This document shows, in pieces, positions 1-64,000 of a stretch of 64,000 nt of DNA. The stretch is taken from NCBI RefSeq assembly GCF_003351745.1, contig NZ_CP031222.1, positions 248,001 through 312,000 of the forward strand. The letters run 5' to 3'. The DNA is from Aquirhabdus parva (GTDB lineage Bacteria > Pseudomonadota > Gammaproteobacteria > Pseudomonadales > Moraxellaceae). The translations under genes and the position numbers were made by a program. Under the pieces are notes generated by a model, which did no database searches, had not been told where the DNA came from, and worked only from the letters and a program-made list of their open reading frames with translations. How positions within the stretch are numbered: the first letter of the stretch is position 1; the number at the start of each line of letters is the position of its first letter.

Positions 1-555
1 TCGCCGTGGGGTGAGCAGGGGTTGGGGTTAGGACTTGCGATTGTGGAGCGAATGGCAAAGCGCTTAGGGCATCCGCTTCATCTTTATTCTACTTTAGGTA
101 AGGGGTCATGCTTTATGCTGACTTTACCGATCGCCCAGCCTGTGCAGCAGCGATCCGCGCCGACATTTGTGGGTTCCGGTGTGTTGCAAGGTCTTCGCGT
201 GCTTTGTGTCGATAATGATGTAGCGATTTTGGATGCGATGCAGACGCTGTTAACGCGTTGGGGATGTGAGGTCTGGACCGCAACTCAGCCGAATCAAGCT
301 ATTGAGCTTGCCAAGCAGGCTCAACAACAGGCGAAACCAATTCAAGTCTGGCTGGTAGATCAGCATCTGGATGCGTATTGTGAGGGGCTGGACTTAATTC
401 GCATGTATGCGCAAGACAGTAAGTCTGCACTCATCACTGCGGATAGTGATCCTGATTTGCCAGAGCGCACCCACGCTCAAGGCGCTGTTTTATTGAAGAA
501 GCCCCTTAAACCTGCCGCATTAAGGGCATTTCTCATGTCTATAAAAGTAACCTAA
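1..555 (+). CDS. Hybrid sensor histidine kinase, C-terminal part (CrbS-like)
   Basis: Only the last 184 codons are inside the window; the gene enters from the left edge in frame 1. The first residues carry the G2 box of a histidine-kinase ATPase domain (GLGLGLAIV), and after a short linker comes a receiver domain (about residues 58-180 of the fragment) with the paired acid region VDND, a phosphoacceptor Asp in WLVDQHL and the conserved Lys in LLKKPLKP. A LuxR-type response regulator and acs lie next to it, converging from the minus strand. That neighbourhood matches CrbS/CrbR, where a symporter-linked hybrid kinase controls acetyl-CoA synthetase. The SLC5 transporter part that would prove this is outside the window, so the CrbS identity is inference; the hybrid kinase call is not in doubt. 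Confidence 0.8.
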   Translation, partial: SPWGEQGLGLGLAIVERMAKRLGHPLHLYSTLGKGSCFMLTLPIAQPVQQRSAPTFVGSGVLQGLRVLCVDNDVAILDAMQTLLTRWGCEVWTATQPNQAIELAKQAQQQAKPIQVWLVDQHLDAYCEGLDLIRMYAQDSKSALITADSDPDLPERTHAQGAVLLKKPLKPAALRAFLMSIKVT

Positions 556-566
556 TACTAAACCCA

Positions 567-1232
567 CTAAAGTTTTGCAGGCTCAAGGTTGAGGGCGCCC
601 AAGGCCAGTACTGCTTGTGTGCGATTTTGGACGTCCATTTTTCGAAAAATTGCAGTCACATGTGCCTTAATGGTCGCTTCTGAAACATTTAAGGTATAGG
701 CAATTTGTTTATTGAGTAAACCTTCTGCCAGCATCATAAGCACACGAAATTGCTGAGGGGTGAGGGATTGCAGTCGGGCGGCTAGATCAGCTTCATGACT
801 GGCACGTGGGTCGGGATGATTTGAAATATGCTGATTGAGTTGTGGATCTGGCAGCCATGTTTCACCCGCCAATACCGCCTGTATCGCATCATTGATGTGC
901 TGCGGTGGGGCTGATTTAGGAATATAAGCCAGCGCACCATGTGCCAGCGCCCGCTGCATAATGGAGCTCTCTTCATGAGCAGAAACCACAATGACGGGCA
1001 AAGCGGGATAGGCTGCGCGTAAGTGCACCAATGCCGAGAATCCTGAGGCATCCGGCAGGTTGAGATCAAGCAGCACCAAGTCTGGCTCAGGCTGTTGATC
1101 CAAGATTTCATGCAGCCCTGCAACCGATGCTGTTTCGTGCAATTGCGCTTCAGGCAGTGCTTGTCTGACCGCTTGGGTCAGTGCACTGCGAAAAAGCGGA
1201 TGGTCATCAACGATGAGTATGTTCATCTGCAT
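567..1232 (-). CDS. LuxR/NarL-family response regulator (CrbR-like)
   Basis: About 221 residues. The N-terminal receiver domain shows NILIVDDHP, a phosphoacceptor Asp in LLDLNLPD and the Lys in YIPKS; the C-terminal LuxR helix-turn-helix has [20 protein letters not shown] followed by [11 protein letters not shown]. It is downstream of acs on the same strand and overlaps its 3' end, so translation is probably coupled. I chose the ATG at 1232; a TTG at 1250 is the longest option and the ATG at 1226 (MNILIV) is equally possible, and none has a clear ribosome binding site. By family knowledge, CrbR activates acs in response to CrbS. Placing the regulator downstream of and overlapping acs would give positive autoregulation if that holds here. 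Confidence 0.85.
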
Positions 1233-3249
1233 GAGAGTAGACTGCCGCAATTAAATTGTCCACGACTGATGGGTCGGCCAAGGTCGAAATATCTCCCAGA
1301 GAGTCGAGCTCTCCAGCAGCAAGCTTACGCAAAATGCGGCGCATGATTTTGCCTGAGCGTGTTTTTGGCAGTGCCGGTGCCCAATAAATGGCATCAGGTG
1401 TGGCAATGGGACCAATTTCACGTCGTACCCAATCACGGAGTTCACGGCGTAGGGTGTCGCTATAGGCGACATCCGCTTGCAAGGTCACAAAAGCACAAAT
1501 ACCTTGTCCTTTAATCTCATGCGGCATGCCAACAACGGCGGATTCGGCGACGCTGCTGTGCGCAACCAATGCACTTTCAATCTCTGCCGTGCCTAAGCGA
1601 TGACCTGAAACGTTCAACACATCATCCACACGTCCGGTAATCCAGTAGTAGCCATCCGCATCGCGTTTGGCGCCGTCACCCGTGAAGTAACTATTAGGAT
1701 AGACTGAAAAATAAGTCTCGATAAAGCGCTGATGATCCCCGTAAATGGTACGCATCTGTCCGGGCCAACCGCCTTGAATCACGAGATTACCCTCACAGGC
1801 TCCTTCGAGGATATGACCTTCTGCATCTACGATGGCGGGTTGTATTCCGTACAGAGGTTTACTGGCCGATCCGGGCTTGAGTGCTGTTGCGCCTGCAATG
1901 GGGGAGATCAAAATCCCTCCTGTCTCCGTTTGCCACCAGGTATCGACAATTGGGCAGCGCGATTCACCCACCACTTTGTAATACCAGCCCCACGCTTCAG
2001 GGTTGATGGGCTCACCGACTGAGCCCAGCAAGCGTAGGCTACTGCGGTCGCTTTGGCGGACAAAATCATCACCTTCCCGCATCATCGCGCGTATTGCTGT
2101 CGGTGCCGTATAGAGTATCGTGACATTGTGCTTATCTACGATCTGACCGACTCGTGCCCATGTCGGATGCTGTGGAACACCTTCAAACATCAGGGTTGTG
2201 GTGCCATTCGATAGGGCACCATAAAGTAAATAACTATGTCCGGTGATCCAGCCTAAATCTGCGGTACACCAGTACACATCGTCAGGACGCAGATCAAAGA
2301 CTTCGCGGAATGTACTGGTGGCGTAGACCAGATAGCCGCCTGTAGTATGCAGCACACCTTTGGGTTTTCCCGTTGAGCCAGAGGTATATAGGATAAATAA
2401 GGGGGCTTCGGCATTCATGGCGAAGGGTTCACAGATGTCGTCAACATCAGCGATGAGTTCGTGATACCACAAGTCGCGTGGGTTCCAGAGGATGTCACCC
2501 CCAGTGCGGCGCACCACGATCACATGCTCCACACTGCTTGTGCCTTCAATCATCAGCGCGGCATCAACATTAGCTTTTAATGGCACCGCTTTACCGCCTC
2601 GCATACCCTCATCTGCGGTGATCACAATTTTAGGGCGACAGTCATCAAGGCGGCCTGCAAGTGCTTCAGGAGAGAAGCCACCAAACACTACCGAATGCAC
2701 TGCACCTATGCGCGTACAGGCCAGCATAGCGATCGCGGTTTCTGGAATCATTGGCATGTAGAGCGTGACACGATCACCAACCTTGACTCCCTGATTCTTC
2801 AAAACATTGGCAAAGCGGCAGACTTCGGCATGGAGTTCGCGATATGAAATAATCTTATGCTCTGCCGGATGGTCGCCTTCCCAGATAATGGCGGGTTTAT
2901 CGGGGTGTGTGATGAGATGGCGATCGAGGCAATTGGCTGAAACATTCAGTTGCCCATCGGCAAACCACTCGATCTTGAAATGATTGGGATCATAAGAGAT
3001 ATCTTTGACGATACTAAACGGTTTAATCCAGTCCACACAGCCCGCTTCATCACGCCAAAATTGATCATTATTTTCAATCGATTGTTGATATCGACTTTGG
3101 TATTCAGCACTTGATGTACGTGCTTTAGCCGCAAATGCGGCTGGAACAGGGTAAAGAAGCTCGGTGGTAGACGTCGGTGTTGTCGTCGTAGGCGAATTTG
3201 TGTGTTCAGTATGCGAAATCGCAGCAGAGGATGGTGTGTTCAGCATCAT
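1207..3249 (-). CDS. acs: Acetyl-CoA synthetase
   Basis: 680 residues, AMP-forming acetate:CoA ligase: acetate + ATP + CoA give acetyl-CoA + AMP + PPi in the cytosol. Family hallmarks are visible: the phosphate-binding [11 protein letters not shown] near residues 288-298, [20 protein letters not shown] for the hinge and A8 motif, and [10 protein letters not shown] near residue 630, whose Lys in SGK is the residue acetylated in regulation of this family. The start ATG at 3249 has a GGAAGG sequence just upstream. The N-terminus carries about 30 extra Ser/Thr-rich residues compared with the common 650-residue form. It lies between a methyltransferase and the response regulator at 567-1232, which overlaps its 3' end, suggesting control by the adjoining two-component system. 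Confidence 0.97.
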
Positions 3250-3453
3250 ATATTCCTTCCATGTGAATGACCGTACTTATCGCGAAAAGCGTCATATTGG
3301 CGATCAGTTTTTGATGTTCTGTCTTTATTGTGGGCTTCATGCGGCGCTGATGAAATCATGCTTTAGTCGTAGAGGACGCTTTTTTTCAGATGGCGTACCT
3401 AAATTGATTATTAATAAAGGACCATAGATCGGTTTTGAGAGAGCAATTTTTTT

Positions 3454-3487
3454 AAAAAAGCGCATACAACGACTGTTCATCTGCGCT
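3454..3487 (-). terminator. Putative terminator of the methyltransferase gene
   Basis: On the minus strand the arms AGCGCA and TGCGCT, 17 nt apart, are followed by a run of six T. It lies just downstream of the stop codon at 3514. The stem is short, so it may be weak. The rest of 3250-3453 is noncoding and should hold the acs promoter; I see no clear -35/-10 pair. Confidence 0.45.
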
Positions 3488-3513
3488 GGTTATTTTTTGT
3501 GTTGATTGGATTT

Positions 3514-5100
3514 TTAGCTGATGAGCAAACCTTTACGTTGTAGTGCATAGAGCGCTAGATTCAAATGCTCATGCAATGCATTTTCGATTTCCTGAGTGTC
3601 CGTAATCAGAATGCCTTGCTTATTCAAGGTAATCCGATTTTCTGCGACTTCTCCTTGTAAGTGATCGATCAGTTCAGCATGTGTATGCTTGCCATCCAGC
3701 AGTGGAAGAATACTTTCTTCAATAATGCCTAGATGTGCATTTTCGTGCCATATTGTTGTCACTAAATGATTTTCTTGTGCAGTGATACAGGCTTTGGGAT
3801 CACGTAAAGGACGATCAGATACGTGTGTAGCCAGAGTGATGGGTTGGTTTCGGAATCGAATCAGTCCTCTGGTGATCATGTTTTCAATGAAACTTTGCAC
3901 AACCGTCATGCACTCGACCACATCTTTTGGATGAGGCTGCTGCTGTGTCCTGAGACTGACTTCGACTGCGAGGGAGTGAAGTTGTATGGTAGCTGGATAA
4001 CGCTCATTGAGAATCTGTGCTGCGATAATAGCCAAAGGATGAATAAGGCTGACTGATTGACTTTGTAAACCTTCAAACTGACTTTCATTCGTAGCATTCA
4101 TGGTGTTTTTAAGCGGGATAAAAACGCCAGCATAGTGCAACTGTTGTAAGCGGACTGGGTCAAGTTGATAATTGACTAAATCGGCGCGTTTTGCGGACAT
4201 AAGAATCGTTTGGCGAAAGGTTCTTGCGGTCAAAAAGTCTAAATGTTGCTCTATAGCGACTTGATTCCCGTGGCACTCTTTGAGGAGCGGTTCGATAATT
4301 TCAGTGGAATAGTTACTGAGAAACATGCTGGCTGGTTGGCTCTCTGCCAGATAAGCCAGTCCATTTTGTCGTGCACGATCAATAAATTCATGAAAGTAAC
4401 AAGGATAGTTACAATGTTCAAGGAACTCGTGGATCAAATAGTAATCTTGGGCGCTGCGCAGTGTGGGTAATACATCATCGATATTTTTGCGTGTCAGGCT
4501 ATTCGGGTCAGATCTTTCGTGCAGAAAATCGACCATGCCCCGTGCATACGCCAGTTTTTCTGGTGACGTTTCTCTGCTTGCACCGCGAAACATCATCGCA
4601 TCACGAATGACTTCGCGGTATTTCCAGCCAGGGTAGGTATTGTAGCTAATATACGCTAGGCCTTCTGCTGACAAGCATTCTCCACAAATGCGCAGCATCG
4701 CTACCTGCGCTTCCTGTGGAACCCAGCTGTAGACGCCATGGGCGATAATATAATCAAATGTTCCGAAATTTTTTTGAATCTCGGTTAAGTCCATGAGCAT
4801 GAGCGTAATGTTTTTAAGGCCGAGGTGCTGAATGGTTGCTTTCCCTTCAGCGATATGGGCTTCTGAGAGGTCGACGCCGATAATCGTTGCCTGAGGAAAG
4901 CGCAGGGCGAGGGGAATAATATTTCCACCAGAAGCACAACCTAACTCTAAAATTCGGGCCTGCTCGACAGGGACGGATTTGACATTAAAAAGCGCAGCAA
5001 TCGCGGAAAGATGCGCAGGGGTAGATTGTGGGAAAGGATGGGAGTGATAAGGCGTTTCATTATAGCTATTGGATAAGCGTTCATTGATCGTGCTGGACAT
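3514..5100 (-). CDS. Class I SAM methyltransferase with methyltransferase regulatory domain
   Basis: 528 residues. Residues about 40-160 form a Rossmann methyltransferase fold: motif I ILELGCASGGN (49-59), an acidic end of beta-2 in IIGVDLSEAH, and YIIAHGVYSWV. The remainder matches the architecture of proteins with the methyltransferase regulatory domain (PF10119 type) followed by a helical C-terminal region. Rickettsial outer-membrane-protein lysine methyltransferases PKMT1/2 share this layout, so a protein substrate is possible but not shown. The ATG at 5100 is preceded by AAGGGA. It has the same orientation as the dioxygenase-like gene upstream (61 bp gap), so the two may be cotranscribed. 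Substrate unknown. Confidence 0.8.
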   Translation of the reverse strand: MSSTINERLSNSYNETPYHSHPFPQSTPAHLSAIAALFNVKSVPVEQARILELGCASGGNIIPLALRFPQATIIGVDLSEAHIAEGKATIQHLGLKNITLMLMDLTEIQKNFGTFDYIIAHGVYSWVPQEAQVAMLRICGECLSAEGLAYISYNTYPGWKYREVIRDAMMFRGASRETSPEKLAYARGMVDFLHERSDPNSLTRKNIDDVLPTLRSAQDYYLIHEFLEHCNYPCYFHEFIDRARQNGLAYLAESQPASMFLSNYSTEIIEPLLKECHGNQVAIEQHLDFLTARTFRQTILMSAKRADLVNYQLDPVRLQQLHYAGVFIPLKNTMNATNESQFEGLQSQSVSLIHPLAIIAAQILNERYPATIQLHSLAVEVSLRTQQQPHPKDVVECMTVVQSFIENMITRGLIRFRNQPITLATHVSDRPLRDPKACITAQENHLVTTIWHENAHLGIIEESILPLLDGKHTHAELIDHLQGEVAENRITLNKQGILITDTQEIENALHEHLNLALYALQRKGLLIS

Positions 5101-5161
5101 CCCATTTTCCCTTATTTCTTAAAAATTTATAGTAGATTGGCATCGTTGATCACTGCGCTGT

Positions 5162-6049
5162 CTAACGGAAGTTGACCATACTTTCTGCATATTGTAAGAG
5201 ATGAGCTGGTAATGGATACATATGCTGATATTGCTGGATTTGTTTTCCAATCAGTCTCACTCGCTGTTTAAAATCTAGGGCTTTGTTTGGCGCAAGCAGT
5301 GGCTGATTCCAAGCGGGGATATCGGCACGCTGAAACTCAAAAGCACAACTGATCCGTGGTTGCCCCGCTGCCCGCGGGGACGAGTGAGATCCCCAATGTA
5401 GCACGGCTTGGTTCCAAATGATGAATTCACCTGGATTGGCAGGCAGTGCGCGTATGTCTGGGTAGAGCAACTGCCAATTCTTGTCATTTATCGTGCCATA
5501 TACAGGGTCACGATCAGCAGGGAGTATGTACATACAACCGTTCAAAGGTGTAGCTGGCGTCAAGGGAATCCATGCTGTCAGGCTGCTGGGGTCACCATTA
5601 CTCAGCAGGGAGCGATAACCTTTGTCGCGATGGGGAGACCAGCCAGCTTCTGCATGCTGAGGATCGATATGCCAAGCCCAAAAATCAGGAAGTATCCAAT
5701 AGTCCTCACCCAGTAAGCAGGAAATCGTGGATGAGAGTTGCCCTGCCAATTGCCATATTTCATCGTAAACGAATGCAAAGACAGGCAGTAGCCCCCTATT
5801 TTTCAGTTGCTGAATCACTTCGATGATTGGCGAAAGTGGAGTATGCCATTGGCCAAAATTACCGTGTAGATACCCTTCATCATGGACCAACTGCCGAAGA
5901 TAGTTTGCCTGTTCTTCAGGAATAAATGGCGCTGGAACGACGTACGCGCTGGCGCCTGCGATATGAAGCGCGGGTGCCAATGCCTGCCAGAATTCTGGTT
6001 TTAACAGGTCATCGACTGGTATGGCGGTTTGGAGAGCGTCTAGGGTCAT
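5162..6049 (-). CDS. Phytanoyl-CoA dioxygenase (PhyH) family protein
   Basis: 295 residues, predicted Fe(II)/2-oxoglutarate oxygenase. The metal-binding facial triad can be read as H140-x-D142 (in SPHRDKG) and H218 (in NQAVLHWGSH), with R232 in PRISCAFEF suited to 2-oxoglutarate binding. No signal peptide, so it is presumably cytosolic. It sits in a minus-strand series: membrane protein, this gene, methyltransferase, with gaps of 27 and 61 bp, which suggests an operon, but the shared pathway is not obvious. Members of this family hydroxylate many small molecules; I do not assign a substrate. Confidence 0.8.
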   Translation of the reverse strand: MTLDALQTAIPVDDLLKPEFWQALAPALHIAGASAYVVPAPFIPEEQANYLRQLVHDEGYLHGNFGQWHTPLSPIIEVIQQLKNRGLLPVFAFVYDEIWQLAGQLSSTISCLLGEDYWILPDFWAWHIDPQHAEAGWSPHRDKGYRSLLSNGDPSSLTAWIPLTPATPLNGCMYILPADRDPVYGTINDKNWQLLYPDIRALPANPGEFIIWNQAVLHWGSHSSPRAAGQPRISCAFEFQRADIPAWNQPLLAPNKALDFKQRVRLIGKQIQQYQHMYPLPAHLLQYAESMVNFR

Positions 6050-6075
6050 ATCGTGTTCTTTTTATCTTTAAGATT

Positions 6076-6528
6076 TTATGGACGTTCACGTTGCTTATTC
6101 TGGTGATCCCGCCATATCTGGTGGCAGAGATACCAAAAAAGGATAACAACGCTGGTATTCAAAATCGCTGCGATATAAACGCCATGCGTGATGCACATGG
6201 TTGCATCAATGGGTGCCCATACCCATAACGATAGGATGAGTCGCCGATAGGTACGCATGCAAGGTTGTTCCGCAAAATAATCAACGCAAATGCGACATAG
6301 TACGCCCCAGCTGGCAACTGTAGGGCCGAGGATGCAAATCCAAAAGAGCGTCTGTGCGGAATCGGTGACTGGTGTACTGCCATATAATATCTTGAGCAGC
6401 AGTGGATGCAGAGCAGGAATCCATAACACGATTGCTAGGCACAAACCACCAATTACATGAAGGTTAGCGATCCAACGCAAGCCGATTAACGCGCGGGTTA
6501 TTGGTATGGGGCTTTGTTCTATCGTCAT
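6076..6528 (-). CDS. Small four-helix membrane protein of unknown function
   Basis: 150 residues with four hydrophobic stretches (about 22-45, 58-80, 93-115 and 123-143) and short charged loops, ending in a basic tail (NKQRERP). I do not recognise a family. It is the first gene of the possible operon with the PhyH-like protein and the methyltransferase, and is divergent from rpsO across a 199 bp spacer. It could be an inner-membrane anchor or carrier for that group, but nothing in the sequence says so. Confidence 0.6.
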   Translation of the reverse strand: MTIEQSPIPITRALIGLRWIANLHVIGGLCLAIVLWIPALHPLLLKILYGSTPVTDSAQTLFWICILGPTVASWGVLCRICVDYFAEQPCMRTYRRLILSLWVWAPIDATMCITHGVYIAAILNTSVVILFWYLCHQIWRDHQNKQRERP

Positions 6529-6634
6529 GATGGTTTTGCTTGATCTTATCCTGTCTAATACGTTTTCTAATCGTACCCTTTTGCGAGTCTATGTGCTCAT
6601 TGCAACAATGTAAAACCAAGCGGCTGTCAGCCTC

Positions 6635-6663
6635 TAGCAATTACCTACGGTTTTCGCTATAAT
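6635..6663 (+). promoter_or_regulatory. Probable rpsO promoter
   Basis: A perfect -10 TATAAT at 6658-6663 with a weak -35 (TAGCAA at 6635-6640, 17 bp spacer). The expected transcript start is near 6670, about 58 nt upstream of the rpsO ATG. Confidence 0.6.
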
Positions 6664-6727
6664 CCGCCACCTGCTGTAGTGATGCACGGCAGACACTCAT
6701 ATTATTTATGCATCTCGGAGATTAATC

Positions 6728-6997
6728 ATGGCATTAACTAATGCTGATCGCGCTGATATCATTGCAAAATTTGCTCGTGCAGAAAATGACACAGGTTCGC
6801 CAGAAGTACAAGTTGCGTTGTTGTCAGCAACGATCAATGACTTACAAGGTCACTTCAAAGCACACAAGCATGACCATCATAGCCGTCGTGGTTTGATTCG
6901 TATGGTTAACCAACGTCGTAAACTGCTTGATTACCTCAAAGGTAAAGATGGCGAGCGTTATCAAGCGCTTATCGGTACTTTGGGTCTGCGTCGCTAA
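6728..6997 (+). CDS. rpsO: Ribosomal protein S15
   Basis: 89 residues, the usual length of S15, which binds 16S rRNA in the central domain of the small subunit. Recognisable stretches are [28 protein letters not shown] and [16 protein letters not shown] ribosome binding site lies at the right distance before the ATG, a TATAAT promoter lies upstream and a strong terminator follows at 7051. The order rpsO-pnp is the classical arrangement in gammaproteobacteria; here the spacer is long (478 bp) and contains a terminator, so pnp probably has its own promoter as well as read-through. Confidence 0.98.
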
Positions 6998-7050
6998 GAT
7001 TGCGATTGTTTAGCCAAAAAGTGGCAGACTTTATAGATCGATAAAAGAGA

Positions 7051-7073
7051 AGGGAGCGTATGCTCCCTTTTTT
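7051..7073 (+). terminator. rpsO terminator
   Basis: Perfect 7-bp stem AGGGAGC / GCTCCCT with a GTAT loop followed by six T. It ends rpsO transcription or attenuates transcription into pnp. Confidence 0.9.
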
Positions 7074-7475
7074 GCTGTTTGAGCTTTGTAAAAGATACAA
7101 AAAAATAATCTCTTCGTTCAACTGTTGTTTGAAATTCATCGGTAACGAAGATGCCGTGGAATAGTTGTTGAGTTCATGCGGTTAAGTGTGGTTTGATCTT
7201 GCGGCATACTTTTTATGTATAAATAAAGTCATGCACAGGATTTAGAGCAAATGTCATTCAAAACGTTTGCTAAAAAATTGGTTTACATGTGGAGAGGCTT
7301 CTAACTGCGATTGTTTGGTGTTGATCTTAAGAGGGTTTTAGACCAGAAGGTTTATCCGTAAGAATGGACTTTTCATCGACTTTTTATAGAATCATAAAAA
7401 TGAAAACAATCGCCGTTAGGGGCTTCCATATGCATTGGTATTTATGAAATTTAATGTTTTAAAAAAGGAATAATC
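7074..7475 (+). other. Long noncoding pnp leader region
   Basis: About 400 bp without a convincing reading frame. It holds a perfect 8-bp inverted repeat, TCTTCGTT (7111-7118) and AACGAAGA (7144-7151), and a possible promoter TTGATC (7193-7198) / TATAAA (7218-7223) with a long 19 bp spacer. In enterobacteria the pnp leader is a structured target of RNase III and PNPase autoregulation; a similar role here is inference. AAGGA precedes the pnp ATG. Confidence 0.35.
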
Positions 7476-9569
7476 ATGTCGATGTTTAATATCGTCCGCA
7501 AAGAAGTTCAATTTGGACGTCATCAGTTAGTGCTTGAAACCGGTCGTATTGCTCGTCAAGCGCACTCTGTATTGGTCACTCTGGGTGGTGTTACGGTTCT
7601 TGTTGCGGTTGTAGCGGCGAAAAAAGCAAAACCAGGTCAAGACTTCTTTGCACTGACTGTGAATTATCAAGAAAAACAATATGCAGCGGGTCGTATTCCG
7701 GGTGGTTATGGCAAGCGTGAAGGCCGTGCCAGTGAAAGTGAAACGCTGATCAGCCGTTTGATCGATCGTCCAATTCGCCCGTTGTTCCCTGAAGGTTACT
7801 TCAACGAAGTACAAGTGACTGCCACCGTCGTCTCTTCTGATAAAACCATGGAAGCTGATATTGCTGCCATGATTGGTACCAGTGCTGCGATGTCTATTGC
7901 AGGCGTGCCGTTCAATGGCCCAATCGCGGGTGCTCGTGTCGCATTCATCGATGGTGATTACATCTTGAATCCATCGACTGAAGAACTTAGCCGCAGTGAT
8001 TTGGATCTGGTTGTTGCTGGAACGGACAAAGCGGTACTGATGGTTGAATCAGAAGCGAAAGAGTTATCAGAAGATCAAATGCTCGGTGCAGTCTTGTTTG
8101 GTCATGACGAAATGCAAGTCGTGATTGAAGCGATCAAACAATTCGCTGCTGAGGTGGGGAATCCTGTAAGCACGTGGACACCAGCAGTTCAAAACGACGA
8201 ATTAAAAGCACGTTTAGCGACCCGCTTTGCTGAAGAAATCAGCGTTGCGTATACTGAAACTGAAAAAGCGCTGCGTTATGAAAAATTAGATGCAATTAAA
8301 CAAGCGGCTTTGGCTGAGTTTGCACCGGAAGGCAGCGATGTTGATCCAGCAGAATTGCAAAATTACTTTGAAGATCTGAAATATCGCACCGTTCGTGACA
8401 ATATCTTGTCCGGCAAGCCTCGTATTGATGGTCGTGATACCAAGACTGTACGTGCGCTGGATATACAAGTTGGCGTGCTTCCTCGTGCGCATGGTTCATC
8501 CCTGTTTACCCGTGGTGAAACACAGGCTCTGGTCACAGCAACATTGGGTAATACCCGTGATGCGCTGATGGTTGACTCTTTGGCAGGTACACGCAACGAT
8601 CCATTCATGCTGCACTACAATTTCCCTGCATACTCTGTAGGTGAAACTGGCCGTGAATCAGGTCCAAAACGTCGTGAAATTGGTCATGGCCGTTTGGCAC
8701 GTCGTGGTGTATACCCTGTATTACCAGCAGCAGACCGTTTCCCGTACGTGATTCGTGTGGTATCGGATATTACTGAATCCAACGGTTCTTCATCAATGGC
8801 TTCAGTTTGTGGTGCTAGCTTGGCGTTGATGGATGCGGGTGTGCCGCTAAAAGCACCGGTTGCGGGTATCGCGATGGGCTTGGTAAAAGAAGGTGATCGT
8901 TTCGCGGTTCTCTCTGACATCCTGGGTGATGAAGATCACTTGGGTGATATGGACTTTAAAGTGGCGGGTTCTGCAAATGGCATCACCGCACTGCAAATGG
9001 ACATCAAGATCGAAGGGATTACCGAAGAAATCATGGAGTTGGCACTCAGCCAAGCGTACCAAGGTCGTATTCATATCCTCAATGGCATGAACCAAGTGCT
9101 GGCACGTAGCCGTACTGAAATCAACATGCATGCGCCTACCTATGCCGTGATTCAAGTTAACCCGGACAAGATTCGTGACATTATTGGTAAAGGCGGCGCA
9201 ACGATCCGTGCCTTGACCGAAGAAACCAAAGCCACGATTGATATCGAAGACAATGGTACGGTTCGTGTATTTGGCGAAAGCAAAGCGGCAACTCAAGCGG
9301 CCATTGCGAAGATCCAAGCGATTACTGCTGAAATCGAACCTGGTACCATTTACGAAGGCACTGTTGTGCGTATCGTTGAGTTTGGTGCATTTGTGAACTT
9401 GCTGCCAGGCACAGATGGCCTGCTGCATATTTCACAAATTTCAAACGAGCGTATTGCAAACGTTGCTGATGTTTTGCAAGAAGGTCAAAAGATCCGTGTT
9501 CAAGTGCAGGACGTTGATCAACGCGGTCGTATCAAGCTGTCGATGAAAGATCTTGCTGCAGTTGTTTGA
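7476..9569 (+). CDS. pnp: Polyribonucleotide nucleotidyltransferase (PNPase)
   Basis: 697 residues, phosphorolytic 3'-5' exoribonuclease of the RNA degradosome. Order: RNase PH-like domain 1 ([13 protein letters not shown] near residue 80), an alpha-helical linker, RNase PH-like domain 2 with the acidic catalytic pair in [12 protein letters not shown] near residue 486-492, a KH domain with the GKGG loop ([10 protein letters not shown]), and a C-terminal S1 domain ([18 protein letters not shown]). Full family length. The ATG at 7476 has an AAGGA ribosome binding site. A hairpin and a strong terminator follow. Confidence 0.98.
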
Positions 9570-9595
9570 TCTTTAAAGACTTCACTTTAAAGATC
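9568..9595. repeat. Perfect 11-bp dyad overlapping the pnp stop codon
   Basis: GATCTTTAAAG (9568-9578) and CTTTAAAGATC (9585-9595) around a 6-nt spacer. A second dyad, ATCGAG/CTCGAT, begins inside the right arm. Neither has a T run, so these look like RNA processing or stability elements rather than terminators. Confidence 0.5.
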
Positions 9596-9670
9596 GAGTG
9601 TGATGCTCGATTGAGATCAATCTCATGGATATGATTGATATCGTCGTCACCCAGCTGCTGTGAATAAAAA

Positions 9671-9696
9671 ACCACTCGCCATCGAGTGGTTTTTTT
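9671..9696 (+). terminator. pnp terminator
   Basis: Perfect 8-bp stem ACCACTCG / CGAGTGGT with a CCAT loop, followed by seven T. Confidence 0.92.
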
Positions 9697-9866
9697 ATGC
9701 TTAAAGAATTTGTCCGTAATATTTTATAAAAATGCAGTAATGGTCGAGTCAAAGTCGTTGATTTGTGAAATGTGGCCGCTTTTTCGCTGATTGTGGCTTT
9801 TAACTGCGCAGGCTTCGTGCTATCGTCGCACGGTGTAGGGATACAGCCAGAAAAGGAATGAAAAAA

Positions 9867-10979
9867 ATGTTCAATAGCAAGTCAAATACAAATACATCCA
9901 ATCACAATACCAATCAAGTGCTTCATCAATCTGTTCAATCACGTTCAATGAAAGGCCTTATTGCAAAAAGTATGGTTGTTGCCATGACTGCAGCAATGAC
10001 GCTGACTGGTTGTTCTCAAGTTTATAAAACAGGTGCAAACGTCGCGTTGCATTTTGCGGAAAATAACATTGTTCCTCCAATTATCGCGCTTGATGATACC
10101 AACATGGTTTGTGTCTCTGGCACATCACTCCAGCCTGCGATTTTAGCAACAGCCGCTATGGGTGCTGATGCCACTAAGCTTGCGGTATTGTTATATGCAG
10201 GTTCTGCACTATGTGCTGAAGATACTGCATTAGAGCATGAACTCGCTTATCTGCGTGCATCACGTGCAGGGAAAGTTGAAGAAGCGGAAGACGCACGTAT
10301 TGCGCAGAAACGCTGGTCAGCGATTGCTTCCCGTCGTCAGTATGCCGCTTATCAAATGTTCCAAGAGAAATGGGAACGCGACTACCATATCAAGCTGGGT
10401 GAACAGTGCCCAACGATGCGTACTGATCTGGATAAAACCATTTATCTACTGGGTATGGTCTCTGGTTTACAGGCGGTCGTGAACGATATCAGTTCACAAG
10501 GTGCTGTTAACGTGCCTAAAGACATTGCGGCTGTTGTTGAGCGCGGTATGAAGTGTTTAGATAATGAACAGTTCTGGGGAACGCCGATGGCTGTTCGTGC
10601 TGCGATCTGGGTCTTGTTACCGGGTGCTGGCGAAGGGAAACCTGATCCTTTCCAAACCATGAAAGACTCAACACGTTTGGGTGAGCGTAAAGGGGTGCGT
10701 CTATCGCATGCAGTTTATGCGTTGGCGGCTCAAGCAACAGGTAAAGATGATCTAATTCGTGATGCATTGCGTACTTACGGTCATTCTGTTGACCAAAACA
10801 TGCCGGTTAATCCGAAATATAAATTGTTCGATGCGATGGGCGGACATTTGGTTCAAGGCATTGCGGATCGTTACTGGACCGACAAGACTGGTAAGCGTGC
10901 TCCTGAAGACGGCATGACCAAGTTTTGGGATGAAAGCTCTGTGGATACCAGCGTTAAAGTTGATGACCTGTTGAACTAA
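9867..10979 (+). CDS. TatT-like lipoprotein (TRAP transporter T-component)
   Basis: 370 residues from the ATG at 9867. AAGGA at 9853-9857 abuts the earlier ATG at 9858 but is correctly spaced for 9867, so I prefer 9867; a third option, ATG 9948, would remove an Asn/Ser-rich leader. A hydrophobic stretch ends in a lipobox, LTGC, so the mature protein should be a lipoprotein. The helical body resembles TRAP-associated TatT proteins (helical TPR-like repeats). The next genes encode a periplasmic binding protein and a fused TRAP permease, which supports the assignment: TatT proteins are thought to partner a periplasmic P component and deliver hydrophobic ligands. Substrate unknown. Confidence 0.7.
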   Translation: MFNSKSNTNTSNHNTNQVLHQSVQSRSMKGLIAKSMVVAMTAAMTLTGCSQVYKTGANVALHFAENNIVPPIIALDDTNMVCVSGTSLQPAILATAAMGADATKLAVLLYAGSALCAEDTALEHELAYLRASRAGKVEEAEDARIAQKRWSAIASRRQYAAYQMFQEKWERDYHIKLGEQCPTMRTDLDKTIYLLGMVSGLQAVVNDISSQGAVNVPKDIAAVVERGMKCLDNEQFWGTPMAVRAAIWVLLPGAGEGKPDPFQTMKDSTRLGERKGVRLSHAVYALAAQATGKDDLIRDALRTYGHSVDQNMPVNPKYKLFDAMGGHLVQGIADRYWTDKTGKRAPEDGMTKFWDESSVDTSVKVDDLLN

Positions 10980-11025
10980 GTTTGACGTGATGTTGATTCA
11001 CGAGGTCTTAAGCCTGTAACAAAGC

Positions 11026-11049
11026 AAAACCGCCGTCCGTGGCGGTTTT
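11026..11049 (+). terminator. Hairpin after the TatT-like gene
   Basis: Perfect 9-bp arms AAAACCGCC and GGCGGTTTT with a 6-nt loop and only four T. It probably reduces transcription into the binding-protein gene rather than stopping it fully. Confidence 0.65.
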
Positions 11050-11207
11050 GTACTATTTGATTCCAATACAAAGCTTTAAGGTCATAGCATTTTTAAGAAA
11101 AGTGATCTATGGTTTGCCTAGATTTGATAAGCGGTAGGTATTGAGCAGTCAGTTCGCTGCGAAGAACTTGGTTTTTTAGCGTAGTTTTGATGAAAATGGA
11201 GTGTGTG

Positions 11208-12386
11208 ATGAGGTTGCGTGGTTATCTAGATGTCAGCAAACAGGGAATGATTGCTCAGGCGCAGAAGTATGCAAAATCACAAGGCGTGGTTTCTCTGCTC
11301 GGTTTAATGTTGTTCATGGGAGGCACTACTAGTAGCGTGATCGCTGCGCTACCATCGCATGATACAAGCAAAAGCCTTATCACCATTGCGCCCTCAGCAT
11401 CTTCCAAAGCACAACCAATCGTGCGTAGTTCTTCGGAGCTGGTCAAAAGACGTCTATGTGTTTGGGATATCATGGGTCAAAACGGTGAAATCTATGCCAA
11501 GCTCAAAGACTATCAAGTCAAAGCAGCGACATTGGGTGTAGACTTTGATTTGAAAGGTTATGTTGATGAGCGTGTCGCCAGTGAAGACTTCCGTGTGCGT
11601 TATTGTGATGCGGCAGTGGTGACGGGACTTCGAGTACGCCCTTTCAATTCATTCACCGGTTCTATTGAAGCAGTGGGTGCAATCCCGAGTTATGATCACA
11701 TGCGGACTTTGGTTTCAGTCCTCAGTAATCCTGCAGCCGCACAATATATGACGACCACGATGGATGGTCAAACTTATGAAATTGCTGGGATTATGCCTTT
11801 TGGTGCGGCCTATGGATTTGTGAATGATCGCAAAATCGATAGTCCAGAGCGCTTACCAGGTAAAAAGATTGCGATTTTTGATTACGATAAAGCGGAAGCA
11901 AAGTTGGTACGCAATCTCGGTGCACAATCCGATCCTTCCGATGTCACAAATTTTGCGGGTAAATTTAATAACGGCAAAGTCGATATCGTGATTTCCCCAG
12001 CAACAGCGTATCGTCCACTTGAACTCTATCGTGGTTTAGGGAAAACGGGTGGTATTGTTGATTATGTTTTGGCGCAAGTCAGCTTGCAGTTGATGATTCA
12101 TCCAGACCGTTTCCCTGAAGGTTTCGGACAGGCATCACGGACCTATTTGGCCTCGCAATACGATGCTTACTTTAAGACCGTCCAAGGTTATGAGAGTGAA
12201 GTGGACCCCTCTTATTGGGTTCGCATTACCGCGGACAGTCGTAAGCGTTATCAAGATATGGCCCGTACGTCACGCATTGATTTGATCAAAGATGGGATCT
12301 ACGATAAACGCATGATGAATTTGCTGAAAAAAATTCGTTGTCAGAAAGAGCCGTCGCTGGCAGAGTGTAGTGAAGGTGCTGAATAG
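11208..12386 (+). CDS. Putative periplasmic solute-binding protein of the TRAP cluster
   Basis: 392 residues from the ATG at 11208, chosen because GGAG sits six bases upstream; upstream in-frame starts at 11187, 11190 and 11196 lack such a site. A hydrophobic segment (LLGLMLFMGGTTSSVIAALP) acts as an export signal, and the rest has the look of a two-lobed binding protein: KRRLCVWDIMGQNG, GIMPFGAAYGFV, LPGKKIAIFDYD and DIVISPATAYRPLELYRGL. Acinetobacter homologues are annotated as putative solute-binding proteins (DUF6091, from memory). Its 3' end overlaps the rhombosortase gene by 17 bp. Ligand unknown; the TatT neighbour points to a hydrophobic compound, which is inference. Confidence 0.65.
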   Translation: MRLRGYLDVSKQGMIAQAQKYAKSQGVVSLLGLMLFMGGTTSSVIAALPSHDTSKSLITIAPSASSKAQPIVRSSSELVKRRLCVWDIMGQNGEIYAKLKDYQVKAATLGVDFDLKGYVDERVASEDFRVRYCDAAVVTGLRVRPFNSFTGSIEAVGAIPSYDHMRTLVSVLSNPAAAQYMTTTMDGQTYEIAGIMPFGAAYGFVNDRKIDSPERLPGKKIAIFDYDKAEAKLVRNLGAQSDPSDVTNFAGKFNNGKVDIVISPATAYRPLELYRGLGKTGGIVDYVLAQVSLQLMIHPDRFPEGFGQASRTYLASQYDAYFKTVQGYESEVDPSYWVRITADSRKRYQDMARTSRIDLIKDGIYDKRMMNLLKKIRCQKEPSLAECSEGAE

Positions 12387-12981
12387 GCTAAAGCCCGTAG
12401 GGGAGAATCCGCGTTATAGACTGCGAATCGTGGTCTATGGCGCAGCACTTCTCATGACGTGCTGTCAGTTCTTTTTTACGCAATTGGTTTATATTCCCTC
12501 TCTGTTGCATGCAGAACCTTGGCGATTATGGACGGGGCACTGGGTGCATCTGGGGGCATGGCATTGGGGGCTAAACGCTATCGCCCTTGTTTTACTTCCT
12601 GAGATTTTCTTTCAGGCATCCTCAAAAATTTTCCTTTTTCTCTGGTTCGCATTACCTGTTTTAATCAGCCTGTTATTTTTTTTCTTCATGCCCACCTTGT
12701 CTCTGTATGCAGGGCTTTCAGGTGTTTTGCATGGTCTTTATTTGGTTATGGCGCTGAATGCAATCACTTCTAAAAATGCCAACGAGCGGCTCATGGGGTG
12801 GATCGTGGTGCTTGGCTTATGCTTAAAAGTCGGTTGGGAGTTTTACTCCGGCAATAGCCAAACCGCAAAACTCATCGGCGCACCCGTGATCCTTCAGGCA
12901 CATCAGTATGGTGCGGGGCTAGGATTTATACTCTGGTTATTTATCCTAGTATGGAAGAGAATGCGCCATAGTTCACTTTAG
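12370..12981 (+). CDS. Rhombosortase (rhomboid-family intramembrane serine protease)
   Basis: 203 residues, GTG start at 12370 inside the end of the binding-protein gene (translational coupling likely; GTG 12376 is also possible). Polytopic, with rhomboid hallmarks: HWGLN (H65, N69), a catalytic Ser in GLSGVLHG (S117) and a third His in HQYGAG (about 178). The GLSGVLHG form and short length match rhombosortases, which process proteins carrying a C-terminal GlyGly-CTERM tag at the inner membrane. No protein in the window carries such a tag, so its substrate must lie elsewhere. Its placement inside a TRAP cluster is notable. Confidence 0.75.
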   Translation: MKVLNRLKPVGENPRYRLRIVVYGAALLMTCCQFFFTQLVYIPSLLHAEPWRLWTGHWVHLGAWHWGLNAIALVLLPEIFFQASSKIFLFLWFALPVLISLLFFFFMPTLSLYAGLSGVLHGLYLVMALNAITSKNANERLMGWIVVLGLCLKVGWEFYSGNSQTAKLIGAPVILQAHQYGAGLGFILWLFILVWKRMRHSSL

Positions 12982-13374
12982 GCCCTGTTTAGTGATGAGG
13001 GATACAGAATTTGTTTTGATAAGTGGTTCTCATAAAAATAAAGTAAAATTAGACTAAAGTCGAATGGTTTTGTGATTTTATTGGCTTTTTAGAATGAAAA
13101 TATGGATTAAAAGCCATATAAATTAAATTTTAGATCAGGCATTATATGCAACATGGACGAATGATGTCTAAAGCATTTCATGATCTTTAAATGATTTGCC
13201 TTGAGTATTAAAGCTTCATGGAGGCGTAACGGACTAAACGCATATTCTTTGTTTTTTGAATAGCACTGCCAGTAATGAGGATGTGTGGCGATCTATTGGT
13301 CGGCTATGGAAAAATGCTAGGACGCGTTTTGACGTTATTAAAGTCAAAAATCAAAAAAAGACAAGTAGGGTACT
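12982..13374 (+). other. A+T-rich intergenic region before the TRAP permease
   Basis: About 390 bp with no supportable reading frame. The only structure I see is a small inverted repeat ATATGG (13100-13105) / CCATAT (13114-13119). It probably carries a promoter for the permease gene, but no clear -35/-10 pair stands out. Confidence 0.4.
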
Positions 13375-15576
13375 ATGGAACATACAAACGCTGATGGGCG
13401 AATGGGTCCGTTAAATCGGACATGGATGGAGTGGTTAACGACCCTTCCAGTTTTCTGTTTACTTATATTGACACTACTAATCGGTACCGGGGAAATGATC
13501 CATGGGCAGCTGCTGCGCATGGGCGAACGTATGTTTGGAGATCCAGCTGCGGGGATCCAATATTCCTACCTTCGTGCAGATCCTTCAAAGCCGGATTGTG
13601 ATAAAGATGCCAATATTGATGCCCTCGTGCAAAAAGAAATGGCAGCACCTGCAACGGATGATGGCTTGGGTGGATTGTTCAATGATGCCAAGAATCCAGA
13701 GCAAATTAAGCAATCTTTGCTCGCTGCTCAATCACTGTGTAAAGAAAAATACACTTTTTACGAAAACGTAAATCAGCATGTGACTACACCAGTACGCGCC
13801 TATCGTACTTTTGAAGAAGCATTCTTTTATATTTTCCACTTCGGTACACAATATCGCTCATTGATTCTGATTTTGATGATCGCCTTTGCTGCATTGTCTA
13901 CCACCCTGAATCGTCATCACCTGACGTTGCGTCCACCACAAAGCGTGATCGATTATCGCGTTTATTTTGCCGCGACTATTATTGGTAATGCGATTGGTAT
14001 GGCCTCGTCCATCTTCTTCCTGATCGGTCAGCGTGCCTCAGGAATTGCGATGGATCCGGTGAACATGGTGATCAGTATTACATGGCTGATTCTGTTTACG
14101 GGTTTGACCATCATCAGTATTGTTCAGGCTTTTAATATTCCTAAGAATGCGACCCCAGGCGGCAGTTTCTTTATGGCCTATCTGTCTATTCCGCTCTATG
14201 CGGTGATGGCAGTAGTCGCCGGTCTCGTATTCTTCTTGCAGCAGTATTACAGCGGTTTGCTCATCTATATGGGCCAATTGTCTGATTACTCAGCGCTGTT
14301 CCTGAGTTTGACGCTGTTTATCTGGATCGGGATGTTGCTTAGACAGACTCGTCTGATTGACATGTTGCTCGACATTTTCCGTCCATGGGGATTGTCACCA
14401 GAGGTTTTGACCTGGATCATCATGCTCTTTGCTGCCCTTGGTACTGCATATACCGGTGCATCGGGTATTTTCATTCTGGCGGCAGGTTCGATTATTTATT
14501 ACGAAGTTGCCAATGCGGGTGCGCGTAAGCAATATGCACTTGCTGCAACCGCGATGTCGGGTTCACTCGGTGTGGTTTTGCGTCCGTGTCTGTTGATCAT
14601 TTTGATCACCGCCATGAATAAAGAAGTGACCTCTGATCAGCTCTATGGTCACGGTCTTTGGGTGTTTGCAATGACCTCAACCATCTTTTTGGTGGTTTCT
14701 CTGCTGGTCCGTGAGAAAGGTGGTCCGAAATACCGTTTGGTCCCTGCAAAAGTTGCATTCCCTGCGTCAGCACGTGCATTGGTTCCAGTAGCTCCTTATG
14801 TTGTGATCATGATGCTGGTTGTCATGTTCTACCGCTATGTACTGGATACCAAACTGGATGAATATACTGCAGCGATGATTCTGCCGTATGTGATGCTTGC
14901 TATTGTGTTCTTCGACAAAATCCGTCGCGAGCCAGCACCTGCACACCCAGTCCCCGCACCAACACCAGGTGGACAAATTCCACCAGCGCCTGTAGAACGC
15001 CGTAGTGCGGAATCAGAAGCGGAATGGGGCAACCGTCGCAGTGGTAAAGATCGTCGTGTTGGTTTTGAACAAGCGATTCGCACCGCAACCAATGAAACGA
15101 TTAGTCATATCGGCGCGTTGCTACTCCTCATGTCTTTGTCAATGAGCTTGGCAGGGGTTGTAGAGCGTACGGGTCTGATGCATATGCTGCCACATCACTT
15201 CCCGAACATCTGGGTTGCTATGACCTTCTTGGTTCTGGTTAAAGTGTTTATCGGTATGGTGATGGAGCCTATGGGTGCGATGCTTTTGGTTTCAACGACC
15301 TTGGCACCGATTGCGTATGCGAATGGCATTGATCCTGTGCACTTCTGGATGATGGTGTTGACTGCACTTGAATTGGGTTACTTATTGCCTCCTGTGGCGC
15401 TCAACCAGTTGTTGACGCGTCAGGTGGTCGGTGAGGAAGTCATGAATGCAGCCGATGCTGAAGTTCGACATAAGAGCTTCTACTATCGCTACGAGCGCTG
15501 GCTGCTCCCGGTGATGGTCATTTCAATCAGCTTGATCATTGTTGCTTATGTACCGTTGATTCTCTACGGTAAATAA
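13375..15576 (+). CDS. Fused TRAP transporter permease (DctQ-DctM type)
   Basis: 733 residues, many membrane segments. The N-terminal part has a TM helix, a roughly 100-residue soluble loop and more helices where the small DctQ subunit is expected; from about residue 200 it follows the large DctM subunit, including YTGASGIFILAAGSIIYYE and a C-terminal GYLLPPVALNQLLTRQV. A Pro/Ala-rich cytosolic linker near residues 515-545 ends in NRRSGKDRR before the final helices. It should use an ion gradient to import the ligand bound by the periplasmic partner. The ATG at 13375 is the first in frame with family alignment. A bidirectional terminator follows. Confidence 0.88.
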   Translation: MEHTNADGRMGPLNRTWMEWLTTLPVFCLLILTLLIGTGEMIHGQLLRMGERMFGDPAAGIQYSYLRADPSKPDCDKDANIDALVQKEMAAPATDDGLGGLFNDAKNPEQIKQSLLAAQSLCKEKYTFYENVNQHVTTPVRAYRTFEEAFFYIFHFGTQYRSLILILMIAFAALSTTLNRHHLTLRPPQSVIDYRVYFAATIIGNAIGMASSIFFLIGQRASGIAMDPVNMVISITWLILFTGLTIISIVQAFNIPKNATPGGSFFMAYLSIPLYAVMAVVAGLVFFLQQYYSGLLIYMGQLSDYSALFLSLTLFIWIGMLLRQTRLIDMLLDIFRPWGLSPEVLTWIIMLFAALGTAYTGASGIFILAAGSIIYYEVANAGARKQYALAATAMSGSLGVVLRPCLLIILITAMNKEVTSDQLYGHGLWVFAMTSTIFLVVSLLVREKGGPKYRLVPAKVAFPASARALVPVAPYVVIMMLVVMFYRYVLDTKLDEYTAAMILPYVMLAIVFFDKIRREPAPAHPVPAPTPGGQIPPAPVERRSAESEAEWGNRRSGKDRRVGFEQAIRTATNETISHIGALLLLMSLSMSLAGVVERTGLMHMLPHHFPNIWVAMTFLVLVKVFIGMVMEPMGAMLLVSTTLAPIAYANGIDPVHFWMMVLTALELGYLLPPVALNQLLTRQVVGEEVMNAADAEVRHKSFYYRYERWLLPVMVISISLIIVAYVPLILYGK

Positions 15577-15600
15577 CAGCGTAGATCAAATGTCAAAAAA

Positions 15601-15627
15601 AGCACCGCAATTTGCGGTGCTTTTTTT
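15601..15627. terminator. Bidirectional terminator between TRAP permease and EamA gene
   Basis: AGCACCGC / GCGGTGCT, loop AATTT, preceded by a run of A and followed by eight T, so it can work for both converging genes. Confidence 0.92.
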
Positions 15628-15798
15628 ATGCGATGAGTTTATGAGTCGGTAGGCTGTAGCAGAGGCAATCAAGTGGGTAGGCATATCGATCAGAATAGTG
15701 ATCGACCCTTGGTACTAAGCGTCATTAATATCAGGCTCAAGCATTACCATGTTGTGATAAACGCTGGCTTGGACTTGATGTCTTTTTTAAGCCTTATC

Positions 15799-16677
15799 TT
15801 AAGCGCTAATTTTGGGGGATCTTGGCATACACAGTACCAGAGCGACCAGAATCAGGATCATGCCGAATATACTCATCTGGTCTGGATATTCATGCCAGAT
15901 CAGCGCAGCAAAGATCCCAGCAAAGATGATTGCCAGATAATTGGCTGGACCAATCTTGCCTGCGGGTGCATAGCTATAGGCTTTGGACAAGCATAGCTGG
16001 CTGGTCGTGGCCAGCAAACCTGCACCCATCAGCAGTGCCAGTTCTTGCGGGGTATAAGCACGCCAGTGCCAAAACATCGGCAGGCTAGAGAACAATGTCC
16101 CAATTAAGCAGAAGTAAAATACGATTCGGGTGACGGGTTCTGTTGCTGTCAGGGCGCGGACGGTCACAAAGGCCATCGCTGCCAGAAAGCTCGATACAAT
16201 ACCAATGACGGATAAAACGTTGAAAAAACCTTGCTCGGGTTTAGCCACCAAGATCACACCAGCCAATCCAACTAATGCGGCAAGCCACATGAGAGATGTC
16301 ATGCGTTCTTTGAGAAATAGCCATGCGACCAGCGGAATAAAGATCGGCGATGAATAGGTGAATACCATGGCATTGCTGAGTTTGAGGTGGGCAATGGCAT
16401 AGAAAAAGCCATACATCGCGATCAAGCCCACAAAAGCACGCCAGCTATGCATCCACAACTTTTCTGTTTTCAGAAAAGTCGGACCTTTCATCAGTACAAA
16501 AGGCAATAACAGCAAAAGCCCAGTGAAGTTACGAAAGAAGACAATCGTGGCATTATCGACAGAGTGCGAAGCGAGTCGGATTAACACGCCCATCAGTGCA
16601 AAGAGTGCAGCCGAAAGTGTCAATAAGGTGAGGCCACGGCCAATATGAGAGGTATTAGTAGAAGACTTGGATTTCAA
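15799..16677 (-). CDS. EamA/DMT-family transporter
   Basis: 292 residues with about ten hydrophobic helices in two repeated halves, the drug/metabolite transporter fold. Typical pieces are FFRNFTGLLLLLPFVL, NAMVFTYSSPIFIPLVAWLF and GLAGVILVAKPE. It is predicted to export a small metabolite or amino acid. The longest frame starts at a TTG (16677) without a good ribosome binding site, so the exact start is uncertain. A 14-bp perfect dyad lies about 70 bp upstream. Confidence 0.85.
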   Translation of the reverse strand: MKSKSSTNTSHIGRGLTLLTLSAALFALMGVLIRLASHSVDNATIVFFRNFTGLLLLLPFVLMKGPTFLKTEKLWMHSWRAFVGLIAMYGFFYAIAHLKLSNAMVFTYSSPIFIPLVAWLFLKERMTSLMWLAALVGLAGVILVAKPEQGFFNVLSVIGIVSSFLAAMAFVTVRALTATEPVTRIVFYFCLIGTLFSSLPMFWHWRAYTPQELALLMGAGLLATTSQLCLSKAYSYAPAGKIGPANYLAIIFAGIFAALIWHEYPDQMSIFGMILILVALVLCMPRSPKISA

Positions 16678-16744
16678 AGCAATGGGGGTATGGCAGCAAA
16701 ATAGGGCGCTAGTCTAACAGAGCTTGGAAGGAGGGAGGTATTTT

Positions 16745-16758
16745 TGTCATTGATGACA
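16745..16758. promoter_or_regulatory. Candidate operator upstream of the EamA gene
   Basis: Perfect dyad TGTCAT-TG-ATGACA located 68-81 bp upstream of the EamA start. A further inverted repeat AGAACGCA/TGCGTTCT lies at 16770-16795 next to the 3' end of the following gene. Regulator unknown. Confidence 0.35.
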
Positions 16759-16803
16759 GGGTAGAGGGCAGAACGCACTTATTAGAATGCGTTCTAGAGT
16801 CGA

Positions 16804-17217
16804 TCAAAGCGCGTTTTTTTCAAGTTCTTTGATTTGTTGTTCTTTCAGTGCAAGTATTTTATTGGAGGTTTCAAGCTGTTTGGCAAGTTGAGCCTTACGT
16901 TCCGTGAGACGACTATTTTCGTCGTGGAGACGATCCAATTCTTCTGCAGCAGTTGCTTTATCCGTCGGCAGAGGCGCGCTGGCAGCATTCACTTCTTGAA
17001 CTGGCGTGCTGGCAATTACCGCACTAGCGGCAGAGGCGACCGTGGTATCTTGTGTAGACACGGGCTGAACCTTTGCTGGGGGGCTTGATTTTGCCGCTAC
17101 TACCGAAGATTTATTTGACCCTAAGAGTAGCCATGCCCCCAGTATCAACGCGATAACAGCCACAACCAATGCAATCATCAGTGTTGGTCGAGCAAGTACG
17201 CGTTCTACAAGTGACAT
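16804..17217 (-). CDS. Membrane-anchored coiled-coil protein of unknown function
   Basis: 137 residues: one N-terminal membrane helix (about 13-33), a Ser/Ala/Val-rich low-complexity linker (35-90) and a C-terminal coiled coil (about 92-137: ELDRLHDENSRLTERKAQLA then Lys/Glu/Leu heptads). Topology suggests a cytosolic N-terminus and a periplasmic coiled coil. It follows the YheV-like gene on the same strand. No family recognised; it could be a small envelope or division accessory protein. Confidence 0.6.
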   Translation of the reverse strand: MSLVERVLARPTLMIALVVAVIALILGAWLLLGSNKSSVVAAKSSPPAKVQPVSTQDTTVASAASAVIASTPVQEVNAASAPLPTDKATAAEELDRLHDENSRLTERKAQLAKQLETSNKILALKEQQIKELEKNAL

Positions 17218-17267
17218 ATTCGTGTATCCATACTAAGTAATAAGTGACAATTGCGGTCACCTTGATT

Positions 17268-17510
17268 CTAGCGTATCGAACGCAGCTGTACCACATTCAC
17301 TTGTTCTGATTCTGAATTATCTTTGTGAACTGCATCAAAGAATCCTTTAGAAACCACAGTTTTTGGTCGTCGTTCAGTATGTCCGCACTCTACACACTCA
17401 ATCCATTCATCATCAGGCGCAATAAAGATCATGACTTTATCTTGGGCTTGGCAGGCGCTACAGCGTGCTCCTGCGATGAAGCGTTTCTTGATTCGTCCGT
17501 CTGTGCTCAT
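17268..17510 (-). CDS. YheV-family putative zinc ribbon protein
   Basis: 80 residues. Two CxxC knuckles (CSAC at 17-20 and CVEC near 39-42) suggest one bound zinc, and FIAGARCSAC followed by DEWIECVECGHTERRP fits the DUF2387/YheV family. Its ATG overlaps the prlC stop codon by 4 bp (ATGA), so it is translationally coupled to prlC; the same pairing is known in other gammaproteobacteria. Function not established. Confidence 0.8.
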   Translation of the reverse strand: MSTDGRIKKRFIAGARCSACQAQDKVMIFIAPDDEWIECVECGHTERRPKTVVSKGFFDAVHKDNSESEQVNVVQLRSIR

Positions 17511-19594
17511 GTTGTTTGCTCAACTGCAGGGGTTGTGGTGATCGACCAACCGTTGTGACGTAGCAGTGCATCGATGGATGCATCACGACCGCGGAAGTTT
17601 CTGAAGGTCTCTAAAGCGGTTTTACTACCCCCTGCCGCTAGCACATGTTGGCGGAAAGCATGCCCAGTTTCGACATTAAAGATGCCTTCTTGTTCAAAAC
17701 GATCAAAGGCATCAGAGGCGAGTACTTCTGCCCATTTGTAGGAGTAATATCCCGCTGCATAACCACCCGCGAAGATATGGCTAAAGCCGTGCTGAAAACG
17801 ATTATATGCAGGAGGGGGCAATACCGAAAATTGCTGACGCAAATTATCTAATATGGCTTGAACCTGATGAATATCTGGTGCGGGGCTCTGATGATGAATG
17901 TCCAAATCAAACAGTGAAAACTCGATTTGACGCAGGGCCTGCATACCACTTTGGAAATGGCGTGCAGCCAGCATGGCATCTAACAGTTCAGTTGGGAGGC
18001 TTTCGCTGGTTTCGTGATGTTGGCTAACGAGCGCTAATGCATCGGGTTCCCATGTCCAGAATTCCAGGAATTGACTGGGGAGCTCAACGGCATCCCACGC
18101 TACGCCGTTAATGCCTGAAACGGAGATTACATCCACTTCGGTGAGCATATGGTGCAGACCATGCCCAAATTCATGGAATAGCGTGACCAACTCATCGTGG
18201 CTGAGTAATGCGGGTTTGCCATCAACAGGTGGCGTGAAGTTGCCAACCATAAAGGCTACAGGCAACTGTAAGCCCTGGCTGGTTTGCATGCGGGGACGGA
18301 AACCACTCATCCATGCGCCACCACGCTTACCCGTACGGGCATAGAGGTCAAAATAGAACCCCGCAATCACCTGACCCTGTTCAGAAATTTCATAATATTG
18401 CACGCCGTTTGCCCAAACGGGTGCGCTGCGCTGTTCAATCTCAATGCCATAGAGACGTTTAGCGACTTGGAATAAACCGCTGATGGCGACATGAGCCGGG
18501 AAATAAGGCTTGAGTGTTTCCTGCGAGAGATTGTATTTACGTTGTTTAACTTTTTCAGCCAAGTATGCGGTATCCCAAGGCTGGATATCGGTGAGACCAA
18601 TGCGTGCGCCTTCAGCGCGGAGCTCCGCCAGATCATCGTGGGCAGCCGCTTGTGCTTTAGTGGCGATGTCCACCAAGAATTCACGTACCGTGGCAACATC
18701 GGGTGCCATCTTGCTGGCCAGCGAAAGCTCGGCATAGCTGGTGAAACCAAGCAGTTGTGCCATTTCTAAGCGCAATGCCAAGATTTCTTCAATAATCGCA
18801 CTGTTATCCTGTGCTTTGGCATCTGCCACCTCTGCAAGTTCAGAGGCGCGCGTGGTGTATGCGCGATAGAGCTCCGCGCGTAAAGCGCGATCATCAGCAT
18901 AAGTGGATATGGCGATAAAAACAGGCGCATCTAATGTGGCCAAAGCTTCGATGGAGGGATCATCTGTCGCTTTTTGCTTTGCCATCTGCTGTACTAAAGC
19001 GACTGCGGACTCGGGCAAGCCTGCAAGCTCTGCTTTGGACAGCGGGCGCTGGTAGGCTTGAGTCGCATCGAGTAAATGATCTGAAAATTGTGAGGAAAGC
19101 TGAGACAAGCGCTCAGTTATCGCCGCATAGCGGGTCTTGGCTTCGCCTTCGAGTGCAACGCCTGACAGTTTAAAATCTCGCAAGGCCAGACGAATTGCTT
19201 CCTGTCTTGCTGGCGCAAGTGTCGCAAAATCGGCTTGCTGCTGAATCGTGAGATACGCTTGATAGAGGGCTTTATTCTGGCCCTGTTCGGTGTAATAGCG
19301 TGATAGTTCAGGCAGCAATGCGTTATAGGTTTCGCGTAATTCTGGTGTATTACAGGTCGCATTCAGATTGGAGAGTACGCTCCAAACTTGGTGCAGACGA
19401 TTTTCAAACGCTTCTAATTGGTGAATAAAGTCGAGCTCACCGCCACTTGGAATATGATTCGCTTGATTCAGTAGGCCAAAAGCTTCAACTAATAAGGCTT
19501 CAATATCCGATTTCATGCCTGCATTGGTGAGTGCAGGGAAATCAGGGAGTGGAAGACGTGCTGGAAGGAGTGGGGTTTGGATGGTCGCGTTCAT
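17507..19594 (-). CDS. prlC: Oligopeptidase A (M3 metallopeptidase)
   Basis: 695 residues from the ATG at 19594, which gives the usual family length; a longer frame to 19732 adds 46 residues that do not resemble the family. The zinc-binding HEFGH lies near residue 470 with LVTLFHEFGHGLHHM, and the C-terminal FAGGYAAGYYSYKWAEVLA is characteristic of the OpdA/Dcp clan. It is a cytosolic enzyme that degrades peptides including cleaved signal peptides. It is followed by the coupled YheV-like gene. Confidence 0.95.
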   Translation of the reverse strand: MNATIQTPLLPARLPLPDFPALTNAGMKSDIEALLVEAFGLLNQANHIPSGGELDFIHQLEAFENRLHQVWSVLSNLNATCNTPELRETYNALLPELSRYYTEQGQNKALYQAYLTIQQQADFATLAPARQEAIRLALRDFKLSGVALEGEAKTRYAAITERLSQLSSQFSDHLLDATQAYQRPLSKAELAGLPESAVALVQQMAKQKATDDPSIEALATLDAPVFIAISTYADDRALRAELYRAYTTRASELAEVADAKAQDNSAIIEEILALRLEMAQLLGFTSYAELSLASKMAPDVATVREFLVDIATKAQAAAHDDLAELRAEGARIGLTDIQPWDTAYLAEKVKQRKYNLSQETLKPYFPAHVAISGLFQVAKRLYGIEIEQRSAPVWANGVQYYEISEQGQVIAGFYFDLYARTGKRGGAWMSGFRPRMQTSQGLQLPVAFMVGNFTPPVDGKPALLSHDELVTLFHEFGHGLHHMLTEVDVISVSGINGVAWDAVELPSQFLEFWTWEPDALALVSQHHETSESLPTELLDAMLAARHFQSGMQALRQIEFSLFDLDIHHQSPAPDIHQVQAILDNLRQQFSVLPPPAYNRFQHGFSHIFAGGYAAGYYSYKWAEVLASDAFDRFEQEGIFNVETGHAFRQHVLAAGGSKTALETFRNFRGRDASIDALLRHNGWSITTTPAVEQTT

Positions 19595-19741
19595 GATGAT
19601 GTGATGTACTTTAATAATGTCGGATTCAGGTTTATTAATACGGCTTGGGAAGAGATGTTTCAAGGCGTTTTTGTATAGGCGTCGGTGATTTTCTACAGCG
19701 ATGAGATATTTTTGTTCGGGTGCGTATTGCAAAGTAAAACA

Positions 19742-19777
19742 ATAACAGCGGGATACAATAATGCATCCCGCTGTTAT
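19742..19777 (-). terminator. rnr terminator
   Basis: Perfect 13-bp arms (ATAACAGCGGGAT and its complement) around a 10-nt loop, just downstream of the rnr stop on the minus strand, with a short T-rich tail (TGTTTTAC). Confidence 0.75.
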
Positions 19778-19793
19778 GGACAGACTCTAAAGA

Positions 19794-22706
19794 TTAAGAA
19801 GATTTCTTCTTTTTAGCTTTAGGTGCATCTTCTTTTTTACCTGAAGATTTCTTGCCCGCTTTTTTATCTGCTTTGCCACCCTTGTCGGATTTATCAGCAG
19901 ATTTTTTGGATGTGTCCTTAGCAGCGTCTTTTTTCGATTTGGCTTTAGCGGCTGATTTATCTTCACCCTTTTCAGCTTTTTTCGACTTCGCTGCTTTGGC
20001 TTTACCGACGGTTGCATCGTGCTGATCATTCGCAGGTGCTTTTGTCGTTTGGACGCTATCAACCACAGGCGCTGTAATGCTAACTTGAGTTTCAGTCTCC
20101 ACCACAGGTGTGGTTTTAATCACCTCTGCTTGAGGAGTAGTAACCAGATTCACATCGGCTGCTTTTGATCCGACAGTTTGACTGCCCTGATTTGCATTTT
20201 GCCCAGGCGTCTTACGGCGGCTTGGACGTGGTGTGGTCGGTTTTGGGGCCGCAGTCGGTACTGCTTGTACAGGCGTTGCTGGCGTCACCGCTGGCGGTGC
20301 CACTTGAGTAGCTGGTTTTCTACGTGAGTTACGTCCAGTACGAGGGGCATTGGTCGATGCACCCTCTGCAGCGGTTTTCGCAGCAACAGGTGCGTTTGGC
20401 TGACTGGTTGCAGGCTGATTTGCTGGCGCACGTTTCACGGGCGCTTTGGCCGCTGGTGCCTTAGCTGCAGGTGTATTGGCGGTATTAGCGCGTGGCGCTT
20501 TTTCGCGAACGGCTTTGCCACCACTTGAGAGTTGTTTCACGAGCTGGAAGTCGATTTTGCGTTCTTCAAGATTGGCACCCGCCACTTGAATTTCGACTTT
20601 ATCACCCAGTGCAAACTTCTGACCGTGGGTTTTGCCATTCATACTTTGGCTTGCGACATTGTACTCATAGAAGTCATTACCCAGATTGCGTACATGCACG
20701 AGACCTTCCACATAGAGGTCACTCAGCGTCACGAAGAAACCAAATTCAGTGACAGCGGTAATGACGCCCGTGAAGCGATCACCGATATGCTGCTGCATAT
20801 ACTGGGTTTTAAGCCAGCTCATGACACTGCGCGCAGCATCATCTGCTCGGCGTTCGGTTCGTGAGAATTGCTCGCCCGCCGCAATCAGTTGATTGCCTTC
20901 CAAGACAGGCGGCTTACCTTGCAGGTGGTTTTTAATCGCACGATGCAATAGCAGGTCTGGATAGCGACGAATTGGCGAGGTGAAGTGGGTATACGCTTCA
21001 TAGGCTAAGCCAAAATGACCTAAATTTTCAGGGGCATAGACTGCTTGCATCATCGAGCGCAGGAGCACGGTATGGATACTTGCCGCATCAATACGATCTT
21101 TGGTTGCTTCGATAATCTTTTGATAGTCCGATTGGATCGGCTTCTCTGGGAAACTTAAGCCCAGCAATTTGACGTAATCACGGACCTTTTGCACGCGACT
21201 GGTTTCAGGTGGCTCGTGATTACGATAGAGCACCGGAATCAGGTTTTTGAGCGCGAAAGCCGCAGCACAGGTATTGGCGAGCAACATGCACTCTTCAATC
21301 AAGCGATGCGCATCATTACGCGTACGTGGCTTGATTGACGCAATCCCACCTTTGTCATCAAAGGTCATGTAGGTTTCAGTGGTTTCAAATTCCATTGCAC
21401 CGCGTTTAGCGCGTACATCCAGCATGACGTGGAACAATTGATTTAAGGTTTCAATTGATTTATGCACGGCAGGGATGTTGGGAATGGCATCGGCTTTACC
21501 CGCCAAATGATCTGCCACTTGGTTGTAGGTCAAACGGGCCTGAGAGTGCATGACGGATTCATAGAATTCGTAGCTCATCACTTTGCCTGCACGCGATAAA
21601 TTAATATCGCAGACCATACACAGACGATCAACTTCAGGCTTCAGTGAGCATAAGCCATTGGATAAGGCTTCGGGCAACATCGGCACTACGTAGTTCGGGA
21701 AGTAAACCGAGGTACCGCGAGATTGGGCTTCGTCATCCAGTGCCATACCCAGTTTGACGTAGTGACTGACATCCGCGATCGCGACGATCAGGCGGAAACC
21801 GCCACCTGTGCGCTTCTCTGCATAAACGGCATCGTCAAAGTCTCGGGCATCTTCACCATCAATGGTGACCAACGGCAGTTCACGTAAATCTTTGCGGCCT
21901 GCACGATCTTTGGCAGACGGTTCTTTATATTTGTTGGTTTCCGCTAAAACCGCCTTGTTAAACACATGCGGCAGATCAAAATCGATCAGCGTGGTCGGTA
22001 TGATGAGTTGGGTATCGACCTTATTGGAGAAGGCTTCGACCACATGACCATTGGCGTATTCTTCACGGGTTGGCCAATCATCGATTTCGATTTGTGCCGC
22101 ATCGCCCACGCTGAGTTGCGCGGCTTGTACTTGATCCGGCTCAAGCGCAATCGGTTGGTGTGCATTGGGGTGTGAGGGTTGAATATAGTATTGGCCTTCA
22201 ACCATCTGCAGATGACCGATAACTTGGGTTTGCTGACGTGTTTTGACTTCAACAATGCGGCCCAGTGGGCGACCACGGCGATCTGTGCCGGTCGCGCGAG
22301 CGCTGACGGTATCGCCATTGAACACCAAACGCATTTCGCGTTCAGTGAGGAATAAATCAGGGTGGTCGGCGAGCACCACGAAACCAAAACCGTTGGTATG
22401 CGATTGAACTTTACCGATAAACAGATCGTCTTCACTGATCAGGCGATAGCGCTGTGGGTTATGTCCCACTGTGGTCAATTGACTGTCACGCACCATGGCG
22501 GATAAGCGTCTACTGACGGCTTCGATCGCATCGGGTTCGTGCAAGTTAAAGAGGGTAACGAATTCTGCGTGGCTTAAAGGCTGTGGATTTTGCCCTAAGA
22601 TGTTGAGAATGAGAGTGCGGCTTGGGATGGGTGATTCATAACGTTCAGCTTCACTGAGCGCATCAGGGTCATTCCAAGTCATAGCGGGGTCTTTTGTATT
22701 TTTCAT
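19794..22706 (-). CDS. rnr: Ribonuclease R
   Basis: 970 residues from the ATG at 22706; a longer frame to 22751 and a later ATG at 22682 are alternatives, and no start has a clear ribosome binding site. Order: winged-helix N-terminus, cold-shock domains (GKVQSHTNGFGFV), RNB catalytic domain with TIDGEDARDFDDAV near residue 285 carrying the metal-binding Asp residues, and an S1 domain ending near 720 (FTGVITAVTEFGFFVTL). The last roughly 250 residues are low-complexity, Ala/Pro/Lys-rich and end in a Lys/Ser tail, much longer than in E. coli (813 residues overall). It is a hydrolytic 3'-5' exonuclease for structured RNA. Confidence 0.96.
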   Translation of the reverse strand: MKNTKDPAMTWNDPDALSEAERYESPIPSRTLILNILGQNPQPLSHAEFVTLFNLHEPDAIEAVSRRLSAMVRDSQLTTVGHNPQRYRLISEDDLFIGKVQSHTNGFGFVVLADHPDLFLTEREMRLVFNGDTVSARATGTDRRGRPLGRIVEVKTRQQTQVIGHLQMVEGQYYIQPSHPNAHQPIALEPDQVQAAQLSVGDAAQIEIDDWPTREEYANGHVVEAFSNKVDTQLIIPTTLIDFDLPHVFNKAVLAETNKYKEPSAKDRAGRKDLRELPLVTIDGEDARDFDDAVYAEKRTGGGFRLIVAIADVSHYVKLGMALDDEAQSRGTSVYFPNYVVPMLPEALSNGLCSLKPEVDRLCMVCDINLSRAGKVMSYEFYESVMHSQARLTYNQVADHLAGKADAIPNIPAVHKSIETLNQLFHVMLDVRAKRGAMEFETTETYMTFDDKGGIASIKPRTRNDAHRLIEECMLLANTCAAAFALKNLIPVLYRNHEPPETSRVQKVRDYVKLLGLSFPEKPIQSDYQKIIEATKDRIDAASIHTVLLRSMMQAVYAPENLGHFGLAYEAYTHFTSPIRRYPDLLLHRAIKNHLQGKPPVLEGNQLIAAGEQFSRTERRADDAARSVMSWLKTQYMQQHIGDRFTGVITAVTEFGFFVTLSDLYVEGLVHVRNLGNDFYEYNVASQSMNGKTHGQKFALGDKVEIQVAGANLEERKIDFQLVKQLSSGGKAVREKAPRANTANTPAAKAPAAKAPVKRAPANQPATSQPNAPVAAKTAAEGASTNAPRTGRNSRRKPATQVAPPAVTPATPVQAVPTAAPKPTTPRPSRRKTPGQNANQGSQTVGSKAADVNLVTTPQAEVIKTTPVVETETQVSITAPVVDSVQTTKAPANDQHDATVGKAKAAKSKKAEKGEDKSAAKAKSKKDAAKDTSKKSADKSDKGGKADKKAGKKSSGKKEDAPKAKKKKSS

Positions 22707-22900
22707 GGCGATGAGTTTAACACAGCTTTTATGACAATACGGAAAATGCAAGCAGGGCTATGGATGATTTTGCGTAAGATTTTGGTTCAAAACGTTGCAT
22801 GAATTTGGAGGTCACTCCACATTTTCTGGATGTTTTTAGGTCAAAGGGCAGAAATTTTGCAAATTTGTGAAAATTAATAGGCTGGTGGCTTAGATAAGGC

Positions 22901-22929
22901 TTGACGGTTTTTATCGAAATCTATAGCAT
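22901..22929 (+). promoter_or_regulatory. tRNA-Leu promoter
   Basis: TTGACG (22901-22906), 17 bp spacer, TAGCAT (22924-22929), twelve bases before the tRNA. Confidence 0.8.
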
Positions 22930-22940
22930 TGCCGACCTAC

Positions 22941-23025
22941 GCGGATGTGGCGGAATTGGTAGACGCACCAGTTTCAGGTATTGGCGAGTAAAATCGTGGA
23001 GGTTCAAGTCCTCTCATCCGCACCA
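22941..23025 (+). tRNA. tRNA-Leu (anticodon CAG)
   Basis: 85 nt with a long variable arm. Acceptor GCGGATG pairs with CATCCGC and CCA is encoded. Anticodon CAG is at 22975-22977 and the T loop is GGTTCAAGTCC. Class II tRNA reading CUG. Confidence 0.97.
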
Positions 23026-23060
23026 AATTGAAGTTTGCTGTCGTTTATGGCAGATCTAAA

Positions 23061-23095
23061 AAAGCCCTATAGCTGATGTTATAGGGCTTTTTTTA
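23061..23095. terminator. Terminator after tRNA-Leu
   Basis: AAAGCCCTAT / ATAGGGCTTT with a 10-nt loop, A run before and T run after. Confidence 0.9.
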
Positions 23096-23126
23096 TTGTT
23101 TTAATCATGGTCTTGATCGTATTTTG

Positions 23127-23255
23127 TGCTATCCGGCAGCTTTAAATACGGGTGCGGCCACCATGAACTACTATGTGCAATATACAGCAGTGGGTGGCCC
23201 TGCCACCGAAGGCAAGGTTAGCAGCCGAACCAATTACACGATCGTTTATAACTAA
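23127..23255 (+). pseudogene. 3' remnant of a chaperone-usher fimbrial subunit gene
   Basis: A short open stretch ends in a peptide that reads AALNTGAATMNYYVQYTAVG, then GPATEGKVSSRTNYTIVYN and TAA at 23253. This is the C-terminal beta-strand pattern of type 1 (FimA-like) pilins: a tyrosine-rich strand, a Gly/Ala turn, then an alternating hydrophobic strand ending in Y-N. No start codon, signal peptide or upstream pilin domain exists; the frame runs back into the tRNA-Leu terminator region. A terminator-like hairpin follows directly, as if the end of a fimbrial operon had been left behind. The identification rests on pattern recognition over about 40 residues. Confidence 0.6.
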
Positions 23256-23306
23256 GAGAATAGAAGCGTTAACGGCATTTATGTGTTAACGCCTATGTTT
23301 GACTGC

Positions 23307-23341
23307 AATAAACCGTCATGATGTTATGACGGTTTATTTTC
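23307..23341 (+). terminator. Terminator after the fimbrial remnant
   Basis: Perfect 13-bp arms (AATAAACCGTCAT and its complement), 6-nt loop, then TTTTC on the plus strand. It overlaps the stop codon of the converging AI-2E gene and could also stabilise that mRNA. Confidence 0.7.
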
Positions 23342-24454
23342 TTCAATGGGTGGTTCTACCACTACGGTATTTTGACTCGCAATAACCTGCTGCTGCTCAT
23401 GCTCATGGGTGAGCCACTCCCGCCAAACCGCAAGCAACATGGCGAGAATCACGGGACCGATAAAGAGTCCGATCATTCCGAAAGTCGCAAGACCCCCAAG
23501 CACACCAAACAGCACGACCAAGAACGGGATTGCCGTGGCGCTGGAAATAACCATCGGGCGCAAAATATTATCGATGATAAAGATCACTGCACCAGCCCAA
23601 ACGGCTAATGCCACCGCGGCAATCGGGTGCCCCGTAATCGCCAGCCAAGCAATCGCCAGCCCCCAAGCCAATGGGGATGCAAAGGGAATCATCGCGACAA
23701 TGGCGGTAATGACGGCCAAGAGTAATGCGCCGGGCATGCCCGCAACCGCATAGCCGATTCCAGCAAGCAGACCTTGAGCCGCTGCGGTGAGGACGATGCC
23801 ATAAACCACTGCACGTGTTGTCACAGCGATGGCAGACAGGTAGTGATCACCGCGCACACCTACAATACGCTCTAGTGCCGCACGGATCTGCACCATGATG
23901 CGCAGACCATCTTTATAAAAGAAGAACATGGTGATTAAGCAGAAACCGACAGAAGCAATATGCTCGGCTACATTGCCGACTAAGCGTGCACCTTTGCCGA
24001 CCTGATCTTGCAGCATGCTACGCAGTTGGGTGATGAACTGGCTGGGATCATCATTTAATTGATCGACCATGTCCTGCAAGTCGCTACCGACCCAAGGCAG
24101 ATTGGCGAGTGCGGTCGGGAGCACAAGTTGACCGGCATTCAGTTGATCATGCAACTGGTGGTACCAGGTCACGGCTTGATGCTCGGTGACCAGAAAAGCG
24201 ATACCGATGGGCACGCCGACCAGCGTCATAAGCCCCGCAGTGACGATACCCGCCGCATGACTTTCACGCCCTGAAAATTTATGGAGAGTCCATTGATACA
24301 AGGGCCATGTGATATAGACCAAGATGGCAGCCCAAGCGATGGGCGAGATAAAAATCCGCACAATCTCGAAACTAAAGAACACCAAAATTCCGAGCAGGAT
24401 GGGTAACAGCATACGCTGAATGGAAAGCGTAGAAATCAGAGCTGGGCGAGACAT
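23324..24454 (-). CDS. AI-2E family transporter (PF01594 type)
   Basis: 376 residues with about eight hydrophobic segments. Typical elements are an N-terminal IRIFISPIAWAAILVYITWP and a C-terminal block with GLFIGPVILAMLLAVWREWL. Despite the family name, members include autoinducer exporters, permeases of other metabolites and Na+/H+ antiporters; the substrate here is not predictable. Monocistronic between a terminator and a divergent lipoprotein gene. Confidence 0.85.
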   Translation of the reverse strand: MSRPALISTLSIQRMLLPILLGILVFFSFEIVRIFISPIAWAAILVYITWPLYQWTLHKFSGRESHAAGIVTAGLMTLVGVPIGIAFLVTEHQAVTWYHQLHDQLNAGQLVLPTALANLPWVGSDLQDMVDQLNDDPSQFITQLRSMLQDQVGKGARLVGNVAEHIASVGFCLITMFFFYKDGLRIMVQIRAALERIVGVRGDHYLSAIAVTTRAVVYGIVLTAAAQGLLAGIGYAVAGMPGALLLAVITAIVAMIPFASPLAWGLAIAWLAITGHPIAAVALAVWAGAVIFIIDNILRPMVISSATAIPFLVVLFGVLGGLATFGMIGLFIGPVILAMLLAVWREWLTHEHEQQQVIASQNTVVVEPPIEENKPS

Positions 24455-24686
24455 AGTTTTTAGATGCCGTAACTTGGAGTTGTGTCCAGTGTACGAGGTG
24501 ATTTCTGTCGGGGCAATCGCTAGCTATTTTATTCTGTTGGAAAAATGCAAGAAAGTGGTGCTATATTACGCCACCGATGAATAAAAGACTGATTCATGGG
24601 TAATAAATGAAAAAAGTTCTTAGTGATAGGGACGATATTGGGACTTAAAGAATGAGTCCAGATTTTAAAAAATGGAGAACAATAAT

Positions 24687-25052
24687 ATGATGCATCGTAT
24701 ATCGCACCAATGGCCGACCTGTTTTTTGATTGCAGTGATTTTAATAAGTGTGGGGGGCTGTAGTAAGAAAAAACCTGATCCAGCCATGGAGACACCTGAA
24801 ACACAAACCGCTTCTTTAAGTGCCGCAGAAAAATTTATCAAGCAACAAGAAGAGGATAAGCACTCTGCTGACTACTATAAAGTCGATAATAAAGAACGCG
24901 TTGTCGTTGAAGACAGCATTATTGACGATGTCAATGCGAATATAGGCGATGTGAAAGCCAATGCTGAAAAAGCGCGAATCATTGCGCTAAAGGATAATGA
25001 AGCCTCCGGAAGAAAATACCAACAAACACAACAAGCTGACAAGTCCCACTGA
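24687..25052 (+). CDS. Small lipoprotein of unknown function
   Basis: About 121 residues. The ATG at 24687 lies nine bases after GGAG; the earlier ATG at 24672 overlaps that site and is unlikely. A hydrophobic signal (TCFLIAVILISVGGC) ends in a plausible lipobox cysteine, followed by a Lys/Pro segment and a charged, mostly helical remainder rich in Lys, Glu and Gln. No family recognised. It stands alone between the AI-2E gene and the tRNA-Ser gene. Confidence 0.65.
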   Translation: MMHRISHQWPTCFLIAVILISVGGCSKKKPDPAMETPETQTASLSAAEKFIKQQEEDKHSADYYKVDNKERVVVEDSIIDDVNANIGDVKANAEKARIIALKDNEASGRKYQQTQQADKSH

Positions 25053-25101
25053 TAAAATTGGTGGTTTCCTGACCTGTCATCAAGATTAATGATAATTAGT
25101 C

Positions 25102-25130
25102 TTGTGATTATGCTTTTGTTTTTGTAATAT
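25102..25130 (+). promoter_or_regulatory. tRNA-Ser(GCU) promoter
   Basis: TTGTGA (25102-25107), 17 bp, TAATAT (25125-25130), eleven bases before the tRNA gene. Confidence 0.75.
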
Positions 25131-25141
25131 ACCCGCCTCGT

Positions 25142-25231
25142 GGTGAGGTGGCCGAGTGGCTTAAGGTACTCCCCTGCTAAGGGAGAGTAGGTTAACCCCT
25201 ACCGAGGGTTCGAATCCCTCCCTCACCGCCA
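25142..25231 (+). tRNA. tRNA-Ser (anticodon GCU)
   Basis: 90 nt, class II with long variable arm; acceptor GGTGAGG pairs with CCTCACC, CCA encoded, anticodon GCT at 25176-25178, T loop GGTTCGAATCC. Confidence 0.97.
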
Positions 25232-25321
25232 TTATATTTGTGTCAGTGGTATTTTTGATTTTAAAAATGTTCAGTATCGATAAGGTGTTGAAATAAAAAA
25301 TCAAAAAAGATGCAAATAGTG

Positions 25322-25350
25322 TTGACGTAGCGTTAGTATTTCAATAGAAT
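25322..25350 (+). promoter_or_regulatory. tRNA-Arg promoter
   Basis: TTGACG (25322-25327), 17 bp, TAGAAT (25345-25350). The start point would be about 70 nt upstream of the tRNA, leaving a 5' leader to be removed. Confidence 0.75.
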
Positions 25351-25426
25351 ACGCCACCTCGACGCGCTGCAGATAAAAATGCAGAAACGTTGAAAAAATG
25401 TGAACGACTTCAATCGTCTACATATT

Positions 25427-25503
25427 GCGCTGGTAGCTCAGCTGGATAGAGCATCAGGCTACGAACTTGAGGGTCGGGGGTTCGACTCCCTCCCAGCGCA
25501 CCA
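25427..25503 (+). tRNA. tRNA-Arg (anticodon ACG)
   Basis: 77 nt; acceptor GCGCTGG pairs with CCAGCGC, CCA encoded, anticodon ACG at 25461-25463 (A34 expected to be edited to inosine), T loop GGTTCGACTCC. Confidence 0.97.
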
Positions 25504-25515
25504 TATTGAATCGCA

Positions 25516-25542
25516 AAAAGCCTGCATTATGCAGGCTTTTTT
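25516..25542 (+). terminator. tRNA-Arg terminator
   Basis: GCCTGC / GCAGGC with an ATTAT loop, flanking A and T runs. Confidence 0.9.
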
Positions 25543-25567
25543 GTGTCTGTCGTTTCGGTTTAGAGAT

Positions 25568-25601
25568 AAAAAATCCCCCGAAAATCTAATTTTCGGGGGA
25601 T
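25568..25601 (-). terminator. RND operon terminator
   Basis: Perfect 13-bp stem (ATCCCCCGAAAAT and its complement) with a 3-nt loop; on the minus strand it is followed by six T. It lies right after the RND permease stop codon. Confidence 0.9.
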
Positions 25602-25629
25602 CAGCGTGATGAGCTTTCTATTATTTCTT

Positions 25630-28600
25630 TTAGGAAGCCGTAGGTGGAGGCTCCTTCTTGACTCTAAACCATGCAGCGTAGAGTGCCGGTAAGAAGAGTA
25701 GCGTCAATGCGGTTGCGACGATCAAACCACCCATAATCGCAACTGCCATCGGTCCAAAGAACACGCTACGTGAAAGCGGGATCATCGCCAGTACCGCCGC
25801 AAGTGCGGTGAGCACAATTGGACGCAGGCGTCGTACCGTGGCTTCAATAATCGCATCCCACGGTTTGTGACCTGCACGGATATCCTGCTCAATCTGATCA
25901 ATCAAAATCAATGAGTTACGCATGATCATGCCCGATAGGGCAATCGTTCCCAGCATCGCCACAAAACCAAAGGGTTTTTGGAAAAGCAGTAGGAAGAGCG
26001 TCACGCCTATCAAACCCAATGGCGCGGTCAGGAAGACGATGATACTGCGTGAGACACTGCGTAACTGCAACATCAGCAAGGTGATCACTACCACCAAGAA
26101 CAGCGGCATACCGGCATTGACCGAATTCTGTCCACGTGCAGAATCCTCCACTGTACCCCCGATGCTTAACTGATAGCCACTCGGGAGCTTGGCGCGGATA
26201 CTATCCAGCGTCGGGGAGATTTGATTCACGAGGCTGACGGGCTGGGTATTATCATAAATGTCTGCACGCACCGTGACCGTGGGTAGACGGTTGCGGCGCC
26301 AGATAATCCCTTCTTCAAAACCGTATTCAATGGTCGAGATTTGCGAGAGCGGCACGGTGCCGCCGTTGTCAGAAGGCACAGCCAGACTGGATAGCATGCC
26401 GACTTCACGACGATCTAGCGCTGCACCGCGCAACTGGATATCGATCAACGATTTATTTTCGCGATATTGGCTAACGGTTGCGCCGGTGAGTGCGCTTTGC
26501 AGGAAGTTAGCCAGTTCTTGACTGTTTACTCCCAACTGACGCGCACGGGCCTGATCAACGGTTAAGTAGGTTGATTTACTCGGCTCTTCCCAATCCAGAT
26601 GGACATTTACCACATGTGGATTTTCCTGCACCTTGGCGGCGACTTGGCGGGCGAGAGCGCGTACGTTCTGGATATCTTCACCGGAAACACGGAATTGAAC
26701 GGGATAACCCACGGGTGGGCCGTTTTCAAGACGTGAAACACGGGTGCGAACATCGGGGAAGTCCTTATCGAGGGTCTGGATCAACCATGCACGCAGTTCT
26801 TCACGATCTTTCAAGGTCTTCGCCAGAATCACAAATTGGGCAAAGCTTGCCTGTGGCAATTGTTGATCTAAGGGCAGATAGAAGCGCGGCGAACCCGTAC
26901 CCACATAGCTGACAAAGTTATCTATGCCTTTACGGGTTTTAAGCAAGGCTTCCAATTGCTTGGCTTTGGCTTCTGTGGCGGTCAACGAGGCGCCTTCCGT
27001 CAGCTTCATATCGACCATCAGTTCAAGGCGACTGGAGTCAGGGAAGAACTGCTGTGGAACGAAGCCAAACAGAACGATAGAGCCTACAAATGCCGCAATC
27101 GTAATCGCAATGACGGTTTTGCGGAAGTTCAAGCACCACTGTACCAGTGCGCGGAAGCGCTGGTAGAACTTACTGGCATAAGGATCATGCGCCTCGTGGT
27201 CCAGATTTGGATTTGCTGTACTCTCTATAGGTGGCGCAGCAACAGGCTCAGGATCTTTGCCAAAGTATTTCTCTTTTAAACTGCCGATTTTGGATGAGCT
27301 TTTTTGCTGATTTTTTTTGGCTTGATTCTTCTTGTAGTCGGGCAGCAGGATATCACCCAAATAAGGCACGAAGATCACCGCAGCAAGCCACGAGACCAGC
27401 AGGGCAATGGTCACCACCTCAAAGATCGAGCGCGTGTATTCCCCTGTGCTGGATTGAGCGGTTGCGATCGGCAGAAAGCCTGCTGCTGTAATCAATGTCC
27501 CGGTCAGCATCGGAAATGCGGTTGAGGTCCACGCAAAGCTGGCGGCTTTTAGACGACTAAAGCCTTGCTCCATCTTGATCGACATCATTTCCACGGCGAT
27601 GATCGCGTCATCAACGAGCAGTCCAAGCGCCAAGACCAGCGCGCCTAAAGAAATCTTATGTAAACCAATATCAAAGAAATGCATCGCCGCAAAGGTCATC
27701 GCCAAGACCAGTGGGATGGTGAGCGCAACCACCGCTCCGGTGCGAAAGCCCAGAGAGAAGAAGCTGACCAAAAGCACGATAATCACCGCTTCGGCCAAGG
27801 CATGCACAAACTCACTGACACCGGATTTTACGGCGGCAGGCTGGTCAGAGACCTTGCTGAGTTGCATGCCGACGGGTAGCGTTTGTTGTAAGGAGGCAAA
27901 GGTAGTTTGCAAATTCTTGCCCAAAGCTAAGATATCGCCACCCGGTTTCATCGAGACTTCGATACCCAGTGCATCCTCACCCATAAAGCGCATGCGCGGC
28001 TGTGCAGGATCGCTAAAGCCGCGATGGACATCGGCAACCGTGCCCAGCGTAAACGTCTTGCCTGCAATGATGATCGGGAAGTTGCGAATTTCATCGACCG
28101 ATTTAAAGCGCCCACTGACCCGCAGTTGAATACGATCAGTCGGCGTTTCAAAGAAGCCCGCGGGGGCAACGGCATTTTGCGCTTGTAGGGCTTCTTGTAC
28201 TGCTTGTAGTGGCAAGCCTAGGCTTGCGATCTTGGTGTTTGACACCTCAATCCAGATTTTTTCATTCTGCAGACCGACCAGATCAACTTTGGCAACGTCA
28301 GGGACATTCTCCAATTGCAACTGAATACGATCGGCATAGTCTTTCAGCACCGCATAATCGTAGCCTTTACCGGTTAAGGCATAGATGTTGCCGTAGGTAT
28401 CACCAAATTCATCATTAAAATAAGGCCCTTGGATGCCCACAGGTAAAGTCTGTTGGATATCACCAATTTTCTTACGGACCTGATACCAGAGGTTGGGAAT
28501 CTCGGAGGAGTGCATCGAATCCCGTGCAACAAAGGTCACCATCGACTCCCCAGGACGGGAGTAGGAGACGATCTTTTCGTAGTTACCGGTCTCCATCAGT

Positions 28601-28815
28601 TTCTTTTCGATGGGATCGGTGACCAGTTTGGAGACTTCCTCGGCGTTGGCACCGGGCCAGTAGGTCTGAACCACCATGACTTTAAAGGTAAATGGTGGGT
28701 CTTCACTCTGACCGAGTTTGGTATAGGAGATCGCGCCGATGATGCCTAGCAGGACCATGAAATACAGCACGAGCTGGCGGTTTTTGAGTGCCCAAGCAGA
28801 AAGATTAAAGTTCAT
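25630..28815 (-). CDS. RND efflux pump, inner-membrane permease subunit
   Basis: 1061 residues, HAE1-type RND transporter with twelve membrane helices and two large periplasmic loops. The proton-relay pair is visible in LALGLLVDDAIIAVEMM (helix 4, about residue 400) and the N-terminus begins with a membrane helix preceding SEDPPFTFKVMVVQTYWPG. An AGGG ribosome binding site precedes the ATG at 28815. A four-base gap separates it from the upstream adaptor gene, with which it forms an operon controlled by the divergent TetR gene. No outer-membrane factor is linked, so it probably borrows one. Closest recalled relatives are TriC/VexD-like pumps; substrates are not inferable. Confidence 0.93.
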   Translation of the reverse strand: MNFNLSAWALKNRQLVLYFMVLLGIIGAISYTKLGQSEDPPFTFKVMVVQTYWPGANAEEVSKLVTDPIEKKLMETGNYEKIVSYSRPGESMVTFVARDSMHSSEIPNLWYQVRKKIGDIQQTLPVGIQGPYFNDEFGDTYGNIYALTGKGYDYAVLKDYADRIQLQLENVPDVAKVDLVGLQNEKIWIEVSNTKIASLGLPLQAVQEALQAQNAVAPAGFFETPTDRIQLRVSGRFKSVDEIRNFPIIIAGKTFTLGTVADVHRGFSDPAQPRMRFMGEDALGIEVSMKPGGDILALGKNLQTTFASLQQTLPVGMQLSKVSDQPAAVKSGVSEFVHALAEAVIIVLLVSFFSLGFRTGAVVALTIPLVLAMTFAAMHFFDIGLHKISLGALVLALGLLVDDAIIAVEMMSIKMEQGFSRLKAASFAWTSTAFPMLTGTLITAAGFLPIATAQSSTGEYTRSIFEVVTIALLVSWLAAVIFVPYLGDILLPDYKKNQAKKNQQKSSSKIGSLKEKYFGKDPEPVAAPPIESTANPNLDHEAHDPYASKFYQRFRALVQWCLNFRKTVIAITIAAFVGSIVLFGFVPQQFFPDSSRLELMVDMKLTEGASLTATEAKAKQLEALLKTRKGIDNFVSYVGTGSPRFYLPLDQQLPQASFAQFVILAKTLKDREELRAWLIQTLDKDFPDVRTRVSRLENGPPVGYPVQFRVSGEDIQNVRALARQVAAKVQENPHVVNVHLDWEEPSKSTYLTVDQARARQLGVNSQELANFLQSALTGATVSQYRENKSLIDIQLRGAALDRREVGMLSSLAVPSDNGGTVPLSQISTIEYGFEEGIIWRRNRLPTVTVRADIYDNTQPVSLVNQISPTLDSIRAKLPSGYQLSIGGTVEDSARGQNSVNAGMPLFLVVVITLLMLQLRSVSRSIIVFLTAPLGLIGVTLFLLLFQKPFGFVAMLGTIALSGMIMRNSLILIDQIEQDIRAGHKPWDAIIEATVRRLRPIVLTALAAVLAMIPLSRSVFFGPMAVAIMGGLIVATALTLLFLPALYAAWFRVKKEPPPTAS

Positions 28816-28819
28816 GGCA

Positions 28820-29968
28820 TTAACCCTGTTTGCTGTTTGGGGCCGTGGCGACCACTGGTGTACTTTGTGTTCCGGTTGTCGCGGTTACAGGGCGGTTTTG
28901 CCGATCTACGGGTTGAATCTTCTGTCCATCATGCAGGAGTTGAACGCCAGCAACCACCACCCAGTCGCTGGGATTTAATCCAGACAGCACTGGCACGATG
29001 TCGCGATCATAAGCGCCTGTTTTGATAAAGGTGCGTTTGATGACGGAGGTGGAAGGGTTCAAAACCCAGACGTAGGCCGCGCCTTGCTCAGCAGTCACGG
29101 CTGATAGCGGAATTGAGAGGGCGGTTGCGGTCTTGGGATCTGCCGCATACACGCGTGCGCTCTGTCCGATATCGACGGATGGATTGGGCTGGTCAAAGGC
29201 GATACGTGCCGCGAAGGTATGGGATTGATCCGCTGCGGGTGACAGTTCGCGCACGTGGGCAGGGAAGCGTGCATCTGGCTGTGACCAGACGGTGACGGTC
29301 ACGTGCTGTCCGATATGAAAGCGCGGCAAGTCCTGCTCAGGCAGCCCGATCACCACTTCGCGGTCGCCCTGTGCGGCTAAGGTATAGATGGGTTGGCCTG
29401 CGGTCACCACCTGTCCGGCTTCGACTTGGCGCTGGACGATCACGCCGTTTTCAGGTGCGCGCAAGGTATTGTAGTTGGCTTGATTGGACGCGACATCGTA
29501 CTGTGATTTGGCTTGTTGTAGTGCAGATGCGGCTGACTTATATTGGTTTTCAACCTGATCGTACTGCGAGCGGCTGATCGCGTTCGGTGCAAGGAGCTGC
29601 TTATAGCGATCCAGCTCTGACTTGGCGACGCGTTCTGCGGATTCTGCACTGGCAAGCTGTGCGGCAGCGGCGGTGCGTTGTAATTGTGCGTCTTGTGGAT
29701 CCAATTCTGCAAGGATTTGTCCCGCTTTTACGGTATTGCCGACATCCACCCAGCGTTTAATCACCTTGCCGCCCACACGGAAAGAAAGCTGAGGTTGTAC
29801 GCGGGCGGTCACATCCCCTGCATAGCTATTGAGCAGTAGACCTGCGGAGATCGGCTGAGTAACCATGGCAGGACGTGGCTGTGGTTTGGCAGGTTCCTGT
29901 TTGCCACAGGCACTGAGCATTGCGATAGAGAGCAAGAGGATGGGGCGGTTGATTTGCTGAGAAATCAT
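28820..29968 (-). CDS. RND efflux pump, periplasmic adaptor lipoprotein
   Basis: 382 residues. The N-terminal signal ends in lipobox LSAC, so it is a lipid-anchored membrane fusion protein. Order: beta-barrel start (YAGDVTARVQPQLSFRVGGK), lipoyl half (AGQILAELDPQDAQL), alpha-helical hairpin rich in Ala/Gln (about 95-160), second lipoyl half (APENGVIVQRQVEAGQVV), beta barrel and membrane-proximal domain. AAAGGA precedes the ATG. It links the RND permease to an outer-membrane channel. First gene of the operon, facing the TetR-type regulator. Confidence 0.93.
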   Translation of the reverse strand: MISQQINRPILLLSIAMLSACGKQEPAKPQPRPAMVTQPISAGLLLNSYAGDVTARVQPQLSFRVGGKVIKRWVDVGNTVKAGQILAELDPQDAQLQRTAAAAQLASAESAERVAKSELDRYKQLLAPNAISRSQYDQVENQYKSAASALQQAKSQYDVASNQANYNTLRAPENGVIVQRQVEAGQVVTAGQPIYTLAAQGDREVVIGLPEQDLPRFHIGQHVTVTVWSQPDARFPAHVRELSPAADQSHTFAARIAFDQPNPSVDIGQSARVYAADPKTATALSIPLSAVTAEQGAAYVWVLNPSTSVIKRTFIKTGAYDRDIVPVLSGLNPSDWVVVAGVQLLHDGQKIQPVDRQNRPVTATTGTQSTPVVATAPNSKQG

Positions 29969-30103
29969 GGGATGTATCCTTTAAGACTGAAGATCTTGTG
30001 TTTGTTGTTTCATCTTTGATCATGACTTTATTGCTATTAATGTCATCGATCATATTGATATGAATGCCATGCTCAAAAAGTCGTCAGCGTGGTAGATTAT
30101 TGC

Positions 30104-30119
30104 TATACTATGCAGTATA
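30104..30119. promoter_or_regulatory. Candidate TetR operator in the divergent promoter region
   Basis: TATACT-ATGC-AGTATA forms a 16-bp dyad that could also serve as a -10 element (TATACT); a second small palindrome ATATTAATAT overlaps its right end. It lies between the divergent adaptor and TetR genes, the expected place for autoregulation and pump repression. Confidence 0.45.
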
Positions 30120-30219
30120 TTAATATTAGTAAACCCTCTGGTTCAATATTTGGTGAAAAAAGTTCAGTACTTTTTTGATCCCTATAAAAGCCGAGGATCG
30201 AAGATGGTTTGAACATACT

Positions 30220-30873
30220 ATGAGTGCACAACTTCCTCTTAAATCGCCAACCCCCGCCAGCCCCGGCCGCCCAAAGGACATGGTCAAGCGCGCTGCTATT
30301 TTGCAGGCCGCGAAGGATCTGTTTTTAAGTTTAGGGTTTGACGGCAGTAGTATGGATGCCATTGCGGCAGAGGCAGGCGTGTCCAAGCTGACGGTCTATA
30401 GTCACTTTAATGATAAAGAATCGTTGTTTGCGGCGGCAATCGAAGCACATTGTGAGCATCAGTTGCCTTCGGTTTTATTTGATCTGCCGGAAGAGTTACC
30501 CGTCTCTCGAGCGTTGTATGAAATCGCGCGTCGTTTTCAAGCGATGTTACAGACGCAAGAGGCGATTGAGCTCAATCGGTTGATGGTGGCGCAGGCTAAG
30601 CAAAATCCAAAGTTGACCCAGCTTTTTTATAATGCGGGCCCGCAGCATACCCAAGATGAAATGAAGCGCTTATTGCAGCAAGCCCATGACCAAGGCAAGC
30701 TGAATATCTCGAATACCACGTTTGCATCGGAGCATTTTTTATCGGCATTTAGTGGTGGGTGTAGCCAACTGCGTCGCAGCTTCGGGATGGACTCCCTCAC
30801 TAACCCCAATGAAGATGAAGAATATGCCCGCGAAATCGTCAAACGTTTCTTGCGCGCCTATCGCCCTGAATAA
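30220..30873 (+). CDS. TetR-family transcriptional regulator
   Basis: 217 residues from the ATG at 30220; the longest frame uses a TTG at 30175. The N-terminal helix-turn-helix reads KRAAILQAAKDLFLSLGFDG then AIAAEAGVSKLTVYSHFNDK, a standard TetR DNA-binding domain; the C-terminal part is the helical ligand-binding and dimerisation domain. An N-terminal GRPKD segment can contact the minor groove. Divergent from the adaptor-RND operon, so probably its repressor. It converges on the nuclease gene, 21 bp between stops. Confidence 0.9.
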   Translation: MSAQLPLKSPTPASPGRPKDMVKRAAILQAAKDLFLSLGFDGSSMDAIAAEAGVSKLTVYSHFNDKESLFAAAIEAHCEHQLPSVLFDLPEELPVSRALYEIARRFQAMLQTQEAIELNRLMVAQAKQNPKLTQLFYNAGPQHTQDEMKRLLQQAHDQGKLNISNTTFASEHFLSAFSGGCSQLRRSFGMDSLTNPNEDEEYAREIVKRFLRAYRPE

Positions 30874-30894
30874 ATGCGCGAAGTAACGACTGAC

Positions 30895-31965
30895 TTAATT
30901 CAGCTTCCACAGCGCACGCCACAGTCTTTCCAGCAATCCGCGCGGTGAGGGCTGGAGTTGTGATTCTGATGAGACGCCGTAATTGCGGTAGTTATCACCA
31001 CGCGCACTACGCGTATCCCGCCCAGCAAAATCCCCGCGCCGCGTTGCCATCATGGTTGAGAGCGGCATATTGACGCGTTTTTGTTTGATCTCAGTGGAGA
31101 GCTGTGGAAAAAGATCCAAACCGATCTTGGCATTCAACTCCGCAAGTGTCAGCACTTGCACCTGCCCCGATGAGTCATTGGGTGAGAAATACACCCCGAC
31201 CGCTTGGCGTTTCGGAAAGTACACCGCTTTATAGATATCCGACGGCACGATCACATTGCCAATCTTTTGCAAGCTATTACCCAAGAACGCCGCCCCTGTG
31301 ATGACATAAGCTTCGTCTTCTTGTTTGACCAACTCGCGTGTGGCCTCCTCAAGCAGACGCCATGGATTCTGGTTGTTATAGCTGTTTTGCGGCACGATAT
31401 TCGCCAGCGAGAAGCTATTAAACTGCTGCGCCCGCGTGCCCATGTCGCCATTGGGCGACATATGTCCGCGATCAAAGCCACTGCCTTTATAGTCAGAGAG
31501 TGTTGAGCGCTCTGTGTAATCAATGCGGGTCTCTTCGTGGAAATTATTCATGCGGCTGAGTGCTTGGGCACGTTCGATGCGGTCGCGTGTTAGGTATTCA
31601 GCGGACCACAGCGGCGTACGGGTAATCCCTGAATACATCACGGTAAAGCCATCAAAACACAATTCCTGCGTGCTTTGCGACAGGTTGGGATTGTTAAAGT
31701 CTGGTGCCTCACCTTTGTAATAATTCTGACTGCATAACGGATCATCGGCTTCGGTAGCTTCTTCATCCCCCGTAGGTTCAGCCGTTGCCGTGGCTGTCGC
31801 TTGCGATGCGGAGCTGGTTGTGGCGTCAGTTTTGCCATAGCCCGGTGCATAAGCAGTGGCGATTTCTGCATGGAGCGTGCTGCACGGTATGGCGAGGATC
31901 AACAGTAAAGCAGGGAGGGATCGGTAAACAGTGAACATGGACACTCGTGTTAATCGGTTAAACAT
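30895..31965 (-). CDS. Secreted DNA/RNA non-specific endonuclease (NUC family)
   Basis: 356 residues. An N-terminal signal (MFTVYRSLPALLLILAIP) predicts export; the ATG at 31938 would give the most typical signal peptide, while the frame opens at 31965. The catalytic DRGHM (165-169) and SFSLANIVPQNSYNNQ with the metal-binding Asn define the beta-beta-alpha-metal NUC family (PF01223), which cuts DNA and RNA with Mg2+. Between signal and nuclease lies a Thr/Ala/Glu-rich linker of about 40 residues. Likely role: nutrient acquisition from, or turnover of, extracellular nucleic acid. Confidence 0.9.
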   Translation of the reverse strand: MFNRLTRVSMFTVYRSLPALLLILAIPCSTLHAEIATAYAPGYGKTDATTSSASQATATATAEPTGDEEATEADDPLCSQNYYKGEAPDFNNPNLSQSTQELCFDGFTVMYSGITRTPLWSAEYLTRDRIERAQALSRMNNFHEETRIDYTERSTLSDYKGSGFDRGHMSPNGDMGTRAQQFNSFSLANIVPQNSYNNQNPWRLLEEATRELVKQEDEAYVITGAAFLGNSLQKIGNVIVPSDIYKAVYFPKRQAVGVYFSPNDSSGQVQVLTLAELNAKIGLDLFPQLSTEIKQKRVNMPLSTMMATRRGDFAGRDTRSARGDNYRNYGVSSESQLQPSPRGLLERLWRALWKLN

Positions 31966-32005
31966 TAAGAAACTAGGTATAAAAGCAAAGGCTTAAATCA
32001 AAGCT

Positions 32006-32043
32006 CAAAAATAAAGACAAAGCCGAGGATTCAACTTTGTCTT
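32006..32043 (-). terminator. kup terminator
   Basis: AAGACAAAG / CTTTGTCTT, 12-nt loop, followed on the minus strand by TATTTTTG. A second hairpin, GGCAGGA/TCCTGCC (32052-32079), lies between it and the kup stop. Confidence 0.6.
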
Positions 32044-32090
32044 CGTTTAGAGGCAGGACATTCAGCGGAATATCCTGCCACATCGCAATC

Positions 32091-34001
32091 CTAAATCTCG
32101 ATCTGACTACCCATCTCGACCACGCGATTGGTCGGGATCTGGAAGAAGTCACTGACCGCGCTGGTATTGCGCGACATTGAAATAAACAGCTTCTCACGCC
32201 ATGGCGCCATGCCATCGCCCACGGTATGCAGAATACGCTCGCGAGAGACAAAGAAGCTGATCATCATCATATCAAACGGCAAGCCCAGCTCTTTTAAACC
32301 CAGCTCCACCGCATCAGGTACATTCGGTTGTTCTTTAAACCCATAGCGCGCAATGATCCGCGAGAAACGCTCATTGATCCGCTCAACCGTGACCCGCGTT
32401 GCTTCATCAATATAAGGCACATCTTCGGTCTGCACTGTCATCAGGATATTGGTTTCATGCAGGATCTTGTTGTGCTTCAAGTTGTGCAATAGCGCATGCG
32501 GCACGATGGCTTGGCTCGCGGTCATAAAGACAGCTGTACCCGTCACGGTATGCGCCGTGGTGCTGACGCTATTGATAAACAGATCCAGTGGCAGGGTATC
32601 TTTTTGCAGCTTGGCAAACAGCAACTGACGACCGCGTTTCCACGTCATCATGATGGTAAAGGCAATCGAACCAATCAGCAGTGGGAACCAGCCACCCGCG
32701 ATGATCTTCATTGACGTTGCGCCAAAGAACACCAAGTCTAGGGTCAGGAAGGGCAGCACGATGAGCAGGACTTTTGGAGCTTTCCAGCGCCACAGGTTGT
32801 ACATCACAAAGCCGACCAGCAAGGTATCGCAGAGCATGGTCATGGTTACTGCCAGACCATAAGCCGAGGCCAGATTCGAGCTGGATTTAAACATCACCAC
32901 CAGCACGAGAATCGCGCCCAGCAGTAGCCAGTTTAAAAACGGAATATAGATCTGACCAATCTCAGACTCTGAGGTGTGCATGACCGTAAAGCGGGGTAGA
33001 TAGCCCAGTTGCATCGCCTGACGCGCAATCGAGAAGACGCCAGAGATCACCGCTTGAGACGCAATCACCGTTGCAATCGTCGCAAGGATAATCATCGGCA
33101 GCAGCGCCATCTCAGGGATCAGCTTATAAAACGGATTGGCAATCGCCGCAGGATCACGCAGCAGGAGTGCGCCTTGACCTGCATAGTTCAGTAGCAAACA
33201 GGGTAGTACTACGGCAAACCACGCCATCTGGATCGGCTTACGCCCAAAGTGACCCATATCAGCATAGAGCGCTTCACCACCCGTGATGGTCAGCACGACC
33301 GCACTCATGGTAATAAAGGAAGCGACTGGATGATTGACCACAAAGATCACTGCCCAGTGCGGGCTCGCCATCTGTAGAATCGAAGGATTTTGAATGATGC
33401 TCATGATCCCGAGCACCCCCAAGGAGACAAACCATAGCAGGGTAATCGGACCAAAGAAACGACCGACCGAGCCTGTGCCCTTGCGCTGAATCATAAACAA
33501 GCCGATCAACACCGCGATGGTAATCGGGATCACGAAGGGGGTGAAGACCGGTGTCATGATCGACAGCCCTTCAACCGCCGAGAGTACGGATACCGCAGGG
33601 GTGATGATGCCATCCCCAAAGAACAACGCCGCACCAAAGAGACCAATGGCGATCAATCCCGAGCGGGTCTTGGCACCGATGCGTTTGCTTCTGAGGCTTA
33701 GCGCCAGTAGCGCCATGATCCCGCCTTCGCCGTTGTTATCCGCATGCATGATGACCATGACATATTTGATGGACACCACGATCATCAGTGACCAGAAGAT
33801 CAGGGACAGCACGCCCAAAACATTGGCATGGTTGAGCGCGATACCGTGAGACACGTGGAAGCATTCTTTTAATGCATAAAGAGGGCTGGTTCCGATATCG
33901 CCAAACACGATACCCAATGCTGCGAGAGTCAACGCGGACATTGCTGGGCGCTGTTGCATAGCCTGCATAGGTCTAAATCCAATCTGTACTGTAGCGCACA
34001 T
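32091..34001 (-). CDS. kup: Kup-family potassium uptake protein
   Basis: 636 residues (621-636 depending on start; ATG 33968 fits the conserved N-terminus better than ATG 34001). [20 protein letters not shown] is the diagnostic N-terminal motif, followed by about twelve membrane helices and a roughly 170-residue soluble C-terminal domain. It is a low-rate constitutive K+:H+ symporter of the inner membrane. Monocistronic, ending in hairpins at 32006-32079, with tRNA-Ser divergent upstream. Confidence 0.95.
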
Positions 34002-34051
34002 GGTAACATTGAATGAATGACAGTCGCAGTGCAGGGTTTCAAAAAATATGA

Positions 34052-34080
34052 TTGGCTTTCAATCGGTTTTTCGTTAGACT
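34052..34080 (+). promoter_or_regulatory. tRNA-Ser(GGA) promoter
   Basis: TTGGCT (34052-34057), 17 bp, TAGACT (34075-34080), ten bases before the tRNA gene. Confidence 0.65.
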
Positions 34081-34090
34081 ACCGCCCCTT

Positions 34091-34181
34091 GGTGAGGTGT
34101 CCGAGTGGCTGAAGGAGCACGCCTGGAAAGTGTGTATGCGCTAATACCGTATCGAGGGTTCGAATCCCTCTCTCACCGCCA
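34091..34181 (+). tRNA. tRNA-Ser (anticodon GGA)
   Basis: 91 nt class II tRNA; acceptor GGTGAGG pairs with TCTCACC (one G-U), CCA encoded, anticodon GGA at 34125-34127, T loop GGTTCGAATCC. It borders the A+T-rich island and its 3' end is a plausible integration site. Confidence 0.96.
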
Positions 34182-34215
34182 AATAGCTGTACACTGTAGT
34201 CCAATACAGACCATT

Positions 34216-34249
34216 AACCCCAATGCTCATAAGGCTTTGGGGTTTTTTG
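34216..34249 (+). terminator. tRNA-Ser(GGA) terminator
   Basis: AACCCCAA / TTGGGGTT with a 13-nt loop followed by six T. Confidence 0.8.
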
Positions 34250-34799
34250 TTGTCCATTGCGCCACTACAGAGTGGGGATATAAAACAGGTAGCATGCATG
34301 TATCGCGTCAATAAATATCTTGTTTGGGTGAGTACTATGCTACCTTCGCGGTCCTTCATTCTAGTGGTAGCTAATACTCTAAATTTATCTAGCACACTCT
34401 GGATTACATTCGCTTATTTCTACACTATGGTTGGATCAATACTTTGCTTAATATACTTTTTTGTATAATCCAGTTTATACGAGGTTCAGCTAATAAAACC
34501 TCTATTTAGTGAGGCGTTAATGCATGCACTTGTTGATCTTAAGAGCCTAGAGTTGTAGGGCTACATGAATGTGCCCAGAGAAGCTTCTCTAAGAAAATAG
34601 ATAGCTTTTGTCTTGTATTCGGAATTAATCAATATGCTTTATCAAAGACAATAACAGGGTTACGAGTTAATCAATTTTTCATATTTTAAGCTAGAATAGC
34701 TGCTCTAAGATGTTATTTGGCTGTATTTTTTTGAATATGAATGTTATATATTCATATGCTATTTAATTTCAAAAGTTCTACCGATAAAGGATTGGTGAG
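34250..34799. other. A+T-rich left flank of the island
   Basis: About 550 bp between the tRNA terminator and the GHKL gene. No supportable gene, integrase or long repeat is visible; short frames here do not look like proteins. Base composition changes sharply from the kup side, marking the left edge of the acquired segment. A promoter for the GHKL gene must lie in it. Confidence 0.5.
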
Positions 34800-37148
34800 A
34801 TGGGCTTGACATTTAAGATGGCGGCACGAGCCTTAAGACATTTAGGTGCTGAGTTAATTACATCAGAAGAAATGGCTCTAAATGAGTTAATGAAAAATGC
34901 GTTTGATGCAGGTTCTCCTAAAGTTGAAATAAATATTAGCTATCCAGCCAGTATTAAAGTAGTCGAAGAGTCGCTAAAGATGTTTGTTGGGGGGGGGTTA
35001 AATAAAGCCGAGACAATAGATAAAATTAAAGAAAATACCAAAGAGTATTGCCATGAACGTAATCCTTGTATAGATTTTTTAAAACAATTTGAACAAATAT
35101 TAGAAAAGGTAACAGTCGACAGCATTGATCAAGCTCTCGCTGATATTAAGAGGGAGGCTTACTTCATTAAGGTAAGCGACACTGGGTCGGGTATGACTAA
35201 AGCTGAGCTTGAGTCTGTTTTTCTGACAATTGGAACATCTTCTAAATTAAATATTCAATCTGTTGGAGATCGTGTATTGCTGGGCGAAAAGGGTATAGGC
35301 CGTTTATCCATGATGCGGCTTGGGGATGTTTCTACAGTATCTACAAAAACAATAGATGAAAATAATCTCAATAGAATAAATTTTGAGTGGAGGAAGTTTG
35401 ATGATCCAAATCTTTTTCTTGAACAAATTTCAATTGAGTCTGAAGAGGTAATCCCTGAAGAAGGATTTGTGAAAGGCACTCAGATATTAATTTCTGATTT
35501 AACAAATGATTGGACTTATTCAAAGACAGAAAAGTTTGTTAATGAATATGTTCAGCGCCTCCGTAGTCCGTTTAGTGAAGAGCATGAATCTGATTTTCCG
35601 ATTGGCATTTTTCAGAATAAAAGAAGAATTCCAATCAAGCCTATGCCTAGCTGGTTGATTGAGCAAGCAAACTTTAACGCGACTTATAGTTTTAACCCTG
35701 AAGTAAAGCAACTCGACCATATCGCACTTCAAGGTGAAATAATATGGAAAGACTCAAAGTCTTCAGAAGCTCGAAGCTGGAGTTTGGCTGATTTAATCAG
35801 ATTGTTAGAAGTACCTGTTGAGGATTTTAAAGGAATGGGTGCTTTAAGCATTAAGGCACTTTGGTTTAATAGGAATGATCTTACCCCCACGTTGGAAAGA
35901 AAACTTGGGGATATTAAAAAAGAGCTTAATTACTGGGTTGGAGGTTTTGGGATTTATCGGGATGGATTTCGAATAGGTTTTACTGGAGGGCTTAGCGATG
36001 ATTGGCTGAGTATGGACAGGAAGACCCTGACTAGTCAGGGCTATACTCTAAATAGATATCAAACAGTCGGGGAGGTAGCTATATCAAAAATTATTAATCC
36101 TCATTTACGTGATAGTGCAAACAGACAGTCTTTGATTGAAAATTCGGATTTTATTATTTTAAAGGCACTATTTAGCAAAATAATAATTCGAGATCTAAAA
36201 AGTCGTATAGAAGCATATAAAAAATTACAAGAAGTTATTGCTTTAGATTCATTGTCAAAAACAATAGAGTCAACTGAGGAGTCACATATAAATGCAATCG
36301 AAGCTATTGGTAGAATCGCGAAAAAATTGCCTAAAGAAGATAAGACTGTTCTAGATGGAATTCAGTCGGTAATGAAGAATCAAAGTGAAATTATTGAAGA
36401 TCTTCATTCCAGAATTTTTCAAGTAATGGAAAAAAATACAGATATCCTTGAGCTAGCCAATTTAGGCCAAATGGTTGATATTATTTCACATGAGCTTGCG
36501 CGTATTACGCAAAATACTTCAATGCTACTAGATCGTTTAAAAAATAATCAGGATAATCAGAAAGAAACAGAAAAAATTATGACGGAATTGCGTAAACAAG
36601 TTATTGCAACCGAAAAAAGAATTCGAAGTATAGATGTATTAAGTCCAGCAACAAGGCAAAGAAAAGAGACGTACGATATTACTGCTCAATTTAAAACAAT
36701 ACTTGAAGGGTATGCTCCTAAATTTGCGAGGCATTCAGTCAAGTCCATACTTTTTGTTGATGGCAAGCAGGAGCTTTCTAGCGTTAAAGTGACAATGGTT
36801 AGAGGTCTTGTAGCTCAAATAATGGAAAATTTATTAACAAACTCAGTATATTGGTTACAACAAGGTCTAAAATCTGGAGAACATGAGAGATTTATTGAAG
36901 TAGACATAGATAGTGTATCTCAAGCAATTTTTGTTCGAGATAATGGGCCAGGTATTGATCAAAAGTATAGTCTTGATGTCTTTAAGCCGTATTTCACTAA
37001 TAGGAAAGGTGGTAAAGGATTGGGGTTATATATTGCATCAGAAATAGCAAAATATCATGATGCAAGTCTTTATCTCGATAGTGCAGCAGAAGAGGATGGT
37101 AGATTAAGGACATTTGTAATTCAGTTGCCTAAAGAGTCTCAAAAATGA
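34800..37148 (+). CDS. Double GHKL ATPase (Hsp90/MORC-like plus histidine-kinase-like)
   Basis: 782 residues with two Bergerat-fold ATPase modules. Module 1 (about 1-210) has the N box ALNELMKNAFDAG (E29, N33), G1 box VSDTGSGMT (126-133) and lid GEKGIGRLS (162-170), closest in pattern to Hsp90/MORC/MutL-type ATPases; a middle region to about 460 resembles their transducer segment. Module 2 is kinase-like: a possible H box SHELARITQNT (about 562), N box MENLLTNS (674), G1 DNGPGID (713) and G2 GGKGLGLY (737). It overlaps the next gene by ATGA, so the two are co-translated. The pair faces the sspBCD-like operon. Likely a cytosolic sensor or switch in defence; substrate and signal unknown. Confidence 0.75.
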   Translation: MGLTFKMAARALRHLGAELITSEEMALNELMKNAFDAGSPKVEINISYPASIKVVEESLKMFVGGGLNKAETIDKIKENTKEYCHERNPCIDFLKQFEQILEKVTVDSIDQALADIKREAYFIKVSDTGSGMTKAELESVFLTIGTSSKLNIQSVGDRVLLGEKGIGRLSMMRLGDVSTVSTKTIDENNLNRINFEWRKFDDPNLFLEQISIESEEVIPEEGFVKGTQILISDLTNDWTYSKTEKFVNEYVQRLRSPFSEEHESDFPIGIFQNKRRIPIKPMPSWLIEQANFNATYSFNPEVKQLDHIALQGEIIWKDSKSSEARSWSLADLIRLLEVPVEDFKGMGALSIKALWFNRNDLTPTLERKLGDIKKELNYWVGGFGIYRDGFRIGFTGGLSDDWLSMDRKTLTSQGYTLNRYQTVGEVAISKIINPHLRDSANRQSLIENSDFIILKALFSKIIIRDLKSRIEAYKKLQEVIALDSLSKTIESTEESHINAIEAIGRIAKKLPKEDKTVLDGIQSVMKNQSEIIEDLHSRIFQVMEKNTDILELANLGQMVDIISHELARITQNTSMLLDRLKNNQDNQKETEKIMTELRKQVIATEKRIRSIDVLSPATRQRKETYDITAQFKTILEGYAPKFARHSVKSILFVDGKQELSSVKVTMVRGLVAQIMENLLTNSVYWLQQGLKSGEHERFIEVDIDSVSQAIFVRDNGPGIDQKYSLDVFKPYFTNRKGGKGLGLYIASEIAKYHDASLYLDSAAEEDGRLRTFVIQLPKESQK

Positions 37149-39079
37149 TAAATGTAGCGGTAAGGCCATTGAAGAAAATTCTTGTTATAGATGATGAAAT
37201 TTATGGTATTAGAGCCGACAGAATATATACCGTTGCAAAAGATTTTTTTGAAGAATTAAGGGATATTCATCAACCACTCACAATTAGTTTAGTTAATTTC
37301 TTGGTAAGTAATTCTGATCAATTTGATATTGATTTAACATTAGGAATTAATAATATAGGCCCAACAGATCTTTATAGTCAGGCTATTTCTAAAAAAATTT
37401 TCAAAGAGAATGCTCCAGAAGAAATATTGACAGAGTTGCAGTCCTTATATGATGAGAATGATAATGTCTTGAAAATTCGGGAAGTAATAGAGGAGGCCTT
37501 TCCGAGTAACAGCTATGAAGTAAGCCTTCTGGATAAGTTACCACAAAATGCTTATGATGAAAGTTATTTGGAAGACTTTGATCTTATAATTGTGGATTTA
37601 TATTTACTGCCGCAGCAAGATGATCCCACATCTACCTCTTATTTGAACCATATTTCAAATTTTCCAAACTTACCGCCAATAATTATCATATCTTCTCATT
37701 TCAATAACTTAGATATAGTAAATACTTCTGCATATTTTAGAAAGACTAACTTAAGCGCTACTGGACTTTCCACTTTATCAAAAGAGAAGTTATTATCAAA
37801 TGATTTTGGATCTATGGGTTTACAGCTCATGTTTCAAAAAATGTCAAATCAAAGAGCCATATCAAACAAGACGCGGGCATTAATTCAAACTTGGAAACAG
37901 ACACTTACCGATACTGTGGAATCTTTTTCAGAAACTCTCTGGAAATTGGATGCCTCAATAATGCAACAACTTTATAATGATGCAATCGAAGATACTCAAT
38001 CTTTTGATGACTTGCTCAACTCTTTTTTAAGCAAAGAATTATTATGGCACATGGAGAAATGCTCAAACCTTAAAGTTGCTATGGCGCAACTCTCTGAAGG
38101 TTTTTCTCAAGCAGATAACATAAATTTATTAACGTATGAGGTTGATGTTGCTGCACATCGATCTATGCTTTCCCATCATTTCTACATTGGTGGAGAGCAA
38201 GTCGTAGAGTTATGGAGGGTATACGGGAATGGAAGGCATCAACGAACAGCTTTAAAAGATTTAAACAAAAATCTTCTTACAGTATTGCCATTTGGTTCTG
38301 TTTTGAAGAGTGATACTGCAACAGGTAATTCATTCATTTATATTAATATAACTCAACCTTGTAATTTAGCTAACTTTCCAAGAAGTGTAATTAAGTCAGA
38401 GAACTCACCTAATTCAATTATGCTCATTAGAGCAAAAATCACACCCAAAACTAACGCAAATTTCATTCCATTCAACAGTGAACGAAATATTTCTATTTTT
38501 GAGCTTATTGATAATTATGGAAATATTCTTCAAGCGTATGATGTCGATCCTCAAAGCAGTCAAGTAATAAGTTTGGGTTTAACTGATCTTTTGAGCTTCA
38601 TTAAATTACAGAAGCTCTCAAGAGTTGGACGTATAAGGCCAGAAATTGCTATCAATCTACAGCAACAAGTTGCAATAAATCTAATTCGGCCAAGTCAATC
38701 TCGATTCAAAAGGATAGGATTAAGAAAGGTTGTAGTACTTCTTAAAAAGCGTGGTGAGAGTGAACCTTTAAAGTTTAAGCAGGGGGAAATACTAAATGTA
38801 GTGGAGTCAGAGAAAAACAAAATTACAATACCTGGCCGGGAAAGTTTAGATATGTCCTTATGGCTGTTTAAGCTACTTGATGATGTTAGTTTTAATATCG
38901 AGACAATAAGCGAGGTATTAAGCAAGCCCTTATCACTGACTGCAAAAAAAACGATTTTCCAGAATATCGAAATACAGTTTTATGAAATAGATAATTTAGC
39001 CAATGCACTCCAAAAACTCAGGAGCATGAGCGGGTCAAAAGAATTAAACCTATTCATATTTATTGAAAAAGCTCCTTAA
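37145..39079 (+). CDS. Receiver-like protein paired with the double GHKL ATPase
   Basis: 644 residues. The first 200 show a response-regulator receiver pattern: KKILVIDDE (D16, D17), then DLIIVDLYLLP with a candidate phosphoacceptor D151, PPIIIISSHFN and FRKTN (K200). D17 and D151 are about 130 residues apart instead of the usual 40-50, so roughly 85 residues are inserted between strands 1 and 3. The remaining 440 residues match nothing I recognise and contain no evident DNA-binding motif. It starts within the stop codon of the GHKL gene (ATGA), implying a stoichiometric kinase/receiver-like pair. It ends 38 bp from the converging sspD-like gene. Possibly the effector half of the pair; that is inference. 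Confidence 0.65.
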   Translation: MINVAVRPLKKILVIDDEIYGIRADRIYTVAKDFFEELRDIHQPLTISLVNFLVSNSDQFDIDLTLGINNIGPTDLYSQAISKKIFKENAPEEILTELQSLYDENDNVLKIREVIEEAFPSNSYEVSLLDKLPQNAYDESYLEDFDLIIVDLYLLPQQDDPTSTSYLNHISNFPNLPPIIIISSHFNNLDIVNTSAYFRKTNLSATGLSTLSKEKLLSNDFGSMGLQLMFQKMSNQRAISNKTRALIQTWKQTLTDTVESFSETLWKLDASIMQQLYNDAIEDTQSFDDLLNSFLSKELLWHMEKCSNLKVAMAQLSEGFSQADNINLLTYEVDVAAHRSMLSHHFYIGGEQVVELWRVYGNGRHQRTALKDLNKNLLTVLPFGSVLKSDTATGNSFIYINITQPCNLANFPRSVIKSENSPNSIMLIRAKITPKTNANFIPFNSERNISIFELIDNYGNILQAYDVDPQSSQVISLGLTDLLSFIKLQKLSRVGRIRPEIAINLQQQVAINLIRPSQSRFKRIGLRKVVVLLKKRGESEPLKFKQGEILNVVESEKNKITIPGRESLDMSLWLFKLLDDVSFNIETISEVLSKPLSLTAKKTIFQNIEIQFYEIDNLANALQKLRSMSGSKELNLFIFIEKAP

Positions 39080-39117
39080 ATATTCCAACTCAAATTATGG
39101 GAGCGTTGCAATCCAAA

Positions 39118-39960
39118 CTATTTGTGGCAGGTCAGGCACGATCCATTCCCCTCATCCTCTAAATAAAGATCATCTATATCTAGGGTTTCAATTTGTTGGG
39201 GCCGTAATGGGTTGATTGGCTTGCGTTGAATCGCCTTCTGTTTACGTAATTCGAAATCAGCTTGAATTTGTTTAATCCGAGGAGGTTTTTCTAATTCTTC
39301 GAGAGACTCGCCTCTGGACCAAGTAAATGGTGATCCCGCATTTAAAGCTGTCTTTTCATAGGCTTTTGCTTCTTCAAATGCAGAGGGGTGTCTTTCTTTA
39401 AGTCGTACCCATTCAATTTTTTGTTGAAAAAAACAAAACGTACATCCACTACGAGAACGCCATTCGTAATATTTCGGTAAACCAACACCCGATGCTTCTA
39501 GTAACTCGTATACACCGGCTTTATCTATCCCATGTTGGCGAAAAGGGAAAGTAACCTCTAGGTTTTTATGCTGTGATATCAACCCTACTCGGTGCTCCTC
39601 ATCAGCTCGAATGGCAACGTAACTATAAACCTTATCACCTTTCTCTAGCCATGGGCGAATCCAGTTTTTAAATGGTAATAGCTTGAGCTGGCGAGTGCAC
39701 CAGCGCGTCTGGGCACTGGGTAGAAAATCATTATACTGCCTCAGCCAAAAATCGAAGTCACGGTCACCATTGATATATTCAATTTTTTGCCCTAGAAAAC
39801 CCTCAAGTTTTGCTAAAAAGTCATAAACTTCAGGCAATTCCTTCCCTGTATCTGTAAAAAAATAATGGATTTTTAATTCTGGATGATGTTGTCGCATATA
39901 GATTGCAAGTGCTGCACTATCTTTGCCGCCAGAGAGACCTAGGACATGATGTTCGCTCAT
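39118..39960 (-). CDS. sspD: PP-loop PAPS-reductase-family protein, SspD-like
   Basis: 280 residues. SGGKDS at 10-15 is the PP-loop that binds and splits ATP to adenylate a substrate, followed by YFFTDTGKELPEVYDFL, the PAPS-reductase/DndC pattern. Cys residues in WCTRQLK, SGCTFCFF and GSCLTC could carry sulfur or bind a metal cluster. In DndC and SspD this family activates the DNA backbone phosphate for sulfur insertion. Its ATG overlaps the stop of the large ATPase gene by 4 bp. Assignment to SspD rather than DndC rests on the DUF4007 and ATPase partners upstream. Confidence 0.75.
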   Translation of the reverse strand: MSEHHVLGLSGGKDSAALAIYMRQHHPELKIHYFFTDTGKELPEVYDFLAKLEGFLGQKIEYINGDRDFDFWLRQYNDFLPSAQTRWCTRQLKLLPFKNWIRPWLEKGDKVYSYVAIRADEEHRVGLISQHKNLEVTFPFRQHGIDKAGVYELLEASGVGLPKYYEWRSRSGCTFCFFQQKIEWVRLKERHPSAFEEAKAYEKTALNAGSPFTWSRGESLEELEKPPRIKQIQADFELRKQKAIQRKPINPLRPQQIETLDIDDLYLEDEGNGSCLTCHK

Positions 39961-42900
39961 GAGGTTACCTCATCTACTTGCTTTAACTCTTGAATAACTT
40001 TTGTTCCTGCCTCCACTAAAGCCGCTAAAAATATCTCTCTTTTATAGTCACCATTATCCAGAGATTTTAGCAATTGTTCAGATAGAAGTTGAATTTTTAG
40101 CGTATCTTTTTCAGATACATCGAAGGAACCCGTGATAGTTTTTTTATTACCAAATACAACACCAATAGCGCGCCTTGTAGGGGCTCGCTCTCTTAGGTTT
40201 GCAAGTACTTCAAGTCTTCTAAATGCGCTAGACCATGAAAGTAACTGAACTTCTCCTGCATCTAGATCATGGTCTGTCCAGTCCTTACTAGACTTACTTG
40301 TTGCTAGCATAAGTAGACTTTCTATTTCTTCAATTTTGCCTGTATAAGTGCTAAGTCGTGTAGCGAATGCTTCTAGTTTGAAGTCTGCACCTACACCCGA
40401 AACAATTGAGCCTCTATGGTTAAGACTTTCTAGGTCTAAGTCTTGATCGAGAGCGATAAAAAGATTTCGCTCTATATCCCTTAGTCTTAATTCGAAAGCA
40501 TTGACCAATTCAGCTGTAATCATTGATATCTTTGAAGTGATAAAGTGTGCGTCAGTTGAGTTTAGCGCTGTGGGAATATCAACAAATAATACTTTATGTG
40601 GATCAGAAGCATGCAGTAATAAGTTTCTAATAGTCTTAGTTTCTTTAGTCAGCTTATCTGTTCTGCGTGTCCATGCGGGAATTCCGTAAACTATAGAAAC
40701 TAGAGCGCGTGCTGAATCAAGAGGGTCTGTATCTATAGGCCGTTTTAATTGCTCTGTGAGTGATCGAGCCAATTGCGTCAATATTTGTTTTTCGCTTGAT
40801 TGCAGTTCGACATAACGCCAACTGATTCGCCTTGGATCTTGTAACCATTCATCTAAAGAAGCTTCAGTTAGATCAGGGCTAAACATACCATCTGTATATA
40901 CTGCTAAATGCTGTTTATTAGCTAGATAAAATGATAATGCGAATATAGGTAGTAGACCATTTTTAACTCCATATGGCGGTTTGGACCACACGTCATAAAG
41001 ATCTGATAGCTTAATGAGATTTTTTGAACGTTGAACTAGTTTCTTCGTGCTGTTCCAGAGCTGAATGGCTGACGATGAGTTTGGGGATTCTTTCGGCTCA
41101 AAGATATTCCAAATACCATCAATCTCTCGATGTATGCCTAGTGCTTTAATCGTTGTGCGATATAAGCCTGCTGCTGCTGACATTGTATCGAAGCCAAGGT
41201 TTTCAAGATGACTATTAAGTAGCATGGCTCTTAAAAGATCTTTTTGTGCCTTAACTGCGCTAGTGGATAATGCATTTCGATTAACTAACTCACTGATGAC
41301 TTTTGGTGAGTGTTTATAAGTATGATCGGCGATCTCTGAAGCAATACGAGATAAGCCACCTGAATTCACAACATCATTCCAGCTCCATTGGGCATCGTTA
41401 AATGCTTGTCGCAGTTCGTCAGCTAAAGCAATTTTAACAGCTTGGATTCGTGCGGTTACTTCTCTCATAGCAACACTATCAGAGTGAAGTTTTAGACTAT
41501 TGTCTCGAACGAAGTGAAGAGCTGTGAGTTCTTCTAGTAGCCTAAAAATTATTTCCCCGTTTTTTGGTACTCCAATAAGAATGCCTTTTTTAGTTGCAGT
41601 TTTAGCAACCTTTTCTTCTAGTACGAACTGATTATTTTTGTTTTCAATTACATTGGGAATCACTAGCATGAATTCACCGCACGAACTTCCTGAGGCATTA
41701 AAACGTTCTATGTTCTTTACAGCATCTGGTTCAAGGAAGATTGAGCGGGAAAGCCAACGCATAGCTCCCGTTTCCCAATAGTGCTTACGAGCAGTGATAG
41801 GGCTAAGTTCTAGAAAATTCCTAATTTTGGATAAATCGGGTACCCCTATTGTTAGGAGGGCTTCATGAACTGCAGCCTCAATATCAAAGTCACTGCCTGC
41901 ATATACAGCCCATGAATCCGTATGCTTTCTAAAAATTAGAATGGAGGCTAGAGCAAGCTCTGAAAGAGCTTCTTTGGTCTGATCCTCAGTTAGCGTATGA
42001 ATGCAGTAAGTAAGTAGTTGATTTTCAGCGGCTAATCCTGATCCATTTCTCAGAATCTCTATAAGTGCAACTGTTTTAACTAAATTAACATGTAGCGTTG
42101 AAAATATGGCCTCAGCTCTTTCTATCGCATCAACACTTAGCGACCATCGGTGACCATCAACTGATGCGAGAATTGCGGGTTCGAAATTAACTTGAAGATA
42201 GTCCCAAAATTGGTGTGGCCAATAATAGGTTGAGTCTTTTGAGTTGATACCTTTGATGACTTCTGAAAAGCCTAGGGGTTCCGCTGAAGCTAGAAAGCTA
42301 AAAACACTTCGCTCATTCTGTCCAAATTTCTTCTTTGACGCGGGGCCAAGCATTGCGGCCGTGACGGGATGTAAAGGCCAGCAAGAGTCCAGAAGTTGGG
42401 CTATATTAGGTGCTGCGCTTGGTCTTCTTTTAAGAATAACTTTTGCAATTTGATCGGCAGTTTGTGAGCTATTCGGATGATCTAGATTAGTATTAATGGC
42501 TTGACCGATTAACGATACTGTTTCATCGGTTCCAGCAACAAGTGGTATGTCGACATAGCGCCCCTGCACTTTTGCCCAGTCTTGTTGGGCTGCAAATCCT
42601 AGACGGGATGCATATTGTTCAAAAGATTGATGCAATACCCCTATAACAACTAGGTTCCCTTTGCACCGAGCAGCAGCTTCCGCAAGCGTTTGATAGAAGC
42701 CAATATCTTCACCAGTATATGCAGCATGCTCCAAAGACTTTCCGAGCTCGTCAATAATTAGTAATACACCTGCATTTTCAGAAGTATTTTCTGCTAAGTC
42801 CAAGAGGCGGGCTATAACGGGCTGTTCTGAATCTTGAAATATTTTTGACTCATTACAAACATGATCCAAGGATGATGCAATTTGGACTTCAATTGGCGCT

Positions 42901-43259
42901 CTTTTCCCTACAATTGGTATAACTATCCAAGGTTTATCTGAATCAAAAAATTGTTTAATTCCTTGATTGATGTCTCCTAAAGTTTTGCTTGCTATTTTTC
43001 TGGTTTCTTTTGATCCACCTGCTAGAGAGGCTAAGGTTAGAGCTAACAAAGACTTGCCACCACCGTACGGACCAGTCCAAGTAAAAGCTCTTTGTTGAGT
43101 TAGACTTAAGTGATTGCCAGTAATCTCGAGTAAGTGTTTTGCTGAAGCCTGTAGAATGTAGCCTTCAATAGCATCAACTCTCCCAAAATCCATATCAATT
43201 CGAACTGAACGCAAAAAATGGCGTTGAACCGAAACGACATCTGATAGATTTTTATACAT
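39957..43259 (-). CDS. sspC: Large P-loop ATPase, SspC-like
   Basis: 1100 residues. The N-terminal P-loop domain has Walker A GPYGGGKS (63-70) and Walker B LLIIDE (166-171); the remaining 800 residues are largely helical with no second motif I recognise. A protein of this kind between a DUF4007 protein and a PAPS-reductase-like protein matches SspC of the single-stranded phosphorothioation system (DNA-binding ATPase of the modification complex). It overlaps sspB by 8 bp and sspD by 4 bp, so the three are translated as one unit. Low G+C and AT-rich codon use match the island. Confidence 0.7.
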   Translation of the reverse strand: MYKNLSDVVSVQRHFLRSVRIDMDFGRVDAIEGYILQASAKHLLEITGNHLSLTQQRAFTWTGPYGGGKSLLALTLASLAGGSKETRKIASKTLGDINQGIKQFFDSDKPWIVIPIVGKRAPIEVQIASSLDHVCNESKIFQDSEQPVIARLLDLAENTSENAGVLLIIDELGKSLEHAAYTGEDIGFYQTLAEAAARCKGNLVVIGVLHQSFEQYASRLGFAAQQDWAKVQGRYVDIPLVAGTDETVSLIGQAINTNLDHPNSSQTADQIAKVILKRRPSAAPNIAQLLDSCWPLHPVTAAMLGPASKKKFGQNERSVFSFLASAEPLGFSEVIKGINSKDSTYYWPHQFWDYLQVNFEPAILASVDGHRWSLSVDAIERAEAIFSTLHVNLVKTVALIEILRNGSGLAAENQLLTYCIHTLTEDQTKEALSELALASILIFRKHTDSWAVYAGSDFDIEAAVHEALLTIGVPDLSKIRNFLELSPITARKHYWETGAMRWLSRSIFLEPDAVKNIERFNASGSSCGEFMLVIPNVIENKNNQFVLEEKVAKTATKKGILIGVPKNGEIIFRLLEELTALHFVRDNSLKLHSDSVAMREVTARIQAVKIALADELRQAFNDAQWSWNDVVNSGGLSRIASEIADHTYKHSPKVISELVNRNALSTSAVKAQKDLLRAMLLNSHLENLGFDTMSAAAGLYRTTIKALGIHREIDGIWNIFEPKESPNSSSAIQLWNSTKKLVQRSKNLIKLSDLYDVWSKPPYGVKNGLLPIFALSFYLANKQHLAVYTDGMFSPDLTEASLDEWLQDPRRISWRYVELQSSEKQILTQLARSLTEQLKRPIDTDPLDSARALVSIVYGIPAWTRRTDKLTKETKTIRNLLLHASDPHKVLFVDIPTALNSTDAHFITSKISMITAELVNAFELRLRDIERNLFIALDQDLDLESLNHRGSIVSGVGADFKLEAFATRLSTYTGKIEEIESLLMLATSKSSKDWTDHDLDAGEVQLLSWSSAFRRLEVLANLRERAPTRRAIGVVFGNKKTITGSFDVSEKDTLKIQLLSEQLLKSLDNGDYKREIFLAALVEAGTKVIQELKQVDEVTS

Positions 43260-44196
43260 ATGCGCCTCTCAGGATTCTTAGCTTTGCTTGATCCATATTT
43301 TCATTGCCAATTCTGCTAACCTGACGAATACCCGAACTATCGGTCCACTGTAGATAATTGTCTGTTATTTCAGAAATTCTAGATAAACGATCGCTAACAG
43401 CATCCTCATCTAACTTGAAAACTCTACCGGGTGAGCTATAGTCATGAGCAATCAAATTAAACGCTAATGTGGTTTGTGATGAGTTTGATGCTCTTTCACA
43501 TCGACTCCAGAAATCTAGTAATGCAAAACCAAATACTGCATCTGATAAAGAGTGTTGAGCACCTCTATTAAAGTGATATTGTCCCTTACCTACCATTGAA
43601 ATTAGACCTAGACTGGCCAACAAAGGTTCAATGTTATCTTCTGTGTCGTGAGCAGAAACATAACATTTCAGGCAGGTCTCAACATCTCTAGATACTGTTG
43701 AATCAGATCTGACGGCCTTATTTGACTGTGTAAAATCAGAAATAATAGAAATAATATCTTCGTTTTTAAAGGTTTGGTTTTGGATAAGATTAAAAATAAT
43801 GTGCAAAGTAGCTGAGCGTTTTGAGCGCCCTGCAAGCAGCCAATGTACTAACCATATACTAGCTTCATGTTCAAGAAATTGATCTACACCGCTATCTTCA
43901 TCAAAGAGTAATGTCCCAATTTCACCTATTTCGAAACCATTTTGTTCAGTACTTTCTTTAATCACGTCACAAGCCAGAGCCCAATGTTTTATCGAGGAAA
44001 CCATATTCTTTCCAACACCAAATCGTTCAATTGCATCTTCTGCAGAAAAAACTGTTTTTGGCGCGCAATGATTTTGTTTATCAGTGAATTGAACTATTTG
44101 AGAGTAAGCTTTACGTAGCCATAGTTGTCGGAGAGGGAAAGTTTCATGACCCGAAAACATCGGTTTTATATCTGATGGAAAGCGAATGTTACTCAT
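43252..44196 (-). CDS. sspB: DUF4007-family protein, SspB-like
   Basis: 314 residues. MFSGHETFPLRQLWLRKAY near the N-terminus and FGVGKNMVSSIKHWALACDV are the DUF4007 (PF13182) signature. SspB of the Ssp phosphorothioate system belongs to this family as I recall it and nicks DNA so that sulfur can be introduced at C-C-A sites. It is the first gene of a minus-strand operon with sspC and sspD. The start ATG has no clear ribosome binding site. Three copies of CCAGTA/TACTGG lie 17-55 bp upstream of the start and may be an operator. DUF4007 also occurs in other PAPS-reductase-linked loci, so the Ssp label is likely, not certain. Confidence 0.72.
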   Translation of the reverse strand: MSNIRFPSDIKPMFSGHETFPLRQLWLRKAYSQIVQFTDKQNHCAPKTVFSAEDAIERFGVGKNMVSSIKHWALACDVIKESTEQNGFEIGEIGTLLFDEDSGVDQFLEHEASIWLVHWLLAGRSKRSATLHIIFNLIQNQTFKNEDIISIISDFTQSNKAVRSDSTVSRDVETCLKCYVSAHDTEDNIEPLLASLGLISMVGKGQYHFNRGAQHSLSDAVFGFALLDFWSRCERASNSSQTTLAFNLIAHDYSSPGRVFKLDEDAVSDRLSRISEITDNYLQWTDSSGIRQVSRIGNENMDQAKLRILRGAYV

Positions 44197-44212
44197 GTGC
44201 TGGTGATTCCGT

Positions 44213-44251
44213 CCAGTAGCGATGGATTGTTACTGGAGGATTCTACCAGTA
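44213..44251. promoter_or_regulatory. Triple CCAGTA/TACTGG repeat upstream of sspB
   Basis: CCAGTA (44213-44218), TACTGG (44231-44236) and CCAGTA (44246-44251) alternate in orientation with 12 and 9 nt spacers, 17-55 bp upstream of the sspB start. Candidate binding site for a dimeric regulator; it could also form a hairpin in the leader. Confidence 0.35.
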
Positions 44252-44378
44252 AGCAATCAAAAACTAAATGTTAATCTCAGAAGGAGTACGGTCGGTACCG
44301 TTTCTCTACTACTAATAATTCACACTGCCTTTAATTGGAGACTCGTATTAGTCAATTAGGCTACAAAATTTAAGTGTA

Positions 44379-44445
44379 TTTTGATTGTGTTACTTTATCA
44401 TATTGCGCTATTCTTTTGTTAAATGATTATGTAACGCAATCAAAA
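44379..44445. promoter_or_regulatory. Large dyad at the start of the UmuD-like gene
   Basis: TTTTGATTGTGTTAC (44379-44393) and GTAACGCAATCAAAA (44431-44445) are inverted copies with one mismatch in 15, 37 bp apart. The last base of the right arm is the first base of the ATG start codon. The arms flank the likely promoter, so this resembles a two-site operator for autorepression, or an RNA hairpin that would hide the start. Confidence 0.5.
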
Positions 44446-45053
44446 TGAGTGAACAATCAAAAAAACGCGGTGGCCGGCGAGACGGTGCGGGTCCAAAGTT
44501 TAAGTACAATGAACCAACCGTAACGATGCGGATACCACAATCACGAGTTGAGTACTTAAAAGCATGGTTGCATAGCCAATCACCTGATTTGAGAAATGAC
44601 TCATCCAATAATATTAAAATTCAAACTATTACAATAAATCCAAAGGCATTGGAAATACCTTTGATGTTAGATTATGTAGCTGCTGGATTTCCAGCACCAG
44701 TAGCTGAGGCCATTGATCGTGGAATTGACTTCAATAAAGAGTTGATAAGGAATAGAGCTTCAACTTTTGTTGTCACGGTTAATTCGTTATCTATGCTGAA
44801 TATTGGTATTGATATTGGAGATAAACTTGTTGTTGATCGTTCAATTGAACCAAAACAAGGGCACGTAGTATTGGCAGTTATTAATACAGAATTTACTGTA
44901 AAGACCTTAATGATTGAAGGCATTGGGGATAAAAAAATAATCTGGCTTCGAGCTGAAAATCCAGATTTTGCATCTATCTTTCCAATGGATGGTGATGATT
45001 TTTTAGTGTGGGGGGTTGTCACAAATGTTCTTAAAGATATGTTGAAAAAGTAA
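44445..45053 (+). CDS. UmuD/LexA-like S24 peptidase with N-terminal extension
   Basis: 202 residues. The C-terminal half is an S24 self-cleaving domain: cleavage site A80-G81 in VAAGFPAP, nucleophile S116 in LSML and general base K153 in FTVKTL; the 37-residue Ser-Lys spacing equals that of UmuD S60-K97. The N-terminal 45 residues (RGGRRDGAGPKFKYNEPTVT, then MRIPQSRVEYL) are an added basic segment like that of Acinetobacter UmuDAb, a DNA-damage-controlled repressor that self-cleaves with RecA. There is no umuC next to it. It is divergent from sspB and may regulate the island in response to DNA damage; that is inference. Confidence 0.75.
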   Translation: MSEQSKKRGGRRDGAGPKFKYNEPTVTMRIPQSRVEYLKAWLHSQSPDLRNDSSNNIKIQTITINPKALEIPLMLDYVAAGFPAPVAEAIDRGIDFNKELIRNRASTFVVTVNSLSMLNIGIDIGDKLVVDRSIEPKQGHVVLAVINTEFTVKTLMIEGIGDKKIIWLRAENPDFASIFPMDGDDFLVWGVVTNVLKDMLKK

Positions 45054-45118
45054 GAGGTATTTTGGATAACTATTATCAGTGGAGTTCCTTTTGAAATAAG
45101 TTTCATCTTCCCCACATG

Positions 45119-45223
45119 AACAGAATTTAATAATTCACCCAGCTCTCCCTTCATCCGCGCACGCGTATCATTACTCACTACACCCTGTGATGCGCTGCTA
45201 TGTCCCGTCAGAAAGATAAACCC
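45119..45223 (-). other. Possible remnant of a tyrosine recombinase C-terminus at the island edge
   Basis: Just outside the UmuD-like gene, on the minus strand, an open stretch reads LTGHSSASQGVVSNDTRARM and then KGELGELLNSV. An LTGHSS segment followed by a helical tail is reminiscent of the C-terminal box of some phage-type integrases, but the catalytic Tyr is absent and the frame has a stop at 45224. It overlaps the start of the next plus-strand gene. Very tentative; included because an integrase scar is expected at this boundary. Confidence 0.2.
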
Positions 45224-46696
45224 TTAGCCTTCAATCATTTTCCCTTGATACACACCTGTGGATTGCTCATCTGCGCAAGCGTTACGCTGACTGCCTGTAG
45301 CGTGGGTCCGACCTATGTTCGCCCAACCACGCCGCAACCCAGCGCATGGTTAACCGAGCAGGGCAGTGGAGTTACACAGGACACCCATCGGCAGTGGTGG
45401 CAGCGTTTTGGCTCGCCAGAATTAAATAGTCTGATTGAAAAGGCCACACACAATAATGACGACCTCGCCGCCGCCGTGGCACGAGTCGAGCAGGCGGATG
45501 CGACTGCACGGATTGCGGGTGCAAGCCTACGGCCCCAAGTAGACCTTGGAGCCACAGCGACCCATGCCCGCTCAGAAGCTTCAAGTGGCGGCATGCAAAC
45601 CCACTCTCAATATAGCCCGCTGCTCTCTGCCAGCTACGAGATCGACTTCTGGGGCAAGAACCGTGCTGCACGCGAAGCCGCCATCGCCGCTGCCAAAACC
45701 AGTCGCTATGACCGAGCCACTGTAGAGCTTGCCGTCATGACCAGCGTGGTCAGCGACTACTTTCAAGCCTTAGCACTGCGTGACCGCATCAGCATCGCGG
45801 AAAACAACCTTAAGAATGCCCAAACCACCCTAAAAGGCCTGCAAACCCAGCAAAGCGTCGGCATCATCACCGCCCTAGACACCGCACAGCAAGAAACTGC
45901 TGTGGCAACCCTCTATGCCTCGATTCCCCCGCTGAAACAACAACTACGCCAACTGTGTGATGCACTGGCGATCCTGACCGGGCAGTTGCCTGAAGCAGTC
46001 GATATCCCCAGCGGCAGTCTGGCAGGACTGACCACACCCGTGATCGAAGCGGGCTTGCCCTCTGAGTTACTCGCACGTCGACCCGATGTCGCCGAGGCCG
46101 AGGCGCAATTGATCGCAGCCAATGCCAATATCAAAGTGGCACGTGCCGCGTATTTCCCCAGTATCAGCCTGACCGCAAATGGCGGCTTTGTCAGCAATAC
46201 GCTGTCCACCGCACTGAGTCCTGCCAATCGGGTCTTTAGCCTTGCGGCAGGTCTGACGCAGCCGATCTTTGCGGGCGGGGCGATCAGCGGGCAATACGAC
46301 TATAGCAAGGCGCGCTATGCCGAATTACTGGCGGACTACCACAAGACCGTGATCAGCGCCTATGCCAATGTCGAAGACGCACTGGTCGCCGTACAGCAAA
46401 CCGCAGAGCAGCAAAGCCGCCAGCAGGCCGCTTTTGATAAGGCACAACATGCCTATAGCCTTGCCAATGCCCAACTGCATGCGGGCACCGTCAATATCCT
46501 CACCGTGCTAAGTACCCAGCAAGCCGTATTCAGTAGCGATGACCAACTGACCCAAGTCAAACTCGCTCACCTGCAAGCCCTGCTGTCACTGTATAACGCC
46601 CTAGGCGGCGGCTGGCAGCAAGAAGAATCACAACATTCACCAACCAGCACCTCATCTGCGATCGCGCAAGCCCGTTTAGGAAATACCCATGACTAA
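45200..46696 (+). CDS. Outer-membrane efflux factor lipoprotein (NodT/OprM family)
   Basis: 498 residues. The signal ends in lipobox LTAC, followed by SVGPTYVRP, the standard start of mature OprM/NodT proteins. Two repeated halves each contain a long helical hairpin (ALRPQVDLGATATHARS-like segments and AYFPSISLTANGGFVSN) forming the trimeric channel-tunnel. The ATG at 45200 lacks a ribosome binding site. First gene of a five-gene series with adaptor, RND permease, response regulator and sensor kinase; its 3' end overlaps the adaptor gene by 8 bp. Codon use is G+C-richer than the island to its left. Confidence 0.92.
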   Translation: MSRQKDKPLAFNHFPLIHTCGLLICASVTLTACSVGPTYVRPTTPQPSAWLTEQGSGVTQDTHRQWWQRFGSPELNSLIEKATHNNDDLAAAVARVEQADATARIAGASLRPQVDLGATATHARSEASSGGMQTHSQYSPLLSASYEIDFWGKNRAAREAAIAAAKTSRYDRATVELAVMTSVVSDYFQALALRDRISIAENNLKNAQTTLKGLQTQQSVGIITALDTAQQETAVATLYASIPPLKQQLRQLCDALAILTGQLPEAVDIPSGSLAGLTTPVIEAGLPSELLARRPDVAEAEAQLIAANANIKVARAAYFPSISLTANGGFVSNTLSTALSPANRVFSLAAGLTQPIFAGGAISGQYDYSKARYAELLADYHKTVISAYANVEDALVAVQQTAEQQSRQQAAFDKAQHAYSLANAQLHAGTVNILTVLSTQQAVFSSDDQLTQVKLAHLQALLSLYNALGGGWQQEESQHSPTSTSSAIAQARLGNTHD

Positions 46697-47942
46697 TCCC
46701 ACGCCCAACCCGACGCCCGCGCCAACTGCAACACCGCAAACTCCCGCTCAGCCTGAGCGTAAAAAGACCCGTGTGATCATGATCGGGGCAACCGTGGTGG
46801 TAATCGGTGGACTGGTCTGGTATGGCAGCGGTTCACATGACAAAGCCGCCAAAGCTGATACCGGTAAGCCCAAAGCCGTGACGGTTGAAACCACTCGCGT
46901 CACTCGCATGGACATGCCGCAATATCTCGAAGGGCTGGGGACCGTACAAGCGTTTAACACCGTCACCGTAAATACGCGGGTGGATGGGCAATTGCAAAAG
47001 ATCGGCTTTACCGAAGGACAAACCGTGAATCGCGGCGATGTCTTGGCACAGATTGATCCCAGGCCAAATCAGGCGGCGCTGCTACTGGCACAGGCCAACA
47101 AAGCCAAAGATGAAGCCCAGCTTGCCAATGCCAAACGCGATCTGGCGCGCTACCAACTGCTTGAACCGCAGCAGCTCACCAGTAAACAAACACTAGACGC
47201 CCAGCGGGCCACGGTTGCCCAGCTTGCGGCACAGGTGCAAGCGGATCAGGCCGCGGTGGACAATGCCAAAACCCAACTCGACTACACCACCATTACCTCA
47301 CCGATTACGGGTCGCACTGGGATTCGCTTGGTGGATGTCGGCAATATGGTGCATAGCACCGATACCACGGGTATCGTGGTCGTGACGCAGATGCAGCCGA
47401 TCTCGCTGATCTTTACCCTGCCCGAAGAAGCACTGAGCCAAGTCAATCAGGCACTGGAGAAGGGCAAAGTGCCTGTCGCTGCACTGGCGCGGGATGGCAG
47501 TAAGATACTGGATCAAGGCACGCTGGCCCTAGTGGATAACCAGATCAACCAGACCTCGGGCACCATCAAACTCAAAGCAACTTTTGGCAATAGCCATCTC
47601 CAGCTCTGGCCGGGACAGTTCATCAATGCCCGTTTGCTGCTGCAAGTTCACCAGCAAGCCTTGACCATTCCCGATAGCGCCGCACAGCGTGGTCCGAATG
47701 GCATGTTTACCTATGTGTTGAAGCCGGACTCGACGGTCGAAGCAAGACCGATCAAAGTCGGTATTGATACCGGTAAGGTGATGGTGGTGGAGAGCGGACT
47801 TACCGAGGGTGAGCAAGTCGTGACCAATAACCAATATCGCCTGCAACCCGGTAGTAGCGTCAAGGTTAAAGATGCCAAAAAAGATAAAGCGCCACACGCC
47901 AAAGATGACGCGTCAGCAGATAAGGCAGGTGCGGCATCATGA
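46689..47942 (+). CDS. RND periplasmic adaptor (MdtA-like)
   Basis: 417 residues. A single N-terminal membrane anchor (MIGATVVVIGGLVWYGSGS) without a lipobox, preceded by a Pro/Thr-rich cytosolic tail, then lipoyl halves (QKIGFTEGQTVNRGDVLAQI and ITSPITGRTGIRLVDVG), a Gln/Ala-rich helical hairpin between them (about 130-190), beta barrel and a charged Lys/Asp/Ala C-terminus. MdtA and MuxA are the closest recalled families. It overlaps the genes on both sides, so the pump is one translation unit. Confidence 0.92.
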   Translation: MTNPTPNPTPAPTATPQTPAQPERKKTRVIMIGATVVVIGGLVWYGSGSHDKAAKADTGKPKAVTVETTRVTRMDMPQYLEGLGTVQAFNTVTVNTRVDGQLQKIGFTEGQTVNRGDVLAQIDPRPNQAALLLAQANKAKDEAQLANAKRDLARYQLLEPQQLTSKQTLDAQRATVAQLAAQVQADQAAVDNAKTQLDYTTITSPITGRTGIRLVDVGNMVHSTDTTGIVVVTQMQPISLIFTLPEEALSQVNQALEKGKVPVAALARDGSKILDQGTLALVDNQINQTSGTIKLKATFGNSHLQLWPGQFINARLLLQVHQQALTIPDSAAQRGPNGMFTYVLKPDSTVEARPIKVGIDTGKVMVVESGLTEGEQVVTNNQYRLQPGSSVKVKDAKKDKAPHAKDDASADKAGAAS

Positions 47943-50900
47943 ATATTTCCGCACCGTTTATTCACCGTCCGATTGCCACGTCACTCCTTATGGCAGGCAT
48001 CTTTTTGATTGGTCTGGTGGCGTATCCCATGCTGCCCGTTGCGCCGTTGCCGCAGGTGGATTTTCCGACCATCTTGGTGTCGACCAAGCTATCGGGTGCC
48101 AGTCCTGAGACCATGGCGTCTTCGGTGGCACAGCCACTCGAGACCCAGTTTGCCCAGATTCCCGGGGTCAGTCAGATGACCTCGACCAGTGTGTTGGGCT
48201 CGACTCAGATCACGCTACAATTTGATCTCAATCGCAATATCGACGCCGCAGCACAGGACGTCCAGTCAGCGATCACCGCTGCGGGCGGTCAATTGCCAAA
48301 AAACCTGCCTTCGCCACCGTCTTACCGCAAGGTCAATCCTGCCGATGCGCCGATCCTGACCTATAGCGCGCACTCCGATGTCTTGCCCCTCACCGAAGTC
48401 GATGACTATGCCGAAACCGTGGTGGCACAGCGTTTATCCCAAATCGCGGGGGTTGCGCAGGTATCGCTGGGTGGTCAGCAGAAGCCCGCGATCCGCGTTC
48501 AGGTTGATCCGGCCAAGCTCGCCGCGACAGGTCTACAGCTTGAGGATGTTGCCAATATCATCACCACGGCAAGTGTCAACGCGCCCAAGGGATCGATCAG
48601 CGGCACCAAACATAGCTTTGCCATCTATAACAACGACCAGTTGCAGAAAGCCGCACCGTGGAATGACGTGATCATCGCCTATAAAAATGGCGCACCGATA
48701 CGGGTACGTGATATCGGTATCGCGGTGGATGGCGCGGAAAATACACAACTTGCCGCATGGCAAAACGGCAAGCCCGGTATCATCCTGCAAGTGTTTAAAC
48801 AGCCCGGTTTTAACATTCTTGATACCGTTGCCAATATTGAAAAAGTCCTGCCAGACGTGATGGCGGCAGCGCCTGCATCGCTCAAGCTGGACAAGATCAT
48901 AGACCGTACCACGACCATCAAGGCGTCGGTGGATGATGTGCAGTTCACCCTGATCCTGACGATTTTCCTTGTGGTGATGGTGATTTTTCTGTTTTTGCGC
49001 ACCTTCTGGGCGACCATCATCCCCGGCATTACCGTGCCTTTGGCATTGATGGGTACGGCAGCGCTGATGTATGCGGTGGGCTATAGCTTGGATAACCTAT
49101 CGCTCATGGGCTTGACCATCGCGGTGGGTTTTGTGGTGGATGATGCCATCGTGATGCTGGAAAACATCTATCGCCATATCGAAGAGGGCATGACCCCCAA
49201 GGAAGCCGCGCTGAAAGGCTCGCAAGAGATTGGCTTTACCATTTTGACCATCAGTATTTCGCTGATTGCAGTGTTTATTCCACTGCTGCTGATGAGCGGG
49301 ATCATTGGGCGGCTGTTCCGTGAGTTTGCCATTACCGTGACCATGACCATTGCGGTATCAGCGCTGGTGTCGCTGACGCTATCACCGATGATGTGTGCGC
49401 TGTTTTTGCGTGATGAGCGGCATGCCCAGCATGGCAAAGTCTATATGTTTATCGAAGGATTATTTGACAAGCTGCTTGCGGGGTATAGCCGTGCTTTGGA
49501 TAAGGTTCTGCGTCATCAAGGCCTGACCATGATTGTCTTTGTCCTGACCATCGTCAGTACTGGATTCTTATACGTTGCCATTCCTAAAGGATTTTTTCCC
49601 CAGCAGGACACGGGCATCATTGCGGGGTTGTCGGATGCAGCTCAGGATATCTCCTTTGATGAAATGGTGCGTGTCCAGCATCGCCTGACCGATGTGATTG
49701 CCAAAGACCCGGATATTGCCGGGTGGGCGGCTTCGGTCGGGGGTACGCGACCACTGAATAATGGTCAGATCAATATTGGGTTAAAACCCCGTGATGAGCG
49801 CACGGCGTCTGCCGATGAGATCATTACCCGACTACGCAAAGAGCTGGCAAAAGTTCCGGGTGCGACGCTGTACTTGCAAGCATCGCAGGACTTGAATGTC
49901 GGTGGGCGGCTGTCGCGCACGCAGTATCAGTACACCATTCAGGATGCGGATCTGGAAGAGCTGGATGAGTGGGCGCCTAAGCTGCTTACGGCATTGAAGG
50001 CCTTGCCACAACTGCGTGATGTCGCGTCTGACCAACAGACCAACAGTACCATGCTGTCACTGGTCATTGACCGTGATCAGGCGGCACGCTTTGGCATTCA
50101 GCCATCGCTGATTGACCAGACCTTATATGATGCCTTCGGTCAGCGCCAAGTGGGTCAGTACTTTACCCAGCTCAACAGCTATCACGTGATTCTGGAAGTC
50201 ACGCCAACCCTGCAAGCTGATCCCAATACCTTAAACAAACTGTATATCACTTCGCCCCTGACCGGTGAGCAAGTGCCACTGTCAACCTTTGCGCATTTTG
50301 ATACGCAGCATGTCGCGTTCCTCTCAGTCAATCACCAAGGACAATTCCCTGCGGTGACGCTGTCGTTTAACCTTGCGCCAAACATCGCGCTGAGTCAGGC
50401 GGTGGATGCGATTAACAACACTGCCAGCAAGATCGGTATGCCGAGTTCCGTGTCTGGCACCTTTCAGGGTACTGCCCAAGCGTTTCAGTCATCGCTCAAG
50501 AGTCAGCCATATTTGATTCTGGCGGCGCTGGTTGTGGTCTATCTGATTTTGGGTGTGCTGTATGAGAGCTATATTCATCCGCTGACCATTCTCTCCACCT
50601 TGCCTTCGGCGGGTGCGGGGGCACTGTTGATGCTGATGTTGTTTCACTTTGAGCTGTCGGTGATTGCCTTGATCGGGATCATTTTGCTGATCGGGATTGT
50701 TAAAAAGAACGGCATTATGATGGTGGATTTTGCGATTCAGGCCGAGCGAGAGCAGCACCTGTCGCCTGAGGCGTCAATCCGTCAGGCGTGTTTATTGCGC
50801 TTCCGTCCGATCATGATGACCACCATGGCGGCGCTGCTGGCGGCATTGCCGCTGATGCTCGGGCATGGTACGGGCTCGGAGCTGCGCCAACCGCTGGGTT

Positions 50901-51058
50901 ATACCATGGTGGGTGGTTTGCTGCTTAGTCAAGCATTGACCTTGTTTACCACACCAGTCGTGTATTTGTACTTGGATCGTTTTAGTCTACGCTTGGCGCG
51001 TCGCCGTGAGGCGCGTAAGGCACGTCGGGAGCAGGCGGCGCTTGTACATAAGTCATAG
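47939..51058 (+). CDS. RND efflux permease (MdtB/MdtC/MuxB-like)
   Basis: 1039 residues, twelve helices with two periplasmic loops. IHRPIATSLLMAGIFLIGLV then LPVAPLPQVDFPTI is typical of the Mdt/Mux branch, and helix 4 carries the proton-relay Asp pair in GFVVDDAIVMLENIYRHIEE. MdtBC and MuxBC pumps normally have two RND subunits; only one is encoded here, so it may work as a homotrimer. Start overlaps the adaptor stop (ATGA). Regulated in all likelihood by the two-component genes that follow. Confidence 0.93.
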   Translation: MNISAPFIHRPIATSLLMAGIFLIGLVAYPMLPVAPLPQVDFPTILVSTKLSGASPETMASSVAQPLETQFAQIPGVSQMTSTSVLGSTQITLQFDLNRNIDAAAQDVQSAITAAGGQLPKNLPSPPSYRKVNPADAPILTYSAHSDVLPLTEVDDYAETVVAQRLSQIAGVAQVSLGGQQKPAIRVQVDPAKLAATGLQLEDVANIITTASVNAPKGSISGTKHSFAIYNNDQLQKAAPWNDVIIAYKNGAPIRVRDIGIAVDGAENTQLAAWQNGKPGIILQVFKQPGFNILDTVANIEKVLPDVMAAAPASLKLDKIIDRTTTIKASVDDVQFTLILTIFLVVMVIFLFLRTFWATIIPGITVPLALMGTAALMYAVGYSLDNLSLMGLTIAVGFVVDDAIVMLENIYRHIEEGMTPKEAALKGSQEIGFTILTISISLIAVFIPLLLMSGIIGRLFREFAITVTMTIAVSALVSLTLSPMMCALFLRDERHAQHGKVYMFIEGLFDKLLAGYSRALDKVLRHQGLTMIVFVLTIVSTGFLYVAIPKGFFPQQDTGIIAGLSDAAQDISFDEMVRVQHRLTDVIAKDPDIAGWAASVGGTRPLNNGQINIGLKPRDERTASADEIITRLRKELAKVPGATLYLQASQDLNVGGRLSRTQYQYTIQDADLEELDEWAPKLLTALKALPQLRDVASDQQTNSTMLSLVIDRDQAARFGIQPSLIDQTLYDAFGQRQVGQYFTQLNSYHVILEVTPTLQADPNTLNKLYITSPLTGEQVPLSTFAHFDTQHVAFLSVNHQGQFPAVTLSFNLAPNIALSQAVDAINNTASKIGMPSSVSGTFQGTAQAFQSSLKSQPYLILAALVVVYLILGVLYESYIHPLTILSTLPSAGAGALLMLMLFHFELSVIALIGIILLIGIVKKNGIMMVDFAIQAEREQHLSPEASIRQACLLRFRPIMMTTMAALLAALPLMLGHGTGSELRQPLGYTMVGGLLLSQALTLFTTPVVYLYLDRFSLRLARRREARKARREQAALVHKS

Positions 51059-51062
51059 GGTT

Positions 51063-51091
51063 TTGACAATAGTCGTTGCAGCCCCTAGGCT
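51063..51091 (+). promoter_or_regulatory. Possible promoter of the two-component pair
   Basis: TTGACA (51063-51068), 17 bp, TAGGCT (51086-51091). Perfect -35, poor -10, which would suit an activator-dependent promoter. Confidence 0.4.
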
Positions 51092-51133
51092 GTCCGTGGT
51101 CTGGCATGACTTTATTTTGGGGAAAGGGTGATC

Positions 51134-51817
51134 ATGAAAGTATTGCTGGTCGAGGACAATGAGCGTGTTGCCAAGTTTATCGTGAAAGGTCTGCAGGAAG
51201 CAGGGCATACCGTGGATCATGCCGATAATGGTCGTGATGGTATCTTTCTCGCCGCCAGTAGCGCGTTTGATGTGATCATCATGGATCGCATGCTGCCGGA
51301 TAATGTAGATGGACTGGCGATCATTGGAACCTTGCGCAGTGCGGGTGTGCGTACGCCGATCCTGATCTTGAGTGCTTTGTCTGATGTGGATGAGCGGATC
51401 AAAGGTTTGCAGAGTGGCGGTGATGACTACCTGACTAAGCCCTTTGCCTTTGGTGAGTTACTGGCGCGTCTGGATGCCTTGGCGCGTCGTACCCAGAGTA
51501 ACCCGAAGGCCACGTCGCTCGATGTCGGTGATCTGCATATGGATTTACTATCGCGCAAGGTCACGCGCGGGCAGCGCAATATCTTGCTCCAGCCGCGGGA
51601 ATTCAAACTGTTGGAATATCTCATGCGTCATGCGGGACAAGTGGTGACGCGTACCATGATGATTGAAAATGTCTGGGAATATCACTTTGACCCGCAGACC
51701 AATGTGATCGATGTTCATATCAGTAAACTGCGTCAGCGGATTGACAGTGACTTTGAGCGACCGTTGCTGCGTACGGTACGCAATGCGGGCTATATGCTGA
51801 CGGCCCATGATGAATAG
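51134..51817 (+). CDS. OmpR/PhoB-family response regulator
   Basis: 227 residues from the ATG at 51134, preceded by AAAGG; a GTG at 51128 is also in frame. Receiver domain with LLVEDNERV, phosphoacceptor Asp in VIIMDRMLPDNVDG and Lys in YLTKPFAF; C-terminal winged helix with LLQPREFKLLEYLMRH and TNVIDVHISKLRQRID. It lies between the RND gene and its partner kinase and probably activates the pump operon. Confidence 0.93.
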   Translation: MKVLLVEDNERVAKFIVKGLQEAGHTVDHADNGRDGIFLAASSAFDVIIMDRMLPDNVDGLAIIGTLRSAGVRTPILILSALSDVDERIKGLQSGGDDYLTKPFAFGELLARLDALARRTQSNPKATSLDVGDLHMDLLSRKVTRGQRNILLQPREFKLLEYLMRHAGQVVTRTMMIENVWEYHFDPQTNVIDVHISKLRQRIDSDFERPLLRTVRNAGYMLTAHDE

Positions 51818-51843
51818 GCGCACAATGTTATGATAATCACGCT

Positions 51844-53193
51844 ATGAAACTCATCCGTTCTTCCGCGTTCTTTCTGGCCGTCGGCTATGTCTTTTTGGGC
51901 ATTATTGCGTTGGGGATGTTTGCCACGCCGCTGTGGTATGCATGGCGAGTGACCATCAATGATGGTCGTGCGGAGCTCTTGCAAGCCGATACCCAGCGCT
52001 TTAATGCCGTGTTTCAGCGCGATGGCGCGATGCAGTTGATCAACTTTATCAATGCACGGGTCGGTATGCAGATTCCCGGTGAGCGTATTTTGATTCTGGC
52101 GGATAGCGACAAGCACCTGCTTGCCGGCAATATGCCCACATGGCCGAAAAATGTCTCTGATAAGCCTGGCATTTATACCATTTCGATGGATCTGGGCGGG
52201 AGTCCCGCACAAGTTGTGGTGGTGCGCTCTTATTTGCCCAATGGTTATAACTTGCTGGTCGGGCGTGATTTATCGCGTTTTGCACCGCTCGAAACGCGAT
52301 TCTGGTATGGGTTGTCTGGTGCGATTCTGATCCTGATCATTGACGGGGTGTTGGGCGGACTATTGATTCGTCGCGCGTTGATGTTTCGTATTCAAGGCAT
52401 CGATCAGACCGTCTCTGCGATTGTGCAAGGCGATCTCGGACACAGGCTTATGACCAAATCCAGCGGTGATGAGCTGGATACCTTGAGCATTACCATCAAT
52501 CAATTGCTCGATCAGATTGAGCAGCTCATTCATGGTATTCGTAATGTCTCCAACACCATCGCCCATGACCTGCGTACGCCTCTGGCCGAGCTGCGTTCAC
52601 GGCTGGAAGTGCTGGCATTGACTCAGCCAAGCCCAGATGAAACTTTCGCTGAAATCGATGCGGCGGTGAGTGATGTGGATCGGGTTATTCGTATTTTTAA
52701 TGCGCTGCTGCGCCTTGCTGAGATTGATGCCGGGCTGCGTCGCTCGGGTTTTGTCTTGGTTGATGCGGTCAAGATCGTCACCGATGCGGTGGATTTTTAT
52801 TTACCCGTGACCGAGTTGAATGATATCGAACTGATCTTTCAGCACAACGGCGGTGCGCCAGTGCTTGGCGACCCTGTGTTGCTGGCGCAAGCGGTGAGCA
52901 ATCTGATGGACAATGCCCTGAAATACGTGGGTAGTCATGGCAAGATTACCGTCGAAGTGTCGAGCCTAAGCGGGGAGACGGTGCAAATCAGTATCGCGGA
53001 TAATGGTCCGGGTATCCCCGATGCCGAAAAGCCTAAAGTCACCGAGCGCTTCTTTCGTGGACGCGCGAGCAATGACATGCCGGGTGTGGGGCTGGGGCTA
53101 ACGCTGGTGGATGCCGTGGCGAGGCTGCATGGCGGCCGGTTAATCCTTGAGGATAATCACCCGGGATTGAAGGCACGTATCGTGATTGGCTAA
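51844..53193 (+). CDS. Sensor histidine kinase
   Basis: 449 residues. Two membrane helices (about 10-32 and 160-180) flank a roughly 125-residue periplasmic sensor region; then a HAMP linker, H box IAHDLRTPLAELRSRLEVL with the phosphorylated His, N box NLMDNALKYVG, G1 DNGPGIPDAEK and G2 GVGLGLTLVDAVARLHGG. It follows the response regulator by 26 bp. Signal not inferable; pump regulators of this type often sense envelope stress, metals or biocides. Confidence 0.93.
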   Translation: MKLIRSSAFFLAVGYVFLGIIALGMFATPLWYAWRVTINDGRAELLQADTQRFNAVFQRDGAMQLINFINARVGMQIPGERILILADSDKHLLAGNMPTWPKNVSDKPGIYTISMDLGGSPAQVVVVRSYLPNGYNLLVGRDLSRFAPLETRFWYGLSGAILILIIDGVLGGLLIRRALMFRIQGIDQTVSAIVQGDLGHRLMTKSSGDELDTLSITINQLLDQIEQLIHGIRNVSNTIAHDLRTPLAELRSRLEVLALTQPSPDETFAEIDAAVSDVDRVIRIFNALLRLAEIDAGLRRSGFVLVDAVKIVTDAVDFYLPVTELNDIELIFQHNGGAPVLGDPVLLAQAVSNLMDNALKYVGSHGKITVEVSSLSGETVQISIADNGPGIPDAEKPKVTERFFRGRASNDMPGVGLGLTLVDAVARLHGGRLILEDNHPGLKARIVIG

Positions 53194-53304
53194 GTCTCTG
53201 CCAAAGAATGCCCCGATCGACCGAAAAATTTGTCCAAATGGATGCTAGACATTCATTTTTGTACTAAGCTTCTAAGCTATTTTGAAGATACAGGTTGAAC
53301 AGTC

Positions 53305-55167
53305 ATGCTGCGTTGGTTCGAAAGCCGCGTTGATCCCTATCCTGAACAACCTCTTAAAGCGTTACCCAAGACCTTTTTTGCCTTTGTCTGGCAGAGTACC
53401 GAAGGTTTGCGAACGCTGATGTTTAGTATGGCTATACTCACATCAATCATTGGCGTCTTTGAAGCATTGCTCTTTGCCATGATGGGTAAAATGGTCGACT
53501 GGCTAAGCCACGTCGAGCCTGCACAGCTGTGGGCAAAAGAAACCCATCATCTGCTGATCTTGGCGGCGATTATTCTGGGCAGTGTTTTTTTGATTGCGCT
53601 GCAATCCATGATCAAGCAGCAGGCCCTGCTGGGTAACTTCCCGATGCGCTTGCGCTGGAATTTCCACCGCTTGATGCTGAGTCAAAGTATCAGTTTCTTT
53701 AGCGATGACTTTGCTGGACGGATCGCGACCAAAGTCATGCAAACCTCGCTGGCGGTGCGTGATTTCTGGATGGTGATGGCGGATATTTTTGCTTTTATCA
53801 TCGTCTACTTTGTCACGCTGACGGTGGTGATGGGCTCGTTTGATCTATGGATGCTGGCACCATTTTTAATTTGGCTTGCGGCATATATCGCCAGTCTGTT
53901 TTATTTCATTCCGCGTTTAGGTCGCATCGCCAAGCAGCAAGCCGATGCACGCTCGATCATGGTGGGGCGAGTGACCGATGCCTATACCAATATCCAGACC
54001 GTCAAGTTATTTTCCCATGCGGGTCGTGAGGCTGGTTTTGCCAAAAATGCGATGCAGCAGTTTCTGACCACGGTACATGGGCAAATGCGTCTTGCGACCG
54101 GATTTGAGATTATCAATCATGGTCTGAATATGCTGTTGATTGTCTCCACGGCTGGCGTTGCGCTGTGGCTCTGGACACAAAGCTTGCTGGGCATTGGCGC
54201 AGTCGCAGCAGCAACGGCGATGGCACTGCGGTTAAACGGCATGGCGCACTGGATCATGTGGGAGATGTCATCGCTGTTTGAAAACATCGGAACGGTGCAG
54301 GATGGCATTACCACCCTGACCAAACCGCATCTGATTCAGGATGTGCCAGACGCCAAACCGCTCAAGGTAGAGCATAGTCAGATTCAATTTGATCATGTGA
54401 CCTTTGGTTACCATGCCGAGCAGCAGATTCTGGATAATCTATCCCTGACGATTCATGCGGGTGAGAAGGTGGGGCTGGTTGGTCGTTCGGGCGCAGGGAA
54501 ATCAACGCTGATCAATCTGCTGCTGCATTTTTATCAGCCGCAGGCGGGACGTATTCTGATTGACGGGCAAGACATCCGCTTGGTGACGCAAGAAAGTCTT
54601 CGTGCCCAGATTGGTATGGTTACGCAAGACACGTCGCTTCTACATCGTTCGGTGCGAGACAATATCCTCTATGGTCGTCCTGATGCGACAGAAGCGGATA
54701 TGGTGGCTGCGGCAGAGCAGGCCGAGGCTGATGAGTTCATTGCTGATTTGACCGATCCCCGTGGACGTACGGGTTACGATGCGCATGTCGGTGAGCGTGG
54801 CGTCAAGCTCTCTGGTGGTCAGCGTCAGCGCATAGCCATTGCCCGCGTGATGCTCAAAGATGCGCCGATCCTGCTATTGGATGAAGCCACCAGTGCGCTG
54901 GACTCCGAAGTGGAAGCGGCGATTCAGCATAGCCTCTATCAACTGATGCGCGGTAAAACCGTGATTGCGATTGCGCATCGGCTGTCCACCATCATGGCGA
55001 TGGATCGACTGATCGTGATGGATCAAGGCAAGGTGGTAGAGCAGGGCACCCATCAAGAGCTCTTGGCTCAAAATGGCCTGTATGCGCGGCTTTGGGAACA
55101 CCAAAGTGGCGGCTTCTTGCTGGATGAAGGCGAAGAGGAAAGCGGCGTGCAGCCTGAGCGGGTCTAA
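53305..55167 (+). CDS. ABC exporter, fused permease and ATPase
   Basis: 620 residues. N-terminal membrane domain with six helices (about 40-340), then a nucleotide-binding domain with Walker A GRSGAGKST, Q-loop VTQDTSLLH, signature LSGGQRQRIAIARV, Walker B ILLLDEATSALD and H-loop IAHRLSTI. A half-size exporter that works as a dimer, in the MsbA/multidrug group; essential msbA is usually linked to lpxK, which is absent here, so I leave the substrate open. Separate transcription from the kinase is likely (112 bp gap). Confidence 0.9.
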   Translation: MLRWFESRVDPYPEQPLKALPKTFFAFVWQSTEGLRTLMFSMAILTSIIGVFEALLFAMMGKMVDWLSHVEPAQLWAKETHHLLILAAIILGSVFLIALQSMIKQQALLGNFPMRLRWNFHRLMLSQSISFFSDDFAGRIATKVMQTSLAVRDFWMVMADIFAFIIVYFVTLTVVMGSFDLWMLAPFLIWLAAYIASLFYFIPRLGRIAKQQADARSIMVGRVTDAYTNIQTVKLFSHAGREAGFAKNAMQQFLTTVHGQMRLATGFEIINHGLNMLLIVSTAGVALWLWTQSLLGIGAVAAATAMALRLNGMAHWIMWEMSSLFENIGTVQDGITTLTKPHLIQDVPDAKPLKVEHSQIQFDHVTFGYHAEQQILDNLSLTIHAGEKVGLVGRSGAGKSTLINLLLHFYQPQAGRILIDGQDIRLVTQESLRAQIGMVTQDTSLLHRSVRDNILYGRPDATEADMVAAAEQAEADEFIADLTDPRGRTGYDAHVGERGVKLSGGQRQRIAIARVMLKDAPILLLDEATSALDSEVEAAIQHSLYQLMRGKTVIAIAHRLSTIMAMDRLIVMDQGKVVEQGTHQELLAQNGLYARLWEHQSGGFLLDEGEEESGVQPERV

Positions 55168-55197
55168 CGTTAGACTCACTTTGAAAGTGCCCGCTCG

Positions 55198-55228
55198 AAA
55201 AAAAGGATAGTCAGACTATCCTTTTTTT
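55198..55228. terminator. Bidirectional terminator after the ABC exporter
   Basis: AGGATAG / CTATCCT with A run before and T run after; usable by the exporter gene and by the small minus-strand gene to the right. Confidence 0.9.
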
Positions 55229-55302
55229 ATAACGCTATGGATCTATGACATATATGTTTTCTATGAACATACTTACCCATCCTATGAGATGGGAGGGATA
55301 TA

Positions 55303-55443
55303 TTACTTCTTTTTCTTCTTCTTTTTTTTGTCTTCGATCAATTGATCGAGTTGTAGCTCATTCCAGTGTTTACGGCTTTTTTTCTTCTTAGCATCATCTT
55401 TATCTTTGATTTGATCATCTGACTTACTTTTATCTTTACCCAT
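55303..55443 (-). CDS. 46-residue Lys-rich small protein
   Basis: Encodes 46 residues beginning MGKDKSKSDDQIKDKDDAKK, then KKSRKHWNELQLDQLIED and a tail of eight Lys. An AGGTG ribosome binding site stands eight bases before the ATG, which is strong support for a real gene. The centre (HWNELQLDQLIED) is non-repetitive and looks like a short amphipathic helix; both ends are charged. A hairpin CCCATC/GATGGG lies 10-27 bp beyond the stop. Function unknown; a nucleic-acid- or ribosome-binding role would suit the charge but is a guess. Confidence 0.65.
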   Translation of the reverse strand: MGKDKSKSDDQIKDKDDAKKKKSRKHWNELQLDQLIEDKKKKKKKK

Positions 55444-55590
55444 TTTTATCACCTGCGGAGTCTATAAAAGAGATTGAAATAAAGCGGTGCGATTATAGCA
55501 AAAGGTTTATGACAAAACGCACCAAATGGTTCTTAACACCTTATCCTAAAATAGCAGAGGAAGATGTTTGTCTATAGTTAAATACTTCAT

Positions 55591-55671
55591 ATGATGATGA
55601 AGTTATCTTGGTTTGTTGTGGCGGTGATTTCTCTTATCATCCTCTTCGATGATTCGCGACTATGTCTATAG
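55591..55671 (+). CDS. Possible 26-residue membrane peptide
   Basis: Three consecutive ATG codons open a frame for a peptide of about 26 residues: a basic start (MMMK), one hydrophobic segment (LSWFVVAVISLIILF) and a short charged end. A terminator follows 43 bp downstream (55714-55739) and no other gene explains it. No ribosome binding site is visible, so this is weak. Resembles in form small membrane peptides or type I toxins; no claim is made. Confidence 0.2.
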   Translation: MMMKLSWFVVAVISLIILFDDSRLCL

Positions 55672-55713
55672 TCGGTCATCCCCAATTCATGATAAGAAGA
55701 CACAAGAACACAT

Positions 55714-55739
55714 AAAACCGCCTTGGATGGCGGTTTTTT
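55714..55739 (+). terminator. Orphan terminator
   Basis: AAAACCGCC / GGCGGTTTT with a 6-nt loop and six T. It has no annotated gene upstream on the plus strand closer than the ABC exporter, which has its own terminator, so a short transcript in 55500-55710 is likely. Confidence 0.85.
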
Positions 55740-55897
55740 ATTTTTAAGTGGTTATTTTTAAATGGTTATCTAAGAGAGATGGCAAAGTTCTTACAGTCTC
55801 TTTATCTGAAAACGACGTTTTTTTATACCGTTCTTACATCCATATGCTTAAAATTTAATGCATGAATCATTCAATACCTTAAAAAAAGAGATGGATC

Positions 55898-56260
55898 ATG
55901 AAGGGCATATTGCTGAGTCTCATGATACTGCTGATAGGGAACCCTCAGGCATGGGCAGACGGCTGTGAGTCTATGAGCCGCTCAAGCACACAAAGCTGCA
56001 CCCTTGCGCAAAGTGATACAGAGGTCAATGATGCTTATATGCATCTGGTCGAAGTGCTCGGTAAGCAGTTTAAATTAGATCAGATTAAAGCACTGTATCA
56101 GGCGCAGGATGCTTGGCGACTTTACCGCGACAAGTCTTGTCAGTATCTTGATGCGGATTTTGCTCATGCTGAAGCAACTGAAAATGATTGTCTTATCCGC
56201 TTGAATGATGAGCGGATCAAACAGTTGACGCAGTATATGACTCAAGCGCTTGTGCATTAG
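55898..56260 (+). CDS. LprI-like / DUF1311 secreted protein
   Basis: 120 residues. Signal peptide (MKGILLSLMILLIGNPQAWA) with cleavage after AWA; mature part with four Cys (CESMSRSSTQSC, SCQYL, NDCLIRL) that may form two disulfides, and the family pattern QAQDAWRLYRDKSCQYL. Members include the lysozyme inhibitor LprI, so a periplasmic protein that protects against lysozyme is possible. GAGATGG precedes the ATG. Confidence 0.75.
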   Translation: MKGILLSLMILLIGNPQAWADGCESMSRSSTQSCTLAQSDTEVNDAYMHLVEVLGKQFKLDQIKALYQAQDAWRLYRDKSCQYLDADFAHAEATENDCLIRLNDERIKQLTQYMTQALVH

Positions 56261-56453
56261 TAGGGATGAAGCTCTTTCTTGGTTTATTTTCTGTGCATGC
56301 TACGGATGGTTGATGGCTTGACTCAACACACTAGACATGATAGTTTTTTAATCATTGCCGAGTGATGTTGTAACGAACAATTTTGATCGTTTTAGTCCAT
56401 TTTTCCAAAGGGATGGGCTGTTTTTTGTTTAGAAAGTTTGATGTGCTTAATAT

Positions 56454-56489
56454 AAAAAAAGCTTAATTCTAAGGAATTAAGCTTTTTTT
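56454..56489. terminator. Strong bidirectional terminator
   Basis: GCTTAATTC / GAATTAAGC with a TAAG loop, seven A before and seven T after; serves the LprI-like gene and the converging small gene. Confidence 0.93.
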
Positions 56490-56540
56490 ATGCGTTGTCT
56501 TTAAGGCGAGTATTTTAAAAGGACGTTTTTAAGCACATCT

Positions 56541-56840
56541 TTATGAGAGTAAGACGTGTCTTTTAAGGGCGAAGGAGTGGTTGAGCCAGTCCAGCTCGCG
56601 ATAGGAATAGCCTTGCCATATGGCCTTGCTGCCCAGTTCAACAATAAAGACTTTGTCGTCTGGGTAGAGAAAGGGTTTGATCAGCTCAAGGATGTGATCT
56701 GGTTGATGACGCGTATTGATGACCCACGCCGACTCCGAGAATTTGTGCCAGAAGGTTCCGGTGACTTTTTCGAAGCGGTCCAAAAGAAAATCCATGTTCT
56801 CGCCTGATTCAATTTCATAGTTAATCAAGATCGATTGCAT
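56541..56840 (-). CDS. Small protein of unknown function, possibly Cas2-like fold
   Basis: 99 residues. The alternation of a beta strand (SILINYEI), a helix (MDFLLDRFEKVTG), a strand (SAWVINTR) and a later strand (KVFIVELGS) suggests a ferredoxin-like fold as in Cas2/VapD-type or SinR-like small proteins, but the sequence match is weak and no nuclease Asp is conserved at the strand-1 end. No CRISPR array or cas gene is nearby. A TTTAGG sequence precedes the ATG. Confidence 0.5.
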   Translation of the reverse strand: MQSILINYEIESGENMDFLLDRFEKVTGTFWHKFSESAWVINTRHQPDHILELIKPFLYPDDKVFIVELGSKAIWQGYSYRELDWLNHSFALKRHVLLS

Positions 56841-56911
56841 TGTTAAAACCTAAAAAATAAAGCAAATATACAGCGCATATAATGCCAACTAGATCACATA
56901 ATTGCAAATAC

Positions 56912-56940
56912 TCGACAGTCATTCTCATCGCCGTTTTAAT
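56912..56940 (+). promoter_or_regulatory. Promoter of the candidate small RNA
   Basis: TCGACA (56912-56917), 17 bp, TTTAAT (56935-56940): five of six consensus bases in both boxes with ideal spacing. Confidence 0.55.
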
Positions 56941-56946
56941 ATTATT

Positions 56947-57042
56947 GAAATATTAGAGGGTTATAGTGAGCTCCGAAGGGATGTACCTCTACAAAAAGGA
57001 TGCTTTGATAGCCCATCTCATTTATGAGCGCTGGGCTTTTTT
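56947..57042 (+). ncRNA. Candidate small regulatory RNA
   Basis: About 95 nt from the predicted start near 56947 to the T run at 57037-57042. A 5' stem-loop is possible (TAGAGG 56954-56959 with CCTCTA 56986-56991) and the 3' end is a factor-independent terminator: AGCCCA (57010-57015) pairs with TGGGCT (57032-57037), with an inner CTCAT/ATGAG stem and six T. No reading frame explains it. Promoter, compact structured body and terminator together are the standard layout of a trans-acting sRNA. Target unknown. Confidence 0.5.
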
Positions 57043-57090
57043 AATGCCTGAGGTTCGTGTTTGCTGATATGAGCCACTGGAATGAATATG

Positions 57091-57128
57091 TAAAATAAAA
57101 AAGCCTTCAATCATTGAAGGCTTTTTTT
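57091..57128 (-). terminator. hom terminator
   Basis: AAGCCTTCAAT and its complement separated by one base, flanked by A and T runs; on the minus strand it lies 39 bp beyond the hom stop. Confidence 0.9.
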
Positions 57129-57166
57129 GATGAGGAGTGTTTTCTGCTCTTTATGCAGAGCGTCCC

Positions 57167-58471
57167 TTAACCATCTAAATTTTCAAGACGGATACGCACG
57201 ACAGGGGCTTCGATTGCGCTTAATGCTTCGATATCACGAATCGCCGTATTCATGGTAGCCTCAAGTACAGGCTGGGTCAGAATAATCACGGGTACATTGC
57301 CTTTGGCTTGAATCGATTTCTGTAGAATCGCATCAATGTTAATGCCAGCACGACTCAAAATGCCTGTGACATCTGCCAGCACACCCGGATGATCCTGTGC
57401 AGTAAGGCGCAGGTAGTAGGCGGTGGTCATCTGATCGGCGTTCAGGATTGGGGTGTTATGCAAGGCATCAGGTTGGAATGCCAAGTGAGGAACACGGCCT
57501 GTACCTTCATTGCCAAAATTACGCACCAAGTCGACGACATCCGCAACAATGGCTGATGCAGTCGGTCCTGCGCCAGCGCCTGAACCATAGTACAGGGTTG
57601 AGCCGACGGCGTTAGACTGTACGAGAACCGCATTTTTTACACCGTTAACATTGGCGATCAAGCGGTTTTCAGGAATCAGGGTTGGATGTACGCGCAATTC
57701 AATGCCCGCATCGGTACGCTTGGCGATTCCCAGATGCTTGATGCGATAGCCCAGTTCTTCAGCATACGTCACATCTTCTGCAGTGAGCTTGGTAATGCCT
57801 TCGGTATAGACTTTTTCGAATTGCAGTGGGATACCGAATGCCAGTGAGGCTAATAGGGTCAGCTTGTGTGCAGCATCAATGCCTTCAACATCAAAAGTGG
57901 GGTCAGCCTCAGCATAACCGAGCGCTTGTGCTTCTGCCAAAACGTCTTCAAAGGCACGGCCTTTTTCACGCATTTCGGTCAGAATGAAGTTGCCTGTGCC
58001 ATTGATGATCCCTGCCAGCCATTCAATGCGGTTGGCAGACAGTCCTTCGCGCAGGACTTTAATGATGGGGATTCCACCTGCAACTGCGGCTTCAAAGGCC
58101 ACATAGACACCCGCAGCCTCGGCAGCTTGGAAAATCTCATTGCCGTATTCGGCTAATAACGCTTTGTTGGCGGTGACGACATGCTTGCCGTGCTGGATGG
58201 CGGTCATCACCACATCATGAGCGAGTGTAGTACCACCGATCACTTCGACAACGATATCGACATCGTCTTGCTTGGCGATATCCAGCAGATCATCACTGAG
58301 TTTGATGCCTTCTAAGCTTAAATCTGGACGTGCGCGGCGGCTACCAACGTGAGTAATTTGAATCTCATGACCTGTACGACGCGCAATTTCTGCTGCATTG
58401 TCCTGTAGTAAGCGCACTGCGCCACCACCTACGGTTCCTAGACCCAAAATTGCCAGTTTGACTGGTTTCAC
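57167..58471 (-). CDS. hom: Homoserine dehydrogenase
   Basis: 434 residues, monofunctional enzyme reducing aspartate semialdehyde to homoserine in threonine/methionine synthesis. NAD(P)-binding GLGTVGGGAV at the N-terminus, catalytic segment GYAEADPTFDVEGIDAAHKL, and a C-terminal ACT domain (QDHPGVLADVTGILSRAGIN) for feedback by threonine. Length is typical of the form with an ACT domain. A dsbC-like gene lies 153 bp upstream, an order recalled from Acinetobacter. Confidence 0.97.
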   Translation of the reverse strand: MKPVKLAILGLGTVGGGAVRLLQDNAAEIARRTGHEIQITHVGSRRARPDLSLEGIKLSDDLLDIAKQDDVDIVVEVIGGTTLAHDVVMTAIQHGKHVVTANKALLAEYGNEIFQAAEAAGVYVAFEAAVAGGIPIIKVLREGLSANRIEWLAGIINGTGNFILTEMREKGRAFEDVLAEAQALGYAEADPTFDVEGIDAAHKLTLLASLAFGIPLQFEKVYTEGITKLTAEDVTYAEELGYRIKHLGIAKRTDAGIELRVHPTLIPENRLIANVNGVKNAVLVQSNAVGSTLYYGSGAGAGPTASAIVADVVDLVRNFGNEGTGRVPHLAFQPDALHNTPILNADQMTTAYYLRLTAQDHPGVLADVTGILSRAGINIDAILQKSIQAKGNVPVIILTQPVLEATMNTAIRDIEALSAIEAPVVRIRLENLDG

Positions 58472-58623
58472 AAGCAGATGCCTCGCGTACAGATTTTAAA
58501 GGCGCTTATCATAGCCAAAAGTGACTATTTTCTCTAGTCTAATCCCACGCTTTCCCGCCGCTTTGTCAAAGTTTTCAAGAAAGCGGGGAAAGCCAAGTGA
58601 GGGGTGTTTTTTACGAAATGCGC

Positions 58624-59427
58624 TTATTTAGCGATTTTCAGTGCTTTGGCCAGATCATCAGCAGGGATGTAACCTCCCAGATAATCACCATCAACGGTAT
58701 AGAGTGCAGGAGTCCCATTGACACCGATCTTCATACCGATTTGACGTTGAGCCATGACGGGATCCGCACAGGCTGGGGCTTGTACGGGGAGACCATGCTT
58801 GGCGGTCGTGATTGCCGATTTACGGTCCTCACTACACCACACAGCTTTATTAACTGCGACATCAGCGGGTGACCTTGGCCAAGCCAGATAGCGGACTTCA
58901 ATGCCTTTGGCGTTGATTTGATCCATTTCTGCATGCAATTTACGGCAATAACCGCAATCGACATCGGTAAAGGCATAAACCACGGCTTTGGGTTTACCTT
59001 TTGGAGAGAAGATGATCATGTCTTTATCGGCAACGGTTGCAAGCAAACGTTTGGCTTCTGTTGCATTGAGCGCGTCGGAGACATTGGTCACAGTACCTTT
59101 GCCTAGTTTTACCACATTGCCCTGCAATAAGAACTGTCCATCGCCGCTGATAAAGACTGGTGGAACATCATCAAACGTGACCCAATAGATATTGGGTAGT
59201 TCGGTACTGGTGATGGCATTGATATGCGCAGGAATTTCCGCGGTTTTGAGGTGTTCAACAATCGCCTTGCGCACAGATTCAGGCGCGTTCCCTGTAATTT
59301 CATCGCTTTGCTGTGTGGCAGCAGCGACAGGAGCAGGTGCTTTTTTATCTGCCGCTTCCGGTGCAGCTTTGCTACAACCGCTGATCGCCAAGAGAAGTGT
59401 GGTCGCAATAGGGAGTAGCATTTTCAT
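58624..59427 (-). CDS. dsbC: DsbC-family thiol:disulfide isomerase, lipoprotein form
   Basis: 267 residues. N-terminal dimerisation domain (about 45-115) and thioredoxin-fold catalytic domain with active-site CGYC at 158-161 in FTDVDCGYCRKLHAEM, plus a cis-Pro segment near GVNGTPALYTVDGD. The signal ends in a lipobox (ISGC, C18) followed by an Ala/Pro/Lys linker, so it should be lipid-anchored rather than free in the periplasm as in E. coli. It rearranges wrong disulfides. The order xerD-dsbC-hom is a common block. Confidence 0.92.
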   Translation of the reverse strand: MKMLLPIATTLLLAISGCSKAAPEAADKKAPAPVAAATQQSDEITGNAPESVRKAIVEHLKTAEIPAHINAITSTELPNIYWVTFDDVPPVFISGDGQFLLQGNVVKLGKGTVTNVSDALNATEAKRLLATVADKDMIIFSPKGKPKAVVYAFTDVDCGYCRKLHAEMDQINAKGIEVRYLAWPRSPADVAVNKAVWCSEDRKSAITTAKHGLPVQAPACADPVMAQRQIGMKIGVNGTPALYTVDGDYLGGYIPADDLAKALKIAK

Positions 59428-59562
59428 ACGAAAAAATCCTTAGTTTTAAACGGTCTTGAGGTATTCAATTTTGACTAGGCAATATCATAGCAAACCCAAA
59501 CACAGATTCACTGTAGTGCGCTTGTGAGAACGTGATTAAGAGTGATGTTTTCGATCATCGTA

Positions 59563-60492
59563 CTATCCGCGCGGATGAAAGGTGCCATGCAGCTCTTGTA
59601 GACGTGCACGTGCGACATGAGTGTAGATCTGCGTGGTGGATAAATCACTGTGGCCCAAGAGCATTTGTACCACACGCAAGTCTGCGCCATGATTCAGTAA
59701 ATGCGTTGCAAAAGCATGACGCAAGGTATGCGGCGAGAGTTCACTTTGAATATCGGCAATTTTGGCGTAATTTTTAATCGAATACCAAAAATTCTGCCGA
59801 GTCATAAAGCCGCCGCGGACGGTGATGAAAAGCGCATCGGTGACTAAACCGTGTGCCAGTTCTGGACGTGCGGTCTGCAGATAACGGGACAGCCAGTCCA
59901 CCGCAATTTCACCAAGAGGCACGAGTCGTTCTTTGCTGCCTTTGCCTTTAACGCGGATGATGCCCGATTTTAAGTTAATGCCATTTAAGGTGAGTCCTGT
60001 AAGTTCAGAGACGCGCAGGCCACAGGCATACAGCACTTCAAGCATGGCTTTGTCACGCAGGCCAATCGCGGTGTTTATATTAGGGGCTTCAAGTAAGGCT
60101 TCCACATGTTGTTCTGAGAGATCTTTGGGCAGTGGGCGGCCTAAGGTGGGTGTCTTTTGGTTGGCAGTGGGATTGTCATCACGCGTGCCGAGTGCCAGTT
60201 GCAGTTTAAAAAACTGCTTAAAGGCAGACAGGCTGCGGGCGATGGAGCGCGGACTTCGTTCGGCGCGAGTGAGGGTCAGCAGATAATCATTTACGTGTTG
60301 TGCAGACCATGTTGGCAGCGGGGTGTCATCAAACAGCTGGGCTTGTTTTAGATCGCTTAAATAGGCATTACGGGTATGAGGACTGACAGCCTGAGCCACC
60401 AGATTGTCACGAAAGACTTGTAAGTACGGTGCGTCATCAGGAATCGTCACCGGAGTCGGTAGGCGCGGTTTACGGGCTGGGCGCGAGGTCAT
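59563..60492 (-). CDS. xerD: Tyrosine recombinase XerD/XerC type
   Basis: 309 residues. SAM-like N-terminal DNA-binding domain and a catalytic domain with R160 (ACGLRVSEL), K184, H255 and R258 (HTLRHAFATHLL), H281 (LLGHSDLSTTQ) and nucleophile Y290 (IYTHV). All six active-site residues are present. With its partner it resolves chromosome dimers at dif. The xerD label rests on the neighbourhood with dsbC and hom; sequence alone does not exclude XerC. Confidence 0.93.
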   Translation of the reverse strand: MTSRPARKPRLPTPVTIPDDAPYLQVFRDNLVAQAVSPHTRNAYLSDLKQAQLFDDTPLPTWSAQHVNDYLLTLTRAERSPRSIARSLSAFKQFFKLQLALGTRDDNPTANQKTPTLGRPLPKDLSEQHVEALLEAPNINTAIGLRDKAMLEVLYACGLRVSELTGLTLNGINLKSGIIRVKGKGSKERLVPLGEIAVDWLSRYLQTARPELAHGLVTDALFITVRGGFMTRQNFWYSIKNYAKIADIQSELSPHTLRHAFATHLLNHGADLRVVQMLLGHSDLSTTQIYTHVARARLQELHGTFHPRG

Positions 60493-60622
60493 GTCAGCAA
60501 AATCTGTTTTGATGGGCAGTGATGAGGTGTATTGTATAACACGAAAGTCAGCGCAATGATTACAGAACTTGATTCAAAGCTCTGTCTGCCTTGAATCGGC
60601 TTCAATGTGCTGTTATTTGCGA

Positions 60623-60931
60623 TTAATGGCAACCTGAGCTTTTGGAGGGTGTGGTTTTCCATTGGACTGCTTGTTCTTGTGGTGCAGCAGGATTCGATGC
60701 ACAAGAGCTACAGTTGCTACAACCGCTCCCACAGCCGCCACCACTGTTTAAAGCGGGTGCAAGCCATTTGCTGAGTTTAGGATATCCATGCATTTGAGCC
60801 ATTTGCGCTAAACGTTGTTGCTGACGATGCACTACATTGGGTAGTATCCGCCGCAGCATAAAAAACACACTCCAACCCAGCAAGGCCGCAATAATGGCGG
60901 TCTGTACAAGTTCACTCATGATCGAATTCAT
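60623..60931 (-). CDS. Small membrane protein with Cys-rich tail, third gene of the feo operon
   Basis: 102 residues. One membrane helix (about 9-29), a basic segment (RRQ-type, about 31-60), then CGSGCSNCSSC and a His/Cys end (SSGCH). It overlaps feoB by 4 bp, so it is co-translated with it. It occupies the position of FeoC but lacks a winged helix; the Cys cluster could bind iron or a Fe-S centre. Similar Acinetobacter genes are annotated as DUF6587, as I recall. Function not established. Confidence 0.7.
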   Translation of the reverse strand: MNSIMSELVQTAIIAALLGWSVFFMLRRILPNVVHRQQQRLAQMAQMHGYPKLSKWLAPALNSGGGCGSGCSNCSSCASNPAAPQEQAVQWKTTPSKSSGCH

Positions 60932-62799
60932 AGTAATGCCTCCGCAACATGGTAGGTGATGAGGGATGCGCCATAGGCCAAGCTAAACAAATACAGCGCC
61001 ATAATCCCAACGTATTTCCAAGAGCCTGTTTCGCGGCGTACGGTTGCCATAGTCGCAAGGCACTGCGGGGCAAAGATAAACCAAGCCAGCAATGACAGTG
61101 CAGTAGGCAATGACCACTGACCTGCGATCAGACTACCCAATTGGTGACTGACAGCGTCTTCATTGCCTGATAACGCATAAACCGTACCGAGCGCGGCAAC
61201 CACAACTTCACGTGCGGCCAACCCTGGAATCAGTGCAATACAGATTTCCCAAGTAAAACCAATCGGCGCAAAGATGGGTGCAATCACATGACCAATCTGA
61301 CCGGCAAAGCTGTAGTCGATGGGGGGTAAGGTTGCGCCAGCAGGGGGCTGTGGGAAGTAAGCCAAAAACCACAAAATCACGATCAGCGATAAGATGATGC
61401 CGCCGACACGCTTGATAAAAATTGTTGCGCGTTCATAAAGGCCAATCCCGACACTGCGCCAACTGGGCAAACGATAGCTGGGTAGCTCCATGAGCAGGGC
61501 GTGATCACTTTGGTCACGGCGAAAGCGCTTCATGACGAGGGCGACCAATAGCGCGCTGATGATGCCACCAAAATACAATGCAAACAGCACTAAACCTTGC
61601 AGGTTAAACAGTCCCCATACCGTCTTGACCGGAATAAAAGCACTGATCAACAGGGCGTAAACTGGCAGCCGTGCTGAACAAGTCATCAGCGGTGCAACCA
61701 TGATAGTGGTTAGCCGATCACGAGGGTCACTGATACTGCGTGTCGCCATGATGCCCGGTATCGCACAGGCAAAACTGGAGAGCAACGGAATAAAGGCACG
61801 ACCAGTTAGTCCTGCTCCAAACATTAATCGATCCAGCAAAAATGCAGCGCGGGGTAGATAGCCTGACTCTTCAAGCATCAAGATAAAGAAGAACAAAATC
61901 AAAATTTGCGGCAAGAAGGTTAAAACCGTCCCAAGTCCGGCAAAAATACCGTCTTTGAGTAAGCTTTTCAGCATCCCGTCAGCAAGGAATGAGGTCGTCC
62001 AATCACTGACCGCTGCAACGGTGTAGCCGATGCCATCCATAAAAGGAGCGGCCCAGGTAAACACGGCCTGAAAAACAAAGAACATTAATGTTGCAAGGAT
62101 CGCAAGACCAAATACGGGGTGCAGCAAGACTGCATCTAACGCATCATCACGCTGGTCAGTGGTCCGAGGCATGACGACGGTCTCAGCCAACAGTGCGCGC
62201 ACTTGGGCATGAATGTCGTTTTGTTCTGCATCTTCTGCAATAAGGGGAGCGCGAGGTATCTGATTTTCAAAAGCCTTCAGCAGATCCGCCGCGCCATGAC
62301 GTTTCACGGCAACGGTTTCAATGACTGGAACACCGAGTGCGTGAGACAGTTTCGCGACGTCAATTTGAATGCCACGACGCCTAGCGTCATCCATCATATT
62401 CAATGCAATTACCATTGGGCGGCCGAGGCGACGGATTTCCAAAGCAAAGCGTAGGTGCAGCCTTAAGTTGGTTGCATCAATCACGCAGACCAGCAAATCG
62501 GGGAGTGCTTCACCAGCAAGCTCGCCTAAGCAAACTGCACGGGTCACGGCTTCATCAGGGCTCGTAGCATCCAGACTATACGCACCGGGTAGATCCAAGA
62601 TGCGCACATGACGACCGGAAGCTAAAGTCAGAAAGCCTTCTTTACGCTCAACAGTCACGCCAGCGTAATTGGCGACTTTTTGGCGTGCGCCAGTAAGCTG
62701 GTTAAACAGGGATGTCTTACCACAATTGGGGTTGCCCACCAATGCAATATGTTGAATGGTATTGATCATCTGATCAGCATTCATCGCTGCAGCGGTCAT
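60928..62799 (-). CDS. feoB: Ferrous iron transporter FeoB
   Basis: 623 residues. N-terminal G domain with G1 GNPNCGKTS (22-30), G3 DLPGAYSL and G4 NMMD, a short GDI domain, then a membrane domain with two Gate motifs (around PRAAFLLDRLMFGAGLTGRA and FAPQCLATMATVRRETGSW) carrying conserved Cys. Shorter than the 770-residue E. coli form, typical for this group. Imports Fe2+. Overlaps feoA by 4 bp. Confidence 0.96.
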   Translation of the reverse strand: MTAAAMNADQMINTIQHIALVGNPNCGKTSLFNQLTGARQKVANYAGVTVERKEGFLTLASGRHVRILDLPGAYSLDATSPDEAVTRAVCLGELAGEALPDLLVCVIDATNLRLHLRFALEIRRLGRPMVIALNMMDDARRRGIQIDVAKLSHALGVPVIETVAVKRHGAADLLKAFENQIPRAPLIAEDAEQNDIHAQVRALLAETVVMPRTTDQRDDALDAVLLHPVFGLAILATLMFFVFQAVFTWAAPFMDGIGYTVAAVSDWTTSFLADGMLKSLLKDGIFAGLGTVLTFLPQILILFFFILMLEESGYLPRAAFLLDRLMFGAGLTGRAFIPLLSSFACAIPGIMATRSISDPRDRLTTIMVAPLMTCSARLPVYALLISAFIPVKTVWGLFNLQGLVLFALYFGGIISALLVALVMKRFRRDQSDHALLMELPSYRLPSWRSVGIGLYERATIFIKRVGGIILSLIVILWFLAYFPQPPAGATLPPIDYSFAGQIGHVIAPIFAPIGFTWEICIALIPGLAAREVVVAALGTVYALSGNEDAVSHQLGSLIAGQWSLPTALSLLAWFIFAPQCLATMATVRRETGSWKYVGIMALYLFSLAYGASLITYHVAEALL

Positions 62800-63083
62800 T
62801 CAGTGATCTCCTCGACGAGGACACGGGCAGCTTCGCTCCGCCTCAGTGCAAAACGCGTAAAACCAATCTGAACCAACAAGGGATCTCCACCAAAGGGGGC
62901 GGTCGTAATCAACCGAACACGTTCGCCCGGCACAAATCCGAGCTCTTTAAGGCGATGTGCAATCATGTCCATCGGTGCATTTGTGACTGTTGTTGCCTTT
63001 ATTACTTCATTCGTGACAGCTTGGTTCTCTTCGACAGAGGTGATTGTGGCAGTCGTATTTTTGGATAAGTCGGAAAGGCGCAC
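62796..63083 (-). CDS. feoA: Ferrous iron transport protein FeoA
   Basis: 95 residues with an SH3-like fold; RLKELGFVPGERVRLITTAP followed by GDPLLVQIGFTRFALRR is the family core. The start is a GTG at 63083, and a stretch of about 25 extra residues (NTTATITSVEENQAVTNEVI) is inserted before the core. Cytosolic partner of FeoB. First gene of feoA-feoB-third gene, with a Fur-like box upstream. Confidence 0.93.
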   Translation of the reverse strand: MRLSDLSKNTTATITSVEENQAVTNEVIKATTVTNAPMDMIAHRLKELGFVPGERVRLITTAPFGGDPLLVQIGFTRFALRRSEAARVLVEEITE

Positions 63084-63100
63084 AGCAACAGATAACCTAG

Positions 63101-63121
63101 GTATAAATGAGAATTATTCCT
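63101..63121 (-). promoter_or_regulatory. Fur box over the feo promoter
   Basis: ATGAGAATTATT matches the core of the Fur consensus (ATGATAATCATT) at ten of twelve bases. It lies inside a minus-strand promoter: TTGAAA as -35 and TTATAC as -10 with a 17 bp spacer. Iron-bound Fur would block it, so feoAB should be expressed under iron limitation. Confidence 0.65.
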
Positions 63122-63218
63122 AGTTTCAACCTTTGACGGAATTCTGTCAAACGCTATTTATGTCTGAGCGTATTTTTTATGTGAGAAGTCTATGATCTCA
63201 GTGATCATCATCAGTCTA

Positions 63219-64000
63219 TCAATGACGGTGATATTGGTTGATGCAACTCAATATGGCGCCGATTTTATCGAGGCATTCTTGGTATTCGGCATCCATTTGG
63301 GATGCGACAGTGATTCCTCCGCCTGCCCAAGCGACCAGTTCATCATGATTCTTTTGTAGTGTGCGTATAAGAATGTTGAACTGGCCTGAGCCGTCATGAT
63401 TTAGATAGCCAAACGACCCACAGTACGCTCCTCGGGGTCTTGCTTCAAGCTCAGCAATAATCTCCATGGCACGTTTTTTGGGTGCACCCGTAATGGATCC
63501 ACCGGGGAGCGCATCTATAAGAACATCTAATGGTGATATGCCCGGCTCTAATTGCGCCCGTACTTCACTCACTAAATGATGAACCTGCGCGAAACTTTCG
63601 ATCTCAAAGAGTACAGGAACCTTGACTGACCCTACGATGGCATGACGGCTTAAATCATTCCGCAGCAAATCAACGATCATCAGGTTCTCACTTTGGTCCT
63701 TCTCTGAATCTAAGAGCTTATTCTTAAGTGCCCTGTCCGTGAGTGGGTCCGCAGAACGCGGCAAAGTGCCTTTAATGGGGCGGGTGATTACGTTATTGCC
63801 TTCTTGGCTTGACGTCTGCCCTGTAAAGGCTAAAAACAGTTCTGGTGAGCAGCTTAATAATTCATGCGCGCCAACTCGCATATAACCTGCATAAGGGGCT
63901 TGCGTGAGTTCAAGTAGATTATCTAAGGCGTCGAGCAGGCTTCCAGAGACTTCTGCTATAAAAGGCTGCGTGAGATTGACTTGGTAACAATCCCCAGCAT
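63219..64000 (-). CDS. pabB: Aminodeoxychorismate synthase component I, partial
   Basis: The reading frame runs through the right edge; about 260 C-terminal residues are visible, starting in GDCYQVNLTQPF. Chorismate-binding motifs: SCSPELFLAF, TRPIKGTLPR, ENLMIVDLLRNDLSR, PGGSITGAPKKRAMEII and YCGSFGYL. The GAPK form and the CYQVNLTQ opening favour PabB (folate pathway) over TrpE. Catalyses chorismate + glutamine-derived ammonia to aminodeoxychorismate with PabA. An ATG at 63881 exists but is internal. Confidence 0.9.
   Translation of the reverse strand, partial: AGDCYQVNLTQPFIAEVSGSLLDALDNLLELTQAPYAGYMRVGAHELLSCSPELFLAFTGQTSSQEGNNVITRPIKGTLPRSADPLTDRALKNKLLDSEKDQSENLMIVDLLRNDLSRHAIVGSVKVPVLFEIESFAQVHHLVSEVRAQLEPGISPLDVLIDALPGGSITGAPKKRAMEIIAELEARPRGAYCGSFGYLNHDGSGQFNILIRTLQKNHDELVAWAGGGITVASQMDAEYQECLDKIGAILSCINQYHRH

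Follow-up and report, generated by a model that had tools for sequence, protein, structure and literature searches.

The locus

The window analyzed here is a 64,000-nucleotide stretch of Aquirhabdus parva DNA, and the host genome (G000) consists of one contig of 3.78 Mb. The window carries a gene for a UmuD-type protein of 202 amino acids (aa) beside an ssp operon. The two had been predicted to be divergent, and this is the case, since sspB, sspC and sspD all lie on the minus strand. The features are as follows:

39118–39960, minus strand: sspD, PAPS-reductase-like (Pfam, PADLOC)
39957–43259, minus strand: sspC, ATPase (PADLOC)
43252–44196, minus strand: sspB, DUF4007 (Pfam, PADLOC)
44199–44217, minus strand: ssp dyad 2, ACTGGACGGAATCACCAGC, of the form TGG-N9-CCA; 2 nt before the sspB ATG and 33 bp from dyad 1
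44232–44250, minus strand: ssp dyad 1, ACTGGTAGAATCCTCCAGT, of the form TGG-N9-CCA, with an extended −10-like element, TGGTAGAAT, inside
44378–44446, no strand assigned: whole dyad of the original prediction, with 24-nt arms (44378–44401 and 44423–44446) that are complementary at 21 of 24 positions (88%)
44381–44401, no strand assigned: operator box 1, TTGATTGTGTTACTTTATCAT; differs from the UmuDAb operator at 1 of 13 positions
44423–44443, no strand assigned: operator box 2, ATGATTATGTAACGCAATCAA; 1 mismatch of 13, ending 1 nt before the ATG
44445–45053, plus strand: UmuD-type S24 protein of 202 aa, with a basic extension at the N-terminus, cleavage site A80-G81 and the catalytic residues S116 and K153

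The GC content is 37% in 44197–45060, 40% in the ssp genes and 35% in 34800–39079, compared with 55% in 45200–51000. On the left, kup and a tRNA-Ser(gga) gene (34091–34184) are syntenic in three same-genus genomes. The similarity ends at 34184, directly after the tRNA, so the DNA beyond is variable within the genus. From the tRNA-Ser region to the right edge, no exact repeats of at least 11 bp were found. We also asked whether the three same-genus genomes have an orthologue of the efflux gene on the right and rejected this, the matches being 23–34% identical. Between the UmuD-type gene and this co-directional efflux gene (start at 45200) we saw no terminator-like site (45054–45199), so read-through from one into the other is conceivable.

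Neither SspA nor SspE was found among the six proteins of the segment that were scanned with PADLOC. The stretch 34800–39079 holds a two-gene unit convergent with sspBCD, coding for a 782-aa protein with two HATPase regions and a 644-aa protein with no Pfam match. The same unit also faces sspBCD in three other loci (L085, L225, L226) and is broken up in L102. It is possibly an effector partner that replaces SspE or SspFGH. Of 348 genomes of the family, 20 encode DUF4007, the host genome among them.

The UmuD-type protein

A Peptidase_S24 domain covers residues 72–192 of the 202-aa protein (Pfam, E 2.2e-19). The NCBIfam UmuD model NF007621 scores 131.8 bits, above its cut-off of 110, and the LexA model scores 60.1 bits, below its cut-off of 110.95. 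Residues A80, G81, S116 and K153 do not vary in any of three homologue alignments (6, 10 and 33 sequences). The distances from A80 to S116 (36 residues) and from S116 to K153 (37 residues) are the same as in E. coli UmuD, where we take the cleavage site and catalytic positions to be 24, 60 and 97. The prediction of these residues with UmuD spacing is thus confirmed by Pfam, NCBIfam and the alignments.

The predicted basic N-terminal addition of the UmuDAb kind is also present. An alignment of 18 N-termini shows that the extension carries the motif GGxRxxAGRK..EPT..R.P. UmuDAb residues E24, K40, A83-G84, N100, S119, G124 and K156 correspond to E23, K39, A80-G81, N97, S116, G121 and K153 here, with the UmuDAb numbering read off the A. 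nosocomialis homologue L116 and the E24 match deduced from the adjoining column. A further position is changed: N41 of UmuDAb is A40 in the 202-aa protein. PMC11332147 describes a UmuDAb mutant in which N41 was changed to proline together with a change of K40.

In the AlphaFold model the C-terminal domain is good and the N-terminus is poor, with a mean pLDDT of about 50 for residues 1–20. The best-modelled N-terminal piece is helix 32–44, which is only fair. The top structure matches of the model are UmuD′ and LexA. Pfam identified no DNA-binding domain in the N-terminus, with one sub-threshold match in a homologue. As Pfam gave none and the structure model is poor there, we dropped the assignment of a named DNA-binding fold.

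The absence of a umuC partner, likewise predicted, holds at the locus. The best tblastn match of UmuC has an E value of 4.9 in the whole window and 0.62 in the 2.1 kb downstream of the gene, and on these values umuC remnants beside the gene were rejected as well. A separate umuDC pair lies elsewhere in the genome, at 1.14 Mb, where umuC follows a second UmuD gene that lacks the N-terminal extension. These are the two UmuD-type genes that the 202-aa query detected in the genome, and the extension is present only in the product of 44445–45053.

Two operator boxes before the gene

The original prediction described a 15-bp dyad, with 14 of 15 positions matching, that reaches the start codon. This dyad exists and is part of a larger one with 24-nt arms (21 of 24 complementary), separated by a 21-nt spacer in the repeat search. 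The best 24-nt arms obtained by chance reached 17 of 24 (150 dinucleotide shuffles of 44197–44446). The arms are two 21-bp boxes, each of which matches TTGA-N4-GTWAC-N4-TCAA in all but one position. According to PMC11332147, TTGA(N4)GTWAC(N4)TCAA is the UmuDAb operator of Acinetobacter. The mismatch sits in the inner arm of both boxes. Their centres are 42 bp apart, or about four helical turns, which would place both on the same face of the DNA. In 44197–44445 there are two boxes with at most one mismatch. Among 5000 shuffles, 4997 had none, three had one, and two were never seen.

The arms had also been thought to flank the promoter region. The promoter scan gave no support for this, with no plus-strand promoter-like site in the gap. 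The scan returned 5 promoter-like sites versus 3.4 in shuffles. Neither a promoter nor a ribosome-binding site of the UmuD-type gene was recognisable.

We examined whether the box accompanies homologous genes. A scan of named genomes with the homologue alignment gave 171 relatives, the best 80 of which were kept (74 titled Acinetobacter), and the box was searched up to 350 nt upstream of the start that we had chosen for each. A box with at most two mismatches lies upstream of 78 of these best 80 of 171 homologues. The best box has no mismatch in 59, one in 16, two in 3, four in 1 and five in 1. In 1600 shuffles, no box was perfect, 4 had one mismatch and 37 had two; the reversed pattern upstream of the same 80 homologues gave two mismatches in 2 of the 80 and nothing better. 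In the same-genus homologue L103 (identical to L003; from a metagenome-assembled genome of the Moraxellaceae), a perfect box lies 3 nt ahead of the ATG, and umuC follows the gene. For homologues L004, L008, L011, L015 and L016 the search gave no box even at three mismatches, and L010 has only three-mismatch sites. None with up to two mismatches was found for L007, L009, L012 and L014, and L013 has one with two.

In the best 80 of 171 homologues, umuC lies directly downstream in 54 and is missing in 26, one of which is at a contig end. All seven UmuDAb-type loci examined among these 26 have a small divergent gene for 76–83 aa with a shared beginning. Because its residues fit the published numbers and 7/7 loci have this ddrR-like divergent gene, we took the chromosomal 203-aa type to be UmuDAb, an identity set by residue numbers and neighbour gene, not via a record named UmuDAb or DdrR.

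Genome context and phylogeny

No LexA above the cut-off was found in the host genome. The LexA profile matches only the two UmuD-type genes, both below the cut-off. In the other genomes of the genus, the profile gave one match below the cut-off each in G001 and G003 and none in G002. With up to three mismatches allowed, neither the 300 nt before the genome's umuDC nor the 1.48 kb before recA contains a box. Since these leaders lack it, the box pair looks private to the UmuD-type gene and its neighbourhood.

Genome-wide, 17 places match the box with one mismatch, both operator boxes included, and none matches perfectly. We inspected 13 of the 15 other one-mismatch places, and 4 of them lie outside any open frame of at least 90 codons; the two not inspected are copies of one repeat. 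A tighter pattern built from both arms has fewer than two mismatches at box 1 and box 2 only, the pattern being derived from them. At up to two mismatches there are 130 matches versus 117 for a reversed control pattern, so there is no clear enrichment. A wide regulon in this genome was rejected on these results.

A tree was calculated from 54 proteins, namely 42 of the 80 loci plus 12 others. In it the 202-aa protein joins the UmuD proteins of its own genus and one of another genus in an open fork with weak support (87/72), apart from the supported clade (100/97) that 15 UmuDAb-type rows form. The AU test did not reject a union with the UmuDAb-type clade (p 0.157) or a clade with the UmuD of its own genome and L103 (p 0.081), the groups in both cases having been named after the tree was seen.

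The ssp leader and its own dyads

It had been proposed that the divergent arrangement could tie defence to the SOS state, and a search for the same half-site upstream of sspB homologues had been named as a check. The proposal is not supported. We searched 1.2 kb before sspB (less in L086 and L091) in the 19 other ssp loci of the Moraxellaceae and saw no box with at most two mismatches (0/19); the box goes with umuD genes instead. Conversely, ssp genes are absent from the flanks, up to 6 kb long, that were retrieved for the best 80 of 171 UmuD-type homologues (0/80). The closest ssp islands found are two of four A. baumannii records, with identities to the window of 70% for SspB, 59% for SspC, 83% for SspD, 59–62% for the HATPase protein and 31% for the 644-aa protein. 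In 24.9 and 16.9 kb, respectively, neither island shows a UmuD-type match or a box with at most one mismatch. On these three results we discarded the idea that sspB and the repressor gene share an operator. Searches within PMC12421847, PMC10853773 and PMC12839542, which treat Ssp, Dnd and BREX, turned up no mention of UmuD or LexA.

A UmuD match occurs in one of the 19 other ssp loci, L092, where it adjoins a UmuC match and SspB is 32% identical. The umuC and umuD matches of L092 lie 1.6–3.3 kb upstream of sspB, with a divergent frame in between that by eye resembles sspA (cysteine desulfurase). In A. baumannii VB1190 (L225, 5700–11238), an annotated endonuclease, transposases and an excisionase lie on the far side of sspB, suggesting to us that the carrier of sspBCD may be Tn7-like.

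The leader of the ssp operon has elements of its own, a dyad pair with a −10-like element located 130 nt beyond box 1. In L102, from genus g15, the dyad reads ACTGGTATAATTCACCAGT and contains TGGTATAAT, with the TGGTAGAAT of the window at the equal place. We read TGGTAGAAT and TGGTATAAT as putative extended −10 promoter elements, and dyad 1 is a probable ssp promoter/operator separate from the boxes of the UmuD-type gene.

With the dyad defined as TGG-N9 or N10-CCA plus at least 3 of 6 further symmetric positions, it is present in 26 of 34 leader regions, compared with a mean of 0.28 and a maximum of 3 in 500 mononucleotide shuffles. Both E. coli loci examined have it, with two dyads each, at −62 and −29. 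It was also found in 2 of 8 class-wide loci outside the 34 (L211 and L216, scanned from the match start). The total is 31 of 45 loci, including L231, which counts formally only and is hardly real as it lies within the upstream coding gene, and L216, which is counted regardless of any coding overlap. The counts leave out L221–L224 (weak or second matches), and the rows are not independent: many genus g9 loci are near-identical, L225 and L226 share dyads, and L213 and L235 share theirs. No dyad was found near the start in alphaproteobacterial sspA-first operons (L229, L232–L234) or in Thermomicrobium. The repeat was seen in L084, L087–L095, L097–L102, L211–L213, L225–L228, L230, L235, L236, L247 and L248, and in weaker form in L085 and L096. 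The dyads occur in Gamma-, Beta- and some Alphaproteobacteria. In several loci two copies lie about 30–60 bp apart, the distance being 33 bp in both the window and E. coli.

SspABCD modifies the motif CCA, according to PMC9646914. As the half-site of the dyad is this CCA, the Ssp mark, the Ssp machinery might feed back on its own operon, a side observation open to test. In an unsystematic comparison we noticed no other gene common to the annotated ssp loci, and an Ssp protein would be a natural candidate for the reader of the dyads. We found no published ssp operator or regulator in the literature, including the accessible part of PMC8092258, and this does not prove absence. We tentatively suggest that the 248-nt gap holds two unrelated operator pairs, with an Ssp protein or the phosphorothioate state of the promoter feeding back on ssp and an SOS input, coming from the repressor and confined to this genome, as a second layer; this is a possibility that we regard as doubtful in its entirety.

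A probable local autorepressor

The product of 44445–45053 is most probably a UmuDAb-like local autorepressor, and neither a master LexA nor the regulator of ssp. The mechanism is proposed because of published work on UmuDAb, with which operator and residues are shared. Repressor dimers would occupy the GTWAC-centred boxes at 44381–44401 and 44423–44443, covering the leader up to the start codon, and occupation of the boxes would shut off transcription of the UmuD-type gene. On DNA damage, a RecA filament would stimulate self-cleavage at A80-G81 by S116/K153. The N-terminus, which would bind DNA, would thereby come apart from the dimerising C-terminus, and derepression of the gene would follow. 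The neighbouring ssp operon would stay under its own promoter-like and operator-like dyads. We infer binding, cleavage, induction and ssp independence alike. The original prediction of an autorepressor relieved by DNA damage is upheld by homology, in that the operator, the catalytic residues and most of the mutation-tested UmuDAb residues are kept; RecA-stimulated cleavage as the step that would lift autorepression has strong support from the same homology.

The gene could instead be a former polymerase-V subunit that lost its umuC, with the boxes as leftovers and the protein serving at most as a spare UmuD for the umuDC genes at 1.14 Mb. The frequent umuC downstream of homologues, the weak fork with UmuD proteins and the score above the UmuD model cut-off fit such an origin. 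We nevertheless consider it unlikely, as the protein is full-length with the catalytic and most UmuDAb residues kept, both boxes are intact, and the 26 of 80 homologues that also lack umuC include the seven examined loci with a ddrR-like divergent gene. A repressor that acts on the divergent ssp operon as well as on its own gene, so that DNA damage would switch defence on, appears somewhat less likely still. It would agree with the divergent arrangement, with the position of both genes in the low-GC segment that begins after tRNA-Ser, and with a weak promoter-like site pointing left (44453–44426, 9 of 12), which overlaps box 2. Against it stand the number of promoter-like sites, 5 versus 3.4 in shuffles, the separate dyad pair and −10-like element of ssp, and the lack of any association between box and ssp genes in the 19 loci, the 80 homologues and the nearest islands. 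It is highly improbable that the protein stands in for LexA in this genome and controls a wide regulon through boxes that have diverged past the consensus used. That the genome has no LexA above the cut-off and that this is the sole N-extended one of two UmuD-type genes would speak for such a role, whereas the count of box matches close to the reversed control and the absence of boxes before recA and umuDC argue against it.

With the local autorepressor as the preferred reading, a UmuDAb-like, LexA-independent autorepressor and its operator are now placed outside Acinetobacter, in another genus of the Moraxellaceae, whose four examined genomes all lack a LexA above the cut-off. This placement could help to date the switch in SOS control. 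The tempting story of an SOS-controlled Ssp defence is now set apart from what the comparison supports, and the leaders of ssp operons carry a conserved element that can be tested.

Comparison with known systems

DdrR aids UmuDAb. UmuDAb itself represses the umuDC genes and ddrR in Acinetobacter, as stated in PMC11332147 and PMC4807011. The protein described here resembles it in length (202 versus 203 aa), in the N-terminal motif and in the cleavage and dimer residues. The operator sequence, the box upstream of its own gene, the frequent lack of an adjacent umuC and a host genome with no LexA above the cut-off are also shared. It differs in having sspB as its neighbour and not a divergent ddrR-like gene, in its two boxes 42 bp apart, and in the genome's umuDC lacking a box. 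The longest minus-strand frame in the gap between sspB and the repressor gene has 26 codons, so no small divergent frame of the ddrR kind was found there. A search for DdrR-like proteins was negative in all 58 genomes (0/58) and shows little, as it had no positive control.

The N-extended UmuD proteins of umuDC/rumAB operons on Acinetobacter plasmids and chromosomes have an equal architecture, about 43–50% identity and, in the homologue loci retrieved here, a box upstream of the gene. They are mostly followed by umuC, unlike the gene at 44445–45053. LexA shares the self-cleaving S24 C-terminal domain and the logic of autorepression, and differs in its N-terminus and operator, and the profile score here is below the LexA cut-off. 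The neighbouring genes resemble the Ssp phosphorothioation defence (SspBCD) in that PADLOC models identify sspB, sspC and sspD in the window. They differ from it in that none of the six scanned proteins is SspA or SspE and the HATPase gene and the 644-aa gene face the operon instead.
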